Assembly: GCF_000719335.1 (NCBI RefSeq)
Contig: NZ_JOGB01000068.1
Location: 1 to 49,103 of the forward strand
Origin: Streptomyces sp. NRRL S-87
Lineage (GTDB): Bacteria; Actinomycetota; Actinomycetes; Streptomycetales; Streptomycetaceae
Direction: 5' to 3'
DNA length: 49,103 nt
The first letter of the stretch is position 1; each line of letters opens with the position of its first letter. The notes below the pieces were generated by a model. The model did not search any database. It was not told the origin of the DNA and saw only the letters and a list, made by a program, of their open reading frames with translations. Shown piece after piece: positions 1 to 49,103 of the stretch. Position numbers and translations under genes: made by a program.

Positions 1-268
1 GCCTGGGGTGGCCGCAGGCCAGGGCGAAGCCCCAAAGCCCCAGGGGTGGGCCTGCCGCAGGGCCTGCAGGCCATGACGGGTCAAGAGGCGAGGGGACCCG
101 CACACCACGGGACGGCCCCACGAAGCGAGAGCCCACCCCCGACACCGGCCCACGAACCGCAGCCCCGGCCAGCCCCAACCGACCCCAACCAGCCCCAACC
201 GACCCCCCGCCGACCCCAACCAACCCCGGCCGGCGCCCAGCCCAGCCCAGCCCAGCCCAGCCCCCTCC
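1..268. repeat. Low-complexity non-coding start of window with tandem repeats
   Basis: No gene is supported here. From about 161 to 235 there are imperfect decamers of the form RRCCCCAACC, and from 236 to 260 five exact copies of CCCAG in a row. A short palindrome, GCCTGCAGGC, sits at 63-72. The repeats lie directly downstream of the stop codon of the halogenase-like gene. Open frames across this stretch encode only Pro/Ala-rich low-complexity peptide. Confidence 0.7.
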
Positions 269-1879
269 TCACCCCCCGTACAGATGCTTCAAGCACTCGT
301 AAGCCGTCGGCAACGTGTCCAGCAGGATCCGCTGCTGCCGCTTGACCGCCGTGAACACCTCGTCCGCGGCCGCGGCCCGCTGCACGTGGTGGGCGAGCGC
401 CGGCAGCGGCCGCGCCGGCTCCGTCCCGAGGCCGGTGAGGATGCTGTAGTAGTGCCCGTCCGTCCAGACGGTGCGCAGCTCCGCCTCGGGCCGGCCGGCC
501 GCCCCGTAGTACGCCGCTTCGTCCGTGGCGGCCGCCACCACCGGCAGTCCCGCCCGGTAGTCGGCCGTCTTGCGGCGCAGCCCGGCCGGCAGCTCCGGCT
601 CCTTGACCGCTCGCCAGAACGCCGTGTCCGTCCGCGGCGCGAAGGCCAGGTGCGCCCGGACGAAGTCCCGCGACTCCTCGAACACCTCCTCGGTGTCCCG
701 GTTGTACCCGTCCGCCAGCGCCGGGTCGACGTCGCGGTCCGGGAAGTGGGTGACGAGCCGGTGCAGCGCCGCGACCAGGAAGTGGCTGTCGGTCGGCTGC
801 AGCGGCCCCAGCGAGCCCGCCGCGGTGCCGACCGCGACGACGTTGCCGACCCAGGCGCGCCGGACCCGGCCCACCCGCAGGCCGACCACGTCGAACCCGC
901 CGCGCGCGGCGTCCGCGCCCCACAGCGCACCCAGTTCGGCCACCGCCTCCTCCGGCGTGGTCAGCGCGCTGTGGTGCACGTGCCCGGTGGTGAATCCGGC
1001 GCGCAGCGGGGTCCGCCACACCCAGCCGGACGGCACCGCCACCGCCGAGGTGTACGGGTCGACGGTGTCGGACCGGTCGGCGTGCGGGACCCGGGCCACC
1101 ACCGCCCGGTCGCAGAGCAGTTCACCGGACAGGTCGAGGAAGGGCTCGGCCAGCTCCCCGCCGAGGAGCGCCGCCGCGGAGCCCGAGCAGTCGACGAACA
1201 GGTCCCCCTCCCACCGGCGCCCGTCGTCGGTCCGCACGGCCGTCACGAAGCCGCGGCCGTCCCGCTCGGCCCCCGCGAAGCCGCCCTCGACGGCGCGCAC
1301 CCCCGGCTCCCGCAGGGCCAGTCGGCGGACGAACCCGGTGAGCAGTGCGGCGTCCAGGTGCCAGGCGTACCGGGTGGCCGCCCGGCCGTCGAGCCAGCGG
1401 GGTGCCAGCCGGGCGTCCATCAGCGGCGGCTCGCGGAAGCAGGCGTAGTCGAACGGCTCGGTGGTGCGGCCCTCGCGGGTGCGCAGCAGCCAGTACGAGG
1501 ACAGCGGCAGCCCGTCGCAGTCGGGGAGCAGCCCGGTCGAGTGGTAGAAGTGGTCGGGGCCGCCGCCCGGAAGCTCCCGCGGTAAGGGCGAACAGGGGCC
1601 TTCCGTACGCCAGTTGACGAACCGCGTCGCGGTCCGGAAGGTCGCCCCGCAGGCCCGCATCCATTCGTCCTCGTTGACGCCGAGCAGGTCGAAGAAGCAC
1701 CGGTGGAACGGCGGCAGCGTCGCCATGCCGACCGCCCCCGGCACGGGGGCGTCACCGGGCGCCTCCAGCACGGTGATCCCGACCGTGCCCCGCAGCGCCC
1801 GTGCCAGGTGGGCGGCGGTCATCCACCCGTCGGCGCCGCCGCCGAGGACGACGACCTTCTCGATGCGTCGGCTGTTCAT
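269..1879 (-). CDS. Flavin-dependent tryptophan-halogenase-like protein, probably not a halogenase
   Basis: The 536-residue protein aligns by eye end to end with PrnA/RebH-type FAD-dependent halogenases, at their usual length. It has the N-terminal GGGADGWM dinucleotide-binding loop (residues 13-20), the FVNWRT block (87-92), a DxFVDCSG-like block (226-233) and a variant of the WxWxIP motif, WVWRTP (286-291). Two residues required for halogenation are changed: the position of PrnA Lys79, which handles hypohalous acid, is Arg82, and the block containing PrnA Glu346 (EPLES in the family) reads GPLQP at 358-362. FAD binding is therefore likely, classical halogenation is not; a monooxygenase-like or other flavin role is inference. 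The ATG start has a GAGGAG site 8 bases upstream. It is divergent from the DUF4097 lipoprotein gene. No flavin reductase or biosynthetic genes lie beside it. Confidence 0.85.
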   Translation of the reverse strand: MNSRRIEKVVVLGGGADGWMTAAHLARALRGTVGITVLEAPGDAPVPGAVGMATLPPFHRCFFDLLGVNEDEWMRACGATFRTATRFVNWRTEGPCSPLPRELPGGGPDHFYHSTGLLPDCDGLPLSSYWLLRTREGRTTEPFDYACFREPPLMDARLAPRWLDGRAATRYAWHLDAALLTGFVRRLALREPGVRAVEGGFAGAERDGRGFVTAVRTDDGRRWEGDLFVDCSGSAAALLGGELAEPFLDLSGELLCDRAVVARVPHADRSDTVDPYTSAVAVPSGWVWRTPLRAGFTTGHVHHSALTTPEEAVAELGALWGADAARGGFDVVGLRVGRVRRAWVGNVVAVGTAAGSLGPLQPTDSHFLVAALHRLVTHFPDRDVDPALADGYNRDTEEVFEESRDFVRAHLAFAPRTDTAFWRAVKEPELPAGLRRKTADYRAGLPVVAAATDEAAYYGAAGRPEAELRTVWTDGHYYSILTGLGTEPARPLPALAHHVQRAAAADEVFTAVKRQQRILLDTLPTAYECLKHLYGG

Positions 1880-2069
1880 ACGGCGGCACTCCTCGCGGAC
1901 GGCGCGGACGGGCGCGGGCTGGGGCTGCCAGCTTCGCCCGGGCTCCTATAGGTGTCCTGTAGCGGTCCGTGCGTCGCCTGAAGGTTTTTCATAGGAACGT
2001 CGGAGGCCCCCCGGCCACCCTGAGCCCGCGAGCCGTGCCGCCGCCCGACCGCAGCCTAGGGAGACACCG

Positions 2070-2726
2070 ATGAAGCGCAGGTTCCGTACCAAGCCGGCCG
2101 TGTACGCACTGGCCGCCGTGACGGCCGGAGGGCTCCTCTCCGGCTGCATGGGCAGTGCCACCACCACCTCCGCCACCTACACCGTCGAGTCCGCCGTCAC
2201 CTCGCTGAACGTGAAGACGTCCGGCGGCACGATCGAGGTCGTGGTCGGCAGCGGCCGCGGCGTGAAGGTCACCGAGAGCCTGAAGTACGACGGCGACAAG
2301 CCCCTCACCACGCACCGGGAGCGGGGCGGCGAACTGACCCTGACCGCCCCCAAGGACTGCGGCGGCAGCGGCATCGGCGGCTCGACCTGCCAGGTCGACT
2401 ACCGCGTCGAGGTACCGAAGGCCCTCGCCGCGACCCTGGACAGCGACGGCGGCAACATCGTCGTGGAACGCGCCGTCACCGGCCGCTTCACCGCCCGCTC
2501 CGACGGCGGCAGGGTCACCGCGGGCTTCGCCGACGCCCCCGACGCGGTGGACGTCGACAGCTCCGGCGGCAACGTCGTCCTCCGCCTCCCGGACGGCACC
2601 TACGCCGTCGACGCCTCCTCCGACGGCGGCGACCAGAGCGTCCGCATCCGCACCGCCCCCGACTCCCCCCACAAGATCCGCACCCGCACCGACGGCGGCA
2701 ACGTCAGTCTCCTCCCGGGGAGTTAG
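2070..2726 (+). CDS. DUF4097-family beta-repeat lipoprotein
   Basis: A 218-residue exported lipoprotein. The N-terminus is basic, followed by a hydrophobic segment and the lipobox LSGC ending at Cys26, so the mature protein should be lipid-anchored outside the membrane. The rest is a run of short, Gly- and Asp-rich beta-strand repeats (SGGTIEV, DGGNIVV, DGGRVTA, SGGNVVL, DGGNVSL), the pattern of the DUF4097 putative adhesin/beta-helix family. Proteins of this family often accompany cell-envelope stress regulators, but none lies here, and the function is unknown. The ATG start follows a GGGAG ribosome binding site. It is convergent with the amidotransferase gene, with a hairpin between them. 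Confidence 0.85.
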   Translation: MKRRFRTKPAVYALAAVTAGGLLSGCMGSATTTSATYTVESAVTSLNVKTSGGTIEVVVGSGRGVKVTESLKYDGDKPLTTHRERGGELTLTAPKDCGGSGIGGSTCQVDYRVEVPKALAATLDSDGGNIVVERAVTGRFTARSDGGRVTAGFADAPDAVDVDSSGGNVVLRLPDGTYAVDASSDGGDQSVRIRTAPDSPHKIRTRTDGGNVSLLPGS

Positions 2727-2747
2727 CGCGTCGGGCTCCTCCGGGGA

Positions 2748-2767
2748 GGGCTCCTCCCGGGGAGCCC
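2748..2767. terminator. Bidirectional hairpin terminator
   Basis: Arms GGGCTCC and GGAGCCC, 7 perfect pairs around a 6-base loop, lie between the stop codons of two convergent genes (2726 and 2786). No U tract follows, as is usual in this high-GC background. Confidence 0.6.
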
Positions 2768-2785
2768 GGCGCGGCGGGGCGGGGC

Positions 2786-3622
2786 TCAGACCGGCGCGGG
2801 GGCGAACTCGTGGATGGCGTCGTGGCCGGGCCGGACGATGCCGTAGGTGCCCTCCGGCACCTCGTTCCAGGCGCCCGGCAGGTCGCCCAGGGGCTCGGAG
2901 ACCACGAGGCGGGTCTCGTCGGACACCTCGCGCAGGAACTCCAGGTCGGGGTGGAGCCTGCGCAGGGAGTCCACCCGGGTGCTGTAGAAGAGCGTCCGGG
3001 ACTCGTGCCGGCTGGAGTAGCGGAAGGCCCACACCGATTCGCCGTCCGTCACGGCCACCGTCATCTGCAGCGGGTCCGCCACACCGTGCTCCCGGCCGAC
3101 CGCCTCGACCACGCCCGCCATGCGCGCGACGGCTCCCGGCGGGTCCTCGTCGAGCCCGAAGGTGAGCGCCAGGAAGAACATCATCTCGCTGTCCGTCGTC
3201 CCCTCGACGTCGGCGTAGAGGGAGGGGTCGACGCGCAGCGCGAGGTCCCGGCGCAGCGCGTGGAAGCCGGCGACGGCGCCGTTGTGCATCCACATCCAGC
3301 GCCCGTGCCGGAACGGGTGGCAGTTGGTCTGCTGCACCGCCGTACCGGTGGAGGCGCGGATGTGCGCGAAGAACAGCGGGGAGCGCACGTGGTCCGCGAT
3401 CTCCCGCAGGTTGCGGTTGTTCCACGCGGGACCGGTGTCGCGGAAGACCGCCGGCGTCGCGATGTCCTCCTGCGCGTACCAGCCGATGCCGAACCCGTCG
3501 CCGTTGGTCGTCTCCACGCCCAGGCGGGAGTGCAGACTCTGGTCGATCAGTGAATGCGCGGGCTTGTAGAGGATGGTGCCCAACAGCACGGGAGTCCCCG
3601 AGTACGCGAGCCAGCGACACAT
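2786..3622 (-). CDS. Class II glutamine amidotransferase
   Basis: A 278-residue Ntn-type glutaminase domain. The start chosen is the ATG that places Cys at position 2 (MCRWLAYSG), because the free N-terminal cysteine is the nucleophile once Met is removed; an upstream extension of 45 codons in the same frame is rejected for this reason. The family blocks NGDGFGIGWY, the RAST segment and NCHPF, then MHNGAV, occur in the expected order for the stand-alone YafJ/EgtC-like group. There is no synthase domain and no ergothioneine gene nearby, so the ammonia acceptor is unknown. It should be cytoplasmic. It is divergent from the six-helix membrane protein gene across a 169-base gap. Confidence 0.9.
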   Translation of the reverse strand: MCRWLAYSGTPVLLGTILYKPAHSLIDQSLHSRLGVETTNGDGFGIGWYAQEDIATPAVFRDTGPAWNNRNLREIADHVRSPLFFAHIRASTGTAVQQTNCHPFRHGRWMWMHNGAVAGFHALRRDLALRVDPSLYADVEGTTDSEMMFFLALTFGLDEDPPGAVARMAGVVEAVGREHGVADPLQMTVAVTDGESVWAFRYSSRHESRTLFYSTRVDSLRRLHPDLEFLREVSDETRLVVSEPLGDLPGAWNEVPEGTYGIVRPGHDAIHEFAPAPV

Positions 3623-3791
3623 GTGATCACCCCATATCCCTCCCAGTCTCGCCCGCACCCACGCTGATCGCCACGGGGACGGGACCCGCCCCGCCGCACC
3701 ACGCCGCAAGCCGGCCCCGGCGGCCCCGCCGCGGGGCGGACAGGGCATTTCGTGCACGGGCCGGGCCCTCCCCGTGATCTAGGCTCGGTCC

Positions 3792-4631
3792 GTGGGGCGA
3801 CCTGAGCAGAACGTCGAAGGTGTAGGACCCTTCGCCACCCGGGTCACCTGGACGCTGCCCGATGGCGGGACGGCGGTCTGGGAGTCACGGCAGGCACGGC
3901 GGCGAGGAGCGCTCGCCATCCGTGTCCCGGGCACGGACCCCGTGCGGCGCGCCCGTGCCGACGCGGTCGCGATCGGCCGCCTGCGCCGGCTCAACGCCGT
4001 GGCAGCGACCGCCTTCGTCATCGGCGGGGCCCTGTTCGCGGCCGGTGCCGGCATCGCCCTGTTCGGTTCGGGCGATGCCGTGGAGAGCGTCTCGGTCTAC
4101 TTCGCCGGCGGCCTCTTCTTCAACACCGGCGGCTACGCCTCGCTCCTGCAGGTGGTCAACGCCCCCCGCCACCGGGTCGGGCACCGGGGCCTGGTCACCC
4201 ACAGCTGGCGGTGGTGGAGCTTCGAACCGATGCGGTTGGACTGGCTGAGCGCGTTCCTCCTGTTCACCGGCACGCTCGTGTTCGGCGTGAACCTGGTGGA
4301 CTCGTTCCTGCAGGGGCTGAGCGTGCAGCAGGTCAACCGGCTGATCTGGGTGCCCGACGTGGTGGGCTGCGTACTGTTCCTGGTCTCCGGGCACCTGGCC
4401 CTGATGGAGGTCTGCCACGGCCGGATCCGGGTCCTGGCGCGCGACCTCGGCTGGTGGATCGTCGCCGTGAACCAGCTCGGATCCGTGCTCTTCATGATCT
4501 CGGCCCTCGCCGCCTTCACCCACCCGGCCACCGGGAGCATGGTCAACGTCAACATCGCCAACTGGGGCACCCTCACCGGCGCCCTGTGCTTCTCCGTCGG
4601 CGGGGTCCTGCAGTACTTCGAACGGCCGTGA
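3792..4631 (+). CDS. Six-helix membrane protein, possibly YrhK-like
   Basis: A 279-residue integral membrane protein of unknown function. After a hydrophilic N-terminal region of about 60 residues there are six hydrophobic segments, near 65-90, 97-120, 146-168, 181-205, 218-241 and 255-275. The arrangement and Trp/Gly-rich helices resemble proteins annotated with a YrhK-like domain, but this assignment rests on impression only. The start is GTG; no strong ribosome binding site precedes it, so a slightly different start or a leaderless message is possible. It stands alone, divergent from the amidotransferase gene and convergent with the next small gene. Confidence 0.75.
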   Translation: MGRPEQNVEGVGPFATRVTWTLPDGGTAVWESRQARRRGALAIRVPGTDPVRRARADAVAIGRLRRLNAVAATAFVIGGALFAAGAGIALFGSGDAVESVSVYFAGGLFFNTGGYASLLQVVNAPRHRVGHRGLVTHSWRWWSFEPMRLDWLSAFLLFTGTLVFGVNLVDSFLQGLSVQQVNRLIWVPDVVGCVLFLVSGHLALMEVCHGRIRVLARDLGWWIVAVNQLGSVLFMISALAAFTHPATGSMVNVNIANWGTLTGALCFSVGGVLQYFERP

Positions 4632-4779
4632 GTCCCGCCCCGGGCTTCAGGAGGCGGGCACCGAAGGCCGTGCCCTGCCGCTGGAGGGGCTCTGGGGGTC
4701 CGGTTCTCCGTCACGCAGGCCGGTGGCCGGGCCGGCGGGCCGAACGGCCCCCTGCCCGGTCCGGCCTTCTACACATCCT

Positions 4780-5079
4780 TCAGGTGGCGGCCCACGGCGG
4801 TACGGCGGGAAGGACCGTGGGGCCTTCGGCGCGGACGGCTTCGATGACCGCGTCGTGCAGGGCACGGCTGGCGTCCTCGCTGGGGCACGCGATGGGGCTG
4901 CCCGAGAGCGTCAGCCAGTGCGAGCCCCCGCTGTACTGAACGGTGACGTGGGCCAGGCCGTCGGACTCGGTCCACGTGGTGTGGACGTCCAGTTCGCCGT
5001 CCAGGATCCCGGCCTCGTCGGTGCGCACGCCGCCGCGTCCGGCGAAGACGCCGCGGGTGGTCCATGATGCCCAGCTCAT
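4780..5079 (-). CDS. Small conserved-looking hypothetical protein
   Basis: A 99-residue protein without a recognised domain. The ATG at 5079 is chosen over an in-frame start 30 codons upstream because GGAGGG sits 6 bases before it. The sequence is a mixed alpha/beta soluble protein: a Trp-rich start (MSWASWTTRG), a central beta-rich part (HVTVQYSGG, HWLTLSG) and a C-terminal helix. There is no signal peptide or membrane segment. It lies between convergent and tandem neighbours with no sign of operon membership. Confidence 0.65.
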   Translation of the reverse strand: MSWASWTTRGVFAGRGGVRTDEAGILDGELDVHTTWTESDGLAHVTVQYSGGSHWLTLSGSPIACPSEDASRALHDAVIEAVRAEGPTVLPAVPPWAAT

Positions 5080-5203
5080 ACGACCCTCCGGGCTCAGCCC
5101 CTCGTGGTTCCTGCCGCCTCGCGACAGGCGCGGGAGCTCCGCTGCTGCCAGGGTAGACCGACCCGCCACCGCAGGGCGGCGAGCAACGCCGCAGGTCCGC
5201 CGA

Positions 5204-6450
5204 TCATGCCCGGGCGCACAGGGCGGCCTTCTGGACCTCGTTCAGTCCGGTCCCCAGCGGGAAGGGCGTTCCGTGCCGCAGCTCCGCACCGAGGTCGTAG
5301 ACGTTGACCGCGAACACCAACTGCCGCTCGCCGTCGGCGGTGGTGAGCGCCATGCTCATGAAGCCCGGTCCGGTGCCGTCCGTGGCCCAGACGCCGACCC
5401 GCTCGGCCTTCGGCCCCGATCCGCAGGCCACCGTGCCGCGCTGGACGCCGAGGCCGTACGCCGGCTTTCCGCGGAACCGCACCGTGGTCAGCAGTTCGCG
5501 CTGCTGCGCGGGCCGCAGCAGCCTGCCGGTGAACAGGGCCCGGTGGAAGCGGGCCAGGTCGTCGACCGTGGAGACCATGGCCCCGGCGGTCCAGTCGTAC
5601 GACGGGCTGAACCGGGTCACGTCCCGCCCCGCCAGGTCGTAGCCGTGCAGGTGGGGCCGTGGAGGTCCGGGTCGGTCAGCGGGAAGGAGGTGTGCTCCAG
5701 GCCGAGCGGGGCGAGGATCCGCCGGCGGATCTCGGAGGGCGCGCCGCGCCCCGTCACGGCCTCGACCACCAGACCGGCGAGCAGGTAGTTGGTGTTGGAG
5801 TACCTGAAGCTCTTGCCGGGCGCGAAGTACGGGGCGTGCCGGACCGCCCGCGCGATCACCTCCCGCGGGGTGTACACGTATCCCCACTCGTGACGCTCCA
5901 GGTAGGGGGCGAAGAACTCCGGCTCGTCGGTGGGGTCGTAGATCCCCGAGGTGTGGTTGAGCAGCTGCCGGACGGTCACGGCCCGCCCGTCGTTGCCGGC
6001 TCCCCGGACCACGCCGGGCAGCCAGCGCTCCACGCTGTCGTCGAGGGAGAGCCGTCCCTCGCCCTCCAGCTGGAGGAGCACGGTCGACACGAAGGCCTTG
6101 GTGTTGCTGGCGATCCGGAACCGCTGGTCCGGCCGGGCCCGCTCGCCGCTCGCCCGGTCCGCGAGCCCGGCCGCCAGCCGTGACTCCCGCTCGCCCCGCC
6201 GGGTGTACGCGACGACCCCCGGGAACCCGTCCGCGACGGTCCGCTCGAGGGCCGCCTCCAGGCCGGCGGGCGGCGGGGCCGCCGTGCGCGCCCGGCCCCC
6301 AGCAGGCCCTCGGACCCCCGCAAGCTCCCGAACCCCCGCGCGCCCCTGCGGAGCGTCCGCATGCTCCTGCGCGGCCGCCGGGAAGATCCCCGCCACCGTC
6401 ACCACGCACATCCCCACCAGCAGTGCCGCGGCCCGTGCCCGTGCTTTCAC
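5204..6450 (-). pseudogene. Serine hydrolase (class C beta-lactamase/DD-peptidase fold), single-base frameshift
   Basis: The N-terminal part (277 codons from a GTG at 6450, GGGAG 6 bases upstream) carries an export signal ending near AAA-QEH, the SxxK motif S115-N-T-K118 and the second motif Y217-S-N219. The homology stops abruptly near 5655 and resumes in another frame at LHGYDLAGRD, running to the natural end at 5204 with the C-terminal part including the WATDGTGPGF block. Adding one base to the G run at 5653-5656 (C run in the coding strand) restores one continuous protein of about 415 residues, reading through HGP-HLHGYDL. Either a recent inactivating deletion or a homopolymer sequencing error explains this. 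If intact, it would be a secreted penicillin-recognising enzyme or esterase. Confidence 0.85.
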
Positions 6451-6583
6451 CGATCGCTCCCGTACCTATCGTCCGCGTCGTACCTACCCGCCCCACCCTG
6501 CCGGGCGACCACCCCCGTTCCCCATCCCGCTGACACCCGTGTCCACCCGGGGGTGTCCCCCACCCCGCGCCGGGATCGCCGGG

Positions 6584-6901
6584 TCAGGCCGCCGTCAGGA
6601 CGCGCGGGCCGTTCGTGGTCACGGCCACCGTGTGCTCGGCGTGCGCGGCCCGGCTGCCGTCCGTCGTGCGCAGGGTCCAGCCGTCCCCCGCCGTCACGTA
6701 GCCGTCCCCGCCGCCCCCGATGACCATCGGCTCGATGGCCAGCACCATCCCCGCCCGCAGCCGCATGCCGCGCCCGGCCCGGCCCTCGTTGGGCACGCCC
6801 GGGTCCTCGTGCATGGAGCGACCTACGCCGTGGCCGCCGAAGCCGTCCGGCACGCCGTACCCGGCGGCCCGGCAGACGGTACCGATGGCGTGCGTGACCC
6901 C
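6584..6901 (-). pseudogene. map: Type I methionine aminopeptidase remnant (C-terminal third)
   Basis: The last 105 residues of this frame match the C-terminal part of Met[21 protein letters not shown], then AIEPMV and [11 protein letters not shown], which supply the metal-binding His and two Glu residues. The N-terminal two thirds, with the two metal-binding Asp residues and the His of the active site, is absent: the frame stays open upstream but encodes only low-complexity Arg/Ala/Gly sequence. No start codon with a ribosome binding site precedes the homologous part. The fragment cannot be an active aminopeptidase. It is probably a decayed secondary copy; the housekeeping gene should lie elsewhere. 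Confidence 0.75.
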
Positions 6902-7125
6902 GGCGCGCCGCCCGGCGCGCGGGTTCGGCCACCTGCTCACCCCGCGGGTCGTGCGCGCCGCCGGTCCGCGTCCCCGCGGAGCCGCCACCCGGTCGGCGCG
7001 GCCGGGCCCCGGCGGCCGGACTCGGCCGGCGCCCGCACGGCCGGCCCCGACGGCCGGGGCCCCGGGGCGGCGCCCGCCGTAGCGGTGCGCGGCCCCGGGG
7101 CCCCGGGTGGTCCGCAGGTGGTCCG

Positions 7126-8586
7126 TCAGCGCGCGAGCACGCCGAATTCCCTGCCGGTGAGGACCTGGGAGTCGACCGGCGCCTCCACGACGCGGGTGGC
7201 CGCGGTCCCGGCGAGCTTGCCGGCCTTCGTGCCGACCGACCAGACCGCGGGCCTGGTGGCCGCCACCGGGACGGCGAGCTCGGGCTGCTTGTCGTTGTTC
7301 AGGTCCGTGACCTTGAGCTGCGAGCCGATGCGGAACGTGCCGGCGGGGCGGGGCAGACCGGGGGCGTTGTAGGCGTACCACGCGGCACCGCTGCCGGTGA
7401 CGCCCTTGCCCGTGCCCTTCAGCACGTAGAAGCCGCCACCGCTGACGTAGCAGTGCTCGCAGGTGGGCTTCCGCTCCCCGGGGGCACCGATGATCAGCTC
7501 GGGGTGGCCGTCGAGGTCGAGGTCGGCCGCGGCGAGGGAGGCGCCGAAGCGGTCGGCCTTGCCCACGCTGCCCGGGATGCCGTCGGAGTCCTCGGTGAAC
7601 GTCCGGACGCCGCGCCTGTCGTTCACACCGGTCGAGGTGCCGAAGTTGATCCGGACCAGGCCCGCGGCGTAGTCGGTGTCGATCTGGCTCTCCGCGTCGC
7701 CCACCGCGATGTCGCCGTAGCCGTCCTTGTCGAAGTCCGCGACGGCGACGCTGTTGCCTCCGCGGATCGTGACCGGAGTGATGCGGAGGCCCGAGGACCC
7801 GCCGAGGAGCACCCGGCCGCGCATGGGGCCGTCCATCCGCCGCTCGCCGAGGACGACGAGGTCGTCGGCGGCACCCTTGTCGATGCGACCGACGGTGATG
7901 CGGTCCTGCGCCAGCCCCTCCTCGAAGACGGGGTAGTCGCGGCCGAGGTCCAGCTTCCTGGGCGTGGCCGCGGTCGTGCCGTCCGTCTTGAAGGGGCCCC
8001 GGAACAGCCAGAGGGAGGTCTGGTAGCCGACGACCAGGTCGGTCTTCCCGTCACCGGTGAAGTCACCGGCCTTCAGGACGGTGCCGAAGCCGGGCCGGTG
8101 CTGCGGGTCGGGCATCAGGGTGCCGCCCTTGAGGCCGGTGGGGCTGCCCCACAGCAGGCTGACCTGGTCGCCGCGGGCGCCCACGGCGAGGTCCGCGTAA
8201 CCGTCGGCGTTGAAGTCGCCGTTGGTCAGGACCTGGCCGAAACGCCGGCCCTGGGCGGCGTCGCCCGGTACTCCGGGGCTGTTCTGGGTGAGGACCTTCA
8301 GGCCGGTCTTCTGGGCGCCGTACCGGCCGCCGTACGAGACGGTGACGTAGCCCGCGCCCGGCAGCTGCGTGGTGGCCCCGTCCGTGCCCGTGGCGTTCAC
8401 GGTGGCGTCGGGGGCGCCGATGGCCAGGTCGTGGACGCCGTCGCCGTTGAAGTCGTCGGAGAACCGGCTGGGCGCCGGACCCGCGGCGGCGGCCGCGGCC
8501 TGCGTACCGGTGGAGACCAGCAGGCCTCCGGTGAGCGTGGTGGCCGCCGCGGCGATGGCGACGGCGTGACGGATGTGGCGTCGCAC
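7126..8586 (-). CDS. Secreted FG-GAP/integrin-alpha-like repeat protein
   Basis: A 486-residue exported protein. The start is the GTG at 8586, with AGGGGGA six bases upstream; the same frame stays open for over 1.5 kb further but that part is a shadow of other genes. A signal peptide (RRHIRH, then a hydrophobic stretch to about TQAAAAAA) is followed by at least six calcium-binding FG-GAP units with DxNxDG loops: [65 protein letters not shown] and [12 protein letters not shown]. The expected fold is a beta-propeller outside the cell; ligands are unknown. One CEHC motif in a loop near the fifth repeat could form a disulfide. Confidence 0.9.
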
Positions 8587-8813
8587 GTCCGTTCCCCCTA
8601 GGTGTGCGATCAGATGAACACCCTCTGGACCCCCGGCCCCCCGAAAAGGTTGTACGCCCCCGGGCCCGCCCGCCCCGGTACCCCCTGTGCCCGTGACGCC
8701 GTCGGGCCGCCGCCCGGACCGCGAACTCTTCGTGGACGGCGGCGCCCGCCGGGTCCGACCCGTGCCGGGCAGCTCCGACCCGCTGCCCGGCAGGTCCGCC
8801 CCGCCGCCGCGGG

Positions 8814-9681
8814 TCAGCGGAACCGGTGCAGGTTCTCGACGAGGAAGTCCTCGAGGGTGCGGGGGGCGCGTCCGACGAGGCGGCGGAAGGAGTCGTCCGG
8901 TGTCTCCTCGCGAGCCACCGCGAGCTGCTGGATCTCCACCACGTGGGCGGCCAGCCAGTCCGGCATCCCGGCCCGGCCGACCAGGTGGGCGTACAGCTCG
9001 GAGGGGCTCAGGTCGAGGTAGCGGACCGGTCGGCCGAGCAACCCGCCCAGCAGTGACGTGAGTTCCGGGTGGCTGTAGGCCCGCCCGCCGGTGAGCGGGT
9101 ACGTGCCGCCGGCCGACGCCGGACGGGTGAGGACCTCGGCCGCGGCGTCCCCGATGTCCCGGACGTCCACGTAGTTGCACCGCGCATCGCCCGTCGCGCC
9201 GTGCACGACCCCGGCGGCGGCGATGCCGGGCGCCAGGAGCAGCAGCTTCTGCATGAAGGCGTACGGCCGCAGGACGGTGGCGGTGACGCCGCAGGACCGC
9301 AGCCGCTCCTCGACCAGGTGGTGGCCGCGCGAGACGGCGACGGGGGAGTCCGGTTCGGCGGCCGGCGCGGAGACCTTGACGACGTGCGTCACGCCGCAGT
9401 CGACGGCCGCGTCGATCGCGTCGAGCTCGTACCGGACCTGGTGCGGGCCGTTGGCCATGGTGAGGAAGAGCTGGTGCGCGCCGCGGAAGGCCGCCCGCAG
9501 GGACTCCGGATCGGCGGCGTCGGCGCGGAGGACCGTGGTGCGGGCGAGCGTGCGCGCGTCGAGTGCCGAGGTCAGGCGGGCGGGGTCGCGGCTCAGGGCG
9601 CGGCTCGGTACGCCGAGGGCGGCGAGGCTGCGCAGGGTGGCGCCGCCGGTGTGCGCCACCGGCGCCCATGATGACGATCAT
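8814..9681 (-). CDS. NmrA-family NAD(P)-binding protein with a frameshift in the nucleotide-binding loop
   Basis: The main frame encodes about 280 residues of an atypical short-chain dehydrogenase of the NmrA/QOR2 type: VSAPAAEPDSP, GHHLVEERLRSCG, the NYVDVRDIG block and YPLTGG. It can start only at a GTG at 9659, which would leave out the first beta strand. A better start is the ATG at 9681, with GAAAGG upstream and an ATGA overlap with the preceding gene; it reads MIVIMGAGG and then falls out of frame. Removing one G near 9660 joins it as GAGGHTGG, an exact GxxGxxG loop, to TLRSLAALG. The gene is either freshly broken or misread. It forms an operon with the small membrane protein under the MarR-type operators. 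Confidence 0.75.
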
Positions 9682-10169
9682 GAAGTCTGCCTTTCGGGTC
9701 GGGGTGTGACGGGGAGTCGGTGCTGCGGTGCGCGGGCCGGGCCGCTCCCGCGTCGGCGCCAGGTGGTGACGGCGGCCGCGATCGCCGAGGAGACCGGCAG
9801 GTCGACCGGCAGCCGGCGCGGCCACGGGCTGTCGGCGAGGGCCGGGACGTGCGGCAGCCCGTGGGCGGCGGCGAGGCCGACGGCCAGGCCGAGCGCCGCG
9901 CCGGCGAGGCCCGCGGCGGCGGCTGCGAGCGCGCGCGGGGTCCGGCCGGGCCGGGCCCGGAGGGGGCGGCGCCGCAGCACGGCGCCGAGGGCGGCGGTCA
10001 CCAGGGCGGAGGCGCCACCGATGGTGGTGAGCGCCGCGACCACCAGCTGCGGCTGCCCGGTCACGGCGCCGCCGAGACCGGCCGTCGCCGCGGGCATGGC
10101 GTAGGCGACCAGGACCTCGCTCCACGCACTCGGGGGCGGGGGAGCGCCGGCAGCCTTCCTCGTCATCAT
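9678..10169 (-). CDS. Small membrane protein of unknown function, first gene of a MarR-controlled operon
   Basis: A 163-residue protein with about four hydrophobic segments (roughly 20-40, 43-63, 80-102 and 120-135) and a basic C-terminus. No family is recognised. It begins with two consecutive ATG codons after an AGAGG site; 10169 is used. Its stop overlaps the start of the NmrA-type gene as ATGA, which means translational coupling. The promoter region carries two inverted repeats that share their core with the site in front of the neighbouring MarR gene, so repression by that MarR protein is inferred. Confidence 0.7.
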   Translation of the reverse strand: MMTRKAAGAPPPPSAWSEVLVAYAMPAATAGLGGAVTGQPQLVVAALTTIGGASALVTAALGAVLRRRPLRARPGRTPRALAAAAAGLAGAALGLAVGLAAAHGLPHVPALADSPWPRRLPVDLPVSSAIAAAVTTWRRRGSGPARAPQHRLPVTPRPERQTS

Positions 10170-10193
10170 CGGTCGTCCTCTCGAACAAAGTAA

Positions 10194-10227
10194 TTAGTCA
10201 CCTAACTATTAGTGCTTAGGTGCCTAA
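10194..10227. promoter_or_regulatory. Twin MarR-type operator
   Basis: Two inverted repeats, TTAGTCACCTAA (10194-10205) and TTAGGTGCCTAA (10216-10227), are 22 bases apart centre to centre, two helical turns. They lie upstream of the membrane/NmrA operon in a locally AT-rich stretch. The core GGTGCCTAA recurs at the MarR gene's own start (10848-10861). Confidence 0.7.
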
Positions 10228-10283
10228 CTATAGGATGGGAAGAAAGGCGGGCCGCCAGGCGGCCCGCCGGGACGCGGTCGGCC

Positions 10284-10835
10284 TCAGGGTCGGCCGTGAG
10301 GTCGGCCGTCGGGTCGGTCGTCGGTGAGCGCATCGATGCCCGAGACCACCCGGGCGAGCAGGTCGAGGAAGGTGGCGCGCTCCTCGGGGGACAGTCCGCC
10401 GACCAGTCCCTGCATCCGGGCGAAGTGCTCGGGCGCCAGCTCGCGCAGCTTGTCGGCGCCCCGCGCGGTGAGGACCACCACGTTGCCGCGCCCGTCCTCC
10501 GTGGATGGTCGGCGGGCCACCAGACCCTCCTGCTCCAGCCCGTTGACCAGGCCCGTCACGGTGGCCCGGGACACGCCGAGGCTCGCCGCGAGCTGGGAGG
10601 GCGACTTCTCGCCGCCGTGGTCCTCCAGGTCGGCCAGCAGTCGGTAGCGGCCGGTGGAGAGGCCGAAGCGCCCGAAGTGCACCTCGCCCGCCTGGCCGAT
10701 CCGGGCGCCGGCGGCCATCAGGCGCGCCGCGACCAGCACCGCCTGCGGGTCGGCCGTGAGGCCGTAGCGGGCGATCTGGCGGCGCGCCTGGTCGAGCGTG
10801 GGCGCGCCGGGTCCGGTCTCGGGGTGCTGGGTCAC
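10284..10835 (-). CDS. MarR-family transcriptional regulator
   Basis: A 183-residue winged-helix regulator. The N-terminal and C-terminal helices form the dimer interface; the recognition region is SPSQLAASLGVSRATVTGLV (about 98-117), followed by the wing, RRPSTEDGRGNVVVLT. The GTG start at 10835 has no ribosome binding site, and a TATTAC-like -10 lies a few bases upstream, so the message may be leaderless. The inverted repeat at 10848-10861 lies over that promoter and shares its core with the two sites before the membrane/NmrA operon, which indicates autoregulation and control of that operon. The ligand is unknown; families of this kind often sense phenolic or electrophilic compounds, which would suit an NAD(P)H-quinone-type partner. 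Confidence 0.88.
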   Translation of the reverse strand: MTQHPETGPGAPTLDQARRQIARYGLTADPQAVLVAARLMAAGARIGQAGEVHFGRFGLSTGRYRLLADLEDHGGEKSPSQLAASLGVSRATVTGLVNGLEQEGLVARRPSTEDGRGNVVVLTARGADKLRELAPEHFARMQGLVGGLSPEERATFLDLLARVVSGIDALTDDRPDGRPHGRP

Positions 10836-10847
10836 GTGAAGTAATAT

Positions 10848-10861
10848 GGTGCCTAATCACC
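10848..10861. promoter_or_regulatory. MarR autoregulatory operator
   Basis: GGTGCCTAATCACC is an inverted repeat (GGTG...CACC) 13 bases upstream of the MarR start codon. It contains the GGTGCCTAA core found at 10219-10227. Confidence 0.6.
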
Positions 10862-10910
10862 TCTCCGGTCAAGAGCCACCGCCTCCCGTCCGCACTCGGA
10901 GGAGACCGTC

Positions 10911-11357
10911 TCAGACGCCACCGAAGTCGGGGAGGGTGATCGAGCCGTCCTCGTTGAAGGGGATCCCGGGATTGTGCGCGACCTCCCAGGCGTGGCCGTC
11001 GGGGTCGACGAAGGCGCCCGAGTAGAACCCGACGGCGTTCACGGCCCCGGGCTTCGTGACCGTCCCGCCGGCCCGCTCCACCGCCGACAGCAGGGCGTCC
11101 ACCTCGGCGTCGGACCGGACGTTGTGCGACAGGGCGATCCCGCCGAACCCGACCGCCGGCACCGGCCCCGGCCCCGCCTCCAGTCCGCACTCCCGCGCGA
11201 GCCTGCCGCGGTCCCACAGCACGAGGCCCAGGCCGCCCGCCTGGAAGAAGACCGTCTCCTCGACCTCCTGACCCCGCCAGCCCAGCGCGCGGTAGAAGGC
11301 CTTGGCGCGGGCGAGATCCGAAACCCCCAGCGTGACCAGGGTGATGCGCTGCTCCAT
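10911..11357 (-). CDS. VOC-family (glyoxalase/bleomycin-resistance fold) protein
   Basis: A 148-residue single VOC domain, consisting of two beta-alpha-beta-beta-beta units. The opening LVTLGVSDLARAKAFYRALG is the classic first strand and helix; the end, GAFVDPDGHAWEVAHNP, is the usual last strand with its metal-binding-type Glu. The substrate is unknown; VOC members include glyoxalases, dioxygenases and drug-binding resistance proteins. It is likely cytoplasmic and homodimeric. It stands between the MarR gene and the aldo/keto reductase, all on the minus strand, with 60-75 base gaps, so common transcription with the reductase is possible. Confidence 0.85.
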   Translation of the reverse strand: MEQRITLVTLGVSDLARAKAFYRALGWRGQEVEETVFFQAGGLGLVLWDRGRLARECGLEAGPGPVPAVGFGGIALSHNVRSDAEVDALLSAVERAGGTVTKPGAVNAVGFYSGAFVDPDGHAWEVAHNPGIPFNEDGSITLPDFGGV

Positions 11358-11420
11358 GCCGGCACGGTACGCCCCGACCCGCGCGACCGGCCGCCCGCCG
11401 GGCGGGAGCCCACCAGGGCG

Positions 11421-12137
11421 TCACCCCCTGCCGCGGTGGACCGCCTCGAGCCGGGCGAGTTCGCCGTCGGTGAGGCGCAGCGCGCCGGCGGCGACGTTGG
11501 CCTCGAGGTGGGCGGGGTCGCCGGTGCCGGGGATGGCCAGCACGTGCGGTCCCCGGTGCAGCGTCCACGCGATGCGGACCTGGGCCGGCGTCACGCCCCG
11601 CGCCCGGGCCACCGCCCGGACCTCCTCGTGCTCCCGCCCGGTCGCCCCGGCCTGCCGGCCGTCGGCCGCGAGGGCGTAGAAGGGCACGAAGGCGACGCCC
11701 TGCTCGCCGCAGTGGCGTACGAACGCGTCCTGGTCGGGCCGGACCCCGATGCCGTACATGTTCTGCACGCACACCACCGGCGCGATCTCCCGCGCCTCGG
11801 CGAGGTGTTCGGGGGTGACGTTGGACAGGCCCAGGTGCCGGATCAGCCCCGCCTCCCGCAACTCCGCCAGCACGCCGAACCGCTCGGCCTCGTTCGCGGA
11901 GCGCAGCGGGGAGAAGTAGAAGGCGGCGGTGTCGATGTGGTTGACGCCGAGTTCCACGGCGCGGCGCAGGACGCCGATCGCCTCGTTGCGGTCGCGCGGC
12001 CTCGCACCGGGCACGAGTGCCGTGCCGGTCTGCGGCAGGCGCATGGCGCCGAAGCCGATCCGGCGGACCGTGAGGTCACCCAGCGTCCACGTGCCCGATG
12101 CCGCTGCGGCGGCGGTGTTCGTCTCCAGGTCGGTCAT
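11421..12137 (-). pseudogene. Aldo/keto reductase with an internal in-frame deletion
   Basis: The frame (238 residues from the ATG at 12137) matches the AKR family at both ends: IGFGAMRLPQTG and NHIDTAAFYFSP with the catalytic Asp and Tyr, then LAELREAGLIRHLGLSN, the VQNMYGIG strand, and AIPGTGDP with the NADPH-binding end. Between SANE and AERFG about 60-70 residues expected in every family member are missing, including the strand with the catalytic Lys (IATK) and the strand with the active-site His. Reading frame is kept, so a short protein could be made, but half of the catalytic tetrad is gone and a barrel strand and helix are lost. Loss of function is inferred. It is divergent from the ArsR-type regulator gene, 79 bases apart. 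Confidence 0.75.
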
Positions 12138-12216
12138 GCCGGAAGGATCTTCGGACGGTACTCTCGGCGCCATCGATTCAGGTGGACCCGAATCCTCGAC
12201 CGAGCGGACGGACACG

Positions 12217-13206
12217 GTGGCGGAGCTCTCCTTCTCTGCGGGGGACCTCGCACGGATGCGGTTCGCCGTCTCCCCGATGTGGCAGGTCGGGACGAGCTTC
12301 CGGCTGCTCCGCTCCGGAGCCGCGGACCCGGTGCACCACCGCTGGCTGGAGCAGGTACGGCCCCGGCTCGCGGCCGCCGGGCTGGACCGGGGGTGGCTGG
12401 CGGAGCTGATCCCGCCCTCCGGCTACGTCCCCGACTTCCTCAACCCCGCACCGCCGGGCCCGGCCCCGACACCGGCCGACGAACTGGCGGCGATCACCGC
12501 GACCCCGCCCGAGCGGCTACGGCGCGACCTCGACCACCTGCGCCACCACCAGGGCGCCCTCGGCGAGCGGCTCCGCGCGCTCCACGCCGACCCGCACCGC
12601 GTGGAGCACCTCGCGCAGGAGATCCAGGCGTACTGGGAACTGGCCCTCGCCCCGTACTGGGCCCGCATCCGGGCACTGCTCGACGCCGACGTCCGCCACC
12701 GCGCCCGGCAGGTCGCCGAACACGGAGCCGGCCACCTGCTCGACGACCTGCACCCCCTGGCCAGCTGGCACGACGACGTCCTGCGCCTGGTCCGCCGCCC
12801 GCACACCCTGTCCCGGGCGACCGCGGGCAGCGGACTGCTGCTGGTCCCGTGCGCCTTCAAGGGCCCGGGCCTGTCGACCCGGGTCGCACCCCCGGACCCG
12901 CCCCAGCTCGCCTACCGCGCCCGCGGCACCGGAACCCTGTGGGAACCCCGGCCGGCCGCCGGCACCGCAGCCCTGGCAGCCGTGCTGGGCCGCACCCGCA
13001 CACTGCTCCTCACCGAGCTCGACGCACCGGCCACCACCACCGAACTGGCCGCCCGTACCGGCGCCTCCATGGCGGCCGTCTCCCAGAACCTGTCCGCCCT
13101 GCGCGACGCCGGCTTCGTGACCGCCCACCGCACCGGCCGCACGGTCCTGTACGCCCGTACGAAGACCGCTGACGCCGTCCTCGCCGCGCATGCCGCCCCG
13201 TCCTGA
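12217..13206 (+). CDS. ArsR-family helix-turn-helix regulator, DUF5937 type
   Basis: A 329-residue protein. The GTG at 12217 (VAELSFSAGDLARMRFAVSP) is taken as start because the family begins just there; about 96 more codons are open upstream but overlap the divergent gene. The N-terminal 200 residues are the helical DUF5937-type sensor part. The last 60 residues are a winged helix: LTELDAPATTTELAARTGAS, then the recognition helix AAVSQNLSALRDAGFVTAHR and the wing RTGRTVLYART. It probably represses or activates the adjacent divergent gene, which is now the damaged reductase. A weak inverted repeat, GATTC...GAATC, lies in the 79-base gap at 12175-12194. No metal-binding cysteines are evident. 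Confidence 0.85.
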   Translation: MAELSFSAGDLARMRFAVSPMWQVGTSFRLLRSGAADPVHHRWLEQVRPRLAAAGLDRGWLAELIPPSGYVPDFLNPAPPGPAPTPADELAAITATPPERLRRDLDHLRHHQGALGERLRALHADPHRVEHLAQEIQAYWELALAPYWARIRALLDADVRHRARQVAEHGAGHLLDDLHPLASWHDDVLRLVRRPHTLSRATAGSGLLLVPCAFKGPGLSTRVAPPDPPQLAYRARGTGTLWEPRPAAGTAALAAVLGRTRTLLLTELDAPATTTELAARTGASMAAVSQNLSALRDAGFVTAHRTGRTVLYARTKTADAVLAAHAAPS

Positions 13207-13267
13207 CCCGTCGACGCGACCGCGCGGGCGAACGAGCGGCCCGGATCACCCTTGTTAGGGTGCGCGG

Positions 13268-13702
13268 ATGGCATCGATCAAGCAGTTCCAGGTCACCTTC
13301 GACTGTGCAGTGCCCGAGCGCGTCGCCCGCTTCTGGTGCGAGGTGCTGGGGTACGTCGTACCGCCGCCGCCGGAGGGGTTCGCCACGTGGGACGACTTCG
13401 ACCGCGCGCTGCCGCCCGAGCGCCAGGGGTCGGCGTTCGCCTGCGTGGACCCTTCGGGCGTCGGCCCGCGGCTGTTCTTCCAGCGCGTTCCCGAGGGCAA
13501 GTCCGTCAAGAACCGGGTGCACCTCGACGTGCGGGTCGGCACCGGACTCGTGGGTGAGGAGCGCCTGGCCGTACTCGAGGCCGAATGCGCGCGCCTGGTC
13601 GCGCTCGGCGCCGTGCGCGTTCAACTGCTCCGCGCCGACGGCGTCGACGAGTCGTGCATCGTCATGCAGGACGTCGAGGGCAACGAGTTCTGCCTCGACT
13701 GA
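13268..13702 (+). CDS. VOC-family protein, glyoxalase-like
   Basis: A 144-residue protein of the glyoxalase-like 'VOC domain' group common in Streptomyces. It starts QFQVTFDCAVPERVARFWCE, the first beta strand and helix, includes RLFFQRVPEGKSVKNRVHLD, a block characteristic of this subgroup, and ends with VMQDVEGNEFCLD. The substrate is unknown. It starts at ATG, 62 bases after the ArsR-type gene on the same strand; the ribosome binding site is weak. It is convergent with the long solenoid-protein gene and separated from it by a hairpin. Confidence 0.87.
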   Translation: MASIKQFQVTFDCAVPERVARFWCEVLGYVVPPPPEGFATWDDFDRALPPERQGSAFACVDPSGVGPRLFFQRVPEGKSVKNRVHLDVRVGTGLVGEERLAVLEAECARLVALGAVRVQLLRADGVDESCIVMQDVEGNEFCLD

Positions 13703-13721
13703 GCATCCTCCGGGACGCGGA

Positions 13722-13742
13722 GGGGGGACGGCGGGTCCCCTC
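13722..13742. terminator. Hairpin terminator between convergent genes
   Basis: GGGGAC (13724-13729) pairs with GTCCCC (13735-13740) around a 5-base loop, and one G-C pair and one wobble extend the stem outward. It lies between the stop codons at 13702 and 13766. Confidence 0.5.
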
Positions 13743-13765
13743 GCCGCCCCGCCCCCGGGGGCCCG

Positions 13766-16700
13766 TCAGTCCAGGAGCGCCGTCACCGGCGACATCGCGT
13801 CCCACCCCGGGTCGCGGCCGGTGAGCCGCCGTACGACCCGCTCCCACGCCAGCCGATCCGTGCCGAGGCGCCGCCCGACCAGGTCCGCCAAGGCCTCCAG
13901 GGCGGCGGCGGCCTCCGGCGGGGCGTCCGTACGGAGCCGCGCCGAGCTCAGGTAGGAGAGCACCAGCACGGCCGGGGTCGCCACCTCCAGCAGGTCGCGG
14001 GCGCGGAGGTGGCCCGAGGCGAGCAGCCCGTCGAACTGCATGACCGGCGGGGCACTGTAGAGCCCTCCCAGGCCGAAACGGCTGCGGGCCCGCGTGAATT
14101 CGGGCCCCTCGGGCAGTCCGCCGGGTCCGGGCTCCGGTGCCAGCTCGGGATGGCGGAGCCGGAGCTCCAGGGGCGCGTCCGGGCGCCGGACCAGCCACGC
14201 CCACTGCGGCAGCGGCTCCTTCGCGTGCTCGGCGGCGAGGACGTCCCAGTCGGGGGCGTGCGGGAAGACGCGACGGTACGGGTCGTCCCCCTCCCCGGAG
14301 GCGGTGCGCAGCTTCGCGGCGAGCTTGACCGGGTCGGTCTCGAGGGCGAGCCGGGCCCGCACGACGGCGGCCGGGTCCGCGGACGCCAGCGCCTTCGCGC
14401 AGAGTTTCGTGGCCGCCCGGCCGAGCACCCCGCGCGCCACGAGCGCGGCCAGCCGGTCCCGGCCACCGTGCTCGACCAGGTGCAGGCAGCCGGTGAGCTG
14501 CTGGACGAGACTCAGCTCGGGCGAGCGGGTGAGCACCGCCTCGACCAGGTCGGGCTCGGCCGAGGCCAGCCAGCGCAGCGACCCGGCCGGCTGCCCCCAC
14601 GGACCGGCCGGCATCCGTTCCAGGACCAGCTTCCCCAGCTGCTCCGCGCGCTGCGTGCCACCGGCCCGGGAGCGGCGGACGATCCGCCGGCGGACCGGCT
14701 CGGGGGCGTTCTCGGCGAGCAGGAAGTAGTCGACCTCGGGATCGCCCAGGTCGGCCAGCCGGTCCGCGGTACCGGCCGGCAGGCGCCTGGCGCCGGCGGC
14801 GAGGACGTACATGGCCCTGGGGTCGCGCCCGGCCAGCAGCCGGTCCAGCACGGTCCGCGGGGTCCGCTCGTGGCGCAGCAGGTACGCGGCCAGCAGCCAG
14901 GGGCCGTCCGGGCCCAGGCGGGGCAGGACCGCGTCGACGGTGTCGGCGTCCGCCATGCACAGCATCGTGGCGATGGGCCACTGCCACAGGTGGCTGCCGC
15001 GCCCGCTCTGCCGGACCGCCTCCTCGGGCGTGGCCGGCAGCGGCGTGGGCTGCCCGTACTTCCACTGCCCCAGCGGCCGCCGTGCCGTGGCGGCCCGCTC
15101 ACCGGTGCGCGCCTCCCCGGTCCCGTCCCCTGCCGCCCCGGCACCGCAGCCGTCCGTCCCGGCGGCCCCACTGCCGTCCGCCCCGTCGGTCCCCCTGCCG
15201 TCCACCTCCCCGGACCGGGCCAGCCGCACCAGCTCGGGCCAGGTGAGCCCACCGCCGCCCGTGTCCAGGTCGCCGCCGCCCGCGGCGGCCACGGTCCCCG
15301 CGAGCCGCAGCCAGGCGTCCGGGTCGGCGCCCAACTCGGTGCGCAGCAGGCGGGCCACGCCGGCCTGCCACGCAGTGGCGAAGGCCTGCCGCCGCCAGTC
15401 GCCCGGCAGCGGGAGCAGGTACTGCGCGGGCAGCCCGTCGAGCAGGTCGGCCACCGTCAGGATCCCGTGCTCGTACGCGACGGCGACGGACCGGGCGGTG
15501 GAGGGGGCGAGACCGGCGAACGTCGCCCGCGCCTCGTCCCGGGTGGGCGCGACCGACCACCCGCGCGTCCAGGGTGGTCGTACCCCGTGGTCCGCGCACG
15601 CCTGTGACAGCCACCGCGGGGTGGCGAGTCCGGGCGCGTCCTCGTCGCCGTGGGCGGCGAGGAAGAACAGCACGCCGGGGTCGGAGGGAGCCGGCGCGCC
15701 ACCGTCGGCGAGGCAGCCGCGCAGGACGTCGAGGGCGGCCAGCGCGGCCCGCTCGTACGGGGTGCGCGGCCGCTCGGGTGCCTCGGCGGCCGCAGCCGTA
15801 CCACCGTCGGCGGGCGCGGCGGACGGGACGACGCCGTCCGCGGCGGCCTCGGCCTTCCCGGCCTCGGTGATCACCTCGTGCAGGGTGCCCCCGTGCCGGG
15901 GGAGCAGGGCCCCGAACGCCGCCCATGCCTCCGGGCGTTCCCCGAGCGCGCCCTCGGCCAGCTCGGCGAGTCCGGCCAGGAGCGCTCCGCCCAGCAGCTT
16001 CCGCCGCGCCAGCGCCTGCAGGGCGCCCAGCGCGTGCACGGCGGGGCGAGCGGTGGAGACCAGGTCGGCCGGGTCGAGCAGGCCGGCCGCCGCCATGCCC
16101 TCCGCCCACAGCGACGCCCTGTCGTCGAGCGCCTCGCTGGCGAGGCGTCGCGCGGGCGGGGTGGTGTTCCCGGTGCGTCGGCCGCCGCCCTGCCACGGGT
16201 CGTTGAGCGTGCTCAGCCGGAAGGCGAGGCGCTGGGCGTCGTCGGCGTCCTCGTGGCGGGCCAGCTCGACGGTGGCCTTCGGCATGAAGGGGGTCTTCGC
16301 ATGGGCTTCCGACAGGGCCCGGAGGTCGTACGCGTACGGCTCGGCGAGCAGCACGCGCAGCGTGCTCGTGCGCCGCGTGGCCGCCAGCAGCGCGGGCAGC
16401 CGCGCGGGGTCCCCGTACGGCTCGCAGCGGGCGCGCAGGGCCGCGAGCGCCGCCCCCGAACCGTCCTCGGCCGCGAGGGACCTGGTGACGCGGGAGAGGA
16501 CCGGCGGGGTCAGGTGCGCGCGCACCGCCGGGTCGTCCACCAGTGCGCGCACCGCGTCCGGGCCGGTCCGCTCCCAGACCCTGACCAGCGCGTACTGCTG
16601 GGCGACGCCGCGGGCCCCGGCCACGGCACGGGCCGTGAGACCCGGGTCGCCGGACACCAGCAGCGGCGCGAGCCACGTGCTCGGCAGCTCGCCCGCCGGG

Positions 16701-17437
16701 TCGGTGAGTTCGGCGTACAGGCCCTCGTCCATGGGGACGTCGTCGAGGCGGCCCGCGAGGGTGCGGCGCAGTGTCTGGGTGGCGCGCGGGTTGCGGTAGA
16801 CCGCGGCCCCGACCCGCGGGTCCCCCGTGTCCAGCAGCCGCGCCAGCACGCGGGCGTCGAGCCGGGTGTGGCGGGCGAGCGCGGTCCTGGTCCGGGTGTC
16901 ACCGTGCCCCGCGACGGCGTCGGTGAGCACCGGCCCGGGGACGGGCCCGGTGGCGAGCAGCAGGTCCAGGGTGTCGTCCGGGAACACGGCGAGGGCCGCG
17001 GCCGCGTCCTGCGGCGGCGTGTGCTCCAGCAGCAGGGCGAGGGTGGCCTGGACGCTGCGCGGCGCCGGCACGCGTACGACGCCCGGGGCGGCGGGCGGCG
17101 CGGGCGGCGGTACGTCCGCCAGCAGGTCGGGCAGTGTCCCGCGGTGGCCGGCGAGCGCGTCGTGCACGCCGAGCCACCGCCCGGGGGAGCCCGCGAGATG
17201 GTCCCGCACCAGGGCGGCCAGCCGCCGAACGGCGTCCTCGTCCGGTCCGCCGGCGGCGGCCACGGCGGCCGCGACGGTCCGGGCGGGCCGCGTCCGCGCG
17301 ACGGCCCGCGCCGCGGCGCCCGCAGCCACCGGGCGGGGCTCCTCGCGGGCCAGGGCGAGGAGGTCCCGCAAGGTCTGCGCGGTCGAACTACTGTGCGTGG
17401 TGCTCATGGACGCCATGGTAGGAACCGGGTCGGACAT
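13766..17437 (-). CDS. Very large helical-solenoid protein (leucine-rich-variant/HEAT-like)
   Basis: A 1223-residue protein of unknown function, the longest gene here. The start at 17437 has GGAGG three bases upstream; ATG codons 7 and 10 codons further on are alternatives. Most of the chain is repeated amphipathic helix pairs of 20-25 residues rich in Leu, Ala and Asp (for example ALARHTRLDARVLARLLDTG and GDPRVGAAVYRNPRATQTLR in the first 250 residues), typical of LRV/HEAT-like solenoids. Around residues 765-800 a Gly/Asp/Ala-rich linker divides it into two arms. No transmembrane segment, signal peptide or enzymatic motif is visible. A scaffold or protein-binding role is inference from the fold. 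It is a single-gene unit; no partner is suggested by position. Confidence 0.8.
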   Translation of the reverse strand: MSDPVPTMASMSTTHSSSTAQTLRDLLALAREEPRPVAAGAAARAVARTRPARTVAAAVAAAGGPDEDAVRRLAALVRDHLAGSPGRWLGVHDALAGHRGTLPDLLADVPPPAPPAAPGVVRVPAPRSVQATLALLLEHTPPQDAAAALAVFPDDTLDLLLATGPVPGPVLTDAVAGHGDTRTRTALARHTRLDARVLARLLDTGDPRVGAAVYRNPRATQTLRRTLAGRLDDVPMDEGLYAELTDPAGELPSTWLAPLLVSGDPGLTARAVAGARGVAQQYALVRVWERTGPDAVRALVDDPAVRAHLTPPVLSRVTRSLAAEDGSGAALAALRARCEPYGDPARLPALLAATRRTSTLRVLLAEPYAYDLRALSEAHAKTPFMPKATVELARHEDADDAQRLAFRLSTLNDPWQGGGRRTGNTTPPARRLASEALDDRASLWAEGMAAAGLLDPADLVSTARPAVHALGALQALARRKLLGGALLAGLAELAEGALGERPEAWAAFGALLPRHGGTLHEVITEAGKAEAAADGVVPSAAPADGGTAAAAEAPERPRTPYERAALAALDVLRGCLADGGAPAPSDPGVLFFLAAHGDEDAPGLATPRWLSQACADHGVRPPWTRGWSVAPTRDEARATFAGLAPSTARSVAVAYEHGILTVADLLDGLPAQYLLPLPGDWRRQAFATAWQAGVARLLRTELGADPDAWLRLAGTVAAAGGGDLDTGGGGLTWPELVRLARSGEVDGRGTDGADGSGAAGTDGCGAGAAGDGTGEARTGERAATARRPLGQWKYGQPTPLPATPEEAVRQSGRGSHLWQWPIATMLCMADADTVDAVLPRLGPDGPWLLAAYLLRHERTPRTVLDRLLAGRDPRAMYVLAAGARRLPAGTADRLADLGDPEVDYFLLAENAPEPVRRRIVRRSRAGGTQRAEQLGKLVLERMPAGPWGQPAGSLRWLASAEPDLVEAVLTRSPELSLVQQLTGCLHLVEHGGRDRLAALVARGVLGRAATKLCAKALASADPAAVVRARLALETDPVKLAAKLRTASGEGDDPYRRVFPHAPDWDVLAAEHAKEPLPQWAWLVRRPDAPLELRLRHPELAPEPGPGGLPEGPEFTRARSRFGLGGLYSAPPVMQFDGLLASGHLRARDLLEVATPAVLVLSYLSSARLRTDAPPEAAAALEALADLVGRRLGTDRLAWERVVRRLTGRDPGWDAMSPVTALLD

Positions 17438-17711
17438 CGCCCTCCGACGACCGGCGCGGCCCGCGCTGCCGGAGCGAACTCACCCCACCCGTAACCGGTG
17501 TGACGGCACGGCAGGCCACGGCGCGTGCCGCTCACCGCCGAAGACCGGCCCGAAACCGCTCCGCCCGCCTCCTGGTGACGACCCGTCCGGTCGGACGCCC
17601 CCGCTGTCGGCTGAGCACATGAGCCCCGAGGAATGAGTACGCCGCCCCACGACCCGGTGGCGCCGGGCCGGCGACGATGAAGGCGACCACAGCCTCAGTC
17701 CGGGAGCCGAC

Positions 17712-18359
17712 ATGCTCAGCCGCTTCGCCCACACCGTAGTGCCCGTCTTCGGCCGCCTGTCGACGAGCACGGACACCGGCTCCGAACCGGCACCCGGCAG
17801 CATCCTCGCCGCCAACCACACCTCCCTCGCGGACCCCGCCGTCGTCCTCGCCGCCCTGCGCCGCCTCGGCGTCCAGCCGGTCGTCATGGCGGCCGCCGGC
17901 CTGTGGCGGATCCCCGTACTCGGAGGCGCCCTCACCCGGGAGGGGCACGTCCCCGTGCACCGCGGCAGCCGGGACGCCGCGGCCGCCCTGGACCTGGCGG
18001 CCCGAGCCCTGCAGCAGGGACGCCACGTCCTCATCTACGCCGAAGGCGGCCTGCCCCGCCGCAAGGACGCCGGCGAAGCCGCCCCGGGCGCCTTCCACAC
18101 CGGCCTGGCCCGGCTCGCCCTGCGCACCGGGGCACCCGTGGTGCCGGTCGGGCAGGCCGGAGCCCGCCGGCTGACCTCGGGCAGCGGGCCCAAGCAGCTC
18201 GCCGGCCTCGTGACGGCCCCCGTACGCCGCCCCAGGCTGCACGTCCACGTCGGCAGGCCGCTCGTGCTGACGGACGACCTCACCACCAGCACGGCGCGCG
18301 CCCGTTCCGCGGTGACCGCCGCATGGCGGACGGCGGCCCTGCACGCGTGCCGTCCCTGA
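17712..18359 (+). CDS. PlsC-type 1-acyl-glycerol-3-phosphate acyltransferase-like protein
   Basis: A 215-residue acyltransferase domain. The catalytic HX4D motif is H36-TSLA-D41 within AANHTSLAD; the glycerol-phosphate-binding block corresponds to YAEGGLPRR (residues 109-117), slightly different from the usual FPEGTR; a VVPVGQAG strand follows. It lacks a clear N-terminal membrane helix, unlike many PlsC proteins, so membrane association would be peripheral. The acyl acceptor could be lysophosphatidate or a specialised lipid. It stands alone and is convergent with the Pepco-like gene 48 bases downstream. Confidence 0.85.
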   Translation: MLSRFAHTVVPVFGRLSTSTDTGSEPAPGSILAANHTSLADPAVVLAALRRLGVQPVVMAAAGLWRIPVLGGALTREGHVPVHRGSRDAAAALDLAARALQQGRHVLIYAEGGLPRRKDAGEAAPGAFHTGLARLALRTGAPVVPVGQAGARRLTSGSGPKQLAGLVTAPVRRPRLHVHVGRPLVLTDDLTTSTARARSAVTAAWRTAALHACRP

Positions 18360-18407
18360 CGGCGCGCGCCCTCGCAGCCAGACCTGAGCCCGTGCCCCGG
18401 CCGGTAC

Positions 18408-18776
18408 CTACTCGGGCGCCCGGCGGGTGAACGTGAACGTCAGGCTCGACGAGCCCGCGAGTTCCCCGCCGGAGCCCAGGAGGGAGACCTGGCCCTTCGC
18501 GCTGACCTCGGCGCTGATGGTGACCTCGTTCAGCTCGAAGTCCCCGCAGTGGGCGGGCAGGGCCCCGATCACCGACCGCATCGAGTCGAGGAATCCGGTG
18601 ACCCGCTCCTGGAACACCTCGAGCGGGACCTCGGCCCGGCCCAGCCGCCATTCCTGAGAGCGCCGGAACAGGGAGCGGTCGTCGCCGTCCTCCAGGCCGA
18701 TGACGCGGACCACCGCGGGCCCGTCGGGCTTGGGCCGGTCAGGGAGCGGGGACTCGGTTCGCTGGGAGATCGACAT
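18408..18776 (-). CDS. Pepco-like small protein, third gene of the CHAT operon
   Basis: A 122-residue protein. The ATG at 18776 is chosen because AGAGG lies 6 bases upstream; it then overlaps the end of the CHAT gene by 38 bases, so translation is probably coupled. The N-terminal 20 residues are Pro-rich and flexible; VVRVIGLEDG begins a strand, a helix follows (PLEVFQERVTGFLDSMRSVI), and the second half is beta-rich with the ending GSSSLTFTFTRR. Size, the VRV...G opening, the central helix and the S-L-T-F-T-F end resemble the Pepco (peptidase co-occurring) domain described in bacterial conflict systems. This is by eye. It may be the substrate, regulator or effector partner of the neighbouring CHAT peptidase. 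Confidence 0.75.
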   Translation of the reverse strand: MSISQRTESPLPDRPKPDGPAVVRVIGLEDGDDRSLFRRSQEWRLGRAEVPLEVFQERVTGFLDSMRSVIGALPAHCGDFELNEVTISAEVSAKGQVSLLGSGGELAGSSSLTFTFTRRAPE

Positions 18777-20019
18777 CTGCATCCTCTGTCGGGTCGGTGC
18801 GGACATGGAGCTGTGGATCCGCGTAGGCCGCGTACGCGATGCCGAGCGGATTCCCGTACGTGTGCAGCAGGCTGTTGCGGGCTTCGAACACCGAGCGGCC
18901 CAGTGGCAGCCGACGGAGCAGGAACCGCTCGTACAGCGCCTGGGAGAAGGCCGCCGCCACCTCGTCCGGCACCTCGATCTCACTGCCGACGAAGCCCCGG
19001 TTCCCGTTGGTCAGGAAGAGGTGCGGGAAGGAGAGGGAACTGGTCGCGTGCATGCGCGCCGACCCGCAGGCGTTCATGACCACGAGCGGCATCTCGTCGC
19101 TCTCGTGCCCGGGCCGGGACTTCAGCGCGACCAGGTCCTCCGCGATGGTGCCGAGCTTCACCCGGAGGTCCCGGCCGCCGCCGTGCAGCTCGATCTCGTT
19201 GTCGAGGGGGCTGTCGAGCGTGGCGTAGCAGTGGCAGGCGAAGTGCTGGATCTGGTCGGGCACGGCCCGGACCTCGCCGGCGAGCGAGCGCCGGGGGTCG
19301 AAGATCTGCTCGGCCAGAGTGGCGGCCCCGGTGTCGTCGCCGTCGCCGGGGTACGGACCGTCCACCTCGACCCGGTCCGCCGCCGCCGAGGTCAGCCAGT
19401 CGAGTTCGCGCCGGGCCCCGGAGAGCAACTCGTGCCGCAGGAAGCGCAGGGGCAGCCGTCCTCCCGGCGCCGGCCGCAGCGAGAGCCCCGTGGGTACCCG
19501 GGCGGGCAGCAGCGTCCGCTTGACCACGCAGGAGAAGCCGACGAGGTCGCGGCACTGCGCGACGAGCTCCGCACGGTCGGCCGGCACGGTCGGGTACATC
19601 CGGTGGAGGGGCAGCAGTTCGAGGGGGAGGAAGCAGTCGCGGTCGCCGACGCACTCCACGAGCGGAGGGGGCAGCGCCGGGTTGCGCCCGACGGGCAACG
19701 CGGCGTTCCAGAAGGCCTGGAGGCCCTGGATGACCCCGGCCTCGAGGCCGAACAGGAGGAAGACGAGCCCACGGCCGATGCGGTGCAGCACGTCGAACAC
19801 CTCGGGGACGTCCCCGTCGTCCACCGCCAGGCCCGGCAGCACGTCCTTGAGTCCCAGCAGCCCGGCGTCGAGGCGGCGCCGGGCCACGTCCATGACTCCT
19901 GGCTGGGGCAGGGTCATCCGCAGGGGCGGTGTGCCGTTGCGGGCCTGGAAGACGACCTGGGTGGTCCGAGCCGTACGCCGCACCCGGACGGTGACGTCGG
20001 CCGGCTGGCTGCCCGTCAT
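18739..20019 (-). CDS. CHAT-domain cysteine peptidase
   Basis: A 426-residue protein. Residues about 120-410 form a caspase-like CHAT domain: DCFLPLELLPLHR (128-140), the catalytic His263 in IQHFACHC (257-264), the catalytic Cys318 in VVMNACGSA (313-321), then GFVGSEIEVPD and NPLGIAYAAYADP at the C-terminus. All expected active-site elements are present. The first 110 residues, including the strands VRVRRT and QVVFQAR and a helical part, are a separate domain that could receive a signal. There is no signal peptide. ATG overlaps the stop codon of the membrane protein gene (ATGA, 20016-20019), and the Pepco-like gene starts inside its 3' end. CHAT peptidases cleave a dedicated partner upon activation in known conflict systems; here the likely partners are the two neighbours. 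Confidence 0.9.
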   Translation of the reverse strand: MTGSQPADVTVRVRRTARTTQVVFQARNGTPPLRMTLPQPGVMDVARRRLDAGLLGLKDVLPGLAVDDGDVPEVFDVLHRIGRGLVFLLFGLEAGVIQGLQAFWNAALPVGRNPALPPPLVECVGDRDCFLPLELLPLHRMYPTVPADRAELVAQCRDLVGFSCVVKRTLLPARVPTGLSLRPAPGGRLPLRFLRHELLSGARRELDWLTSAAADRVEVDGPYPGDGDDTGAATLAEQIFDPRRSLAGEVRAVPDQIQHFACHCYATLDSPLDNEIELHGGGRDLRVKLGTIAEDLVALKSRPGHESDEMPLVVMNACGSARMHATSSLSFPHLFLTNGNRGFVGSEIEVPDEVAAAFSQALYERFLLRRLPLGRSVFEARNSLLHTYGNPLGIAYAAYADPQLHVRTDPTEDADVDLPANRVPAP

Positions 20020-22454
20020 CCGGAGTCCTGCCCGCGCACGTCGCCCCCGGACCGCGCCTCGGAAGCCGCGGCCCGGACCGCGATCGAGACCGCGATCACC
20101 TGGACGAGCCGGCCGGCCTGGTAGAGCTGGAACCACACCTCGTGCAGCCCCTCCTCCTCCGGCAGGGGGATGCGGAACACCGTCTGCGCCTCCCGCTCGG
20201 TCCGCAGGGTCCGCCGGTGGGGGCTGGGAGCGAGCGTCGGGCTGTCGACCAGCGCGTCGAACTCGGCCTCGGACACGTCCCGGCCCCCCTCGATGTGCAC
20301 CGGCTCCAGGACGAAGAACTGCCGTTCGGGCGCGATCTGCTGGGCGGATCCCGCATCCCGGCCCCGCGGGTCGCGCACCACGAACAGCACCAGGCCCAGG
20401 CGCTGCCCGGGGGACGCCACGATGGTCGCGCCCTGCGCGAGCCCGCCGGACGCACCCCCGCCCGCGGCCCCGCCGCCGACGACCTCCTGGCCGGCGTCGA
20501 GCTGGAGGGCGAAGTAGCCGGTGAAGTTCGCCAGCGGCGGCCCGGTCACGGCCTCCTCGATGCCCGCCCGCAGCACCTGCTGCAGCTCGCGGGCCGCGTT
20601 CCGGTGCAGGTCGGACAGCTCGCGCCCCAGACGTTGGCCGACCGCCGCCGACGTGCGCCGGGCCACCTCCTCGGCGAGCCGGGCCAGGTCGGTCGCGCCG
20701 AGCTGGCCGGGGCCGACCCGCCGGGCCGGCGCCTCGTGCTCGTCCCGCAGTGCGGCGCGCACCCCGCGCACCACCTCGGCCGACACCTCGGACACCAGCG
20801 CCTCGCGGTCGGCGCCCGACATCCCGACGGACCCCGCGTTCTCCGGGGGCCCGGGCGCGGCGGTCCGTACGGCACCCGTCCGGGCGAGCGGCCGGTCGTA
20901 CTCCCCGACTCCCAGCAGCGCGGCGCTCTGCCCGAGGAAGTCGGCGTGGTTGTCCGGCAAGGGCAGCCGCAGGGCCTCGGCCAGGTCGAAGCGGTACACG
21001 TCGGCCGCGTCCGCGCGGTGCTCGTACGCCGCCACCACCCGCCGACGGCCCGCCACGACCGCGGCCAGGGCGATCAGGAGCGGACCGAGGACCAGTACCA
21101 CCAAGGAGCCGCTCTCCGGCCGGGGGCGTACGAGGACCTCCGCCGCGAACCCCCACGCCGCAGCGGTGCAGACGGCGCCGGCGGCGGTGACGCGCAGCAA
21201 CGCGACGGCCCGGCCGAGGCGGCGGGCCTCGTGCCGGACCCGGGGCGGGGCCACCAGCTCGATCCGGGGCCACACCCGGTCGACGGCCAGACCGGTGGCG
21301 AACGCCGCCTCCACGACGGCGGCGTCACCGGCAGCGGGGCGCAGCGGACGCACCAGGAGCCCGGACGTCCGGACCGCGGCGCGGTCGTGGCCGAACTCCG
21401 TCCTGGCCGCGGCCTCGATGCGGCGCGCGCGTACCCGGTCACCCTCCCGGTCCGCCCGCTCCCGCCCGTACCCGTCCCACCCCGCGCGCCGGACCACATC
21501 CCGCAGGGCCCACTCGCGCTCCTCGAGCCACCGCGCCTCACGCCCCCTCGGCGTCCGTCCGGACGGGTCGTCGTCGTGGTGTGCCACCGCGTGGCGCCAC
21601 AGGTACGCGGCGGCCTTCTCCGCGATCCCGGGTGTGCACCCCGGACGCAGCCAGCCGAGCAGCAGCGCCTGGAGCACCCCCAGCACGGCCGCGGCGACCG
21701 CGAGTTCCCCGGCCCCCACCAGCACGGCGGCCGGACCGGTGCCCGGCCGGTGCTGCGTGCTGTGGAGCGCCGCCCAGCCGAGGGACCCCAGGGGTACGAC
21801 GAGACCCGCTGCCTGTGCCCAGAGCGGGACCACCGCTCCCGGCGGAGGCGGCCCGGACGGCTCCGGGAGCGCCCTGCGCGGGACGGAGAGCCGGACGCGC
21901 GGGACCGACCAGTCGTTCACCACCCACAGGGCGCCGAGCGTCCCGGCCAGCCCGGGTCCGCCCACGAGCCAGGCGGCGAGGACGCGGCCCTCGCGGGCGA
22001 GGGTGGCCACCACCAGGGCCAGCGGTACGGTGAAGACCAGCGCCAGCACCCAGCCGGGACGTCCGTCCAGGTCGTCCTGGACACCCAGCCAGAAGGTGAC
22101 CGCGAACAGGGCGGCGGCGGGCAGGGCCACCAACCCGGCCCGCTGCGGGGCCCCTCCCGTCATCAGGTGGAGGGCGAGCCAGCCGAGCAGGACGCCGGAC
22201 AGGACGACACCCGCCACCACCAGGGGCCTCTCGTGGTCGTCCATGGCGTTGTGCCGGATGACCAGTCCCACCAGGGGCACCAGGAGCACCGCCGCACCGG
22301 CGCCGGCGAGCCACGCCCACCCCGTCCGGCCGTCGAGGGCGAGGACGAACGCGAGCCACACGAGGCCGGCCTCCGACAGCACCGCCAGTGCCCCGGCCAG
22401 CACGCCCTTGGCCACGGTCGAGGCAGGCCCTCGCCTCTTCGGGCCCGAAGCCAT
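20016..22454 (-). CDS. Multi-spanning membrane protein with large soluble tail, first gene of the CHAT operon
   Basis: An 812-residue protein. Eight hydrophobic segments occupy residues about 15-270, then a soluble region of about 145 residues (rich in Arg/His/Asp), two more helices near 415-437 and 445-467, and a soluble C-terminal tail of about 340 residues. The tail has a helical part (about 540-620: DREALVSEVSAEVVRGV, DLARLAEEVARRTSAAV, RNAARELQQVLRAGIEEAV) and a beta-rich end domain with LGLVLFVVRDPRG and HEVWFQLYQAGRLVQVIAVS. No known catalytic or nucleotide-binding motif is seen. It is coupled to the CHAT gene by ATGA. A membrane-anchored sensor or platform for the peptidase is inferred from context. 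It has no clear ribosome binding site match beyond a GACGGGGGACGGC stretch. Confidence 0.85.
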   Translation of the reverse strand: MASGPKRRGPASTVAKGVLAGALAVLSEAGLVWLAFVLALDGRTGWAWLAGAGAAVLLVPLVGLVIRHNAMDDHERPLVVAGVVLSGVLLGWLALHLMTGGAPQRAGLVALPAAALFAVTFWLGVQDDLDGRPGWVLALVFTVPLALVVATLAREGRVLAAWLVGGPGLAGTLGALWVVNDWSVPRVRLSVPRRALPEPSGPPPPGAVVPLWAQAAGLVVPLGSLGWAALHSTQHRPGTGPAAVLVGAGELAVAAAVLGVLQALLLGWLRPGCTPGIAEKAAAYLWRHAVAHHDDDPSGRTPRGREARWLEEREWALRDVVRRAGWDGYGRERADREGDRVRARRIEAAARTEFGHDRAAVRTSGLLVRPLRPAAGDAAVVEAAFATGLAVDRVWPRIELVAPPRVRHEARRLGRAVALLRVTAAGAVCTAAAWGFAAEVLVRPRPESGSLVVLVLGPLLIALAAVVAGRRRVVAAYEHRADAADVYRFDLAEALRLPLPDNHADFLGQSAALLGVGEYDRPLARTGAVRTAAPGPPENAGSVGMSGADREALVSEVSAEVVRGVRAALRDEHEAPARRVGPGQLGATDLARLAEEVARRTSAAVGQRLGRELSDLHRNAARELQQVLRAGIEEAVTGPPLANFTGYFALQLDAGQEVVGGGAAGGGASGGLAQGATIVASPGQRLGLVLFVVRDPRGRDAGSAQQIAPERQFFVLEPVHIEGGRDVSEAEFDALVDSPTLAPSPHRRTLRTEREAQTVFRIPLPEEEGLHEVWFQLYQAGRLVQVIAVSIAVRAAASEARSGGDVRGQDSG

Positions 22455-22570
22455 GCCGTCCCCCGTCCCCGCCGGGCGTCGCCCGACCGCCCGGCCAACC
22501 GTGGTGTCAGTATGGGCGGTTGACGGACGGCGGGTGGCAGGATCGGTGGAGGTCCACCCGATGCGACGAC

Positions 22571-22604
22571 GGGCGGGCCCGCCCCCGAGGGGCCGGGCCC
22601 GCCC
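22571..22604. terminator. Strong hairpin terminator
   Basis: Perfect 11-base arms GGGCGGGCCCG and CGGGCCCGCCC, with inner pairs CCCC/GGGG closing the loop. It follows the methyltransferase stop codon (22617, minus strand) and insulates the CHAT operon downstream from it. Confidence 0.7.
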
Positions 22605-22616
22605 GCAGCCCGTCGC

Positions 22617-23357
22617 TCAGGCGGTACAGCGGATCATGGTCAGGGGTCGGTTCGCGGCGTACTGCTCCCAGTACTCCTCGCCGAACTCCGCCACCCCCGC
22701 GTCCGAGACGTCCAGCCGGACCCACTCGATCCCGGTGAAGCCGGCCGCCTTCAGCGTCTGCTCGTACGTCTCCTTCGACGGCACCGTGGCCTCGAACGAG
22801 ACCGGCGGCTCCAGCAGGGCCGTGAGCCGGATCCCCCGGCCGATCTCGTTGTCCTTGCCGGTCGACTCGCACAGGAACCCGTACTTGGCCAGCGACGGGC
22901 CGTCGAAGTCGAAGTCCGGGTTCTGCACGAACAGGTAGAACGCGCCGCCGGGGACGAGGCTGCGCCGGATGTTGCGCATCATCAGCTCGATCTCGGCGAC
23001 CTCGTCGGCGTAGTTGAACGCCTGGACGGCCACGGCGACGTCGAACGGCTCGTCGAACGACCGCAGCGTGGCGGTGTCGCCCACCTCGTAGTCGATGCCG
23101 AGCGGCGCCGACCGCTCGAGGGCGGCGGCCGCGTCGATCATCGCGCCGGAGATGTCGAACCCGAAGACGCGGGACGCGCCGCGCCGCTTGAGCTCGCGAC
23201 TGTAGAAGCCGGTACCGCAGGCGATGTCGAGCACGGACTTGCCCGTGACGTCGCCGACCAGGGCGAGGAAGCCCGGTACCTCGGCGTAGCGAATGACGGG
23301 CAGGGTCTTGAAACCCTCGAAAGCTTCCCCGATGCCGTCGTACAACTGACCACTCAT
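22617..23357 (-). CDS. Class I SAM-dependent methyltransferase
   Basis: A 246-residue Rossmann-fold methyltransferase. The start at 23357 has GAGGGGGA 9 bases upstream. Motif I is VLDIACGTGF (42-51), the acidic residue after strand 2 is Asp68 in FGFDIS, motif II is FDVAVAVQAFNYAD, and motif III is LVPGGAFYLFVQNP. The N-terminal segment, EGFKTLPVIRYAEVPGFL, is like that of small-molecule methyltransferases related to ToxA. The substrate is unknown and no biosynthetic genes accompany it. It is soluble. The stop codon is followed by a strong hairpin, so it is transcribed alone or after the upstream lysin-like gene (189-base gap). Confidence 0.87.
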   Translation of the reverse strand: MSGQLYDGIGEAFEGFKTLPVIRYAEVPGFLALVGDVTGKSVLDIACGTGFYSRELKRRGASRVFGFDISGAMIDAAAALERSAPLGIDYEVGDTATLRSFDEPFDVAVAVQAFNYADEVAEIELMMRNIRRSLVPGGAFYLFVQNPDFDFDGPSLAKYGFLCESTGKDNEIGRGIRLTALLEPPVSFEATVPSKETYEQTLKAAGFTGIEWVRLDVSDAGVAEFGEEYWEQYAANRPLTMIRCTA

Positions 23358-23546
23358 CGTGGTGGTTCCCCCTCGATTTGTGGCGTCGGCCCTCACGATG
23401 AGCCGCGGCCCTTGGGGGGAAGTCTCTGCCGCCTACGAACGGACTTCGTACTGGCTGAAGATCCAAAAAGTCACTCCCCGCGATGTAGGGAGATCTCCCG
23501 GGTCGGGTCCCACGACGGCGGCGCCGCGGGCACCGCCGGGGTCCCC

Positions 23547-24407
23547 CTACACGCGGGGGACCTGGAGCTTGTTCCAGCTGGTGCGGCCCGGGATGCCGTC
23601 CGCGTCGTCGCCGGAGTAGCCGAGCTTGCGCTGCCACGCGGCGTAGCTGGCCCGGTCGCCGGAGCCCCAGACGTCGACGTCCGTGTGCGTCCGGTACCGG
23701 CCGCAGCCGACGGCGACGAGCCGCGCGTGCATGGCGGCGATGACGGGCGAGCGGCGGCCGGGGACGAAGAAGCCGGAGCCCGGGAACGGCTCGTACGCCG
23801 GCCTGCCCGGCGCGGGCGCGTCGGCGAGGTCGGGCCAGGACCCGGGATCCGTGTGGTCGTTCTCCGGGACATGGGCATGGGCGTACCAGCCGCCCTGCCG
23901 CTCCCACACCGACTCGTCGCGGTGAGCGGTGAAGTCCGTCGGCTGCCCCATGGGCCAGACGTTCGGCACGCCCCACGCGTGCACCCAGTCCCGGAGCGCG
24001 GCCCAGCCCTTGCAGGGCGCGTCCCGCAGGCGGGCGTACACCCTGCCGTCGACGCGGCAGTACGGGAAGAAGAGCGCCTCGACCTGGATGACGACCGAAC
24101 CGGCCCGGTTGGTGCGCGTCCCCCCGGCCCGGTCGACCAGGCTCTTGGAGCGGGAGTCCGCCGGGTGGAACTGGGTGAGGCGGCCCGTGAACGGGTCCCA
24201 GAGCAGGTGCGGCGCGGCGGCCTTCCCGTCCGGGTTGCGGCCGAAGTAGGTGACGAGGGTCTCGTAGGGGACCAGGTCGGCGGGCTCGGCCGCGCTGGCG
24301 TTCCTGTCCCACGTCACGTGGGCCACGGCCTTCGCGGGCCCGCCGTCGGTGGGGGCGTGGTCGCCGATGTCGAGCCGGGTCGCCCCGGGCATCCAGAGGT
24401 CGGGCAA
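23547..24407 (-). CDS. Lysin-like protein with C-terminal peptidoglycan-binding domain
   Basis: A 286-residue protein. The start is a TTG at 24407, since AGGAGG lies exactly 5 bases before it; the first ATG is five codons later and lacks such a site. The central part (HVTWDRNA, VEALFFPYCRVDG, GWAALRDWVHAWGVPNVWP, then GWYAHAHVPENDHTDPGSWPD) has the His/Glu/Asp-rich blocks seen in phage-type N-acetylmuramoyl-amidase-like proteins of actinomycetes. The C-terminal 70 residues (VIAAMHARLVAVGCGRY, VWGSGDRASYAAWQRKLGYS, GDDADGIPGRTSWNKL) are a peptidoglycan_binding_1-like domain. No signal peptide is present, as in endolysins. A phage remnant or a co-opted autolysin are both possible; no holin or other phage gene is nearby. 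Confidence 0.8.
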   Translation of the reverse strand: MPDLWMPGATRLDIGDHAPTDGGPAKAVAHVTWDRNASAAEPADLVPYETLVTYFGRNPDGKAAAPHLLWDPFTGRLTQFHPADSRSKSLVDRAGGTRTNRAGSVVIQVEALFFPYCRVDGRVYARLRDAPCKGWAALRDWVHAWGVPNVWPMGQPTDFTAHRDESVWERQGGWYAHAHVPENDHTDPGSWPDLADAPAPGRPAYEPFPGSGFFVPGRRSPVIAAMHARLVAVGCGRYRTHTDVDVWGSGDRASYAAWQRKLGYSGDDADGIPGRTSWNKLQVPRV

Positions 24408-24772
24408 GGGGGCCTCCTGGGCGTGACCGTGCCACCGGCATACGCCAGGGCGGGAGGAGCGGGGGACGCCTGGCGATCCGCAGGCGGGCGGCTTGGGTGC
24501 GGGAGCCGGTGGGGTGGGAGCGGCAGGCGGCCGTCGGAGGCCGCGCGGCAGGAGCCGGAACGCCCGACGACCCAGGTGTCGACCCCGATGCGGATGCCGC
24601 TGCGGTCGATCTGCCCGCCGGCGGGCCGGCTCATGTCCGCTCGACGCGACCGGCGTCACCGACCTGGAGTGCGGACGGCGCCGGTGTGCGCCGGAGCCTC
24701 CGGACGGCCCAGGAGACGCGGGGCCGCCGCTCGGGGCGCGGGGCGGTGTGCCGGGTAGGGCATGATCGGGGG

Positions 24773-25483
24773 ATGTCCGATCGCATCATCGCCGCTTGTG
24801 ACGGGGCGGCCAAGGGAAACCCGGGCCCGGCCGGCTGGGCGTGGGTCATCGCCGATTCCGAGGGCCGCCCCGAACGCTGGGAGGCCGGCCCGCTCGGCCA
24901 CGCCACCAACAACATCGGTGAACTCACCGCCCTCCAGCGCCTGCTGGAGGCCGTCGAACCCGGCACGGCGCTGCAGGTCCGGATGGACTCGCAGTACGCG
25001 ATGAAGGCCGTCACGCAGTGGCTGCCGAACTGGAAGCGCAACGGCTGGAAGACGGCCGCGGGCAAGCCCGTCGCCAACCGGGAGCTCGTCCAGAGCATCG
25101 ACGAGCTGCTCTCCGACCGGGACGTCGAGTTCCGCTACGTTCCGGCGCACCGCGAGGACGGCGACCACCTCAACGCGATCGCCGACCAGGCCGCCAGCGA
25201 TGCCGCCACCAGCCAGGAGGCGGCCGGCACCGCACTGGGCACCCCCGACATCCCCGTACCCGCGCCGAACCGCACCGCCCCGCCCGCCCGCCGCAAGCCG
25301 GCCGCGGCCGCCCGCCGCACCAACGCGTCCGCCGGCTCCGACGCACCGGTCATCAAGGCCAAGTTCCGCGGCACCTGCCCCTGCGGACGCCCGTACGCCG
25401 CCGGCGAGAGCATCACCAAGCTGGGCACCCGCTGGGGCCACCCGGAGTGCCGCTCCACGCTCCCCGGCGCCGCCCCCGCCTGA
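24773..25483 (+). CDS. rnhA: Ribonuclease HI with an extra C-terminal tail
   Basis: A 236-residue protein starting at ATG 24773. Residues 1-140 form an RNase HI domain that removes RNA from RNA:DNA hybrids. The four metal-binding acids are in place: Asp10 (ACDGAAKGNPGP), Glu50 (NIGELTALQ), Asp72 (MDSQYA) and Asp138 (NAIADQAA). It is followed by a basic Pro/Ala-rich linker (about 145-195) and a small terminal module with CPCGRPY and GHPECRS, a C-x-C...H-x-x-C set that could bind zinc and nucleic acid. Plain RNase HI is about 150 residues, so the tail is an addition. It is cytoplasmic. Convergent with the zinc-ribbon peptide gene, separated by a perfect hairpin. Confidence 0.9.
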   Translation: MSDRIIAACDGAAKGNPGPAGWAWVIADSEGRPERWEAGPLGHATNNIGELTALQRLLEAVEPGTALQVRMDSQYAMKAVTQWLPNWKRNGWKTAAGKPVANRELVQSIDELLSDRDVEFRYVPAHREDGDHLNAIADQAASDAATSQEAAGTALGTPDIPVPAPNRTAPPARRKPAAAARRTNASAGSDAPVIKAKFRGTCPCGRPYAAGESITKLGTRWGHPECRSTLPGAAPA

Positions 25484-25539
25484 CACCGCCGCCCTCGGCT
25501 GAGCCGGCCGCCCCGGGCGTGGTCCCGACCGCCGGGGAC

Positions 25540-25570
25540 GGGGCCGGCCGGTCGCCTCCCGGCCGGCCCC
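25540..25570. terminator. Perfect 12-bp hairpin terminator
   Basis: GGGGCCGGCCGG and CCGGCCGGCCCC flank a 7-base loop between two convergent genes (stops at 25483 and 25590). It should act in both directions. Confidence 0.8.
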
Positions 25571-25589
25571 GCCTCACCTCCGCACGGCG

Positions 25590-25757
25590 TCAGGCGGCGG
25601 ACTCGGGGTCGGGTTCCGCGTGGCGCAGGCGCTCCCCGCACCGCGAGCACCAGCCGGCACGGCTGCGGTTGGAGTTGCCGCAGCCCGCGCAGAGCTTGAC
25701 GTGCGGATGGATCTCGGTGTGGGTCTCGGTCTCCTGGCCCATCGGGTCGTTCGGCAT
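25590..25757 (-). CDS. Small zinc-ribbon protein
   Basis: A 55-residue protein starting at ATG 25757, with GGAAGGGG upstream. It has the four-cysteine pattern C23-x2-C26...C37-x2-C40 (CAGCGNSN and WCSRCGERL), that is a treble-clef/zinc-ribbon knuckle, within a His- and Glu-rich chain. It has no membrane segment. Function is unknown; tiny zinc ribbons like this often bind nucleic acid or act as adaptors. Confidence 0.7.
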   Translation of the reverse strand: MPNDPMGQETETHTEIHPHVKLCAGCGNSNRSRAGWCSRCGERLRHAEPDPESAA

Positions 25758-26139
25758 GGGGAACCCCTTCCGTGATCGGTGCGTGGCGCCAACGTAGGGG
25801 ATCAAGCCCCCCTGCCGGAGGCGAACGCACGGACCGCCCCCGGAGCCGGCACGATCGCACCCCTCGTACGGCCGGTGGCCAGGGGATCGGGCGGGAGTCT
25901 CGTGCGCGGCGGCGCGTTGCCGCCGTCGGCGGAGGCCCGTGGTGCTGTGGTGGAGGGGTGAGAGAGCCTCGGCCCCGGCGCCGACCGGAACAGCAGCGCG
26001 GCCTGCACCTGTGGCCGATCCGCCGGGTCCTCGTCGGTACCCGCCGCAGGCCCGACGAAGACCGTCGCCGGTCACCCGACGCGGCCCCTGCCGTGGACGT
26101 GGGTACGCCGACCGGGAGCGGGTGCCCGCGGGCCGCGCG
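25758..26139. other. 382-base region without a supported gene
   Basis: Frames here are open only through high GC and encode low-complexity Arg/Pro/Ala peptide. The right part is downstream of the SDR stop codon; the left part should hold the promoter of the zinc-ribbon gene. No repeat or RNA structure stands out. Confidence 0.5.
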
Positions 26140-27063
26140 TCACGCCCGCGGCGAGCCGGCGGACAGGTCGGGGAAGCGGACGCCCGTGAGCTGCTCGGAG
26201 AGGTCCCACAGCCGCCGGGCCCGCAGGTCGTCCTGCGCGTGGGCGCTGCGCTGCGCCGGGCCGGGGTGGCCGCGCAGTTCGCCGCGGCCGTCGGGCCCGG
26301 TGTAGCTGTCGCCGGGCAGCGGCTGTGTGGCGGCGTAGAGGGTGGGCAGTGCCCCCATGGCGTCGGACTGCGCCATCAGGCGGTTCGTGACGGCCAGCAC
26401 CAGGCGCTGGACGGCGCTGGCGGAACGCCCCTGCAGGTTGGTCGCGGCGTAGCCGGGGTGGACGGCGTGGGCGGTGACCGGGGACCCGGCCTCGGTCAGG
26501 CGGCGCTGGAGCTCGCGGGTGAAGAGCAGGTTGGCCAGCTTGGACTGCTGGTAGGCGCGCCAGGGGCGGTAGTCGCGCTCGGAGTTGAGGTCGTCGAAGT
26601 CGATGTCCACACCCGGCCGGCGGTGGGCGTTGGATGCGACGGTGACGACCCGGTCGGTGATGTGCGGCAGCAGCAGGTTCGTCAGGGCGAACGGCCCGAG
26701 GTGGTTGGTGCCGATCTGCATTTCGAAGCCGTCGACGGTGCGCGCCTCGGGGACGGCCATGACGCCGGCGTTGTTGATGAGGACGTCGAGGGGGCGGTCC
26801 CAGCCGGCGGCGAAGGCGCGGACGGAGGACAGGTCGGCCAGGTCGAGGCGGCGTACCTCGGTGCTGCCGGTCAAGGTCGCCGCGAGGTGCTCGCCGCGCG
26901 CGGTGTCGCGGACGGCGAGCACCACGTGGGCGCCGGCCCCGGCCAGCTCCTTCGCGGTGACCGCGCCGAGGCCGCTGGTGGCCCCGGTGACGACGACGGT
27001 TCGGCCGGCCAGCGAGGGCAGGTCGGCGGCGGTCCAGGCGGTGGTTTCGGTCGGTGCGCTCAT
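26140..27063 (-). CDS. Short-chain dehydrogenase/reductase (SDR)
   Basis: A 307-residue NAD(P)-dependent oxidoreductase of the retinol-dehydrogenase-like SDR type. The ATG at 27063 (MSAPTETTAWT) is chosen over one 21 codons upstream, which would lie across the operator. It has the cofactor loop TGATSGLG (26-33), Asp of LDLADLSS, the INNAGVM strand, and the active-site YQQSK preceded by the SNAHRR strand carrying the catalytic Ser. The C-terminal region, PLPGDSYTGPDG and WDLSEQLTG, is typical for this subgroup. The substrate is unknown. It is divergent from a TetR gene with a 19-base palindrome in the 83-base gap, so it is very likely the regulated target. Confidence 0.9.
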   Translation of the reverse strand: MSAPTETTAWTAADLPSLAGRTVVVTGATSGLGAVTAKELAGAGAHVVLAVRDTARGEHLAATLTGSTEVRRLDLADLSSVRAFAAGWDRPLDVLINNAGVMAVPEARTVDGFEMQIGTNHLGPFALTNLLLPHITDRVVTVASNAHRRPGVDIDFDDLNSERDYRPWRAYQQSKLANLLFTRELQRRLTEAGSPVTAHAVHPGYAATNLQGRSASAVQRLVLAVTNRLMAQSDAMGALPTLYAATQPLPGDSYTGPDGRGELRGHPGPAQRSAHAQDDLRARRLWDLSEQLTGVRFPDLSAGSPRA

Positions 27064-27089
27064 GGATCCAGGCTGACACCGGCACCTGC

Positions 27090-27108
27090 ATGTTGTCAAC
27101 GACAACAT
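27090..27108. promoter_or_regulatory. TetR operator between SDR and TetR genes
   Basis: ATGTTGTCAACGACAACAT has perfect 8-base arms around a 3-base centre. A related half-site, GGCAACAT, follows at 27118-27125. A TAGTAT element at 27135-27140 is placed as -10 for a leaderless TetR message starting at the ATG 27147. Confidence 0.8.
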
Positions 27109-27146
27109 AGTTTCCAGTGGCAACATTGGGGCGGTAGTATGCCGCC

Positions 27147-27755
27147 ATGCAGGAACGCAGCTACCACCACGGCAACCTGAGGACCGCCCTGCTGGAGGAG
27201 GCCGAGCGGTCGGTCATCGAGCACGGCGTCGCGGCGCTGTCGCTGCGCGAGCTCGCCCGCGGGCTCGGCGTCAGCCATGCCGCGCCCCGGCGGCACTTCC
27301 CGGACCGGGCGGCCCTGCTGGACGCGCTGGCGCAGCGCGGGTTCGACACCCTCGGGGAGCGGCTCGCCGGGGCGGTAGCCGCCGCCGGCCCGTCCTTCGA
27401 GGCCAGGCTCCGCGCGATCGCCCAGACGTACGTCGCGTACACCGCGGGCCGGATGCCGGTCGTGGAGCTGATGTACGCCAGCAAGCACGCGGCGGAGACC
27501 GCGGCAGCACCGGCCGCGGCGCGCGCCGCCTACGCCGTCCCGTACGCCGTGATCGAGGAGGCCCACCGCGGCGGCGAGCTGGCCGAGGGCCAGGACCCGC
27601 AGGCCGCAGCCCGCCTGGTATTCGCCGCGCTGCACGGACTGGCGGTCCTGCTCAACGGCGGCATGATCGCCGCGGTCGACGTCCCGGCCACGGTGGACAC
27701 CGCGGTCGACGGCCTCCTGTCGGGCCTGGGCTCCCGCACGGAGAGTCCTGCCTGA
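27147..27755 (+). CDS. TetR-family transcriptional regulator
   Basis: A 202-residue regulator. The DNA-binding part is LSLRELARGLGVSHAAPRRH (residues about 32-51) within the N-terminal three-helix domain that begins YHHGNLRTALLEEAERSV. The C-terminal region (about 70-195) is the all-helical ligand and dimer domain, with ASKHAAE and GLAVLLNGGM. There is no ribosome binding site before the ATG, but TAGTAT lies 6 bases upstream, so a leaderless transcript is likely. The 19-base palindrome upstream fits autorepression and repression of the divergent SDR gene. The inducer is unknown. Confidence 0.9.
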   Translation: MQERSYHHGNLRTALLEEAERSVIEHGVAALSLRELARGLGVSHAAPRRHFPDRAALLDALAQRGFDTLGERLAGAVAAAGPSFEARLRAIAQTYVAYTAGRMPVVELMYASKHAAETAAAPAAARAAYAVPYAVIEEAHRGGELAEGQDPQAAARLVFAALHGLAVLLNGGMIAAVDVPATVDTAVDGLLSGLGSRTESPA

Positions 27756-27966
27756 CTCGTCCGCGACCGACCGTACGGCCGGCGTCCCCCACGCCGCCGG
27801 CACCCGCACACGGATGCGGAGCGGAGGCGGTGACGTGGGGGACAGGCCCGTTCAACGGCGCGAACGGATCAGCACGCGGCCGGCGGACGGCCGACGCCCG
27901 CCGCGGCGGCCCGCACCCCGTCCCCGGCCCCCGCGTCGGCCGCGGAGCGGCAACGCCCGACCCACC

Positions 27967-28434
27967 TCACTCGGCCGCGGCCATCCACTCCTCCAACTGC
28001 TCCAGGGTGGTGGACGGATCCGCGACGAGCTCCGCGAGCCGGTCGTCGCGCGGGTTGAGCGTGGAGACGGCCGGGCAGCGGTGACAGGCGTCCACGCCCG
28101 CCTGCCCCCACCACTTGCAGCGCGGACGGAGGTGGCACCGCGGCACGGCTCCGCCGGCCTCGGACACGGGCAGGGTCTCGATGCGGTCGATCAGCCCGCA
28201 GGCGTCGCCGACCCGGTTCGCGCACTCGGACACGCAGTGGGAGGCGAACCGCAGCACCCGGTTCGGGGCGATCCCCTCGGGGATCGTGGCCAGGACGTCC
28301 GCCGCCGGGACAGGCTCGGCCAGGTAGACGACCTGTCCGTGCTCCCCCGACCTGACGCCCAGGACGACCGACTCCGGGCGATGGGCCTCACCGCTGGGAC
28401 ACCAACTGACCTGCTGTTCCCCGGAGCTGTCCAC
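27967..28434 (-). CDS. Cysteine-rich protein, possible metal or Fe-S cluster binder
   Basis: A 155-residue protein. The GTG at 28434 is preceded by GGAGG 8 bases upstream. The first half is beta-rich (VVLGVRSGEHGQVVYLAEPV); the second half has seven of the eight cysteines: FASHCVSECANRVGDACGL, then PRCHLRPRCKWWGQ and VDACHRCPAV. The spacing suggests one or two metal or iron-sulfur sites. The C-terminus is a short helix (TTLEQLEEWMAAAE). I do not recognise the family with certainty; similar Cys blocks occur in small proteins annotated as hypothetical in actinomycetes. It begins 20 bases after the stop of the small secreted-peptide gene, so the two are likely one operon. Confidence 0.7.
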   Translation of the reverse strand: MDSSGEQQVSWCPSGEAHRPESVVLGVRSGEHGQVVYLAEPVPAADVLATIPEGIAPNRVLRFASHCVSECANRVGDACGLIDRIETLPVSEAGGAVPRCHLRPRCKWWGQAGVDACHRCPAVSTLNPRDDRLAELVADPSTTLEQLEEWMAAAE

Positions 28435-28453
28435 GGCGTGCGCCTCCACCCCG

Positions 28454-28675
28454 TCAGGCGGACGTGCCGTCGGCGCGCTCGGGGTTGGTGACCGCGCCCA
28501 GGATCGGGCCGCCCGTGGTGCCGCTCTCCAGCTGTGCGGCGGCGACCGCCTTCTGGATGTGCGAGGAGAGCTGCTGCGCGTCGATCCTCTGAGCCGCGTG
28601 GGCGGTACCACCGGCGGCGAGCAGCCCCGTGATCAGCGCCGCCGTGGCCGCAGTCGTCCGCAGGCTCTGGTTCAT
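28454..28675 (-). CDS. Small secreted peptide, first gene of a two-gene operon
   Basis: A 73-residue precursor starting at ATG 28675 with AAGGAGG 6 bases upstream, the strongest ribosome binding site nearby. The signal peptide is clear: NQSLRTTAATAALITGLLAA and an AHA-A cleavage site near residue 27. The mature part of about 46 residues has no cysteine, one amphipathic helix (DAQQLSSHIQKAVAAAQLES) and a Gly/Pro/Thr-rich end. It lies 19 bases before the Cys-rich gene. No export or modification genes are beside it. It could be a signalling or envelope peptide; this is conjecture. Confidence 0.7.
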   Translation of the reverse strand: MNQSLRTTAATAALITGLLAAGGTAHAAQRIDAQQLSSHIQKAVAAAQLESGTTGGPILGAVTNPERADGTSA

Positions 28676-29374
28676 GCCGTGCCTCCTTGACGTCGTCGTC
28701 GCAACTGACAGAGGCGACCGTATGTATCAACTCCCTTCTGCGGAAGGTACTTTGGGCCTGATTTTTTCCGTGACGAACGACCACCGGGGACGCGTTCTGC
28801 GCCTCGGGAACGACGGTCGCTGCCGAAAGCGCGGGCCGCTCCCCGGCCGTCGACGGCTGGTTCGAGCGGTCGAGCGGAGGGGGGTGGAGGTGTGTCCGGG
28901 TGGGTGGAGTGCCGCGCCAACGGCGACTCCGCCCACCCGGGCGAGGCGCGGGACCGTCATCCAGGGTGCCTCGGCACGGGCGGTTCGGTTCGGACCTGCC
29001 CATCGGAACCAGTTTCGAAGATGCCGGCATTTGATGTACAGGGTGCGCGGGCACTGCCGGACAGATCACCCCGTCCCTCCCTGCGCGCAAGACGCTGAGC
29101 TGGCGCGACGCAGGAGGCGAGAGGGGTTCTCCAGCGCGCGGGGCGACGGACGGCGAATTGTTCGGGGCCCTGATGACCGTCGTCGGCTTTGTTTGATAAG
29201 CGCCGTATAACCCACCATACGGTGCATATCGGGAGGCGTGCCGAGGCTGTTCCGACGTGACGGGACCGGGGCATGGTGGGTGCATCGCCCCCTCCGGCCC
29301 GAGCGGCCGGACGCAGCGCCAACTGTGCCGGGCGCCACCCCACTTGTCCGGACCGTCATCCCAGGAGGCCTCCC
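28676..29374. other. 699-base AT-richer intergenic region, probable promoters
   Basis: No convincing gene. It contains a poly-T run near 28760, a small hairpin (CCTTC-CGCA-GAAGG, minus strand, 28734-28747) in the promoter area of the secreted peptide, and an inverted repeat CCGTAT...ATACGG at 29203-29222 overlapping a TATAAC-like -10 element upstream of the 29375 operon. The lower GC content sets it apart from its surroundings. Open frames here give only Arg-rich low-complexity peptide. Confidence 0.5.
29203..29222. promoter_or_regulatory. Inverted repeat at a putative promoter
   Basis: CCGTAT and ATACGG, perfect 6-base arms 8 bases apart, overlapping TATAAC at 29206-29211, about 150 bases upstream of the small membrane protein and XRE-NTPase operon. 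A regulator site is inferred. Confidence 0.4.
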
Positions 29375-29614
29375 ATGACCCCCAACTCCCTCTCCTGTCT
29401 GCCGTCGTTTCCGCACGAGGTGCGAATCCGCATCGTGGTCGTGGTTCTGGTGCTCATCGCGACGGTCGTACTCGTCCGCCACGGCTACGAGGCCGGCAGC
29501 GCCCTGGCACTCATCACCCTGGCGGGCGGCACCGCGCTGGACCTCGCGCGAGGCCTGCTGACGCCGGGCTCCCGGCCCGCGCGGGCCCGCCGCCTCTCCA
29601 CCGCCGGGGAGTGA
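29375..29614 (+). CDS. Small two-helix membrane protein
   Basis: A 79-residue protein starting at ATG 29375, with AGGAGG 6 bases upstream. Two hydrophobic segments, IRIVVVVLVLIATVVLV (about 17-33) and ALALITLAGGTALDLA (about 42-57), are followed by a basic tail. No family is recognised. Its stop codon is only 6 bases before the XRE-NTPase gene, so the two are an operon and possibly a functional pair, with the small protein as membrane partner or regulator of the large one. Confidence 0.75.
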   Translation: MTPNSLSCLPSFPHEVRIRIVVVVLVLIATVVLVRHGYEAGSALALITLAGGTALDLARGLLTPGSRPARARRLSTAGE

Positions 29615-29620
29615 GGAACG

Positions 29621-31969
29621 ATGTCGCGCGGACGTCCCGAGAAGCCGGTCGACGAGACCGTCCCGGAACTGGCCGAGCTCGCCACCCGTATGCGGGCCGT
29701 ACGGCACGAAACCGGGCTGACCCTCCAGCAGCTGGCCGGAGTCACCCACTGGAGCAAGGCGATGCTCCAGTCCGCCACGACCGGTACCACCCTCCCCCGC
29801 TGGCGCCTGGTCGAGGACTGGGCGAAGGCCTGCGACCCCGAGACCAGCGTGGACCTGTGGCGCAGCCGTTATGCAGAGGCCAGCCGTGCACACCGTGCCC
29901 ACCACCGCCCCGACCAGGTGCAGGACACCGTCGCCGGCGAGGGTCTTCAAGAACCCGGCACCGCTCCGGGTGCGCCCGGTGAAGCCGGGAAGGGTGCGCC
30001 CGCTGCGCTGCGGGCCGCCGCCCAGCACACGCTGGCCTCCAGCCTGCCGTTATGGAACCTACGCAGTGACGCCGGAACCCGGGACGGCGTCGGCCCGCTG
30101 CCGATCCGGTTCCTTCCGGCGCCCGTCGACCTGATGGACGGTCCGCCGCCCGTCGACCTCCGCGGGCGCTTCGGTGACCTGGGGGCCCTGTTCACGCTCC
30201 TGCCGTCCCAACGCCTGGTCATCCTCGGCCCCAGGGGCAGCGGCAAGACCGAACTCGCGGTTCAGCTGGGCAGATCCCTCCAGAACGGCACGGCCGTGCC
30301 GATCCTGATGTCCCTGGCCGACTGGGACCCGCGGTACGGGTCTCTCCTGGAGTGGATGGCGAGCGCCGTGCCGTGCGTCTCCAGGGAACGCTTCACCGCC
30401 GAGCGGCTGTCCGTGCTGCTGGAGGCGGGCGAGATCCTGCCCCTCCTGGACGACTTCGACGCGGTCGACCCCCGCTACCTGCTGCGTGCCCTCGAAGAGA
30501 TCGACAGCCGCCTGAGCGGCGTCGTCCTCATCAGCGAGACCGATCCGTTCCGCACCCTGGTCGAGTCCACCGACACGCCCTTGGCACGCAGCAGCGGCAT
30601 CATGATGTGCCCGCTGGAACCGGAAGACCTCGAAGCGTGGCTGCCCCGGACCAACCGAAGCGCCGCCGCGGCACTCGTCCGAGGCAAATGGGAGCCCGTG
30701 CTCACCTCCGACGACGCGCCGGAACTCTGGGAGGTGCTGTCCACCCCGTCCATGGCCTGCGCCGCCCGGCAGGCGTTCAGCGACGGACGAGCGGACCCGG
30801 CAGATCTGCTGGGCAAGCCGCGCCACGCCGTCGAACGCCAGATCATCGAGTCCGGCTACCTCCCCGCCGTCGCCAGGCGCGCATGCGCGGTCGGCTACTC
30901 GCCACCCTTCACCGCCGAGCGGTTCCAGGCCTCGCTGGCACTGTTCCTGCGCCAACCCCCGCGCCCCGACGGGAGCCGCACGTTGGGCGGAGTCGGCTGG
31001 CAACCCTCCAAGCGGCCCTACCTCACCGTCCTGATCGCCGTCCTGGCGTTCTTCTACACCTGGGTGACCCTGGCCGAGGAGTCCATCAGCTCTACGGGCG
31101 AGTACGACGGCGGTCTCCACGTGCGGCTGGTGCCGTACGCCGTGGTGGCCGCCGCCCTCATCGCCGTCACGGTGCACCCCGTGGTCACCCGACCTCCCTC
31201 GGCCGTGATCTACTCCGAGCCACCCCCCTCGGTGCTGCGGGCCGTGGCCAGCAGGGCGAGCTTGCCGGCGCTTCCCTGCCTGCTCTGCTGCCTGATCGCC
31301 CACTACACCGGTGGGCCCGGTACCGTCGTACTCAGTCCCGTCTTCGGCGTGTACGCGGTGGCCTTCATCGGCCGGGCGGCGTTCACGGACGCCAACCCCA
31401 GGCGCCACTCGCCGGACCGGTGCCCCCGCTGGTTCCCGCGGCGCCACGGCACCGGGATGACCATGGAATCGCTGCTGTCGTTGCCGATGATCGCCGTGTC
31501 GCTGACCTGCCTTCCCTTCACGCTCGAACACGACACCTCCGAAGCCACCGCCCTCGTCGGCACCTCCGCCGCCCTCGCGACGGCCCTGCTGCTGGCGATG
31601 CTCGCAGGCACCCTCGCGGCCCCCCGCTGGGCATACGTCTTCCTCGACCGCCACCGACGCAGGGCGCTCACCGACCTGGGTGACACGCTCAGGGCCGCAC
31701 ACGACCAGAAGTTCCTGACGGTCGACGACGGGGCGTACCGCTTCACCGACCCGATCCTCGCCCGTCACTACGCCGGGACGCTTCCGCGCCCCGATGCCGC
31801 CCTGACCAGGGCCTCGTACCGGCGCGGCTACCGAAACCGGTCCCCCTCTCGGTCCTGGCCACCGCCCAGCGCGCGGCGGCCAGGACCGAGGCGCGCCCTG
31901 CGCCCCGCGCCACCGGGCGAGCCACATAGTAGCCATGTACATAATAGCCATGTACTCTACCTTTCATGA
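29621..31969 (+). CDS. HTH-NACHT-like NTPase-membrane fusion protein
   Basis: A 782-residue protein. Residues 15-70 are an XRE-like helix-turn-helix (LAELATRMRAVRHETGLTLQ); 90-180 is a linker; a NACHT/STAND-like P-loop domain follows with Walker A GPRGSGKT (203-210) and Walker B ILPLLDDFD (272-280). From about 465 to 670 there are five or six hydrophobic helices, and near 690-720 a small segment RALTDLGDTLRAAHD...YRFTDPILARHYAG, like the end of NACHT proteins. The last 45 residues are low complexity and run into the promoter repeats of the next gene, overlapping its ATG, so the natural stop may have been lost. Such proteins in actinomycetes are suspected immune or signalling switches. The start has a GAGG site. 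Confidence 0.8.
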   Translation: MSRGRPEKPVDETVPELAELATRMRAVRHETGLTLQQLAGVTHWSKAMLQSATTGTTLPRWRLVEDWAKACDPETSVDLWRSRYAEASRAHRAHHRPDQVQDTVAGEGLQEPGTAPGAPGEAGKGAPAALRAAAQHTLASSLPLWNLRSDAGTRDGVGPLPIRFLPAPVDLMDGPPPVDLRGRFGDLGALFTLLPSQRLVILGPRGSGKTELAVQLGRSLQNGTAVPILMSLADWDPRYGSLLEWMASAVPCVSRERFTAERLSVLLEAGEILPLLDDFDAVDPRYLLRALEEIDSRLSGVVLISETDPFRTLVESTDTPLARSSGIMMCPLEPEDLEAWLPRTNRSAAAALVRGKWEPVLTSDDAPELWEVLSTPSMACAARQAFSDGRADPADLLGKPRHAVERQIIESGYLPAVARRACAVGYSPPFTAERFQASLALFLRQPPRPDGSRTLGGVGWQPSKRPYLTVLIAVLAFFYTWVTLAEESISSTGEYDGGLHVRLVPYAVVAAALIAVTVHPVVTRPPSAVIYSEPPPSVLRAVASRASLPALPCLLCCLIAHYTGGPGTVVLSPVFGVYAVAFIGRAAFTDANPRRHSPDRCPRWFPRRHGTGMTMESLLSLPMIAVSLTCLPFTLEHDTSEATALVGTSAALATALLLAMLAGTLAAPRWAYVFLDRHRRRALTDLGDTLRAAHDQKFLTVDDGAYRFTDPILARHYAGTLPRPDAALTRASYRRGYRNRSPSRSWPPPSARRPGPRRALRPAPPGEPHSSHVHNSHVLYLS
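31926..31955. repeat. Tandem 15-bp repeat, candidate MarR operator
   Basis: Two adjacent 15-base copies, ATAGTAGCCATGTAC and ATAATAGCCATGTAC, differ at one base. Together they create an inverted GTACAT...ATGTAC pair. They end 10 bases before the ATG of the MarR gene, within the 3' end of the preceding frame. Confidence 0.75.
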
Positions 31970-32460
31970 GTAAGGGCACCCCGGGCCCCACGCCCGGCTT
32001 CCTGGTATGGCGGCTCGCCAACAAGTGGCGCGTCGCGGTCGACCGCGCACTGGCCCCACTGGGCCTCACCCACGCGCAGTACTCCCTCGTCGCCTCGCTG
32101 CACGGCATGCGGCGCGCCGGTGAGCGGCCCAGCCAGCGCCGGCTCGCCGACCACACCGGCCTGGAGGCGCTGTACGTCTCCAAGCTGGCCCGCGCCCTGG
32201 AGTCGGCCGGACTGATCGAGCGCACCCGTGACCCCCGCGACCCGCGCGCCGTACAGCTCGCCCTCACCGAACAGGGCCAGGCCGTCACGCAGCACGCCAT
32301 CGAGGTGGTCCAACACCTCCTCGAGCAGCTCCTGGAGCCGCTCGGCGGCCCCGACGCCCCGCGGACGCAGGCGTTCACCGACGAGCTGACCGCCCTCCTC
32401 GACGCACCTCTCGGCCCACCCGTACCGAACGACCAGAACACGAAGGGGACATCGCCATGA
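31966..32460 (+). CDS. MarR-family transcriptional regulator
   Basis: A 164-residue winged-helix protein. The core is LTHAQYSLVASLHGM, the HTH RRLADHTGLEALYVSKLARALE (about 62-83) with partner helices, and the wing RTRDPRDPRAVQLALTEQG. It has no ribosome binding site of note and lies directly behind the 15-base tandem repeats, which are candidates for its operator. Its ATG overlaps the stop of the NTPase frame and its stop overlaps the next start (ATGA), so it is co-transcribed with the second MarR-like gene. The ligand is unknown. Confidence 0.87.
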   Translation: MSKGTPGPTPGFLVWRLANKWRVAVDRALAPLGLTHAQYSLVASLHGMRRAGERPSQRRLADHTGLEALYVSKLARALESAGLIERTRDPRDPRAVQLALTEQGQAVTQHAIEVVQHLLEQLLEPLGGPDAPRTQAFTDELTALLDAPLGPPVPNDQNTKGTSP

Positions 32461-32903
32461 CCGCCAACACCGCACCCGTCGCCGACGCACGCACCCTCGG
32501 CCTGGCCCACTACGCCGCCCGCGGCGTCCTGGAGCACGTCCTGGCCCGGCACGGCATCACGTTCCAGCAGCAGATCGTCCTGCGCGCCGCCGTCACCGCC
32601 GTCACCCCGCAGACGCCGGACGACCTCGTCACCCAGGTCCAGGGCTCCCTCAAGACCGATCCCGCCGACATCCGCACCGTGCTCGACGAACTGCTGGCCC
32701 GGCACCTCCTCGCCGCGGACGGCACGCACCTGCGCCCCACGGACGCCGGCCGTCAGCTGCTCACCTCCGTCGGCGCCGACACCGCCCCCGTCACCGCCCG
32801 GATCTGGGGCGGGATCCCCGCCGAGGACCTCGCCGCCGCCGGCCGCGTCCTCGCCCTGGTCACCGAACGCGCGAACACCGAACTCGCGGCACTGACCGCC
32901 TGA
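32457..32903 (+). CDS. MarR-like winged-helix partner protein
   Basis: A 148-residue protein starting at the ATG that overlaps the preceding stop codon; GAAGGGGACA lies upstream. Its order of secondary structure is that of a winged helix: helix AARGVLEHVLARHG, strand or helix TFQQQIVLRAAVTA, DDLVTQVQGSLKTDPADIRT as a variant HTH, and a wing-like HLLAADGTHLRPTDAGRQLL. The HTH is less canonical than in the first gene, so it may dimerise with it or act as a sensor. Such pairs of MarR-like genes are seen next to each other in Streptomyces. Function is unknown. Confidence 0.75.
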   Translation: MTANTAPVADARTLGLAHYAARGVLEHVLARHGITFQQQIVLRAAVTAVTPQTPDDLVTQVQGSLKTDPADIRTVLDELLARHLLAADGTHLRPTDAGRQLLTSVGADTAPVTARIWGGIPAEDLAAAGRVLALVTERANTELAALTA

Positions 32904-32967
32904 CCGCATCGCCCGCACGCCACCCGGGACGCCGACGGCAGCCGCCACCAGCCCACCCGGCCCGGAC

Positions 32968-32997
32968 GTCAGGGAGTCAGGGAGTCAGGGAGTCAGG
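32968..32997. repeat. 8-bp tandem repeat overlapping a stop codon
   Basis: Three exact copies of GTCAGGGA (32968-32991) and a partial fourth copy. The stop codon of the oxidoreductase (32985-32987, minus strand) lies within it, so slippage of the repeat would change the C-terminus of that protein. Confidence 0.85.
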
Positions 32998-34016
32998 ACG
33001 ATCTTCCCGGTGACGGTGCCGGACTCCGCCAGCTTCAAGGCCTCGGCGGCCTTGGCGAGCGGCAGTCGGGCGGCTATCCGGGCGGTGATGTCGCCGCGCT
33101 GGAGTGCGGCGAAGACCTCGGTGAGGTCGGTCCGCAGCCGGGTGCGGAAGCGGTCCTTGTTCCACGCCCGGCCGGCCCAGATGTTGTAGAAGTGCGCCCG
33201 GCGGCCGTTGGGCAGGGCGTTCCAGAGCCAGGTGCGGGCGAGGATCTTGAGTACGGGCATCTGCTTGGAGCCGGTGTCGTCGCGCGTGGAGGCGCTGCCG
33301 TAGGAGACGAGCGTGCCGCCGGGGGCGAGCAGCTGCCAGGAATCGACGACGCTGCGCCCGCCGACGTGGTCGAAGACGGCGTCCACCCCGCCGGGGACCA
33401 GCTCCCGGGTCCGGGCCGCCACGTTTCCCACGCGGTAGTCGATCGGGGTGACGCCCAGCTCCCGCAGCGCCTCGTGGTGGCGGGCGGAGGCCGTACCGAT
33501 CACCTTCACCCCGGCCGCCCGGGCGAGCTGGACCAGGACGGAGCCCACCCCGCCGCTGGCGCCGTGCACCAGGATGGTCTGCCCGGCGCGCACGCGGGCC
33601 GTGCGGTGCAGCATCTGCCAGGCGGTGATGCCGTTGACCACGACGGTCTCCGCCTGCGCCGCGGTCAGGCCGTCCGGCACCTCGACCGCGTCCTTCGCGT
33701 CGACGAGCACGTGGCTGGCCCATCCGCCGACCTTGACCAGTGCGGCCACCCTGCGGCCGGCCAGCTCCGGGGCCACTCCCTGGCCGGTCGACAGGACGCG
33801 GCCCACCAGGTCGTACCCGGGCACGAACGGGAACGGGGGCTGATCGTAGTACCGCCCGCGGCGCATCTGCTGCTCGGCGAACGAGACGCCGGTCGCCTCC
33901 ATGGCGATCACGAGCTGTCCCGGGCCCGGCTTCGGCACGGATGCGCGGCGGATCTGCAGGTCTTCCGGCTCCACGATGCCCGGCAGGACGACCTGGACGA
34001 GGCGTTCGTTGCTCAT
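32985..34016 (-). CDS. Zinc-free medium-chain alcohol dehydrogenase/quinone oxidoreductase
   Basis: A 343-residue MDR-family protein. It has the GroES-like N-terminal domain with FVPGYDLVGRVLSTG, the linker AETVVVNGITAWQML, and the NADPH-binding loop VHGASGGVGSVLVQLAR. The zinc ligands of alcohol dehydrogenase are absent, as in quinone oxidoreductases. The C-terminus is GTVTGKIVLTP. The start is set at ATG 34016 (MSNERLVQVV); a GTG three codons upstream is an alternative. It probably reduces enones or quinones with NADPH. The promoter contains two 15-base sites shared with the divergent TetR gene, so it is the probable target of that repressor. Confidence 0.88.
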   Translation of the reverse strand: MSNERLVQVVLPGIVEPEDLQIRRASVPKPGPGQLVIAMEATGVSFAEQQMRRGRYYDQPPFPFVPGYDLVGRVLSTGQGVAPELAGRRVAALVKVGGWASHVLVDAKDAVEVPDGLTAAQAETVVVNGITAWQMLHRTARVRAGQTILVHGASGGVGSVLVQLARAAGVKVIGTASARHHEALRELGVTPIDYRVGNVAARTRELVPGGVDAVFDHVGGRSVVDSWQLLAPGGTLVSYGSASTRDDTGSKQMPVLKILARTWLWNALPNGRRAHFYNIWAGRAWNKDRFRTRLRTDLTEVFAALQRGDITARIAARLPLAKAAEALKLAESGTVTGKIVLTP

Positions 34017-34050
34017 GTCGCTCACTCATTCCGTAGATGTCTTCTCGTTC

Positions 34051-34110
34051 GTTAGAAGTTATAACTCACCCGCTTCGCAAGAGTCAACAACATTCGTGAT
34101 AGCTTCTAAC
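34051..34110. promoter_or_regulatory. Pair of inverted 15-bp TetR operators
   Basis: GTTAGAAGTTATAAC (34051-34065) and, on the other strand, GTTAGAAGCTATCAC (34096-34110) match at 13 of 15 positions and face each other, 45 bases apart. The stretch is much more AT-rich than its surroundings and lies between two divergent genes. Confidence 0.8.
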
Positions 34111-34142
34111 TGCCCAGGCGCGTGAGAGAGCGGAGACAGGTC

Positions 34143-34805
34143 GTGACCGAGCAGGACGCCAGGACTCCCAGGGAGCGGTACCGCACCCAGGTGCGGGAGG
34201 AGGTCAAGCAGCGCGCATGGGAGCAGATCGCCACGGCCGGGGCCTCCGCGCTGTCGCTCAACGCCATCGCCAAGCAGATCGGCATGAGCGGACCGGCCCT
34301 CTACCGGTACTTCGCCAACCGCGACGAGCTGATCGGCGAACTCATCCGGGACGCCTACCGCAGCCTGGCCGACACCTTCCACGCACGCGCCGAGGCCGGC
34401 GCCGACCTCGGCGACCTGGCGCAGGCCCTGCGCACGTGGGCCCTGGCCGACCCCCAGCGCTACCTCCTCGTCTACGGCACCCCCGTGCCCGGCTACCAGG
34501 CCCCGGAGGACACCACGCGGATCACCGCGGAGATCATGGCCGTCCTCCTCGACGCCTGCGCCGCCGAAGAGCCCCCCGCCGGCCCCCCGTCACCGCTCGA
34601 GGCGCGCTTGGAGGAGCATTTGGCGGAGCACGGCGACTGGGCCGCGCGGCACCCGGGCCCGCCGTCGACCCTGCACCGCGCGCTCATCTTCTGGACCCGC
34701 CTCCACGGCACGCTCTCCCTCGAACTCTCCGGCCACTTCACCGGCATGGGATTCGACCCGGCCCTGCTCTACACCGCGGAGGCGCAGGCCCTCACGACCC
34801 CCTGA
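34143..34805 (+). CDS. TetR-family transcriptional regulator
   Basis: A 220-residue regulator. The GTG at 34143 is used because GGAGA lies 6 bases upstream; another GTG 7 codons earlier is possible. The DNA-binding region is LSLNAIAKQIGMSGPALYRY (about 39-58) and FANRDELIGELIRDAY. The C-terminal part, LAQALRTWALADPQRYLLVYG and LHRALIFWTRLHGTLSLELS, is of the WHG type (TetR_C_13-like). It is divergent from the quinone oxidoreductase-like gene and shares its operator region, so a local repressor responding to an electrophile or drug is the simplest reading. Confidence 0.9.
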   Translation: MTEQDARTPRERYRTQVREEVKQRAWEQIATAGASALSLNAIAKQIGMSGPALYRYFANRDELIGELIRDAYRSLADTFHARAEAGADLGDLAQALRTWALADPQRYLLVYGTPVPGYQAPEDTTRITAEIMAVLLDACAAEEPPAGPPSPLEARLEEHLAEHGDWAARHPGPPSTLHRALIFWTRLHGTLSLELSGHFTGMGFDPALLYTAEAQALTTP

Positions 34806-35041
34806 CCGCGCCCGCCCGAGGCCGATGGCGGTAGGCCGCACCGTGGCAGCGGGGCTTGATCCGGGCAGGCGGTCGGCGTCGTCCAGCGCGAGAGACGGGT
34901 GCTGTCACACGGTGGTGACAGTCGGGGGACGGACTCGTGATGCGTGGGGGTCAGGCTCGTAGTGAGAGGACAAACCGGGGCATCGAAGTACATATCCCCC
35001 TCAGATCCCCTCTCCCCCTTCCCCCACTCTCTGGAGATCTC

Positions 35042-35458
35042 ATGTTCGGCTCTTCCCGGAAGCAGCGTTTCGCGATGTTCGCCGTTTCGGCGGCGCTCGT
35101 GGGAGGCGGTGCTGTGCTGCCGACCACGGCGTTCGCCGCGCCGGCCGCCCCTCAGGGCGCCCAGGTGAACGCGTCGGGGACCGTGCACCAGGACCACGGG
35201 AAGAGCGGACAGGGGAAGAAGCGCGGGGGGAAGAAGATCCGGGTGCAGGACGTGCAGAACATGCCCGGCTGCAAGTTCCTCCAGGGCAAGGTGTACTGCG
35301 AGGCCAAGCCCGACAAGCCCGCCCCGAACCCGAACCCCGACCCGGCGCCGAAGCCCACTCCCGACCCGGCGGCCCAGGCCAAGGAGCGGGGCGAGTCCAC
35401 CCCCGCGTCGCCCGCGCCGAAGACCGACCCGGAAGGCACCACAACGGCGGCGGAGTAG
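35042..35458 (+). CDS. Secreted Lys/Pro-rich protein
   Basis: A 138-residue protein starting at ATG 35042 with GGAG 5 bases upstream. The signal peptide has a basic SSRKQR start, a hydrophobic core (FAVSAALVGGGAVL) and an AFA-A cleavage site near residue 32. The mature part begins with a basic segment (GQGKKRGGKKIRVQD), has two cysteines in MPGCKFLQGKVYCEAK that could form a disulfide, and ends in a Pro/Asp/Lys repeat tail (PNPNPDPAPKPTPDP), typical of a cell-wall-spanning region. No sortase motif is present. The family is not recognised. A strong terminator follows. Confidence 0.75.
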   Translation: MFGSSRKQRFAMFAVSAALVGGGAVLPTTAFAAPAAPQGAQVNASGTVHQDHGKSGQGKKRGGKKIRVQDVQNMPGCKFLQGKVYCEAKPDKPAPNPNPDPAPKPTPDPAAQAKERGESTPASPAPKTDPEGTTTAAE

Positions 35459-35496
35459 CCCCCGACCCCGCGCAACCTTTCGAAGCGAGAGCACAC

Positions 35497-35535
35497 GCGT
35501 CGGACCCCGCCTCATCGCAGGCGGGGGTCCGACGC
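35497..35535. terminator. Long hairpin terminator
   Basis: GCGTCGGACCCCGCCT pairs with AGGCGGGGGTCCGACGC around a 6-base loop, 16 pairs with one bulged G, 38 bases after the stop of the Pro-rich secreted protein. Confidence 0.85.
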
Positions 35536-35718
35536 GCAGCCGCGTATCCCTACGCGCAGCATGCTGCAACCGGCCAGGTCGCCTGGCCGTGAGAGTTCGT
35601 ACTTCTCCGGCGGCAGATTGGCCGGTTTAGGACTTACAGATGATCATGGCTTGTTTAAGCTGCTCGGTGGGTCGCTTTTCAGGTGACCGGGTAGATGTAT
35701 CGATTTCACGGGGGAATT

Positions 35719-36258
35719 ATGCGTGCTTTCGTCGCGAGAGCTGGTGCCGTGTTCGGGGCTGGTGCGTTGATGGTGTCGGCCCAGGCCACACCGGCATCGG
35801 CGGACGTTCCGACGGAGCGTGGTGTCTTCCGGAACAAGTTCAGCCGCCAGTGTCTGGAGGTGGCGGACTGGAGCCAGAGCAGGGGTGCTGCCGTTCGGCA
35901 GTGGCCGTGCACGGGCGGGCTGAACCAGAGGTGGTACGTACGCGATTCTCCGGACGGTGGATCCGGGCGAAAGGTCGTCGTCAACGCCAACTCCGGAATG
36001 TGCCTGGACGCGCCCGGCGGGAACTGGGGCAACGGATCTCAACTGATCCAGTGGGACTGCAATGGCGGACTGAATCAGGCGTGGTGGATTTTCCACGACG
36101 CCGACGACAACCAGAAGGACGTGAAGTTCTACTCCGGTGACGCCTCCAACGACCAGGTGATGGAGATCAGCAACTTCAGCACCGCGAACGGCGCTCGGGC
36201 GCAGATGTGGGAGTACAACGGGGGATCCAACCAGCTCTGGGACCATCTGATCGGCTGA
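35719..36258 (+). CDS. Secreted ricin-type beta-trefoil lectin
   Basis: A 179-residue exported protein. ATG 35719 has GGGGG 4 bases upstream; an ATG eight codons earlier is less likely. The signal peptide ends near ASA-D (about 30). The rest is a single beta-trefoil of three repeats, each ending in a QxW-type motif: GGLNQRWYV, GGLNQAWWI and GGSNQLWDH, with the CLDAPGGNW and CLEVADWS sugar-site-like segments. No catalytic domain is attached, so it is a free lectin that binds carbohydrates outside the cell. Codon use includes more A/T than its neighbours. Alone in its transcription unit. Confidence 0.9.
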   Translation: MRAFVARAGAVFGAGALMVSAQATPASADVPTERGVFRNKFSRQCLEVADWSQSRGAAVRQWPCTGGLNQRWYVRDSPDGGSGRKVVVNANSGMCLDAPGGNWGNGSQLIQWDCNGGLNQAWWIFHDADDNQKDVKFYSGDASNDQVMEISNFSTANGARAQMWEYNGGSNQLWDHLIG

Positions 36259-36490
36259 GGCAGCGGGGAGCGAGGTCCGCTCTCCTGGCACCTGGTCGAG
36301 CCGGAGCGGCGTCGAGGGCTGTCACCCCACGGGTGGCAGCCCAGGGCTGTGACTGGCCTCCGACGACGGACGTGTTCACGATGAAGTCACCCATGGTCGT
36401 CGTCCTCCTGTGTTCCGTGTCCGCGCCTCTCGGCACGGCCATCCCCAGCACAGCCGCGCCGCCGGGCAGCCGCAATCCGGCGGCAGCCGT

Positions 36491-36880
36491 TCAGAGGTGG
36501 CACCCACCCCCGTCGCAGCACGTGCAGCCAGCCCTCATCACGCGGGGCACCGCGTGCGCTCCGGGACCGCCGCTGCGCACCGCGGCGGCCGGGCACTCGA
36601 GTAGGGAGCCAATGGCGGTGGCGGTGATGCAGCAAGGGGTGCGGTAGTCGGACCCCCGGTCGAGGGAGACGCGGGTCCGCTTGGCTTCGGCGAGCTCGGG
36701 GACGATGCCGGTACGGCTGGTGTGGTAGCCGCCTGCCGGTTGGCCGTTGGCCTTCACGCAGGGGTGGCCGGGTCTTGCTTCGCATGGCCAGGGCGTCGGC
36801 ATGCCGGACGTCAGGCGGGCGTCGGGTCGGGTGGAGTCGGTGCCGCCTTCTGCGTGGAGGACGGCCCGGGCGGTGGCCAT
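36491..36880 (-). CDS. Degenerate zinc-finger-type protein of mobile-element origin
   Basis: A 129-residue frame from ATG 36880. It contains PCEARPGHPCVKANGQPAGG and then YHTSR, which resembles the C-x2-C-x-A-x-PG-x2-C...H zinc-finger domain found in many actinomycete plasmid and phage proteins, but the first cysteine of the pair is missing. Further cysteines occur in DYRTPCC and CTCCDGGGC. Upstream codons stay open for about 30 residues without a good start, and the strength of coding evidence is modest, so this may be a decayed gene. It lies at the beginning of the mosaic region 36.3-43.2 kb. Confidence 0.4.
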   Translation of the reverse strand: MATARAVLHAEGGTDSTRPDARLTSGMPTPWPCEARPGHPCVKANGQPAGGYHTSRTGIVPELAEAKRTRVSLDRGSDYRTPCCITATAIGSLLECPAAAVRSGGPGAHAVPRVMRAGCTCCDGGGCHL

Positions 36881-37084
36881 GAACTCGGCGATGAGTTGGT
36901 TGGCGCGCCTGTGGTGCTCCGCAAGAGTTTGCCGGGCGACACTCAGCTCTGGGCCCTCTGCTCGTGAATCGGCGATGACCGAGCAGCCGGACTACGTCGT
37001 CGAGGCACCTCCACAGGCGGGGCGGCCGGTCGACCGGTGGAATGCTGGCGCGCCGGCTGTCCTGCGCCGTGAGGGTGGGCTCGG

Positions 37085-37342
37085 CTACCAGTCCAGTGCA
37101 GTGATCTGGATGATGTAGACGCGTGCGCGGCGGACGACGATCTGGTAGGTGATCATCCCGCCGGGGATGATCAGCGTTTCGCCTTTCGGGTCGAGGCCTT
37201 GGTGGTCGCCGGCGTGGAGATAGGTGATCTCGCACATCCGCACGAGCTCGTCGGCCTTCTTCTCGACCTGCCGTAGGAAGTCGGCCGGCGCCGTCCTGGC
37301 GGCGGTCTCGGCGCCGAAGGCGTACTCCCACTTCCAGCTCAA
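37085..37342 (-). CDS. RelE/ParE-like putative toxin
   Basis: An 85-residue protein starting at a TTG that overlaps the stop of the upstream gene (TTGA, 37339-37342). The order helix-helix-strands fits the RelE/ParE fold: AADFLRQVEKKADELVRM as the long helix pair, then ETLIIPGGMITYQIVVRRAR and VYIIQITALDW as the beta sheet. Typical catalytic residues cannot be assigned by eye. Tight coupling after a slightly longer helical protein is the standard antitoxin-toxin gene order. Toxin activity is inferred. Confidence 0.65.
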   Translation of the reverse strand: MSWKWEYAFGAETAARTAPADFLRQVEKKADELVRMCEITYLHAGDHQGLDPKGETLIIPGGMITYQIVVRRARVYIIQITALDW

Positions 37343-37710
37343 CCGCGCACCGCCTGAAGGGCCTCGTCAAGGACGGCGCTGAGTTCGGCCAGGGCCCGGT
37401 TCACAGCTCCTTCGTCACCGTGTTCGTGTTTGTCGTACGTGGCCAGGACGTCCTGGGCGTGCTGGTAACGCCTCCGCAGGTCGGTACGGCGGGCGATCTC
37501 GATGTCCCGCGCCCACACCAGCAGCCATGCCTGGATGGGGGTGAGTGATTTCTCCTCGATGGCCTGAGAGAACGCCGCGTCCATCGTGGCCTGCATCTCC
37601 TCCAGCCGGGCCGGGGCGACCTTGGCCAGGGCCGCGCGCAATGCCTGCGCAGTTCTTTCCGGGCGGGGGATCAGCTCGTGCGCCGTCTCGTGCTGAGGTG
37701 CCGGTGCCAC
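37339..37710 (-). CDS. Putative antitoxin, DUF6247-like
   Basis: A 123-residue mostly helical protein. The GTG at 37710 follows GAAGGAGC by 5-6 bases, better than an upstream in-frame start. The region RPERTAQALRAALAKVAPAR, then EEMQATMDAAFSQAI and PIQAWLLVWARDIEIARR, resembles the DUF6247 family often found before small RelE-like proteins. The C-terminal helix (NRALAELSAVLDEALQAVR) would contact the toxin. It is coupled to it by the TTGA overlap. No clear DNA-binding motif is present; autoregulation is uncertain. Confidence 0.65.
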   Translation of the reverse strand: MAPAPQHETAHELIPRPERTAQALRAALAKVAPARLEEMQATMDAAFSQAIEEKSLTPIQAWLLVWARDIEIARRTDLRRRYQHAQDVLATYDKHEHGDEGAVNRALAELSAVLDEALQAVRG

Positions 37711-38015
37711 AGGGCGCTCCTTCCGTCGCGATGGCCCGAACCTACCAGCGCCCCCGACCCCCGCTCCCACGGTTGGAATGGCCCGCCGAGCGGGGAGCCA
37801 CCGGATCGCTCGCGGGGTGCTCGTGGACGGGTGGGCTGGCCGGGGTGATCAGGCGTCGGCGAGGAGGGGGCCGAACGGGGGTGCGGCGGAGGGCGGATGG
37901 TTGGCACCTGTGGCACGGCGAGAGCCCCGGCCACCTTGTCTCGGCTGTACCGGCCCCTGCGGGAGTGGTCCGGGAAGGCTGCGTGTCGTGAGCGCTTGTA
38001 GATCGTTGCCATGGC
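37711..38015. other. 305-base intergenic region between divergent genes
   Basis: It should hold the promoters of the antitoxin (minus) and the small secreted protein (plus). No gene and no clear operator is visible. Confidence 0.4.
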
Positions 38016-38252
38016 ATGAAGAAGATCTTGACTGTCGCCTCGCTTGCTCTGGCTGTCACCGGCCTTGGCGCTCCGGCGCACGCCGACAACGACTCCAACT
38101 TCGGTGGCGGCGTCAATGCCGCGAACAACTGGAACTTCACCGCTGCCGATGTATGCCTGCAGGAGGTCGCCGTGGTACCGGTCCTGGGGGACTGGGCGGG
38201 CAACCACGCCAACAACTGCTCCAACGGCAACGTCATCGATCACTCGAAGTAG
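38016..38252 (+). CDS. Small secreted protein, rodlin/chaplin-like in character
   Basis: A 78-residue precursor. The signal peptide is KKILTVASLALAVTGLG with cleavage at AHA-D (about residue 23). The mature 55 residues are Asn- and Gly-rich, with two cysteines (ADVCLQEV and NNCSNGN) and the ending GNVIDHSK. Small secreted Asn-rich proteins of this build occur among the surface-active aerial-hyphae proteins of Streptomyces; the match to rodlins or chaplins is not close enough to assign. There is no clear ribosome binding site, and a second ATG lies 5 bases before the one used, out of frame. Single-gene unit. Confidence 0.65.
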   Translation: MKKILTVASLALAVTGLGAPAHADNDSNFGGGVNAANNWNFTAADVCLQEVAVVPVLGDWAGNHANNCSNGNVIDHSK

Positions 38253-38717
38253 CAACGGCGCCTCCGGTATCTGCGTCGTTCCTGGCACGGCCACGCCGAT
38301 ACGTCGTCGGGGCACGGGCATCCGGTGGGGCCGGTCGGCACCTGCCGCCCGCGCCCGCGGCTGGCGGACAAACGAGCTCGTCTGAGCCGCCGTCCCTGCT
38401 CCAGGCCGCCGCAGACCTCGGGCTGCATCCCGTGCTCATGAGCTCCCTCGCACCCGACGTCGTAGCCGACCCGCCCCCGCGCCGAACCGCACCGGTGATC
38501 AGCCTCGATGACCGCCGTCGCAGAGGCGCGCGCTTTCAGGTCCTCTGACTGGCCAAGGACCTGCCCGAGCGCGGGCAGTCGTCGCCGCCTACGTCGCCGA
38601 CTGGTGGGCCGCCGAACGCGTCGAACCCCCGAGAAGTGATGGAAGGGGGGCGAACTACGGCTGGCTATGGGACAGTTCGTGATGCCGGGTCACTGGCTGC
38701 CGGGAGAAGGGCACGAT
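38253..38717. other. 465-base region with probable gene remnants
   Basis: No intact gene. On the plus strand, near 38395-38545, one frame reads LLQAAADLGLHPVLMSSLAP and then APVISLDDRRRR, and near 38577-38640 another reads AVVAAYVADWWAAERVE. These look like true coding sequence cut into pieces in different frames, without starts, and suggest decay of a gene that once filled the stretch. No family is assigned. Confidence 0.4.
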
Positions 38718-39038
38718 ATGGCTGGCGAGTTCGAGGGCAAGTGGCTGACGGCGCGCCAGGTGAGCGCTGTGTGGCCGGGCGTCGGTGCTCGCTCGGTGTA
38801 TGTAAATGCGCTGGCCCATGGAGTCCGGGTCCGTACGGACAGCTGGATGACCACCACCGGGTCCGCCAGTAAGACGTGGTATCACGCCGACGACGTGCGC
38901 CGAGTGGCCCCGCAGATAGCAGCCCGGCCACCCCTCAAGGGGCCGTCCCCGCTGCCGTGCTGTCTCCTGCTGATCGTTCTGGCAGCGGTACCCGTCGTCT
39001 GGCTGGCGCTGGAAATACGAGACACAGTTTCTCCCTAG
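38718..39038 (+). CDS. Small protein with an HTH-like domain and a C-terminal membrane helix
   Basis: A 106-residue protein. ATG 38718 is preceded by AAGGG at 6 bases; ATGs at 38667 and 38682 are alternatives. Residues 8-35, KWLTARQVSAVWPGVGARSV and following, look like the MerR/excisionase-type small helix-turn-helix, followed by TWYHADDVRRVAP, the usual end of such a module. After a Pro-rich linker comes a hydrophobic segment (CCLLLIVLAAVPVVWLAL, about 79-96). A membrane-tethered DNA-binding protein is conceivable. The family is unknown. Confidence 0.55.
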   Translation: MAGEFEGKWLTARQVSAVWPGVGARSVYVNALAHGVRVRTDSWMTTTGSASKTWYHADDVRRVAPQIAARPPLKGPSPLPCCLLLIVLAAVPVVWLALEIRDTVSP

Positions 39039-39420
39039 GGCAGTCGACGACTGGATGGGCCCTGGCCCGCGAGGACGACGGCCGGCCAGGTCGAGCAGGA
39101 GGAGCAGGGCAGCGCACCAGGCGCCAGGCCGCCGAGGTCGGCGTAGGCAGTTTGGTGCAGCGTCCGAAGCCGGGCCTCGGCTGCCTGGACTGCCGGGACT
39201 TCGTGCCGGGCCCCTTCGCCGTCACGCGGTAGCGCTCGTGGTCGCCCTGCCGGGCCGTGCCTGCCGGTCGGCTGCTCGGTTGATCAAGACCTGGGCCGCC
39301 GAGCGAGCGGCAGGACCGAAACCCTGATGGCACTCACCCTCGCCTCCCGTGCCGCGGCCGGCCTCGCCGCGCTCTTCGCGGTGCTCGTCCTCGTCGATCC
39401 GGCAGCCTTGGGCGCAAGGG
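39039..39420. other. 382-base region without an intact gene
   Basis: An ATG at 39327 begins a frame with a believable N-terminal membrane or signal segment (MALTLASRAAAGLAALFAVL) that turns into Arg/Pro low complexity after about 30 codons, where the DUF6236 gene's 3' end begins on the other strand. It looks like the truncated start of a lost gene. Confidence 0.4.
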
Positions 39421-40623
39421 TCAGAGCCCCACACCAGCAGCGCGCGCTACGACCTGACCGGCGCGCCGGAGTACCGTGGCCGGCTTCAGCTCCTTCTCCA
39501 CGCGCAGCAGGTAGCCGGCGGGCGAGGCGGCCACCAGGTTGTCGCGCTGCTGGGCGGCGGCCTGGCGGGCGGCGAGGGCGGTGAACGCGATACCGGCGCC
39601 CACGGCCGTGGTGGTCCCGCCGAGCCACAGCCCGAGTCCGGCGCCGGGCAGAGTCGCCTCCGGCTTGATGGTGAGCGCGCTGTAGACGGTGTCCATCTTC
39701 AGACCGTTGATCGCCTTGCGCAGGGATTCGAGCGGTTGCGCCACATGAACGTCGAACGCGTCCTGGAGGTGGGACTCGAAGGCCGCGCGGTCAGTGACCT
39801 GTCGGGTGGCCTCGACGACCTCACCGGTGGCCGCCTCCACCGCGGCGGTGAAGGCGGCGAACTCACCGGCGTAGTCCTTCCGCAGGCGCACAATCTTCTC
39901 CGCCGGGACGTTGCGCAGGTCGGCCGGAAGGACACAGCGCACGGACATCATGGCCACCGCGGCCCGCGCCGACTCGCGGCCGATCGAGGGCGCCGTGCGA
40001 CCCAGGAGCGTGTCGGCGATGTGCCCGGGCGTCCAGTCGCCGGTCACGGCGTAGGCGTCGAGCTGGTCAGTGACCGGCACGAAAGCCGTCCGGCGCGCCA
40101 GCTCCTGGGTGAGCGCGCACTTGTACACCCATGCCAGGGCCGGATCCACAACGACCCAGGAGGTCTCCTCGGCTCCTACCCGTGGGACGCGCTCGCGAGC
40201 CCGGCTCACGCGCGCTTCCCAGCGGGCGAGTCCGGCTTCCTCCAGAGCGGCCACAAGTTCGTGGTCTACCTCGGGGGGATAGAGGCCGGTCAGACGCTCA
40301 GCGGACAGAGCAAGGCTCGGAGGCGACTGCCACGGGCGGCCGAATGGACGCTCCTCCACGGCGTATCGCGCCCGCAGCACCTCGGCGTTGTCCTGCACGG
40401 CCGCGATGAAAGCCGGCGCGACGGCCTCAGCGGCGGGCCGCGGATCGGTACTGATAAGGAACCGCGAATCCTCGTTGAGCTCTTGGACGGCCGGGCGGTC
40501 GCGCACGGGGAATCCAGCCGGCACCACGCGGGCCAGCTTGCGCCAGTACAGCGCCGCCGCCTTCGCCCACGACTCGTCACGAAAGTGCACGTACGGGTAG
40601 TAAAGCCCTGTATGCAGCACCAT
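39421..40623 (-). CDS. DUF6236-family protein
   Basis: A 400-residue protein with the family's hallmark opening, GLYYPYVHFRDESWAKAAAL, followed by YWRKLARVVPAGFPV. Most of the chain is helical and soluble; near residues 340-375 there is a Gly/Ala-rich hydrophobic segment (LGLWLGGTTTAVGAGIAFTA) that could be membrane-interacting, as in proteins that insert conditionally. No catalytic motif is known for the family. ATG 40623 has GGGAGGGG upstream. Its start lies within the 3' end of the small frame at 40577-40795, so the two may be coupled. DUF6236 genes are scattered through accessory regions of Streptomyces; function is unknown. Confidence 0.85.
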   Translation of the reverse strand: MVLHTGLYYPYVHFRDESWAKAAALYWRKLARVVPAGFPVRDRPAVQELNEDSRFLISTDPRPAAEAVAPAFIAAVQDNAEVLRARYAVEERPFGRPWQSPPSLALSAERLTGLYPPEVDHELVAALEEAGLARWEARVSRARERVPRVGAEETSWVVVDPALAWVYKCALTQELARRTAFVPVTDQLDAYAVTGDWTPGHIADTLLGRTAPSIGRESARAAVAMMSVRCVLPADLRNVPAEKIVRLRKDYAGEFAAFTAAVEAATGEVVEATRQVTDRAAFESHLQDAFDVHVAQPLESLRKAINGLKMDTVYSALTIKPEATLPGAGLGLWLGGTTTAVGAGIAFTALAARQAAAQQRDNLVAASPAGYLLRVEKELKPATVLRRAGQVVARAAGVGL

Positions 40624-40795
40624 ACTCGCATTCCCCTCCCCCAGCCCGACCGACCGTGATCAGGCCCCCACGAAATGCTAGGCGAAGGCCGTACGCCAGC
40701 CCGTCGCCCGCCTGGCCGCTGATGGGTCGGCCTTCCCGGCCGGGAAAGGAGTCGAGGGCGTTGACGATGGCGTCGCGGAGTTCGCTCGGCTCCAT
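40577..40795 (-). CDS. Small hypothetical protein overlapping the DUF6236 start
   Basis: A 72-residue frame from ATG 40795: MEPSELRDAIVNALDSFPGR, then PISGQAGDGLAYGLRLAFRG and GLITVGRAGG. Amino-acid content and helix-strand alternation look like a true protein. It runs 47 bases into the DUF6236 gene in another frame. No ribosome binding site is seen, and its last 15-20 codons may not be real if the stop was lost. The family is unknown. Confidence 0.45.
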   Translation of the reverse strand: MEPSELRDAIVNALDSFPGREGRPISGQAGDGLAYGLRLAFRGGLITVGRAGGGECEYGAAYRALLPVRALS

Positions 40796-41494
40796 GGGCG
40801 GTGCTGCAGCTGCACCCCGTAGAGAAGACAAGGTCCCCCACCACGCCGGGCGCCGTTGCAAGCACCTCAGCCCACAGCCCCCTTCCGTGCCGCAGCTCGT
40901 CGGAGCCGCACCCCCGGCACCACCCAGTGCACCGGGCGCCGGCCAGGCGCTGAAGGAAGCACGCCGGGCCCTGGCCGTGGTCCGCGTCCTGCAGGAACAC
41001 CGACTCGGCGCCGAGACCTGGGACCCCTCCGCCATCAGGAGTCGCCGTGCACCGCCGTACTGCCGGCGAGGGCAAGTCGGCGGACGTCGTCGCGGTAGCC
41101 CGAGGCCTCGGCGTCGCCGAGGCGGGAGCAGATGTGCCAGCCGGGGCCATGACCGCGTCGGCGAGTCGAACGGGTGGGCTCCGTGCCTGCCGTCGGCGTC
41201 GCGCCCCCCGATCAGCCACGTGGCGTGCAGGAACTGAGCCTGGCGGCGGCCGGGCTGACGGTGTCCCGGCCTGTGCGGAAGCCGGACTCGTGGAAGCCGG
41301 ACTCGTGGAAGACCTGGCCCCGTCACCTGGACGAGTGATCGCGCAGCAGCTGGCAGCACCTGCGTGCCTGATCACGAGCCTGTCCGTTGACCTGGTGTCC
41401 AGTTCCGCATATCCGTGGGGCTACTCTCTGTAGCTCATTGGGTACAAAGGGCAATCGCGTGAGCGCAGCGCGGTGGGAGGAGGGGGAGGTCGCG
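40796..41494. other. 699-base region without an intact gene; 15-bp tandem repeat
   Basis: No intact gene is supported. A plus-strand frame near 40930-41060 reads ALKEARRALAVVRVLQEHRL and then GAETWDPSAIRS, plausible as an old coding fragment. At 41277-41306, GGAAGCCGGACTCGT is repeated twice in exact tandem. The right end contains the promoter area and the GGAGG-rich leader of the 41495 gene. Confidence 0.45.
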
Positions 41495-41977
41495 ATGACC
41501 GCCACCGAGATCGTGCCGCCCGCGACGGAACGCCCCCAGGAGCCTGGCCTGCGGTACGCGCTCATCCTGGCCGCCGGCTGGAGCATCGCCAAGAGCCTCG
41601 TGCAGCCCATGCTCGCCGACCAGGACGAAGACAGCGTTCGCTTCCTGCCGCCCGGCGAGGCGCTGCCGATGGAAGTCACGCCTGTCGTCATCGCCGACAC
41701 CACCGTCAGCAACGCCGTCCATGTCGAGCATCTGCTGCGCGAGTCCTGGTCGGTTCACTTGCCGCGCCCGTGGCTGGTCCTGGTCGCCGACGCCCCGGCT
41801 CCGCCGCCGCTGGCGGCCCGGTACCGCATCCGTGCCCTGGGCGCGCGGGTGATCGGTACTGCCTACGTGCCGTACCTGCCGGTGCTGCGCACCGTCGAGA
41901 CCGCCTCGGAAGCCATGGAGCACAAGGACGTCCGGGCTGCGGCCCGCAAGCTGCGCAGCACTCTGGAAGGGAACTAG
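41495..41977 (+). CDS. Hypothetical protein, possibly ParA/P-loop-derived without Walker A
   Basis: A 160-residue protein. ATG 41495 follows GGGGGAGG by 5 bases; a GTG at 41459 is an alternative. The chain alternates strands and helices like a Rossmann or P-loop protein: ALILAAGWSIAKSLVQPML, TPVVIADTTVSNAVHVEHLL, RPWLVLVADAP and RALGARVIGTAYVPYLPVL. No GKT-type loop is present. It resembles the lower half of accessory ATPase-like proteins coded in conjugative clusters of Streptomyces; this is uncertain. A short frame starting MDMITVAAVPAAKGGGR follows at 41981 and ends after 34 codons, perhaps the truncated next gene of that cluster. Confidence 0.6.
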   Translation: MTATEIVPPATERPQEPGLRYALILAAGWSIAKSLVQPMLADQDEDSVRFLPPGEALPMEVTPVVIADTTVSNAVHVEHLLRESWSVHLPRPWLVLVADAPAPPPLAARYRIRALGARVIGTAYVPYLPVLRTVETASEAMEHKDVRAAARKLRSTLEGN

Positions 41978-42079
41978 CCGATGGACATGATCACCGTAGC
42001 TGCCGTTCCTGCTGCCAAGGGTGGTGGCCGGCTGCCGAAAGCCAAGCCCACCCCGATCCCGGGCCTCGCCCCGTCGGTT

Positions 42080-42262
42080 TCGTGAGCGCGGCGGCCGGGC
42101 CGCCGGATGGCGAGCAGGGGGCTGCGGCCCAGGATCCTGCGGTAGTAATCGAACGAGGAGGTCCGGCCACACCAGTTCGAGGAAGTGGCCCACCGCCCAG
42201 TCTGCGTGCTTCTTCTCCTGGCGGACCCGGCCGAACTCGTCCCGCAGGGTGTCGGGCGGTGA
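42080..42262 (-). pseudogene. Frameshifted gene fragment
   Basis: On the minus strand one frame reads DTLRDEFGRVRQEKKHADWA and VGHFLELVWPDLL down to about 42160, and the next frame continues directly with SFDYYRRILGRSPLLAIRRP. A single-base change joins them into one natural-looking stretch of about 60 residues. Both ends lack a start or known boundary. I do not recognise the family; it may be the end of a plasmid or transposon gene. Confidence 0.4.
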
Positions 42263-42675
42263 AACATGCGAGGACTGGGGGACGTGCAGAGGTCACCGCA
42301 GGAGTCCGCGCCACTGCATGCTCCGCCGATCGACCCGGCCGTCGGCGTGATGGATCTCGACGACCCCGCCGTCCGGGAGCCTCGTCAGTGCCGTTCCGCA
42401 GCCCCTATGGCACTGCCGAGGTCTTGGTGTACCGACTCGACGTCTCCTGCTGCACCGCCTTCGCACAAGCGCCACGCTGCGCGGTCGGCGTCAGCGATGA
42501 CCGTGGCTGCCGTCACCGGCCTGCCCCCCTCGGACTTTGACCGTTCCGTCACAGGTAGTCGCCGCACGGAACCCTGCCGCTCTCCCGCCCTGTCTGCACT
42601 CACGTACCACGCGTACCGCGGGGCAACAACCGACGACCGAAACCCGCGGACGAGACGACTCAGGGGGACGACAGC
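42263..42675. other. 413-base region with two possible tiny genes on the minus strand
   Basis: A 43-codon frame at 42385-42516 starts at GTG after GGGGGG and reads TAATVIADADRAAWRLCEGG...DLGSAIGAAERH. Just behind it, another frame ending at 42293 reads TRLPDGGVVEIHHADGRVDR and RSMQWRGLLR. Both look like coding sequence, but neither has independent support. The right part holds the promoter of the DUF4232 gene. Confidence 0.35.
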
Positions 42676-43242
42676 ATGCGTCACAGCAACAACATCCGCA
42701 GGGCGGCTCTGGCGACGACGGCGGTCACGGCCGTCGCGGCGGCGGTGACCGGCATCCTGCCCGGCACCGCCATGGCGGCGAGCACCACCCCCACCCCGCC
42801 GCCCGCCTGCCCGGCCTCCGCCCTCCAGGTCAGCGCCTGGCAGGCCGCCCACCGGCCCGTCGGGACCGGGACCGGGGCGGCGGTCGTGCAGTTCACCAAC
42901 GTCTCCCGGAAGACGTGCGTCCTGAAGGGCCATCCGACGGTCGCGGGCGCCGGCAACGGCTCCCCCGCCCGCAACACCCCGCTCAAGGTCACCCCCACCG
43001 GCAGGGCGGCCACCGTGACGGTCCGGCCGCACGGCAAGGCATGGGTGAAGCTGACCTTCGTCCAGGTCCAGGGGGAGGGCGACGGCTACTGCGCGTCGGG
43101 CAAGACCCCGGCGGCGTATCCGACGATGGTCATCGGGCTGCCGCACTCCGGGAAGCACCAGGTCGCCCTGAAGGACGGGTGGTGGGCCGAGTGCGACAAC
43201 AAGGTGACCGCCACCCCGGTCTCGACGGTCAAGCCGTTCTGA
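42676..43242 (+). CDS. Secreted DUF4232-domain protein
   Basis: A 188-residue exported protein. ATG 42676 has GGGGGA 7 bases upstream. The signal peptide (RRAALATTAVTAVAAAVTGI) is cleaved near AMA-A, residue 35. The mature part is the all-beta DUF4232 domain: ALQVSAWQAAHRP, VVQFTNVSRKTCVLKGHPTV, the Gly-rich turn, VRPHGKAWVKLTFVQV and a C-terminal CDNKVTATPVSTVKPF. The four cysteines (CPAS, TCVL, YCASG, ECDN) are in places that allow two disulfides. DUF4232 proteins are abundant in Streptomyces; their function is unknown. Confidence 0.9.
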   Translation: MRHSNNIRRAALATTAVTAVAAAVTGILPGTAMAASTTPTPPPACPASALQVSAWQAAHRPVGTGTGAAVVQFTNVSRKTCVLKGHPTVAGAGNGSPARNTPLKVTPTGRAATVTVRPHGKAWVKLTFVQVQGEGDGYCASGKTPAAYPTMVIGLPHSGKHQVALKDGWWAECDNKVTATPVSTVKPF

Positions 43243-43500
43243 CCACCGACCTCACACATCGAGCAACCTGCATGACGATCGCAAGGCTCTGCCCTACACG
43301 TCTACGAGGAAGTGCACACCTAGTGATCAAACTCCGATGACACAAACTCGCGGCGCGTCCGTCAAAGTCCGATGGCCAACGGACTGGACTGGTGGAGGTC
43401 CTTGGCCCTGGTCGTGTGTGTCGCTGTACGGCCCCGGCGCGCCGGGGTCGGACACTCCACGGCTGGGCCCTGTCCGGGCGATCAAGTTCGCAGCGGTCCG

Positions 43501-44277
43501 TCACTGACGCGGGATATCAATGCCCGCCGCGCGCAGGTGCCCCTCGACCAGCCCGTTCAGCCGGGCGATGGACGGTGCCTCGTCCTCCCGGTGGTGGTTG
43601 ACTACGCCGTACCGGGAGGCCGCGTCGGGCCCGTGCGGTCGCTTGGCCGGCAGCGTCAGCAGCGCGCGGACGCCCAGCAGGTTGGCGGCCACCGCTGAGG
43701 CCAGCTCCTCGATCCGCGGGTCGTCGGGATCCCAGGACCTCGCCTCCCAGCCGCGCTTGGTCAACTCGACGAACGCGGGGTCGTCGAGCCGGTGTTCGAG
43801 GTTGGCCAGGAAGAGGTCGAAGACCTCCGGAGTCAGCGCCCGCGACAGCACCAGGGCCTCCCGCTGGGTGGTGACGTAGTCGGGGCTGAAGTCGAGCTCG
43901 GCCAGTCGCTCCAGGACCGCGCAGGCCCGGTCGGGCAGCAGGGCGCGGTCACCGTGGGCGAGCCGGTGCAGGGTGTCGCGGCGGGCGGTCAGCTCCTCGA
44001 TCTGTTCGGTGAGCCGGCGGCGGACGTCGTCCAGGGCGGTGGCGAACCGCTCGGGCTCGGCGTCGAGCAGCTCGCCGATCTCGGCCAGCGGCACGCCCGC
44101 CCCGGCCAGGGTACGGACCTGGACAAGGCGCAGCAGGTCGGCCGAACCGTAGCGCCGGTAGCCGGAGTGGTCCCGTTCCGGTTCGGCGACCAGGCCGAGC
44201 CGGTGGTAGTGCCGTACCGTCTTGACGGTGATTCCGACGAAAGCCGCCGCCTGACCGATCGTGAGCCCCTCTGCCAT
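43501..44277 (-). CDS. MerR-family regulator with C-terminal effector domain
   Basis: A 258-residue regulator. The N-terminal HTH and wing are LTIGQAAAFVGITVKTVRHY, HRLGLVAEPERDHSGYRRYG and ADLLRLVQVRTLAGAGVPLA; a coiled-coil dimer helix (about 80-110) follows, then a helical ligand-binding domain of about 145 residues. No cysteine pattern for metal or redox sensing is present. The gene is divergent from a serine hydrolase gene, with a 21-base inverted repeat in the 95-base gap next to TTGACC elements, the standard arrangement in which MerR activates the partner by correcting promoter spacing. Confidence 0.9.
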   Translation of the reverse strand: MAEGLTIGQAAAFVGITVKTVRHYHRLGLVAEPERDHSGYRRYGSADLLRLVQVRTLAGAGVPLAEIGELLDAEPERFATALDDVRRRLTEQIEELTARRDTLHRLAHGDRALLPDRACAVLERLAELDFSPDYVTTQREALVLSRALTPEVFDLFLANLEHRLDDPAFVELTKRGWEARSWDPDDPRIEELASAVAANLLGVRALLTLPAKRPHGPDAASRYGVVNHHREDEAPSIARLNGLVEGHLRAAGIDIPRQ

Positions 44278-44308
44278 GGGGTGAGACTAACGCTCCTCCA
44301 TCGCCTTG

Positions 44309-44329
44309 ACCTTGACCTTGGGTCAGGGT
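44309..44329. promoter_or_regulatory. MerR operator/promoter
   Basis: ACCTTGACC and GGTCAGGGT, matching at 8 of 9 positions as inverted arms, with TTG between. TTGACC occurs at 44306-44311 and 44312-44317 as candidate -35 elements; a -10 about 19 bases after the second falls near 44337-44342, the long spacing typical of MerR-activated promoters. Confidence 0.75.
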
Positions 44330-44372
44330 CCACGCTCATCTCACACCCGCTGATGCGAGATGAGGAATCACC

Positions 44373-45470
44373 ATGAGTGAGCAGAACAACGCCGCCGCGC
44401 AGGACCGCCCCGAGCTACGGAAGGCCATGCAGGAGATCGTCGACGCCGGTTTCGCCGGCGTGCAGCTGCGCGTGAACGACGAACTCGGCGAGTGGGTCGG
44501 CAGCGCCGGGGTGAGCCAGCTGGGCCGGACCGCGAAGCCGCCGACCGACGGGCACTTTCGGGTCGGCAGCGTCACCAAGACCTTTGTCGCGACCGTCGTC
44601 CTGCAGCTGGTGGCCGAGGGCCGGCTCGGCCTCGAGGACCTGGTGGCCGACCACTTGCCCGAGTTCCGGCTCGACCGGCGGATCACAGTACGGATGCTCC
44701 TGCAGCACACCAGCGGGCTGTTCAACTTCACCGGCGAGTTCTCCAAGGACGGGTCGGTCGAACCCGGTGTGGTCGCCGGATGGGGCAAGGAGTGGGTGGT
44801 GGACCTGCAGCACGCGACCTACCGGCCGGAGGAGCTGGTGCGGGGGGCGTTGGCGAAGTCGGCGCGGTTCGAGCCGGGGACGGCCTGGAGCTACTCCAAC
44901 ACCAATTATGTCCTGGTCAGGCTGCTGATCGAGCAGGTCACCGGCCGCTCGCTGCCCGAGGAGACGCACCGGCTGATCCTGGGCCCGCTCGGGCTGACGG
45001 GCACCCTACTGCCGGAGACCCGGGAGGACATACCCGAGCCGCACGCCCACGGCTACTTCGGCTACGACGACGCCGGACAGTGGAAGGTGGTCGACACCAC
45101 CCGCTTCAACCCCTCCTGGGTATCCGCCGCCGGCGACATGATCTCGACCAGCCGGGACCTCCACACGTTCTTCTCCGCGCTGAACAGCGGCAACCTCATC
45201 TCGACCGAGCTTCTGGCCGAGATGCGCGTCGCGGACCCCACGGTGGGTTACGGCCTGGGGGTGTTCGTGGAGGAGCTGGACGGCGGCGGCACCGTCCTCC
45301 ACCACAACGGAGGGTTCTGGGGCTGGGGCGCAATGATGTACAGCACGCCCGACGGCGCCAAGACCCTGACCGGCTCGCTGACCTCCGGGGACGTCGAAAT
45401 GGACCTGCCCACCATGGCCGGGACGTTCGAGAAGGTGAAGCAGACACTGGTCAAGGCGGTGTTCGCCTAG
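44373..45470 (+). CDS. Cytoplasmic serine hydrolase (beta-lactamase/esterase fold)
   Basis: A 365-residue protein of the class C beta-lactamase-like superfamily. All three active-site motifs are present: S66-V-T-K69, Y174-S-N176 and H311-N-G313. The PGTAWSYSNTNYVL block and ISTSRDLHTFFSAL are typical of D-aminopeptidase/esterase relatives. Unlike most family members, it lacks a signal peptide and begins MSEQNNAAAQDRPELRK, so it probably acts in the cytoplasm on a small ester or amide such as an antibiotic. ATG 44373 has GAGGA 6 bases upstream. Divergent from the MerR gene, which probably activates it. Confidence 0.9.
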   Translation: MSEQNNAAAQDRPELRKAMQEIVDAGFAGVQLRVNDELGEWVGSAGVSQLGRTAKPPTDGHFRVGSVTKTFVATVVLQLVAEGRLGLEDLVADHLPEFRLDRRITVRMLLQHTSGLFNFTGEFSKDGSVEPGVVAGWGKEWVVDLQHATYRPEELVRGALAKSARFEPGTAWSYSNTNYVLVRLLIEQVTGRSLPEETHRLILGPLGLTGTLLPETREDIPEPHAHGYFGYDDAGQWKVVDTTRFNPSWVSAAGDMISTSRDLHTFFSALNSGNLISTELLAEMRVADPTVGYGLGVFVEELDGGGTVLHHNGGFWGWGAMMYSTPDGAKTLTGSLTSGDVEMDLPTMAGTFEKVKQTLVKAVFA

Positions 45471-45606
45471 GCTAGCCGGCGGTGACCGGTTGACCCAGCT
45501 CTTCAACTCGCTGGGGGTCTCTGCGACGACATGCGCGATCGATGAGTCTTGCAACGCTCGATCAATCGGCGGCGACCCTCCACGGACAACGGTGCGTTCG
45601 CGTGGG

Positions 45607-46869
45607 TCATGGTGTCGGCGAGGCCGTACGGGGCGCGTGGCGTCGTGCACTGGTGACGATGAGCGAGACGTTCTGCCCACCGAAGCCGAAGGAATTGCTG
45701 AGCACGGCCTCCTGGGGGACGTCTCGTCGCTCTGCGACGACATCGAGAGCGATGTCGGGACCGACGCCGGCCGCGGTGATGTTGCGGGTCGGCGGGATGA
45801 CGCCGTGCTTCACACTGAGGACGGCGATGAGCGCTTCAATAGCGCCGGCGGCGCCAAAGAGATGACCGAGCGCCGCCTTGGGGGCCGTCACGGTGGCGCG
45901 GCCGAAGACCTCCCCGATCGCGTGCGCCTCGGCAACGTCGCCGACCGGAGTTCCGGTGGCATGGGCGTTGATGTGGCTGATCTGCTCGGGAGCCAAACCG
46001 GCTTGGGCGAGGGCCTTCCGCATGGCCGAGATCTGACCGGAGCCGTCGGCAGCGGGCGCCGTGATGTGGTGGGCATCGGCGGCGATGCCGGCACCCGCAA
46101 GCACCGCGTGGACGCGCGCGCCTCGGGCGCCGGCATGCTCGGCGCTTTCGAGCACCACGACAGCAGCGCCTTCACTGAGGACGAATCCGCTGCGGTCCGC
46201 TGCGAACGGCCGGGACGCAGACGCGGGTTCGGCGGTATGCCGCGACAGTGCTTGTGCCTGAGCGAAGCCGGCAACGGTGATCGGGGTGATCGCGGCCTCG
46301 GTCCCGCCCGCGATCACCACGTCCGCCTCGCCGGCACGGATGAGCCTGGCCCCCAGAGCGATCGCCTCGGCACCGGAAGAGCACGCCGAGACGGGCGTGT
46401 AGACCCCGGCTCGTGCACCGTATTCGATACTGATCAGCGCCGCCGCCGCATTGGGCATGAGCATCGGGACCGTACGTGGCGAGACGCGCCGCGTCCCGGC
46501 CGCCTCCAGCACGTCGTCTTCCTTCAGCAGCGTCCGTACGCCCCCGATTCCCGTGCCGATCGCCGATGCGAGCCGGTCCGGGTCCACCTCCGGGGTACCG
46601 GCATCGGCCCAAGCTTCGGCCGCCGCGGCGAAGGCCGCCTGCTGCGAGCGGTCGAGCCGCCTGGCCCGCACCGGCAGCAGCAGCTCGGCGGGGTCGATCG
46701 CCATCGTCCCCGCGACGGTGTCAGGAAGGCCAGTGTCCTCATGGCCGGGCAGGACGCAGCGGCGGATGCCGGACTCGCCGGCAAGCAGGGCTTTCCAGGT
46801 GGACGCCAGGTCTGCCCCGAGTGGTGTGATCGCGCCGAGTCCGGTCACGACGACTTCAGTCCGGTGCAT
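45607..46869 (-). CDS. fabF: Beta-ketoacyl-ACP synthase II
   Basis: A 420-residue KAS II condensing enzyme, which elongates acyl-ACP with malonyl-ACP. The start at 46869 (MHRTEVVVTGLGAITPLG) is chosen because AAAGG and GAGGGG precede it; 10 more codons upstream would cross the operator. The active site is complete: Cys163 in VSACSSGAEA, His303 in NAHATGTPVGD, Lys331 and His336 in APKAALGHLFGAAG; the C-terminal SNSFGFGGQNVSL is intact. It is not beside other fatty-acid genes, so it is a second copy; it may alter chain length or unsaturation. The divergent TetR gene and the shared twin operator indicate local control. Confidence 0.92.
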   Translation of the reverse strand: MHRTEVVVTGLGAITPLGADLASTWKALLAGESGIRRCVLPGHEDTGLPDTVAGTMAIDPAELLLPVRARRLDRSQQAAFAAAAEAWADAGTPEVDPDRLASAIGTGIGGVRTLLKEDDVLEAAGTRRVSPRTVPMLMPNAAAALISIEYGARAGVYTPVSACSSGAEAIALGARLIRAGEADVVIAGGTEAAITPITVAGFAQAQALSRHTAEPASASRPFAADRSGFVLSEGAAVVVLESAEHAGARGARVHAVLAGAGIAADAHHITAPAADGSGQISAMRKALAQAGLAPEQISHINAHATGTPVGDVAEAHAIGEVFGRATVTAPKAALGHLFGAAGAIEALIAVLSVKHGVIPPTRNITAAGVGPDIALDVVAERRDVPQEAVLSNSFGFGGQNVSLIVTSARRHAPRTASPTP

Positions 46870-46884
46870 GCCCCTCAACCTTTC

Positions 46885-46927
46885 TTGTATGCGATACAAG
46901 TGAACGCCCTTGTTGTATCACATACAA
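46885..46927. promoter_or_regulatory. Twin TetR operator between fabF and TetR genes
   Basis: TTGTATGCGATACAA (46885-46899) and TTGTATCACATACAA (46913-46927), both TTGTAT-N3-ATACAA, are 28 bases apart. The second overlaps a TACAAT -10 element (46923-46928) placed 6 bases before the GTG start of the TetR gene, consistent with leaderless transcription and autorepression. Confidence 0.88.
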
Positions 46928-46934
46928 TTTTGGG

Positions 46935-47552
46935 GTGGAGAAGAAGCGAACCGAAGCTCGATCAACGTCGACTCGGTCGCGTGACCGCGGTCGCGCGACG
47001 AGGCGCCGGTTGATTGAGGCAACTGCCCGGCTCTGCAAGGAGCGACCCGGCGCTGAGGTGAGCGTCGCGGAGATCGCGGACGCAGCAGGCGTGTTCCCCA
47101 ATCAGGTCACCTATCACTTCGGCTCCAAGGACTCGCTGCTCGTGCACGCCGCCTTTCTCGGCTTGCTGCACGACGCCCGACGGATTGAGCGCATCGGTCG
47201 CCAAGCCCCCGATGCGGCGACGTTTCGGCGCAACATCGCCCGCGCCGTACTGGCCATGCCCTCGCTCCCATCGGTCGCGCGAGCACTCGCCTCGGGGATC
47301 TCCAAGCCCGACCTCGCCCCCGTGGTCGACCAGCACCTCCAGTTGCTGTTCCGGCAATCCGAGCGCTTCGTGAGTCAGCTCATAGCCGGTCGTGGCTGGA
47401 GGGCCCGTCGACCGCTCAGCGTGGAGGCCAGGACGTTCTGGAGCACCGCGCTCGGCGCAGTGCTGCTCGTCCGCGCCGGGGCACACGGCACCAACGCCGA
47501 CCTCGACCTCGCCGGAGCGCTGACCATCCACGACGACCCCGATCCCGCTTAG
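46935..47552 (+). CDS. TetR-family regulator paired with fabF
   Basis: A 205-residue regulator with a basic N-terminal arm (RTEARSTSTRSRDRGRATRR) and the HTH VSVAEIADAAGVFPNQVTYH (about 42-61) followed by FGSKDSLLVHAAF. The C-terminal domain has the SGISKPDLAPVVDQHLQLLF segment found in TetR proteins linked to lipid metabolism. The GTG start has no ribosome binding site, and a TACAAT -10 lies 6 bases upstream, so the message is probably leaderless. Its operators cover both divergent promoters. It likely senses an acyl-CoA or acyl-ACP, by analogy with FabR-like regulators; this is inference. Confidence 0.88.
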   Translation: MEKKRTEARSTSTRSRDRGRATRRRLIEATARLCKERPGAEVSVAEIADAAGVFPNQVTYHFGSKDSLLVHAAFLGLLHDARRIERIGRQAPDAATFRRNIARAVLAMPSLPSVARALASGISKPDLAPVVDQHLQLLFRQSERFVSQLIAGRGWRARRPLSVEARTFWSTALGAVLLVRAGAHGTNADLDLAGALTIHDDPDPA

Positions 47553-47707
47553 CCCAGTTGTGAGTTGGGGGTGTGGTGGTGGGGCTTGGGCGTCATCGGT
47601 GTATGACACGAGGAACCACGCTTGACCAGCGCAGCAGTAGTTCGGGATGGCTGTCCTGGGATGACGAAGGGGCTGCCGTTTGCCGATAGCACGGGGGCTG
47701 TCTTCCT

Positions 47708-49103
47708 GTGTCTGGGGCGGCTGGCATGAGTTGTGCTGCGGGTATGGCTGGTGGGTGGGGTCGCGGTGTACCGGATGGGGACTCGTCGCTCGCTGTGGGG
47801 GTGGGTGCGGGGCGTGGTGTGGTGGTTCGGCGTTTGCTTTCGGTGGACGAGTCGGGGGTTGTGTCGCGTCTGCATGTGAAGGTCGCTGCGGAGCTTGCTG
47901 GGGTCTCGGAGCGGACGGTGTGGCGTTGGCTCGCTGAAGGGCGGGCAGGGCGGATTGAGGCGAGGCCGCGCCGGGACGGGCTTGCGGTGAGCGAGTCGCT
48001 GTGGGCGGTGCTTGCGGAAGAGGGCGGGAATGTGTCCGGCCTTTATCGGCGGATAGAGCGGGCACACGCTGATGGCGGGCTGGGGGAGTGGGGTGTTGGG
48101 CGCGTCCCGTCTCTTTCGACACTCCAGCGTGTGGTGCTTCGGGATCTGCGGGCGGGGCGGGTGCTGGAAGTGGCGAGGCCTTCCCGGAACCGGGTTGAGG
48201 TCAGCCGGTATGAGCGGGTCCTGGCCGACCTGAAGCTGCAGCGGGAGGGCGAGGGCCTGCCGGTGGTGGACGCGGTTCCGCAAGCTCCAGGTGTTGCCGA
48301 GTCGGACGAGGAGAACACCGGTGCGTCGCGGGGTGGGGTGCGGTTGTTCGTGCCGGGTGCGCGTGTGGTGTCGGCGGCCGGTGTGGCTGCGGTGGTGGAA
48401 GCAGCGGGGCACACGGTCGCCGCGCGGGGGATGGCGTGTGTCTTCGGGGAGCCGGGGGCGGGTAAAACGGTGGCGGTGCAGCAGGCGCTGCATTCTGCCT
48501 GATCGGGTGCCGGTGTGGCGGGCGGTGGTGGGGGTGAAGCCGGGTCTGCCGCAGATGCGTGCGTCGTTGCGGCGGGTTCTCTCTCGCACCGGGCGCAGCC
48601 GGCGGACCGCGCCCTCGGGGAGGCGCTGCGTCGGCCTGGGGTGCTGTTCCTCGATGACGTCCAGCGCCTGTCCCCGCCCCTGCTGGACTACCTGCGACTG
48701 CTGTGGGACGAGCCGGGTACGGCTGCAGCGCTGCTTCTGTGCGGGGCTGGAGCCGAGCGGGTCATCGCTCGGGCGCCTGCGCTGCGGTCACGGGTACTGA
48801 GCTGGCGCCAGGTCCCTGGGCTGGGTCAGGAGTGGCTGGCAGAGACGCTGGCGCTGTTCCATGACGTGTGGGAGGGCGTGGATCCGGCGGACGTGGTGTG
48901 GGCGGATGCCACGGTGGCGCGGGGCAACTTCCATACCTGGGCGAAGATCACCTCCCACGTCTACGCCCTGTCCAAGCGCGGCCGGGAGGCACGTGTGGAC
49001 CCTGGTGTGAGTGGGTGGGGTGGTGGCAGCGGTTGGGCGTCAGCGGGTGCGCGGGGGCTGGCCGGTGTGGGGGCTTGTTGTGGCTCGGTGTTTTCGTGGC
49101 AGT
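47708..49103 (+). pseudogene. Remnant of a Mu/Tn7-like transposition module: HTH part fused to a TniB/TnsC-like ATPase, two frameshifts, runs off the edge
   Basis: The first frame (47708-48502, 264 codons; starts at 47726 or 47744 are also possible) has an HTH resembling the N-terminus of Mu-type transposases (LHVKVAAELAGVSERTVWRW, about 56-75; SLSTLQRVVLRDL). Where the DDE catalytic domain should follow, it passes after a linker to an AAA ATPase start: GVAAVVEAAGHTVAARGMAC and Walker A GEPGAGKT. It ends at a TGA, but homology continues as LPDRVPVWRAVVGVKPGLPQ in a second frame, then in a third frame as ADRALGEALRRPGVLFLDDV, with Walker B, and on to VYALSKRGREARVDP and the window edge. Codon use is poorer in C at third positions than neighbouring genes, a sign of transfer. 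It is not functional as read. Confidence 0.75.

Follow-up and report, generated by a model that had tools for sequence, protein, structure and literature searches.

The operon described here raises the question of what could control a CHAT-family peptidase when a membrane protein, and no NTPase, is encoded together with it. The window, which is the whole 49,103-nucleotide stretch of Streptomyces sp. NRRL S-87 DNA that was analysed, contains at positions 18408–22454 a three-gene operon, with all genes overlapping on the minus strand, in the order membrane protein, CHAT peptidase, Pepco protein. Its features are as follows:

20016..22454, minus strand: gene 1, an 812-aa polytopic membrane protein, as judged from predicted topology and homologues
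20019..20609, minus strand: CPD, the "C-terminal partner domain" of gene 1, residues 616–812 as cut for alignment, supported by this alignment and by a held-out profile test
18739..20019, minus strand: gene 2, a predicted 426-aa CHAT-family cysteine peptidase (PF12770; His263, Cys318)
18408..18776, minus strand: gene 3, a 122-aa Pepco-domain protein (PF24393)
20016..20019, minus strand: ATGA, in which the gene 1 stop codon (TGA) overlaps the gene 2 start codon (ATG)
18739..18776, minus strand: 38 bases shared by genes 2 and 3, with the gene 3 ATG inside gene 2

The original prediction described coupled genes on one strand, and both overlaps were found where it had placed them. The exact start of gene 3 is a choice, because two further in-frame ATGs are present upstream of it besides the assigned start. 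The CHAT domain was also as predicted, since gene 2 matched PF12770 over residues 257–387 with an E value of 4.8e-11 (43.1 bits versus the curated cut-off of 24), and His263 and Cys318 were both at the expected positions. Among the 84 homologues listed, with the query counted, His263 was conserved in 83 and Cys318 in all 84, and following the CHAT family pattern we take these two residues to be the catalytic pair. By profile, 8tl0 was the nearest solved chain (E 3.5e-4), followed by 8rot (E 0.0021); the database names each of them only as "CHAT domain-containing protein", and the PDB alignment to 8tl0 spans only the cysteine.

The assignment of the small protein to Pepco was borne out by its match to PF24393 (E 8.9e-18; 65.3 bits versus the curated cut-off of 27), which was shared by all 45 of its homologues. 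The gene arrangement is similar to that of the Trypco1–trypsin and Trypco2–trypsin pairs, where a gene of a small protein adjoins a peptidase gene, as Pepco adjoins CHAT (available text of PMC7159879), but the Pepco profile had no detectable kinship to either of the two. A distant relation was not supported, because the comparison by hhalign, using 25 Streptomyces members each, gave probabilities of 0.9% for Trypco1 and 0.5% for Trypco2 versus 1.7% and 0.4% for the reversed controls. One of the 45 Pepco members matched Trypco1, with an E value of 0.11. No relative of Pepco with a solved structure was found by sequence (best E 0.40). The phrase "Pepco domain" was not found in a literature search restricted to open-licence papers, and the words "pepco" and "chat" each occurred 0 times in the available main text of Kaur et al. 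2020 (PMC7159879). In agreement with the original prediction, the three proteins contained no match to an NTPase family and no Walker-A-like motif, and this lack of a P-loop NTPase distinguishes the operon from the NTP-dependent conflict systems with a STAND or MoxR switch.

Hydropathy averaged over 32 homologues showed 10 transmembrane (TM) helices in gene 1, arranged as 8 + 2, with TM10 ending at residue 469 and followed by a 343-residue soluble tail (470–812), which is close to the roughly ten helices and 340-residue tail expected; a stricter cut-off applied to the gene 1 sequence alone left only 7 helices. Both the C-terminal tail and the loop of 152 residues that links TM8 to TM9 were predicted to be cytosolic. 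The loop charges mostly agree with an N-in, C-in topology, which would place the CPD on the same side as a cytosolic peptidase. The longest outside loop in the predicted topology has at most 21 residues, and hence gene 1 appears to have no external sensor domain. Gene 1 matched no family in Pfam, NCBIfam, or PADLOC (best Pfam E 0.26), and no Pfam name for the membrane part was obtained from either gene 1 or its homologues in the triplets.

The triplet was intact in all 15 of the nearest loci found in the genome scan, which span four actinobacterial families. This conservation argues against a chance neighbourhood, and the outcome that would have spoken against a module, that is homologues found mostly apart, was not observed; hence, the triplet is a real unit. 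A start codon within the same 4-base overlap of genes 1 and 2 was available in 27 of 34 loci, including 17/17 triplets, while the overlap was absent in the other 7, including both NB-ARC loci. Gene 2 would have to begin with TTG, a rare start codon, in five of these 27 loci, and only the reading frame is informative here, because any TGA preceded by A, G, or T yields such a start codon. Overlapping start codons of genes 2 and 3 were available in 17/17 triplets, with differing overlap lengths. The mean pairwise identity in the 17 triplets was 0.62 for Pepco, 0.60 for CHAT, 0.50 for the CPD, and 0.37 for the part ahead of the CPD, which was thus the least conserved region.

The main new result is the CPD of the membrane protein, which was unmatched by Pfam or NCBIfam in the scans made. 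A CPD profile built from the 17 triplets only, which matches residues 616–801 of gene 1, was tested on 2,527 ORFs of 24 other loci, and its best 17 proteins were exactly those 17 whose genes immediately precede one of 17 more distantly related CHAT genes. The match was moderate for the NB-ARC pair (E 3.2e-7 and 3.4e-5) and weak for the proteobacterial partners L037 (E 8.9e-4, best stretch 0.28) and L038 (E 2.9e-4, best stretch 0.018). Over the CPD region of gene 1, 31 aligned homologues, and 12 other partners, no Pfam family was above cut-off in scans with E limits of 1, 0.1, 0.01, and 0.1, one of which gave family tallies without places and had a few single-member matches with E values of 0.006 or worse. 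There was no NCBIfam match in this region of gene 1 and nine partners, and no relative with a solved structure by sequence (best E 1.2). As judged from these profile comparisons, the tail of gene 1 carries a portable domain. The CHAT and CPD distances covaried with an r of 0.95 over 34 loci, which was reached in 0/999 permutations, with the weight of this value limited by the fact that distances of linked genes correlate through common descent alone. With Pepco found in 18 of the 34 CHAT loci only, the core pair is CPD–CHAT and does not include it. A scan of 396 actinobacterial genomes, with at most nine candidates scored in each, gave as a lower bound at least two CPD positives, the genome of the window counted. 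Little was added by 240 Alphaproteobacteria genomes, where the one positive was the L038 genome itself, or by 149 genomes from the phylum of the L034 genome, where one of the two positives was that genome.

The 17 CPD partners outside the triplets had about nine kinds of front end, including bPH_2, DUF4407, other membrane modules, and P-loop NTPases. The bPH_2 labels of L032, L033, L035, L089, and L090 rest on 47–70% identity to L031, and among the loci so labelled Pfam was run on L031 and L088 only; the twelve labels in the tree are one too many, because L030 and L093 are labelled apart although their front ends are related (33% identity over 201 residues). P-loop NTPase front ends were present in three of the 17 loci, two of them NB-ARC (E 4.3e-10 and 9.3e-10) and one AAA-TPR, in which the AAA_16 match was weak (E 0.001, below cut-off) and accompanied by TPR. 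Through this one tail domain, a single CHAT subfamily thus appears to be coupled in some loci to an NLR-like switch and in others to a membrane module that lacks a P-loop. The proposal that the membrane protein stands in the place of an NTPase sensor gained support, because NB-ARC and AAA-TPR proteins share the CPD at the same upstream position beside relatives of the same CHAT. Caspase-like peptidases linked to NB-ARC/STAND proteins follow an Apaf-1-like logic. The relatives resemble them in that their CPD–CHAT pair occurs with NB-ARC and AAA-TPR proteins, but the partner in the window lacks a P-loop and has 10 TM helices, and peptidase and switch are here separate genes with the CPD as the constant part. 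It is possible, with a likelihood somewhat short of even, that the CPD is an undescribed docking unit, through which NLR-like NTPases and NTPase-free membrane proteins would be interchangeable as controllers of CHAT. The result would be a split, modular bacterial "apoptosome", with a polytopic membrane protein in the role otherwise played by the NLR. The short outside loops and the diverse front ends could also be explained if gene 1 only placed CHAT at the membrane, with an unlinked factor or a ligand of CHAT/Pepco as the trigger; this is very improbable, as mere anchoring would hardly call for entire NB-ARC and AAA-TPR proteins, and TM-like segments were absent from L036 and numbered just two each in L091 and L092.

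The main rival explanation, which we consider unlikely, is that gene 1 is an effector or substrate of CHAT rather than a sensor. The CPD-held CHAT would then cut the gene 1 linker between the end of TM10 and the start of the CPD at residue 616, and loss of the tail would free the membrane part as a channel or membrane-disrupting effector, similarly to gasdermins or Csx30, which are released by proteases encoded next to them. The genes of CHAT substrates commonly lie close to that of the protease, and activated TPR-CHAT cleaves Csx30 (available text of PMC9729208), while in P. anserina a TPR-bearing CHAT protease activates a gasdermin (available text of PMC12881547). The varied front ends on a constant part resemble the variable effectors described in PMC7159879 (available text), and in the 17 partners outside the triplets a Walker-A-like motif was missing from 14 and at least one TM-like segment was present in the front end of 16. 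On the other hand, the three NB-ARC or AAA-TPR partners resemble switches rather than effectors, and the membrane parts of the triplets matched no pore or toxin family in Pfam. The operon resembles Craspase (type III-E TPR-CHAT) in having a CHAT cysteine peptidase with a His/Cys pair and, encoded nearby, a partner and putative substrate (available text of PMC9729208), but the three proteins had no Cas or TPR match, there is no RNA trigger part, and none of them corresponds to a TPR-CHAT bound to gRAMP (Cas7-11). The gasdermin–protease pairs are similar in that a protease gene adjoins the gene of a membrane-acting protein (available text of PMC12881547), but gene 1 is polytopic and had no gasdermin Pfam match at E 1. 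In the EACC1-caspase system ("System 4" of Kaur et al. 2020), which is prevalent in actinobacteria and for which membrane sensing was proposed, a membrane-protein gene is likewise followed by a caspase-superfamily gene (available text of PMC7159879); EACC1, however, is described there as a single TM helix with short extensions, whereas gene 1 has about 10 TM helices and the CPD, and EACC1 was not matched by it at E 1.

It is also conceivable, if distinctly less probable than the effector explanation, that the module has no role in conflict and serves regulatory or developmental proteolysis in actinomycetes, where CHAT would process a regulator under the control of the membrane protein or the AfsR-like NB-ARC protein. 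The solved structure nearest by sequence to the NB-ARC part of L092 was AfsR (E 2.5e-28), and among NCBIfam models L091 and L092 both matched an AfsR model best, with scores far under its cut-off. No defence model was matched either, as PADLOC 2.0.0 models recognized 0/3 window proteins at E 1 and 0/10 proteins of related loci at E 0.001. This explanation is weakened by the patchy presence of near relatives, found in three of 37 sampled genomes of the genus with that of the window counted, which is unlike a core developmental gene, by a triplet copy on a Streptomyces linear plasmid near transposase genes, and by the poor conservation of the membrane part. To look for an insertion site, the two flanks were each searched for in 61 Streptomyces genomes; among the matches listed, they lay side by side only in the window's own genome, and so no clean empty site was seen there. 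Viral or phage carriage of the module was looked for, and none was found.

The CPD, which beside relatives of this CHAT protease is sometimes carried by NLR-like switch proteins, suggests that the membrane protein may trigger the protease in place of such a switch. The reading in which gene 1 would hold the protease at the membrane and trigger it independently of an NTPase, taken as a whole, has in our view about an even chance of being correct. The cytosolic CPD would bind the co-translated CHAT peptidase and keep it restrained at the inner membrane face. The input could be a change in the membrane part, caused by membrane perturbation or by a ligand, either within the bilayer or at the cytosolic loop of 152 residues, and the signal relayed via the CPD would license the peptidase. 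Licensed CHAT would then cleave target proteins, with growth stop or death of the infected or stressed cell as the most plausible outcome, while Pepco may be a small regulator associated with the peptidase, whose activity it would tune or inhibit. The trigger reading is favoured by the conservation of the triplet, the held-out CPD test, the three P-loop partners, the 4-base overlap, the r value, the N-in/C-in loop charges, and the low conservation ahead of the CPD, and the pairing of CPD–CHAT with NB-ARC or AAA-TPR in relatives suggests that in the window a membrane module does the job of an NLR-like switch. Counted against it are the lack of a large outside domain, of defence-model matches, and of phage carriage, the seven loci without the overlap, and the CPD matches that were weak in the proteobacterial partners and moderate in the NB-ARC pair.

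If the CPD docks the peptidase as proposed, it would provide a direct handle on the switching of bacterial caspase-like peptidases, because one CHAT subfamily occurs both with and without an NTPase partner, and exchanging the front end of a single tail could reveal what the NTPase contributes. Docking of this kind would likewise add a genomic marker of CHAT partners for which neither Pfam nor NCBIfam has a model, and a membrane-based route to the control of a CHAT peptidase.

The three genes overlap one another on the minus strand of the window:

22454-20016, minus strand: gene 1, membrane protein of 812 aa, best Pfam match E 0.26
20019-18739, minus strand: gene 2, CHAT peptidase of 426 aa, PF12770 (E 4.8e-11)
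18776-18408, minus strand: gene 3, Pepco protein of 122 aa, PF24393 (E 8.9e-18)

None of the three proteins was matched by any NCBIfam or PADLOC model at E 1. The positions of the CHAT residues His263 and Cys318, as given in the original prediction, were confirmed in the window sequence. Downstream of the triplet lies a 1,223-aa frame to which Pfam assigned no family at E 0.001 (13766-17437, minus strand), and the window also contains a 1,020-aa frame with FG-GAP repeats (7126-10188, minus strand) and an RNase H domain protein (24761-25483, plus strand).

Hydropathy averaged over 32 homologues defined 10 hydrophobic segments in gene 1, arranged as eight segments, a 152-residue loop, two segments and a 343-residue tail. 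According to the positive-inside rule, positively charged loops are cytosolic. The N-terminus (four Lys/Arg, zero acidic residues) is positive, as are the loop at 180-210 and the long loop, whose mean net charge is +5.1. All three are on the same side, and hence these regions are predicted to be in the cytosol together with the tail, which starts with RRR and is negative overall. Against this rule, two short loops of the cytosolic side are slightly negative (-1.1 and -1.3). Because each outside loop of the predicted topology has at most 21 residues, gene 1 would lack an outside receptor domain.

Protein searches found, with the query counted, at least 84 relatives of CHAT, 45 of Pepco and at least 17 of the membrane protein, the first and last numbers being lower bounds because only candidates with the most shared words were scored. 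Scanning a single genome for each species gave 25 loci. The 15 nearest (L014-L028), from Streptomyces, Paractinoplanes, Nocardia and Saccharothrix hosts in four families, all contained the three genes in unchanged order (15/15) with next to no flanking genes in common, which upholds the proposal that the genes form a conserved module. One more triplet (L084), from a genome of the window's genus, gave 17 with the window, while L085 and L086 were left out of the counts because their match scores equal those of L019 and L014, respectively. Gene calls in the fetched loci extend to the first possible start, and some lengths (L019, L026) are overlong. The occurrence within the genus is patchy, with a near relative (E < 1e-100) in three of 37 genomes, the window's included, and no such relative was found among the viral contigs and phage records searched. 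The linear Streptomyces plasmid NZ_CP108701.1 (570,792 bases) carries an annotated triplet (locus L157, 348-7645) whose genes overlap by 4 and 17 bases. This copy, which was excluded from all counts, has two transposase genes upstream and is about 27-32 kb away from one plasmid end.

PF24393 matched all 45 of 45 Pepco homologues, and their core SAKGxxSLLGSGGE is strongly conserved. Pepco adjoins CHAT in 18 of 34 loci, which are the 17 triplets and the proteobacterial L037. It was detected in 6 of 396 actinobacterial genomes at E 0.001, the window's included, and four of these were over the cut-off; two of the four (L080 and L081) had no CHAT match in the fetched stretch. The L081 Pepco is flanked by a 400-aa protein of no family and glutamate dehydrogenase. 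The neighbour of the L080 Pepco (3913-9217) is a protein of 1,568 aa that has iHD-CE and wHTH-HSP90_Na-assoc domains. The presence of Pepco without CHAT in the L080 stretch suggests that it serves other systems as well. Profile comparison detected no kinship of Pepco to Trypco1 or Trypco2, which PMC7159879 presents as small partners of trypsins, and which PMC10907252 terms adapter domains.

More distant CHAT relatives came from the species scan (L029-L038) and, in the case of L087-L093, from 150 genomes surveyed in the family to which the L030 genome belongs; 15 of these genomes matched at E 1e-20. The gene directly before CHAT in these loci differs from the triplet membrane protein. The non-triplet partners and the triplet membrane proteins share a C-terminal domain, roughly 150-180 residues long and marked by the pattern GPPLVNYDGW ... 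FQLYQxGRLVQ, for which we coined the name CHAT partner domain (CPD); no Pfam or NCBIfam model for it was found among the proteins scanned. In 33 of the 34 partner proteins, the CPD is followed by at most 17 residues; L034 has 102 more residues. To avoid circularity, a held-out profile was made from the 17 triplet proteins only and used to search 24 other loci, which together have 2,527 reading frames; 17 of these loci contain a distant CHAT of the subfamily and 7 do not. The top 17 proteins were precisely the upstream partners, at E values from 1.6e-11 to 8.9e-4, followed by the CHAT-like protein of L095 itself (E 0.019) and then by E 4.3. The weakest matches were the proteobacterial L037 and L038, with the best single stretch at E 0.28 and 0.018, respectively. 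In profile-profile comparison the triplet CPD gave 97.5% against the bPH_2 set, 98.1% against AAA-TPR plus NB-ARC, 94.8% against NB-ARC alone and 99.4% against other membrane partners. The CPD is single copy in 19 of 21 genomes searched with its alignment (22 handles, 20 with one copy, two being one genome by identical match place), and the two genomes without it had been selected for a Pepco match.

A CPD gene is upstream of CHAT in 34/34 loci, a count that describes this subfamily rather than CHAT at large, as the loci were picked by likeness to the window's CHAT. Outside the subfamily, the stretches read for the CHAT-like proteins of L094 and L095 showed no CPD gene upstream, and that of a third, L098, did not include its upstream side. 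The L095 protein (4904-7036) is longer, matches the CHAT profile of this analysis and not Pfam CHAT at E 0.01, and has a C-terminal SEC-C motif; its residues 188-228, weakly like the end of the CPD, suggest that it is possibly a remnant fusion. The L098 protein (858-2837), whose frame reaches the stretch end, has DUF7363 and a TCAD7 match slightly under the cut-off, and is by its predicted domains another CHAT architecture.

In 27 of the 34 loci, which are related to one another, a start codon (15 ATG, 7 GTG and 5 TTG) is available that would make CHAT overlap the stop of the CPD gene by 4 bases. Among the 27 are 17/17 triplets, as well as loci whose partners are of the bPH_2, DUF4407 and AAA-TPR kinds; L034, L037, L038 and L090-L093 are not among them. 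As TGA after A, G or T always makes a start codon, the evidence of the overlap is the reading frame. The CHAT and CPD distances correlated with r of 0.95 across all 34 loci, 0.94 for the non-triplets alone (17 loci) and 0.91 for the triplets alone, with 0/999 permutations reaching the observed r in each set; linkage and common descent alone can explain this correlation. His259 is invariant in 34/34 loci. At the position of His263, L092 has Asp and the CHAT homologue P0079 has Glu, so that not all members need be active. The L092 CHAT (8668-9939), located beside an NB-ARC partner and with the motif ACDC, may therefore be inactive or use His259 instead.

Pfam gave the following matches in the non-triplet partners:

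L029 partner: DUF4407 (E 4.7e-58)
L031 and L088 partners: bPH_2 (E 5.5e-13 and 2e-11)
L036 partner: AAA_16 (E 0.001, below cut-off) and TPRs
L091 and L092 partners: NB-ARC (E 4.3e-10 and 9.3e-10)
L034 partner: HEAT repeats

The remaining scanned non-triplet partners had no Pfam family. By BLAST the 17 non-triplet front ends formed nine sets (seven bPH_2-type; L030 with L093, 33% identity; L091 with L092, 52%; six single), and 0/17 matched that of the window at E 0.01. The L034 partner (6019-9666) has an N-terminal GGGIRSALFSLGVLQ stretch, several TM-like segments, the CPD and C-terminal HEAT repeats. We take the GGGIRSALFSLGVLQ stretch to look patatin-like, seemingly without the usual nucleophile serine of the motif; Pfam gave no patatin match and nothing beyond HEAT-type repeats and a Vitellogenin_N match under the threshold.

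The 17 triplets formed a single clade in the CHAT tree (100/98) with the two NB-ARC loci next to it (85/87), and the AAA-TPR locus fell with the bPH_2 loci in a separate group (100/99). The long branches L034, L037, L038, L087 and L093 are of low placement certainty, and the outliers are single-gene CHATs covering less than half of the columns. The tree needs two changes between the labels NTPase and membrane, and eleven changes, the minimum possible, for all twelve labels, one of which is too many as the front ends of L030 and L093 are related. These changes suggest that the front end seems to have been swapped several times and then inherited.

P-loop proteins in three relatives occupy the place of the window's membrane module, which itself has no P-loop. 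NB-ARC and AAA-TPR proteins are established as switches more than as final effectors. For this reason, the reading in which the membrane protein is the switch of CHAT, which has about an even chance of being correct, is ranked over its main rival, in which CHAT releases the membrane part. Such a release appears less likely. The majority of the remaining partners are membrane proteins with no assigned function.

Partner genes of CHAT peptidases are already known, as is the linkage of STAND proteins with CHAT or caspase-like domains. These STAND links are partly covered in PMC12881547 and PMC10907252, and PMC9729208, on Craspase, describes a partner that activates CHAT and a substrate encoded nearby that is cleaved. 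The nearest described membrane-linked arrangement found was the EACC1-caspase system of PMC7159879, whose EACC1 partner has one TM, and the literature searched yielded no description of a system whose CPD partner is polytopic. In the favoured reading, the CPD would bind CHAT and the front end would set the moment of CHAT release, and in the window's system the decision on release would be made in or at the membrane.
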